Below, piece after piece: positions 1-11,456 of a DNA stretch of 11,456 nt. A program made the position numbers and the translations under genes. Each line of letters opens with the position of its first letter. The first letter of the stretch is position 1. The notes beneath the pieces are model-generated. The model was not told the DNA's origin and ran no database searches. It saw only the letters and a list, made by a program, of their open reading frames with translations. Source of the DNA: Candidatus Bathyarchaeota archaeon (GTDB lineage Archaea > Thermoproteota > Bathyarchaeia > Bathyarchaeales > Bathyarchaeaceae); assembly GCA_029883255.1 (NCBI GenBank), contig JAOUJL010000030.1:1-11456 (forward strand). Direction: 5' to 3'.

Positions 1-101
1 CGATTCTCTGCACTGGCAGCCACGTCAACGAAGGAGTTCCACCATACCAAGGCTGATACTATCATCAGAGTAACAAAGGTCAAGGTAATCCTGTTCTTCA
101 A
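1..101 (-). CDS. N-terminus of a secreted or membrane protein, cut by the window edge
   Basis: The minus strand reads open from a TTG at 101-99 to the window edge, giving 33 codons. The start is preceded by GGGGAG (107-112) with a 5-nt gap, and an in-frame stop lies upstream at 155-153. The translation begins LKNRITLTF and continues with a hydrophobic run (VTLMIVSALVW) and then a polar, Ala/Ser-rich part. This is the shape of a signal peptide or N-terminal membrane anchor: positive charges, hydrophobic core, small residues near DVAASA. It points away from the GTPase gene, so the two are divergent. The product cannot be named because the mature part lies outside the window. Confidence 0.5.
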   Translation of the reverse strand, partial: MKNRITLTFVTLMIVSALVWWNSFVDVAASAEN

Positions 102-280
102 TTTTGCTCCCCTTCTGTATCTTAGAGTACTTTCAACTAATAATTCTAACTTTTAGAACATTTGTTCCAGAAATTAGGACAAAACAGGCTGTCAACCAGT
201 TTCCCATAATTCAAGGTAAGGACGTCACTGTTCAAATAATGCGATCTTAGGTAATCCCAAATTCAGCTAGTTTCTTAGTC

Positions 281-298
281 GAGTGAAAACTATTAAAA
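281..298 (+). promoter_or_regulatory. Probable BRE/TATA promoter of the GTPase gene
   Basis: A purine-rich stretch (GTGAAAAC, 283-290) is followed by TATTAAAA (291-298). A start site about 26 nt beyond the TATA centre would fall near 321, leaving a leader of about 10 nt before the ATG at 331. No ribosome binding site is visible in front of that ATG, which fits a leaderless or short-leader archaeal transcript. The rest of the 102-330 interval between the divergent genes shows no gene or RNA that I recognise. Confidence 0.4.
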
Positions 299-330
299 TG
301 TCAACAGCAAGATAATAGTCTTGAACAATT

Positions 331-1566
331 ATGACTCTGGAAGTGAAAAAAACCCGTTCAAAATTGTTGGGTATAGTTGGGAAACCGAATACTGGTAAAT
401 CAACATTTTTTAGTGCTGCAACCCTTGCGCCAGCCGAGATTGGAAGCTATCCGTTCACGACGATAAAGCCAAACAGAGGAGTTGGATACGTCAGAACTCC
501 ATGCGCTTGCAAAGAATTCAACATTCAGGATAATCCTGTCAACTCCATATGCCTTAATGGTATAAGACTTGTTCCGGTTGAACTGATCGATTGTGCGGGT
601 CTCGTGCCTGGCGCGTGGCAAGGAAGAGGTTTGGGAAACCAGTTTCTAGATGAGATTAGGAAGGCAGATGCCTTAATCCATATTATTGATGCTTCTGGAG
701 GAACTGACTCTGAAGGAAGAGTCTGTAAACCCGGTGAACACGATCCCCTGGAGGATTTACGTTTTCTGGAACATGAAATAACCATGTGGCTTGCAAACAT
801 ATTGAAAAGGGATTGGCCTAAGATCGCTAGAACGGCAGAAGCTGAATCAAAAGACCTTTTCTCGATGCTGGAAGAGCGCTTAAGCGGTTTAACAATAAAG
901 AGAAGCCACGTCTTTGAGGCAGTAAGGAGAATGGGGCTAAATGCTGAAAAGTCGACTGCTTGGAGCGAGGAGGATTTCCTAAAATTTGTGGATGCACTAA
1001 GGCAGATTGCCAAACCGATGTTAATCGTTGCAAACAAGATAGACATACCTGCAGCTGAAGAAAACTTGGATAGGCTGAAAAAACTAGATTATATCGTGGT
1101 GCCCTGCTGTGCCGAAGCTGAACTTGCGTTGAGAAGAGCTGCAGAGAAAAAGCTGATAGATTATAGACCTGGAGACTGCAACTTCAAAGTAGACAAGCCG
1201 GAACAACTGAATGAAAGCCAAACTAGAGGGTTAGAAACTATAAGAGAGAAGATATTACTTAAACACGGTTCAACAGGGGTTCAGGACGCGATAAACTTTG
1301 CTTTCTTCAAGCTCTTAAGTATGATTACGGTTTATCCAGTTGAGGATGTGGAGCATCTATCAAACCATAAGGCAGAGGTTCTGCCAGATGCTTATCTCGT
1401 GCCATATGGAACAACAGCACGTCAACTCGCATACATGATCCACACGGAGCTTGGAGAAAGCTTCATCTACGCAGTAGACGCAAGAGAAAAGAAAAGAATT
1501 GGAGAAGACCACGTTCTTAAGGACAGGGACGTGATCTCGATCATAAGCGCTAAGAAAAGAGCTTAG
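331..1566 (+). CDS. ychF: Archaeal translation-associated GTPase (YchF/OLA1 family, TGS domain)
   Basis: 411-aa P-loop NTPase of the Obg/YchF superfamily, thought to act on ribosomes. Visible motifs: Walker A GKPNTGKST (residues 17-25), switch I PFTT (41-44), Walker B DCAG (87-90), NKID (235-238) and a G5-like CCAEAE (259-264). A C-terminal TGS domain lies at about 328-408 and ends VLKDRDVISIISAKKRA. The NKID motif predicts guanine specificity, unlike the NxxE of bacterial/eukaryotic YchF/OLA1 ATPases. Length is close to the roughly 395-aa archaeal members; the extra is an 11-residue N-terminal extension rich in Lys/Arg. No Shine-Dalgarno precedes the ATG. The last ~40 codons are duplicated as a decayed copy near 8896-9021, in front of the intact uppS. 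Family assignment is firm; the cellular role is known only from relatives. Confidence 0.93.
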   Translation: MTLEVKKTRSKLLGIVGKPNTGKSTFFSAATLAPAEIGSYPFTTIKPNRGVGYVRTPCACKEFNIQDNPVNSICLNGIRLVPVELIDCAGLVPGAWQGRGLGNQFLDEIRKADALIHIIDASGGTDSEGRVCKPGEHDPLEDLRFLEHEITMWLANILKRDWPKIARTAEAESKDLFSMLEERLSGLTIKRSHVFEAVRRMGLNAEKSTAWSEEDFLKFVDALRQIAKPMLIVANKIDIPAAEENLDRLKKLDYIVVPCCAEAELALRRAAEKKLIDYRPGDCNFKVDKPEQLNESQTRGLETIREKILLKHGSTGVQDAINFAFFKLLSMITVYPVEDVEHLSNHKAEVLPDAYLVPYGTTARQLAYMIHTELGESFIYAVDAREKKRIGEDHVLKDRDVISIISAKKRA

Positions 1567-1958
1567 CATTCTTATTGACCGAAACGTCTCTTACGTCTTT
1601 GAAAGGTTCTAGCAGCCCTCAAAAGGTCTATGAGACGGAAATCAGGCCAGTAGATGTCTAGAAAGCACAGTTCGCTGTAGGCGGACTGCCACAACAAAAA
1701 GCCTCTTAATCCTTCTTCACCTGAAGCTCTAATAATTAGGTCCGAGTCTTGCTTAGGCATGTGGGATGTGTAGAGGAACGGCTCGAATGTATGTCCATCA
1801 ACCTTTTCGCGATTTAGTTCGCGATTTCTGTTCTTCGGCCATAAGCGAAAGCACGTACGTATACTATTCACGCGCGCACCAATCATGTCTCGAAGATTGT
1901 GCAGAATCTGATCGGGTCTCTCTTAACATCCATGTTCAGCTGCCAATTCGTTAAGGCA
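1441..1958. repeat. Left copy of a duplicated ychF-uppS junction (direct repeat A)
   Basis: This segment holds the intact 3' end of ychF and, convergent, a decayed 3' part of uppS. It is collinear with 8896-9427 in the same orientation. The longest exact match is 35 bp (1669-1703 against 9126-9160). Homology is clear from about 1470 to 1860. It is weaker but still collinear to about 1958, where 23 of 33 aligned bases match the uppS segment encoding LPEGLRKLIMDV, after a ~30-nt length difference. Confidence 0.8.
1572..1958 (-). pseudogene. Decayed 3' fragment of uppS (cis-prenyltransferase)
   Basis: The minus strand ending at the TAA at 1574-1572 encodes 79 residues that match the C-terminus of the intact UppS at 9029-9811 at 62 positions (my count). 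Shared blocks include YTSHMP, DLIIR and FLLWQSAYSELCFLD. Upstream, at about 1823-1852, the motif AFAYGRRTEI (AFAYGGRAEI in the intact gene) is in another frame. A 40-nt deletion at about 1822/1823 relative to the intact copy causes the shift and a stop. The conserved phosphate-binding segment GEGRLSG has become GEEGLRG, so the usual Arg and Ser are displaced. The N-terminal half, including the catalytic DGNRRWA motif, is absent. A 104-codon frame is open across the region, but it cannot encode a working synthase. Confidence 0.85.
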
Positions 1959-1970
1959 GCAAATAGTAAT

Positions 1971-2342
1971 ATGAAGCAAATAAGTAAGACAAGTAGGGTT
2001 AACAAAATGCAGCGTGCAAGAATTCTCAAAGAACAAATAAAAGTAAAGGAAACTCTGTTTCTAGCACTACATCTGGATACAGAGAACACAAACTTTCCTC
2101 CCCTAAGCGATGGAGAAGACCAAATGGGCATACTTGGAGTAACCCTTCCACAAGCTGAAAAAATGCCCAGTTTACTATTATCCTCGGTTATGATAGGCGA
2201 CAGTAACACTATCAGTGCACGTTTTATAGCTAAATGCCTAAAAATCGCTTTGGCGTCTATGCTCGTCAAAACAATAAGCAAGCGAGAGCTTGACCCATTT
2301 TCGTCAAGCTATTTGAGAAAAGGGAGTAATGAAAGTAAATGA
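1971..2342 (+). CDS. Small unrecognised protein coupled to the UbiD gene
   Basis: The frame ends in TGA at 2340-2342, overlapping the ATG of the UbiD gene in an ATGA arrangement, so translation is probably coupled. From the ATG at 1971 it gives 123 aa; alternatives are ATG 2007 (111 aa, with a TATA-like AATAGTAATAT about 40 nt upstream) and GTG 1899. The GTG is unlikely because 1899-1958 still resembles uppS. The basic N-terminus is followed by a compact mixed segment containing FPPLSDGED, GVTLP, and SVMIGDSNTISARFIAK (about residues 69-85 from 1971). That last piece looks like a conserved loop-helix motif, but I cannot assign a family. No membrane segment or metal site is visible. The coupling suggests a partner or accessory role to the decarboxylase, which is inference only. 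Confidence 0.6.
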   Translation: MKQISKTSRVNKMQRARILKEQIKVKETLFLALHLDTENTNFPPLSDGEDQMGILGVTLPQAEKMPSLLLSSVMIGDSNTISARFIAKCLKIALASMLVKTISKRELDPFSSSYLRKGSNESK

Positions 2343-3709
2343 GTCTGCGAAATTTTTTGGCTGAGATGCACAGAAAAGGGGAAATTTTGGAGGTTAAAGA
2401 GGAGGTTTCGCCTCGCTTTGAAATATCGTCTATCTTGAAGGAGTTTGACGGCGGCCCAATTCTCTACTTCGATGCCGTCAAAAGGTATGACACAAAAATA
2501 GTGGCTGGGGCCTGCGGGACACGGCAACGCCTCTGTTGGGCTCTTGGCGTTGATACTGAAAACCTATATCAAAGACTAATTAGCGCTTGGCAAACCCCTA
2601 CTCAACCAAAAAGGGTGAGAGACGGACCAGTCAGCGAGGTGGTTGAGAAAGCCAGATTATCCGAAATTCCCATTCTAACCCATTTTGAACGCGATGCTGG
2701 ACGATACATAACTTCAGCGATTTTGAGTGCTCGTAGCCTGGACGGAGAAATTGAAAATGTATCAATTCACCGTCTGCAAGTACTAGATAATCGGCATTTG
2801 GCCATCAGACTTGTACCCCGTCACCTCTTCAAACTATGGCAAATGGCAAAAGAGTACAAGCAGGACCTAGATGTGGCCATAAGCATCGGCACACATCCGG
2901 CTGTAATGCTGGCTGCCTCGTCCCCTATTTCCCTCGGCGTGAGCGAGTTCGACGTGGCAAACACGCTGTTGAGCAACAGACTGCGGTTAATAAAATGTGA
3001 AAACGTGAACGCTTACGCTCCGGCGGACGCGGAAATAGTGTTGGAAGGTAGAATCTCAACTGAGAAGGAAGTTGTTGAGGGCCCATTTGTCGACGCAACA
3101 GGAACTTACGATGTCCAGCAGAAACAACCAGTAATCGAACTGATCAACATGATGTACCGCCGAGACCACGTATATCAGGCGCTGTTGCCTTCAGGAAGCG
3201 AGCACAAATTGTTGATGGGGTTGCCCCGCGAAGCGGCAATTTGGGAATCAGTCTCTAAAGTCGTTCCTTCGGTCAAGGCCATAAACTTCTCGATAGGTGG
3301 GTGTAGTTGGCTCCACGCAATCATATCCATTGATAAATTGGTTGACGGAGATGCCAAAAACGCATTGTTGGCGGCCTTCAGTGCTCACCCTAGCCTAAAG
3401 CATGCAGTAGTGGTCGACACCGACATAGATGTCTTCAAACTGAATGAGGTGGAATGGGCAATCGCCACAAGGTTCCAAGCTGGCGAAGACCTGCTCGTGA
3501 TTCCAAAAGCTAGGGGTTCAACGCTTGACCCATCAGCCAACCAAGAAACTGGACTGACCACAAAACTCGGTCTAGACGCGACTCGTCCCTTAACTAAACC
3601 CAAAGTAAAATTTGAGCCGGCAAAGATTCCTTCAAGCAAGAGAGCAACCAAGATTATTCATGCACTTAGGAAGAGCCCTTTAAATGAAACAGTCGTGAGG
3701 GGTCTTTAA
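2339..3709 (+). CDS. UbiD-family decarboxylase, candidate anhydromevalonate phosphate decarboxylase
   Basis: 456-aa UbiD-family enzyme. The family uses prenylated FMN (made by UbiX-type enzymes) for non-oxidative decarboxylation. Visible family blocks: ILTHFERDAGRYITSAI (112-128), the N-x-S-x-x-R pattern at 140-145 expected to contact the cofactor, RLVPRH (157-162), EGPFVDATGTY (247-257), KLLMGLPREAAIW (290-302), GGCSWLHAI (320-328) and ARGSTLDPSA (391-400). In archaea such as Aeropyrum pernix a UbiD homologue is the anhydromevalonate phosphate decarboxylase of the modified mevalonate pathway. The nearby polyprenyl synthase, uppS and DUF92 genes make that role attractive here, but aromatic-acid decarboxylation cannot be excluded from sequence alone. 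No ubiX or aconitase-X gene is in the window. The start overlaps the preceding stop (ATGA). The protein looks intact. Confidence 0.88.
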   Translation: MSLRNFLAEMHRKGEILEVKEEVSPRFEISSILKEFDGGPILYFDAVKRYDTKIVAGACGTRQRLCWALGVDTENLYQRLISAWQTPTQPKRVRDGPVSEVVEKARLSEIPILTHFERDAGRYITSAILSARSLDGEIENVSIHRLQVLDNRHLAIRLVPRHLFKLWQMAKEYKQDLDVAISIGTHPAVMLAASSPISLGVSEFDVANTLLSNRLRLIKCENVNAYAPADAEIVLEGRISTEKEVVEGPFVDATGTYDVQQKQPVIELINMMYRRDHVYQALLPSGSEHKLLMGLPREAAIWESVSKVVPSVKAINFSIGGCSWLHAIISIDKLVDGDAKNALLAAFSAHPSLKHAVVVDTDIDVFKLNEVEWAIATRFQAGEDLLVIPKARGSTLDPSANQETGLTTKLGLDATRPLTKPKVKFEPAKIPSSKRATKIIHALRKSPLNETVVRGL

Positions 3710-3746
3710 GCGCCTCTTCGAGGGCGATTTCAGTTTAAACTTAGGG

Positions 3747-3790
3747 ACTTCTATTCATTCTTATTCAATATTTCTCTTGCTTTTCTTTCG
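3747..3790 (+). terminator. Possible U-rich terminator after the UbiD gene
   Basis: A pyrimidine tract with repeated T runs (for example TTCTTATTCAATATTTCTC, then CTTTTCTTTC) begins about 40 nt after the UbiD stop and precedes the promoter of the next gene. Archaeal transcription often ends at such U-rich stretches without a hairpin. The same bases read on the other strand as a short charged peptide (see findings), so the composition may have another origin. Confidence 0.35.
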
Positions 3791-3812
3791 GCTTCCATTT
3801 CCAGCTTTTTCT

Positions 3813-3827
3813 GAAGGCTTTATATTT
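3813..3827 (+). promoter_or_regulatory. BRE/TATA promoter of the polyprenyl synthase gene
   Basis: GAAGG (3813-3817) is followed by a TATA-type box TTTATATTT (3819-3827). The expected start site about 26 nt downstream, near 3848, would give a leader of about 38 nt that contains the Shine-Dalgarno sequence at 3873-3879. The element separates this gene from the UbiD unit. Confidence 0.55.
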
Positions 3828-3872
3828 CTATCAGTAGAAATAACAAATGAAGAGGGTTTGAACCCATTCAAA

Positions 3873-3879
3873 AGGTGAT
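3873..3879 (+). promoter_or_regulatory. Strong ribosome binding site that decides the start at 3886
   Basis: AGGTGAT matches the anti-Shine-Dalgarno end of archaeal 16S rRNA. A GTG at 3883 and an ATG at 3886 are in frame; the spacings are 3 and 6 nt, so the ATG is preferred. Confidence 0.7.
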
Positions 3880-3885
3880 ATTGTG

Positions 3886-4905
3886 ATGTTTGAAAAGTAT
3901 GTCGATCAACATAAAGAGAATATTTACAGTAAAATATGTGAATACTTGTTAAGAAAAACTCCAGAAGGCCATTACAAGATAGTTAGGGCATATACAGATA
4001 GAAAAGGAAAGTATGTGCGCCCTTCCCTTTTACTACTATGGGCAGAGTTACGCGCGGCTAAACTTGAAGATGCTATCTTGCCTGCTGCAGCCATGCAGAC
4101 CTCCGAGGACTGGATACTAATTCATGATGATTGGGAAGACAGTAATGAACTGCGTAGGGGAGAGCCAACAGCTCATATGCTCTATGGAGATCGCTATGCA
4201 ATAAACGCAGGAGACGCGTTACATATGATAATGTGGAGAATGGTACATGATGCCTCTGAGAGTCTAGGTACGTCCATAGGTGCTAGGTTTTTTAGCAAAT
4301 TTTATGATATGCTATTGGTAACTGCGGAAGGCCAGTATCTAGACATGCACCTCACACATGACGTAAAGGACATAACAAAATTCACGCTTGGGGATTATTA
4401 TAAATCGATCAGTGCTAGATCTGGCTATTATTCTGTGTATGGACCAATGCAACTAGGTATGATAATTGCGGGCAAGGAAGAGAAAGACGTTGAACAAATA
4501 AAAGAGTACGGGGAATTGATAGGGAAAGCATTCCAGATGAAAGATGATATACTTGACTGTACTTCGACAGAAGAAGCTTTGGGGAAAACTATAGGAAATG
4601 ACGTGATGAATGGTGCTAAGACAGCTATTCTATGGCATTTTGTGCAAAATGCGAAGCCTTCAGACTTGGAAAACGTTAGGGAAATATACATGAAAGACAG
4701 AAAGGAAAAAACAAAAGAAGAAGCAAAGGAAGTTATTGAGATTTTTAAAAGATATGGGAGTTTTGCTTATGCTGAATCAGAAGTTGACAGATTGGCAAAA
4801 GAAGCGTTGGAAAAATTTGAGGAAATTTCTCGAGACATTCCGGAGTCTGCTTTGAAAGAGACCGCTAGGGATGCAATAAGTAGGTTGACTTCGAGGTATA
4901 AATGA
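3886..4905 (+). CDS. Polyprenyl (geranylgeranyl/farnesyl) diphosphate synthase
   Basis: All-E prenyltransferase that condenses IPP with allylic diphosphates. Positions below count from the GTG at 3883 (340 aa; 339 from the ATG at 3886). Visible: GKYVRP near 42-47 (the IPP-binding GGKxxRP region, partly altered), first Asp-rich motif DDWED (82-86) followed by RRGEPTAH (91-98), GDALHM (110-115), and second Asp-rich motif DDILD (221-225), then GKTIGND (234-240). The fifth residue before the first Asp motif is Trp77. In Sulfolobus acidocaldarius GGPP synthase a Phe at this place limits the product to C20, so a short C15-C20 product is likely. Its products would feed archaeal lipids and UppS. It has its own promoter and converges with mfnB, with 24 nt between the stops. 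Confidence 0.9.
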   Translation: MFEKYVDQHKENIYSKICEYLLRKTPEGHYKIVRAYTDRKGKYVRPSLLLLWAELRAAKLEDAILPAAAMQTSEDWILIHDDWEDSNELRRGEPTAHMLYGDRYAINAGDALHMIMWRMVHDASESLGTSIGARFFSKFYDMLLVTAEGQYLDMHLTHDVKDITKFTLGDYYKSISARSGYYSVYGPMQLGMIIAGKEEKDVEQIKEYGELIGKAFQMKDDILDCTSTEEALGKTIGNDVMNGAKTAILWHFVQNAKPSDLENVREIYMKDRKEKTKEEAKEVIEIFKRYGSFAYAESEVDRLAKEALEKFEEISRDIPESALKETARDAISRLTSRYK

Positions 4906-4929
4906 TAGAATGCATGCAATCAATCTTTC

Positions 4930-5679
4930 CTATTTTCGAATCCTTAACGTACTTGCAGACAATTCCATCATTTGATCTTTTAATTCCTTCACAAGCACGC
5001 GGCTTATGGTTCCAGTAACTCTGTCTCCAATGCACACGGCGCTTCGCACTCCAATGACATCAACTCCCAAATTGCACAATGTTCTTATATCTTGCTTCTT
5101 GATTTGGCCTGCAAGAGCGGCTTTCAGGCCTAGATTGTGAGAGGTTGCGACGAAATCACGAAGTTGCGAGTTGCTTAGATGGTCAAAGAGCCTTTTGCCA
5201 TCTTTGATAGCAGTGTCTAACATTGCGAAATCTGCCTTCGCTTCAGCCGCAACTTTTGGAATTTTCATTGGCGCAATGGCTCCAACTCTGTATGCATCAG
5301 CGTATCCAGCGGCAACAACCTGCTTCTCTGGATCGCATCCTTTTACAGATTTCACAATCTTCTTCATTAAGAAGATGGCTCTAACCACGCTTTTTGGTCC
5401 GAGTAGGCCAACCTTAACTATGTCTGCTCCAGATTGTGCGGCACCAAATGCAGCTAAAGAACAGGTTCCAGGAAGGTCTGGAACGTCGCCAATAGTGGCG
5501 CTGACTTTTCCAGTACTTGGAACCAGTGCTCTGATTTCTTTAATGACCCAAGGAAAATTCGCGCCTAATGCTCCCTCTTTTGGATTCTTGACGTCGATTA
5601 TGTCTGCGCCTCCTTCTATTGCTTCTATTGCTTCTTTTAGGTTCTTTGGGCTCACAAACAATAGGGGGCTAGTCAACAA
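4930..5679 (-). CDS. mfnB: (5-formylfuran-3-yl)methyl phosphate synthase
   Basis: 249-aa protein of the DUF556/MfnB family. MfnB joins two glyceraldehyde-3-phosphate molecules into the furan precursor of methanofuran, a C1 carrier. Visible: EAIEGGADIIDVKNPKEGALG (from about residue 19), with Asp29 and Lys31 in the Schiff-base region; GADIVKVGLLG (84-94); and MLDTAIKDGK (153-162) with Asp155 and Lys159. These match the Lys27, Asp151 and Lys155 positions of Methanocaldococcus jannaschii MfnB by a constant offset of 4, from memory. The start is TTG 5679 or the next TTG 5676. It is the last gene of a minus-strand operon with the two-TM protein and the cofC-like gene. Length is normal for the family. 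Confidence 0.92.
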   Translation of the reverse strand: MLTSPLLFVSPKNLKEAIEAIEGGADIIDVKNPKEGALGANFPWVIKEIRALVPSTGKVSATIGDVPDLPGTCSLAAFGAAQSGADIVKVGLLGPKSVVRAIFLMKKIVKSVKGCDPEKQVVAAGYADAYRVGAIAPMKIPKVAAEAKADFAMLDTAIKDGKRLFDHLSNSQLRDFVATSHNLGLKAALAGQIKKQDIRTLCNLGVDVIGVRSAVCIGDRVTGTISRVLVKELKDQMMELSASTLRIRK

Positions 5680-5683
5680 TGTG

Positions 5684-5690
5684 TCACCTC
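5684..5690 (-). promoter_or_regulatory. Ribosome binding site of mfnB containing the upstream stop codon
   Basis: On the minus strand GAGGTGA is a near-perfect Shine-Dalgarno, and its last three bases are the TGA stop of the upstream two-TM protein. It lies 4 nt from the first TTG and 7 nt from the second. The layout implies that ribosomes ending the upstream gene can restart on mfnB. Confidence 0.7.
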
Positions 5691-6415
5691 GGGCATTTGC
5701 AATAAATTGTTATATTTTTTCCATGCGCGAAATGACGTTCATCACTAGTCTTTGCATACAAACCAAACTTAAATGAAGGGCATTCGAAATTTTGGCTAGC
5801 ATTTTCTGGGCGATATGGGCATTTAGGACCTGGGGTTTCAAAAACGACACTCACAGGTTCTCTTGAATCATGTCCAAGAACGTCAATTAGATTATCTATC
5901 GTCCCAGTATCTTGAGAGAAGTGGCGGCGTCTTTTTCTCTTAAACCGAAAATGGACTAAGTTGAGAAACTCCCTCCGTGAACATTGTCCATACACAAAAA
6001 TACTCTTTAGGTCACATTCCGGTGAATCATTCCGAAAATACACCACCTGTGGTTTTGTTTTAGGAGTGGTGAAATGAACTTCGTCAAAAGGGATGTCAAA
6101 AAAGAAAATAGGTTCTGGCTTTTTAGCAAGATCTTCTTTTATCTTTGTAGGTTCTGATTCTTCAATACGTTTTGCGTTTAATTTAGTATGACGAATCCTC
6201 TGAGACAACACAAGATAAATGATCACTATTATTAAGATTCCAATAAGTGGTGTCGCCAGACAAACGATAAAACTGATAATTTCTTGTTGGGACAAATTTG
6301 TGACTTTGGGAAGAATTATGTAAGCAAATGTCACAAGGGCAGCTACAATTTCAGCTGCTGCAAATAGAACAGAGAAAATGATCTGCTCCTTAACTCCTTC
6401 CAAATCATCTGCCAT
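5684..6415 (-). CDS. Unrecognised two-TM protein with a cysteine-containing soluble domain
   Basis: 243 aa from ATG 6415, which sits 4 nt after the stop of the cofC-like gene. A longer frame to 6478 would overlap that gene and is less likely. Two hydrophobic helices are visible, about residues 12-36 and 45-70. A long soluble part follows, probably cytosolic, with a charged linker (71-100), an aromatic/proline-rich part (FFFDIPFDEVHF) and a basic patch KRKRRR (159-164). Six Cys lie outside the membrane in spaced pairs: 134/145, 199/212 and 239/241 (CP-x11-CP, and CKC at the end). They could bind a metal or Fe-S centre, or form disulfides. I recognise no family. Its place between cofC-like and mfnB suggests a role linked to C1 cofactors or their enzymes. 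Confidence 0.8.
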   Translation of the reverse strand: MADDLEGVKEQIIFSVLFAAAEIVAALVTFAYIILPKVTNLSQQEIISFIVCLATPLIGILIIVIIYLVLSQRIRHTKLNAKRIEESEPTKIKEDLAKKPEPIFFFDIPFDEVHFTTPKTKPQVVYFRNDSPECDLKSIFVYGQCSRREFLNLVHFRFKRKRRRHFSQDTGTIDNLIDVLGHDSREPVSVVFETPGPKCPYRPENASQNFECPSFKFGLYAKTSDERHFAHGKNITIYCKCPR

Positions 6416-6419
6416 TTTC

Positions 6420-7193
6420 TCAGACGCCACTCTTGTGCGTGCTTGGGGAAAAGTAGTAGTCCCTATTATTGGGGCCATGATAAGCCAGTAACGTCCTTAC
6501 TATTTCCCATGTTTCTGTTTCTTGACCATGTACCTCCAGCTCTATTAGGTCTTCCTCTACGTCTATGTCTGTGGAAAATACAAATGAGTCAAATAACAGG
6601 GGAGGTCGGCCATTCAAAACCCTTTTTGCTTCGATGCAGTGTTTTCTAAAGGTTTGAGAGTTAGTGGTGGGATTCGTATACTGTGGATTAAAGTCCAGAG
6701 TAATCGGACGTTTATAGATAACTGTTGTTCCTCCTCCGCGTGAAGGACATAGAATAATTGTTCTCTGGGAATTTCCATCGTCGCTTTCGATCAATCTGTT
6801 TATTGCTGTTGCTGTGACTAGAGGAAGATCTGGAGCGATAAAGAGCAAAGCATCTGCACGTTTGTTTTCGGCTAACCATTGAGAACCTTCATCGAATGCT
6901 GCATTCAGTCCCTTTTCTACATTTTGCAATTGTCTGAAAACGACTTCTTGCGCTACTTCTTCTCTAATTCTTTGATCTGGACTAATGATCAAAATGTGGT
7001 CTCCAATGTACTTGGAACCTTTGAGAGCTTTAACGACATCCCTAAGCATAGCTAATGCCATATCATGCCGAAGTTTGGATGCTTGTTCTTTATTGGTGGG
7101 CAAAACTGCTTCTAGTCTTGGAACTTGCTTCTCTAGAAGCCCGTCCATCGCGGTCAATGCCCAAACTTCTTTAGGAAAATACTTCTCAGACAC
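6420..7193 (-). CDS. cofC: CofC-like nucleotidyltransferase (2-phospholactate guanylyltransferase family)
   Basis: 257-aa GT-A-fold nucleotidyltransferase of the CofC family, which activates 2-phospho-L-lactate (or a related acid) with GTP in coenzyme F420 synthesis. Visible: MALAMLRDVVKAL (45-57), HILIISPD (66-73), GLNAAF (95-100), the metal-binding region IAPDLPLV (119-126), SRGGGTTVIY (151-160), TFRKHCIEA (181-189) and FSTDIDVEEDLIEL (206-219). It is 30-50 residues longer than typical CofC because of a C-terminal extension. The N-terminal nucleotide-binding signature (usually K-x5-AK-x-RL) is changed here to MDGLLEKQVPRL, so the symbol is a family-level call. The GTG start is fixed by AGGAGGT 6 nt upstream. 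First gene of the three-gene operon. Confidence 0.82.
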   Translation of the reverse strand: MSEKYFPKEVWALTAMDGLLEKQVPRLEAVLPTNKEQASKLRHDMALAMLRDVVKALKGSKYIGDHILIISPDQRIREEVAQEVVFRQLQNVEKGLNAAFDEGSQWLAENKRADALLFIAPDLPLVTATAINRLIESDDGNSQRTIILCPSRGGGTTVIYKRPITLDFNPQYTNPTTNSQTFRKHCIEAKRVLNGRPPLLFDSFVFSTDIDVEEDLIELEVHGQETETWEIVRTLLAYHGPNNRDYYFSPSTHKSGV

Positions 7194-7199
7194 TCTACG

Positions 7200-7206
7200 A
7201 CCTCCT
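7200..7206 (-). promoter_or_regulatory. Perfect ribosome binding site deciding the cofC GTG start
   Basis: The minus strand carries AGGAGGT with a 6-nt spacer to the GTG at 7193-7191. No in-frame ATG competes nearby. Confidence 0.75.
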
Positions 7207-7303
7207 CTGACTTAGCCTAATGGCGGAAGAACAGAAAAATCTTTCTCTTTTTTCCGCTTTACATCTAGCCGTGGCGTAAACGACCAGAAAACTCGACTTA
7301 CTT

Positions 7304-7324
7304 CTTTAATATTATATCCTTTTC
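7304..7324 (-). promoter_or_regulatory. Possible promoter of the cofC-mfnB operon
   Basis: On the minus strand AAAAGG is followed by ATATAATATTAAAG, an A/T-rich BRE/TATA-like element. A start site near 7285 would leave a ~90-nt leader. The gap 7207-7371 holds no gene that I can see. Confidence 0.35.
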
Positions 7325-7371
7325 CCCAATCATCAATGTTGTTAAGCTGAACCTGATTTGGGATAGATTAA

Positions 7372-8058
7372 TTACCTTTTCATGAGAGTTATCAGTGCCC
7401 TATAACCTGCCCATATATCCTGAGACACTACAAATCTGTAAGCCTCGATCCCTTTTCTCGCGGCTAGACTAATCATCTCGTCCTCACCAGCTTTTACAAT
7501 TGAGTAGGTCGGTTTGTCATATTTTGAACAAAAAGCCCCAACTTCGTGACCATGTTCAACTACTTTCTTTATTATCTGTCTAGACCTGTCGCATTCCATA
7601 TCAACCGAGGGAACATCAACATAAAATCCATCAAGATACGGGTGCTTTTGTGAAAAAACTACAAGAAGATCTACTCCCTCCTTTTCAAGAAAATTGATAA
7701 CGTCTCTGCAAAAGGACAGATCTATTTTCTGTCTCTTTACCTTACTAGTGACTGGAACAGCGAGGATATTATAGTCAAACGTATGACAAACCTCAAGACA
7801 AAGAAGAAGCGAAAGCGAGGCGTAAACCTCATCCCCGTAGAAGTTAGCAATCAGGAAAGCGGATTTCGATCGATCTTGATCGAATTTAAGCAATTCTGTG
7901 CCAAGCCAATCGCTCTTTATTTCAATTTTCGGGAATTTCTTTTCAAGGTCCGCAAGGATACTAATGTAGATTTTGTCAAAATCCTCCATAGCTTGCAGAT
8001 AATTAGTAAGAGCCCTCTTAGCAGCCAAGTACGCTCGTCTAATATCATCTCTAATCAT
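7372..8058 (-). CDS. Unrecognised 228-aa soluble protein
   Basis: Complete frame of 228 aa starting at ATG 8058, with GGAAGGT upstream. No signal peptide or membrane helix. The N-terminal ~45 residues look helical and charged (RRAYLAAKRALTNYLQ). An alpha/beta part follows: SAFLIANFYGDEVYASLSLLLCLEV (66-90), then YNILAVPVTSKV (96-107), VDLLVVFSQKHPYLDGFYVDVP (129-150), and a Cys/His-containing part with MECDRSR and HGHEVGAFCSKYDKP (169-183). The order YGDE, then DLSF, then a hydrophobic strand faintly recalls the HGxE and DLxS zinc sites of M14-type deacylases, but without their ligands. That is speculation. It lies downstream of the DUF92 gene on the same strand with a 52-nt gap. Function unknown. 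Confidence 0.75.
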   Translation of the reverse strand: MIRDDIRRAYLAAKRALTNYLQAMEDFDKIYISILADLEKKFPKIEIKSDWLGTELLKFDQDRSKSAFLIANFYGDEVYASLSLLLCLEVCHTFDYNILAVPVTSKVKRQKIDLSFCRDVINFLEKEGVDLLVVFSQKHPYLDGFYVDVPSVDMECDRSRQIIKKVVEHGHEVGAFCSKYDKPTYSIVKAGEDEMISLAARKGIEAYRFVVSQDIWAGYRALITLMKR

Positions 8059-8088
8059 TGAATGACCTTCCTAAATGAGGTCGCTTAT

Positions 8089-8103
8089 CTAGATATGTAA
8101 ACC
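8089..8103 (-). promoter_or_regulatory. Possible TATA box for the 228-aa protein gene
   Basis: On the minus strand GGTTTACATATCTAG contains TTTACATAT (8101-8093). A start site about 26 nt on, near 8071, leaves a ~13-nt leader before the ATG. Read-through from the DUF92 gene is also possible. Confidence 0.3.
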
Positions 8104-8110
8104 TATCGTC

Positions 8111-8836
8111 CTAGTGAAAAAGCATGTAGAAGATAGGATAAATGTAACTTCCTATCACTCCAATAACTAGACCAGAGAAAAAATTGATTTGCCATCCCCT
8201 GAGTACACCTTGATTTTCTAATGTAGCCCCCATCAAGCTGTCAATGAATGACCCAAGAACTCCAGTAACAAGCCCAAGAATCAAACATGGTATCCATGGG
8301 CATTCAAAAAAACTGAGTAATGGTATCATCAATCCGATAGAAACCGAGGATATTATGCATGCGAATGTGCCAAGTGGTGATACTGCACCATTTGTTCCAG
8401 GATCGACACTTTCTCCGGTTGTTATCAATAATGGCCTCCGTCTCGATAGAATACCTATTTCATTTGCAAATGAGTCAGCAACCCCAAAGGAAGTTGAAGA
8501 AATAAACATTCCAGTGTCGCCGAGTATTGCAGCTATCGCTGGTAAGGCTATCTTTCCGATCACGTTTGTATATGTTCTTTTCTTACTCTCTTCTGCAAAT
8601 TGAGCACCGCGAATGCGGGCTTTGTCATTCTTTTTGTAAATCGTTGCGCCCAAAATTGTAACATACATTGCCACAAGTACAAAGGACCACCAAGGCGGTG
8701 ACCTTGCCATAACTATCATTAAGAACAAAAAAGTTGCGACTGCTCCACCTAAATCGAAGAACTGCGTAACATAAACAATCGCACTAAATAATAGACACCC
8801 TATTAACAGCATTGCCAAAACTATCAAACTATTCAC
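8111..8836 (-). CDS. DUF92 integral membrane protein, possible prenyl-phosphate kinase
   Basis: 241-aa polytopic membrane protein of the DUF92 family. Visible signatures: a charged cytosolic loop with KKRTYTNVIGKI (85-96), ADSFANEIG (120-128), VDPGTNGAVSPLGT (144-157) and GSFIDSLMGATLE (195-207). The rest is hydrophobic, about six membrane helices. Plant VTE6, which phosphorylates phytyl phosphate to the diphosphate, belongs to this family, so an archaeal role as a prenyl-phosphate kinase is plausible. The isoprenoid genes in the window support that (inference). The GTG start follows GAGG at only 3 nt, so a start a few codons further in, such as Met9, cannot be excluded. Its probable promoter lies at the edge of the ychF remnant. 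Confidence 0.87.
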   Translation of the reverse strand: MNSLIVLAMLLIGCLLFSAIVYVTQFFDLGGAVATFLFLMIVMARSPPWWSFVLVAMYVTILGATIYKKNDKARIRGAQFAEESKKRTYTNVIGKIALPAIAAILGDTGMFISSTSFGVADSFANEIGILSRRRPLLITTGESVDPGTNGAVSPLGTFACIISSVSIGLMIPLLSFFECPWIPCLILGLVTGVLGSFIDSLMGATLENQGVLRGWQINFFSGLVIGVIGSYIYPIFYMLFH

Positions 8837-8878
8837 TTTCCTCAGTCCATAATCATTACAACATTAGGCTGCATGTAC

Positions 8879-8897
8879 ACCATATATGTTTTTGGTT
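8879..8897 (-). promoter_or_regulatory. BRE/TATA promoter of the DUF92 gene
   Basis: Minus strand: CCAAAAACATATATGG, an A-rich BRE-like part and a TATA box. The expected start site near 8858 gives a leader of about 22 nt carrying GAGG before the GTG at 8836. The element sits at the left end of the decayed ychF copy. Confidence 0.5.
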
Positions 8898-9021
8898 TGA
8901 CCTACCTGAGTATTTTCTCTTTCATTTAATCAGTCTGATGAGCAAGAGAAAAAGGTTTGAAGTCTACCTACTTAAAGCTAGGGATGTTATCTTAATCGTA
9001 AGTGCTTAGAAAAGACCCTAA
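8896..9021 (+). pseudogene. Decayed 3' fragment of the archaeal ychF GTPase gene
   Basis: The plus strand encodes RFEVYLLKARDVILIVSA, then a stop where the intact gene has AAG (AAG to TAG at 9007-9009), then Lys-Arg-Pro and a stop at 9019-9021. The intact protein ends HVLKDRDVISIISAKKRA and stops at the matching position. Upstream, DLPEYFLF lines up with ELGESFIY in one frame, and SFI-stop-SV with SFIYAV in another. A 7-nt length loss relative to the intact gene within this short stretch explains the frame changes. About 40 codons of the TGS domain are represented and nothing of the G domain. A weak resemblance may extend left to about 8860. It faces the intact uppS just as the intact GTPase faces the broken uppS. 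Confidence 0.75.
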
Positions 9022-9427
9022 TCTCATTTTATGCACCAAAACGTCTCTTACGTCTTTCAAAAGTTCTGACAACACGTAAGAGGTCTATTAAACGGAAATC
9101 AGGCCAGTAGACGTCCAAGAAGCAGAGTTCGCTGTAGGCGGACTGCCACAACAAAAAGCCACTTAGTCGTCCTTCACCTGAGGTCCTGATAATTAGGTCC
9201 GCGTCTTGCCTGGGCATGTGCGATGTATACAAATACTGTTCAAATACTTGTTCATCAACTTTTTCAGGATTCAGTTCGCCTTCCTGCACCTTCTCTGCTA
9301 TTTTCCTTGCGGCATCCACAATTTCTGCCCTTCCACCATAAGCAAAAGCAATATTCAAGAAGTGTTCATCATAGTCTTGTGTGGCCTTTTCTACATCCAT
9401 TATAAGCTTTCGCAAACCTTCAGGCAA
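8896..9427. repeat. Right copy of the duplicated ychF-uppS junction (direct repeat B)
   Basis: Counterpart of 1441-1958, in the same orientation: broken ychF 3' end, short spacer, intact uppS 3' end. The spacer-proximal block ACGTCTCTTACGTCTTT and a 35-bp block (9126-9160) are identical to the left copy. The two copies flank about 7 kb. Confidence 0.8.
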
Positions 9428-9811
9428 CAATCTTGCTCTGCCGATAACTTTTACGCGTACTTTGTTTTTGTGTATGCGCCCATCTCTCAGAATCCTCCGA
9501 AATTCTTCTGCTGCGATACGCATAATCTCTTCAACCTCACCCTTTGGGCGGCAAAAGTTCTCTGTAGAAAAAGCATAGAGAGTTATCGATTTAACATCAA
9601 GTTTGAGGCACCAATCAAGCAGTTGCTCAACTTTTTCGGCTCCTTTTTCATGGCCAAAGCATGGGTTAAGGGCTTTTCCAGAGGCCCATCTTCGGTTTCC
9701 ATCCAGAATTATCGCTATGTGCTCTGGCTGCGCGCCACTTTTAACTTGATGCCATAGCCACTTCTCATAAAGCTTGTATGCTCCGATTGTTGAGAGGAAC
9801 GTTTTAAGCAT
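9029..9811 (-). CDS. uppS: cis-Prenyl diphosphate (undecaprenyl-type) synthase
   Basis: 260-aa Z-type prenyltransferase that elongates a short allylic diphosphate with IPP to the long carrier lipid used for glycan transfer at the archaeal membrane. Visible: catalytic AIILDGNRRWA (33-43, Asp37), TLYAFSTENFCRP (77-89), LNIAFAYGGR (152-161), and DLIIRTSGEGRLSGFLLWQSAYSEL (from 205) with Arg209, Arg215, Ser217 and Glu227. Length is normal. The start is 4 nt after the stop of the phosphorylase gene, with GAGGTTTGG before it, so the two are one transcription unit. Its 3' half exists again as a decayed copy at 1572-1958. Confidence 0.93.
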   Translation of the reverse strand: MLKTFLSTIGAYKLYEKWLWHQVKSGAQPEHIAIILDGNRRWASGKALNPCFGHEKGAEKVEQLLDWCLKLDVKSITLYAFSTENFCRPKGEVEEIMRIAAEEFRRILRDGRIHKNKVRVKVIGRARLLPEGLRKLIMDVEKATQDYDEHFLNIAFAYGGRAEIVDAARKIAEKVQEGELNPEKVDEQVFEQYLYTSHMPRQDADLIIRTSGEGRLSGFLLWQSAYSELCFLDVYWPDFRLIDLLRVVRTFERRKRRFGA

Positions 9812-9814
9812 TCT

Positions 9815-10606
9815 TTATCCAAACCTCGCGTCTCTAAGCGCGTTGGCACAGGGACAATTACGTTTGTGTGGTAAGGTCTTGATGGCTTCAATTAAAACTT
9901 GCTCTATCTTAGGCACAACGTTCTTTGACACTTTTGAGAGTTCAAGTGCTGTTAATCTTTCTTGTATGCCGGCAGCCATGTTTGAAACGTAACAGATAGA
10001 TGCATAGCACATTTCAAGCTCCCTCGCAAGCACAGCTTCCGGAATGCCAGTCATCCCGACAACTTCGCAGCCCAAACGTCTAAACATCTCGATTTCGGCA
10101 GGAGTTTCGTAGCGGGGTCCCTCTGTGCAAACCAGCACGGCTTTATTTCGTACGTTAAATCCGAGTCTCCTCGCTGTTTCAATTAGCAACTTTCGGATTT
10201 CAGGACAGTAGGGCTGAGAAACGTCAATGTGAGTTACAGGGGCTTTATCGAAAAAAGTTGTGCAGCGAAGTTTTGTGAAATCAACAAAATCATCTGGAAC
10301 AACGATGTCACCAGGTTTAAAGTTGAGATTTATTGCACCAACAGCGTTTGTAGCTAAAATTCTCTCTACACCAATTTTGTAGAGCGCGTAGATGTTTGCC
10401 TTGTAATTTATCTTATGCGGAGGAATGGAATGGTTTGGGCCGTGCCGTAGGAGAAGAACTATTCTTTTCCTATTTATTTTTCCAACATACAAGGGCGCAG
10501 GTATCCCGTAGGGTGTTCCCAAACGCAGCTGTCTTGCTTTTCCTAATAGTTTCTCGAACCCTGTTCCGCCGATAATTGCAATCTCAGTCTTCTCCGAATT
10601 CTTCAA
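9815..10606 (-). CDS. MTAP/MTIP-type purine nucleoside phosphorylase
   Basis: 263-aa family-2 nucleoside phosphorylase, which splits 5'-methylthio-nucleosides or purine nucleosides with phosphate. Visible: IAIIGGTGF (9-17), phosphate-binding LRHGPNH (53-59), INYKANIYAL (66-75), TEGPRYETPAEIEMFR (161-176), VGMTGIPEAVLAREL (183-197) and VSNMAAG (207-213). Adenine-specific MTAPs have T-D-x-D at this last site; here it is S-N209-M-A211, as in 6-oxopurine-preferring enzymes. Methylthioinosine, inosine or guanosine is therefore a likelier substrate than methylthioadenosine. C251-P-C253 near the C-terminus matches the CxC disulfide of thermophilic archaeal members. The start overlaps the end of the DUF373 gene by 23 nt. 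Family call is firm, specificity moderate. Confidence 0.9.
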   Translation of the reverse strand: MKNSEKTEIAIIGGTGFEKLLGKARQLRLGTPYGIPAPLYVGKINRKRIVLLLRHGPNHSIPPHKINYKANIYALYKIGVERILATNAVGAINLNFKPGDIVVPDDFVDFTKLRCTTFFDKAPVTHIDVSQPYCPEIRKLLIETARRLGFNVRNKAVLVCTEGPRYETPAEIEMFRRLGCEVVGMTGIPEAVLARELEMCYASICYVSNMAAGIQERLTALELSKVSKNVVPKIEQVLIEAIKTLPHKRNCPCANALRDARFG

Positions 10607-11456
10607 CTTCCTCTTCAGTCTCCTTGAAAAATTCTCTTGCAGATCTATGAATAACGAATATGACCAAGACTGACGCTACACCGATTAAGATGCCGATCAC
10701 TATGGAGAAGATAAGCAAAGCAGGGTCTGCATCAGGATTAATTAGCACTGCGGAAGTTCCGTCGAGGATTTGTCTAGACCAGCCAATCGAAACTATTAGG
10801 GCTGCGTTACGTAGTAGTCTGGCGTTGCGTTCGAAATATAAACGTATAGCTTTCCCCAACAGTGCTACGCAAATGCCTACGACTATGAGATCCGTGGAAC
10901 CTTTAATGAAATGGCCGGCAATTTGCGGCAAAAGGCTAAGCCAACCAGCCATGTCTGGTGGCGGTGCAACTTGTGCTACAGCGTTTGTCCCCCCCAAGTA
11001 AATGCTAACCACTATGCATAAAGCTCCGGCGACTGCGGAAAAATTTGAAATCTGTACTCGAAGGGGTGGCGGAGAGTATTCCTTTAGCCAGTGGTAGAAG
11101 TTTTTGACCGCTTTGTCGACTCCGAAACCTTTCACAAGCATGAACCCGCTTAGAACGAAGATGAAAGCTATCCCGTAGTAGTAAAGCATGTTAAAAACTG
11201 AGAGAATTCCCAAGATTAGGAAAAGAAGCCCAGGCAAACCCAAAGCGATGCGGGAGTAACGTGGGTTCTCCATAATCATTTTCAAGTATCGTGTAAAGAG
11301 GGCGGCTGTTTCCTCTATTGACTCGCTGTGTTTTACTACTATCCGTCTGACAGATGAAACAGGCACTCTCGACTCTATAAGTGGTAAAACTGCCTCATCT
11401 GAATATCCGTCTGAAACCAAGATAACCTCGCTTGCGGGAAAAGAGCTTAACAGTTC
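10584..11456 (-). CDS. DUF373-family membrane protein, 5' end beyond the window
   Basis: The frame is open from the right edge to the TGA at 10584, giving about 290 residues. It begins inside the protein (LLSSFPASEVILVSDG), so the N-terminal soluble part typical of the 350-390-aa archaeal DUF373 proteins lies outside. Visible: the family segment ILVSDGYSDEAVLPLIESRV, then RRIVVKHSESIEET and TRYLKMIMENPRYSRIALGLPG. About five to six membrane helices follow, and a very acidic C-terminus (KETEEEVEEFGED). The biochemical function of DUF373 is unknown. It overlaps the phosphorylase gene by 23 nt and is upstream of it and uppS in the same operon. Confidence 0.88.
   Translation of the reverse strand, partial: ELLSSFPASEVILVSDGYSDEAVLPLIESRVPVSSVRRIVVKHSESIEETAALFTRYLKMIMENPRYSRIALGLPGLLFLILGILSVFNMLYYYGIAFIFVLSGFMLVKGFGVDKAVKNFYHWLKEYSPPPLRVQISNFSAVAGALCIVVSIYLGGTNAVAQVAPPPDMAGWLSLLPQIAGHFIKGSTDLIVVGICVALLGKAIRLYFERNARLLRNAALIVSIGWSRQILDGTSAVLINPDADPALLIFSIVIGILIGVASVLVIFVIHRSAREFFKETEEEVEEFGED

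Follow-up and report, generated by a model that had tools for sequence, protein, structure and literature searches.

The window, the whole 11,456-nucleotide stretch analysed, contains an unusually readable scar of gene import: two direct copies of the ychF-uppS junction, at 1462-1852 and 8921-9349, enclose 7.1 kb of DNA whose genes appear from their affinities to be foreign to this site. The left copy combines an intact ychF with a decayed 3' fragment of uppS, and the right copy a decayed 3' remnant of ychF with an intact uppS. The processes themselves are already known; what is seen here is a well-preserved insertion of foreign genes with partial duplication of the flanks. The features, with strand and description, are:

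331-1566, +, intact ychF, archaeal YchF-related YGR210-like GTPase, left flank (PF08438, TGS, NF007171)
1462-1571, +, left junction copy, 3' part of ychF plus spacer (aligns with 8921-9028)
1572-1852, -, decayed 3' end of uppS spanning roughly codons 155-260, with an internal loss of about 40 nt (nhmmer, alignment, residues)
1853-2006, no strand, left seam with fading uppS homology (profile search and alignment); presumed promoter region of the next genes
2007-2342, +, small "partner" gene, located ahead of UbiD in relatives and diverged here (28-41% where it matched, in 24 of 29 loci)
2339-3709, +, full-length UbiD-family decarboxylase, xenologous to the broken gene on contig C91 (TIGR00148 above cut-off)
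3883-4905, +, trans-prenyl diphosphate synthase (near full-length relatives 26-32%, short pieces up to 40%)
4930-5679, -, MfnB-type (5-formylfuran-3-yl)methyl phosphate synthase (passes the Pfam cut-off and narrowly misses that of NCBIfam, with 337.5 of 341 bits)
5684-6478, -, protein o5684 (hydrophobic stretches by eye; overlaps the CofC-like gene)
6420-7193, -, CofC-like guanylyltransferase (passes the Pfam cut-off and misses that of NCBIfam, with 93.6 of 105 bits)
7372-8058, -, o7372 (pairs with DUF92 on other contigs)
8111-8836, -, DUF92 membrane protein (passes the Pfam cut-off and misses that of TIGR00297, with 112.9 of 205.9 bits)
8921-9018, +, decayed 3' remnant of ychF, right junction copy (nhmmer 8921-9015, alignment)
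9029-9811, -, intact uppS, cis-prenyl transferase, on the right flank (as far as about 9349, its 3' part belongs to the right junction copy)
9815-10606, -, MTAP-type phosphorylase, ancestral neighbour upstream of uppS (matched in relatives' uppS loci)

Reciprocal copies of the ychF-uppS junction

An earlier note on this DNA had described the two junctions as reciprocal and had proposed aligning 1400-2000 with 8840-9450 to define their ends. The reciprocal arrangement is borne out: when 1400-2000 and 8837-9500 are aligned with gaps, the score is 444, whereas none of 200 shuffles exceeds 115; the firm part of the alignment comprises 1462-1852 and 8921-9349, and DNA profiles match on both sides. 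On the left, an uppS profile built from the genome's own gene and those of relatives matches at 1852-1578 (nhmmer, E 4e-68, model positions 463-777 of 780); the fragment, which the note had ended at 1822, reaches about 1852-1870. On the right, a ychF profile of 28 sequences matches at 8921-9015 (nhmmer, E 7e-10), and this remnant displays frame changes and stops when translated. The uppS parts of the two copies (1572-1821 and 9029-9278) are 81% identical, and in the junction alignment about 40 nt are missing from the left copy at 1821/1822. The insert extends from about 1853/1870 to 8920.

Among 46 residues that are invariant across the uppS proteins of 29 relatives, five are changed in the left fragment (E187G, P204S, T210A, R215G and S217R) and three in the intact own uppS. 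The 35-bp exact block reported in the earlier note is present in both copies. In this region the longest exact match between the own uppS and any of the 29 relatives is 21 bp; since, however, a 36-bp match occurs in one of the 406 pairings of relatives, between different genera, the 35-bp block alone is little proof. A full-length uppS pseudogene extending to 2340 was considered and rejected, because the gapped match upstream of 1823, although it exceeded 500 shuffles, scores 110.5, the same as an unrelated piece of the window, and because the profile match ended at 1852. In the junction alignment, a short extension of the left fragment as far as 1962 is possible.

A further rival is an assembly or binning artefact that joined pieces of different strains. 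The source genome (G000), judged from its gene content to be probably that of a Bathyarchaeia-like archaeon, is a draft of 2.14 Mb in 156 contigs, 91.4% complete and with 4.97% contamination. Moreover, contig C24 (18,723 bp) starts at window position 1430, near the left repeat and inside ychF. From there on, window and C24 are identical over 10,027 bases, possibly reflecting the same reads, and both seams lie inside this part. The copies differ by about 19%, in our judgement more than a misjoin driven by repeats would allow; an artefact would also take two misjoins, truncated reciprocally, and the broken native UbiD gene on contig C91 provides separate support. We therefore regard an artefact as very improbable. 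The first 1,429 bases of the window have no match in C24, and the 5' part of ychF has none in the G000 contigs; positions 1-1429 lie to the left of the first base of C24, the window stemming from a longer version of the contig.

Gene order at the junction in relatives

Gene order was compared in 60 genomes including G000 itself; where a gene is split over contigs, the piece with the 3' end was counted (uppS of G019 and G050, ychF of G033). uppS and ychF were each found in 56 genomes, the same four of the 59 relatives lacking both. Among the 55 relatives with both genes, 44 have an empty site without repeat, at which the two genes are convergent and 2-36 bp apart; the genes lie within 1.3 kb of each other in 50, 32.5 kb apart in one and on different contigs in four. 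In the uppS loci of 29 relatives, ychF adjoins uppS in convergent orientation in 28, and MTAP lies on the other side of uppS in 26 (weakly matched in one), an arrangement that the right end of the window shares. Thus, ychF and uppS are ancestral neighbours, as the earlier note had argued from the junctions, and because the order ychF-uppS-MTAP is conserved in relatives, the block interrupts an old neighbourhood. The note had named two observations that would speak against its reading, a block order common to all relatives and a ychF remnant no better than chance. Neither is seen: most relatives have the convergent junction without the block, and the remnant matches the ychF profile at E 7e-10.

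The name ychF used in the note holds in that the product is a YchF-related GTPase, but it is of the archaeal YGR210-like kind, NF007171 being above and TIGR00092 below cut-off. Its best matches in relatives are at 62-87%; ychF and MTAP are closest to G016 and G020, and uppS is closest to G006 and G014 by a margin of about one point.

Among the genomes examined, the reciprocal scar is seen in this one alone, and the 29 uppS loci of relatives contain no second piece of uppS or ychF. We also considered that the junction might be a recurrent hot spot for duplication and rejected this idea: in five genomes the genes are split, either by 32.5 kb or between contigs, in six they are separated by gaps of 191-1282 bp, and a profile search of 13 loci from nine of these 11 genomes, with G054 and G059 left out, detected no remnant above threshold (best E 0.046). 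In the single genome with the 32.5-kb gap, another member of the order (G043:C2:11000-47500, L196-L197), the convergent direction is kept, the first 20 kb of the gap hold genes that by eye are transporter-like and glycosidase-like, and the gap contains no ychF or uppS remnant above threshold. Second uppS matches occur in six relatives (G019, G020, G040, G042, G050 and G051) and look like near full-length paralogs or pieces split over contigs; at G020:C9:10068-10738 there is a second, distant uppS-like gene with 31-46% identity and two stops.

Genes of the block and their affinities

From left to right, the block carries the small gene and the genes for UbiD, the trans-prenyl synthase, MfnB, o5684, the CofC-like protein, o7372 and DUF92. 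The possibility that it is a duplicate of genes beside ychF and uppS was rejected, as those block genes that were sought lie elsewhere or are missing in the relatives. UbiD is found in 58 of the 59 relatives, in 42 of them at 57-70% and in 16 at 39-42%, and MfnB in 16 of the 59 at 42-57%. The synthase has 26-32% identity to the synthases of relatives, and an ordinary trans-prenyl synthase, 85% identical to that of G020, is present on contig C30 of the same genome. The CofC-like protein reaches at most 35% to genes of relatives and, in a large protein collection, matches itself and one remote protein at 28%.

The last two genes seem to be a rare pair by their distribution. DUF92 is absent from all 59 relatives and is found at 25-35% in 12 of 255 other genomes of the class, and o7372 has one weak match, with stops, in 397 other genomes of the phylum. 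In the large protein collection both seem to occur together on five contigs besides their own, contigs that were equated solely by equal size (301914, 10709, 1983, 9713 and 15121). Matches there include P0066, at 87% to o7372, and P0002, at 76% to DUF92. o7372 matches no Pfam or NCBIfam family; its predicted structure (pLDDT 82) resembles the folds of M14/AstE-like zinc peptidases, with a best query TM of 0.66-0.68. DUF92 did not lead to a donor: relatives of DUF92 occur at 71 loci of the genome collection at 25-38%, with one short piece at 43%, none of them as close as the proteins at 52-76% in the large protein collection.

These affinities bear on the earlier claim that the genes arrived later and as a unit. 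The later arrival stands; "as a unit" is not established because the block genes differ in affinity. The block could have been built up stepwise, by several insertions or rearrangements at one seam or by assembly before arrival, with, for example, an archaeon of the same order contributing partner and UbiD, and a distant one contributing o7372-DUF92. Such a history, which is compatible with the other explanations, would account for the range from UbiD through MfnB and the synthase to the essentially absent o7372 and DUF92, and for gene GC contents that span 0.39 to 0.48; on the other hand, there is only one pair of junction remnants, and an unsampled single donor could hold all the block genes. 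We rate it at somewhat below an even chance. Composition itself is little informative on the origin of the block genes: measured against 800-base pieces of the host, the synthase slightly exceeds the upper 5% limit, DUF92 falls slightly short of it and the other genes are within it.

No sign of a mobile carrier was detected, nor was a circle or a donor. Pfam/NCBIfam-type profiles identify no integrase or transposase among the block proteins, none of the eight block proteins matches a PHROGs phage family, no tRNA is present in the 18.7 kb of C24, and none of the inverted-repeat pairs listed for the window is placed at both block ends, in agreement with the earlier note, which had seen no integrase, IS or inverted repeat. 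o7372 has no match in plasmids, and neither o7372 nor DUF92 has one in viral contigs. The duplication comprises about 0.4 kb, as opposed to the few bases of a transposon target duplication. Thus, the block shows neither the integrase and tRNA of an integrase-mediated genomic island nor the transposase, terminal inverted repeats and few-base duplication of a transposon.

UbiD and its partner gene

The partner gene lies before UbiD in 27 of 29 loci of relatives, the other two loci starting at a contig end, and the pair in the block is a diverged version of the pair that relatives keep elsewhere. In G000 the native place is on contig C91, where nth, partner, UbiD and CBS follow each other as in G020 and G016; clp1 is next on C91 and in G016, and has no match in the G020 stretch. 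The partner and nth of C91 are 84-87% identical to those of G020, and the partner gene is still an open frame. The native UbiD gene, however, is reduced to about 370 frameshifted bases, some 1 kb having been lost. Because the native gene is broken at its original locus, the imported UbiD is the intact one. Block UbiD has 68% identity to that of G020, while the UbiD proteins of G020, G016, G010, G014 and G030 are mostly 75-85% identical to each other among the matches listed; in a FastTree tree that took in partial rows and a long-branched C30 piece, block UbiD is placed beside UbiD proteins of other families of the order. Block UbiD thus looks like an imported copy, and the sequence comparisons fit a displaced replacement for the broken native gene.

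Contig C30 (L194) carries genes for the large and small subunits of AcnX and for a UbiD of a second type, 87% identical to that of G031, upstream of a native-looking run of IDI2, GGPS and GltX. No AcnX or UbiD match was found upstream of IDI2 in the stretches of G020, G016 and G030, and AcnX-UbiD on C30 may be a second import. A passage of PMC11052028 describes AcnX and AMPD as marks of an archaea-type mevalonate pathway; going by that passage and by its position beside AcnX, the C30 UbiD is the likelier AMPD. It could also be the C30 UbiD, instead of block UbiD, that made the loss of native UbiD tolerable.

Discussion

Combining the junction copies with the gene order in relatives and the fate of the native UbiD gene, we suggest that the chromosome underwent a single homologous crossover with a DNA molecule, circular or arranged head to tail, that had a related junction piece, a reading to which we give roughly equal weight for and against. 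In this scheme, (i) the incoming DNA would have carried a related ychF-uppS junction piece, (ii) about 7 kb of foreign chromosomal-type DNA would have been inserted exactly at the convergent ychF/uppS junction, with about 0.4 kb of the junction duplicated around it, (iii) the complete ychF would have been kept on the left and the complete uppS on the right, and the two redundant ends would subsequently have decayed, and (iv) the insert would have brought the partner-UbiD pair, with the imported UbiD now the intact copy and possibly the functional replacement of the native one.

The geometry X-D-block-D-Y is the outcome of a circle crossover or of a D-duplicating insertion alike, and the earlier note had rightly pointed out that a tandem duplication followed by insertion would look the same. 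A target-duplicating insertion, either by capture of a linear fragment between unequal sister ends at a break or by native tandem duplication of the junction and subsequent insertion, would make both junction copies native and place all divergence after the event. The substitutions at invariant residues, the deletion within the fragment and the altered frames of the ychF remnant would then be decay in place, and at third positions the fragment is at 0.70 to the own uppS, compared to at most 0.59 for the 29 relatives, which suits a native copy. However, the fragment differs at 22 of 164 first and second positions and at 25 of 82 third positions. A rough neutral-decay model, with assumed factors and 21 differences entered for the 22, predicts 16 third-position differences (P about 0.03), weakly suggesting divergence while functional. 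Branch lengths by codon position on a fixed tree agree with this, at 0.13 versus 0.46 for the fragment, 0.08 versus 0.33 for the own uppS and 0.06 versus 1.14 for the median of the relatives, although the intact own uppS itself has a raised first/second-position rate. When the fragment and the own uppS are constrained to pair, the tree lies 25 log units below the free one (P-AU 0.09) and is excluded by bp-RELL and c-ELW, two of five other measures. The third-position excess and the worse forced tree would mildly favour an uppS copy that diverged elsewhere. The fragment comparison covers only 82 codons, with third positions near saturation; placement of the fragment beside L018/L022 has 53% support, and the AU test, on quick-search trees and with 5000 replicates, fewer than the program advises, keeps all five placements of the fragment. 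The lack of a second uppS or ychF piece in the 29 uppS loci of relatives also speaks against a target-duplicating insertion, which we consider a serious contender, though less likely than the circle crossover.

The earlier interpretation is in our view largely right and partly supported. A more far-reaching reading, in which an integrase-free circle was captured via a short, diverged core-gene junction and the imported UbiD-partner pair displaced a distant native UbiD, is doubtful; if it is true, the seam, the cargo and the lost native gene of one transfer are readable in one genome. When archaeal chromosomes import DNA independently of an integrase, usually nothing but the foreign genes can be seen and their entry is untraced. 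In the present genome the seams can still be read, the ancestral order is documented by many relatives and the native gene that was probably displaced is visibly broken, providing a concrete test case for the uptake of gene blocks by archaea known from draft genomes, and the rare o7372-DUF92 pair is recorded beside isoprenoid and cofactor genes.

Campbell-type integration is the integration of circular DNA by a single crossover. The window resembles it in that the insert is flanked by direct copies of a shared segment, each of which completes a gene on one side, and differs from it in that no circle, replication gene or integrase is seen and that the shared segment is only about 0.4 kb, with copies 19% diverged. 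A second parallel is homology-facilitated illegitimate recombination in transformation, in which foreign DNA has one homologous anchor; to our knowledge, this process does not normally leave both truncated copies. Finally, the fate of UbiD parallels xenologous gene displacement. Unlike in such displacement, the imported pair resides at another place and the native partner is still an open frame; nevertheless, the imported UbiD-partner pair is intact and the native UbiD broken, and displacement of the native gene is, judging from the two loci, probable.
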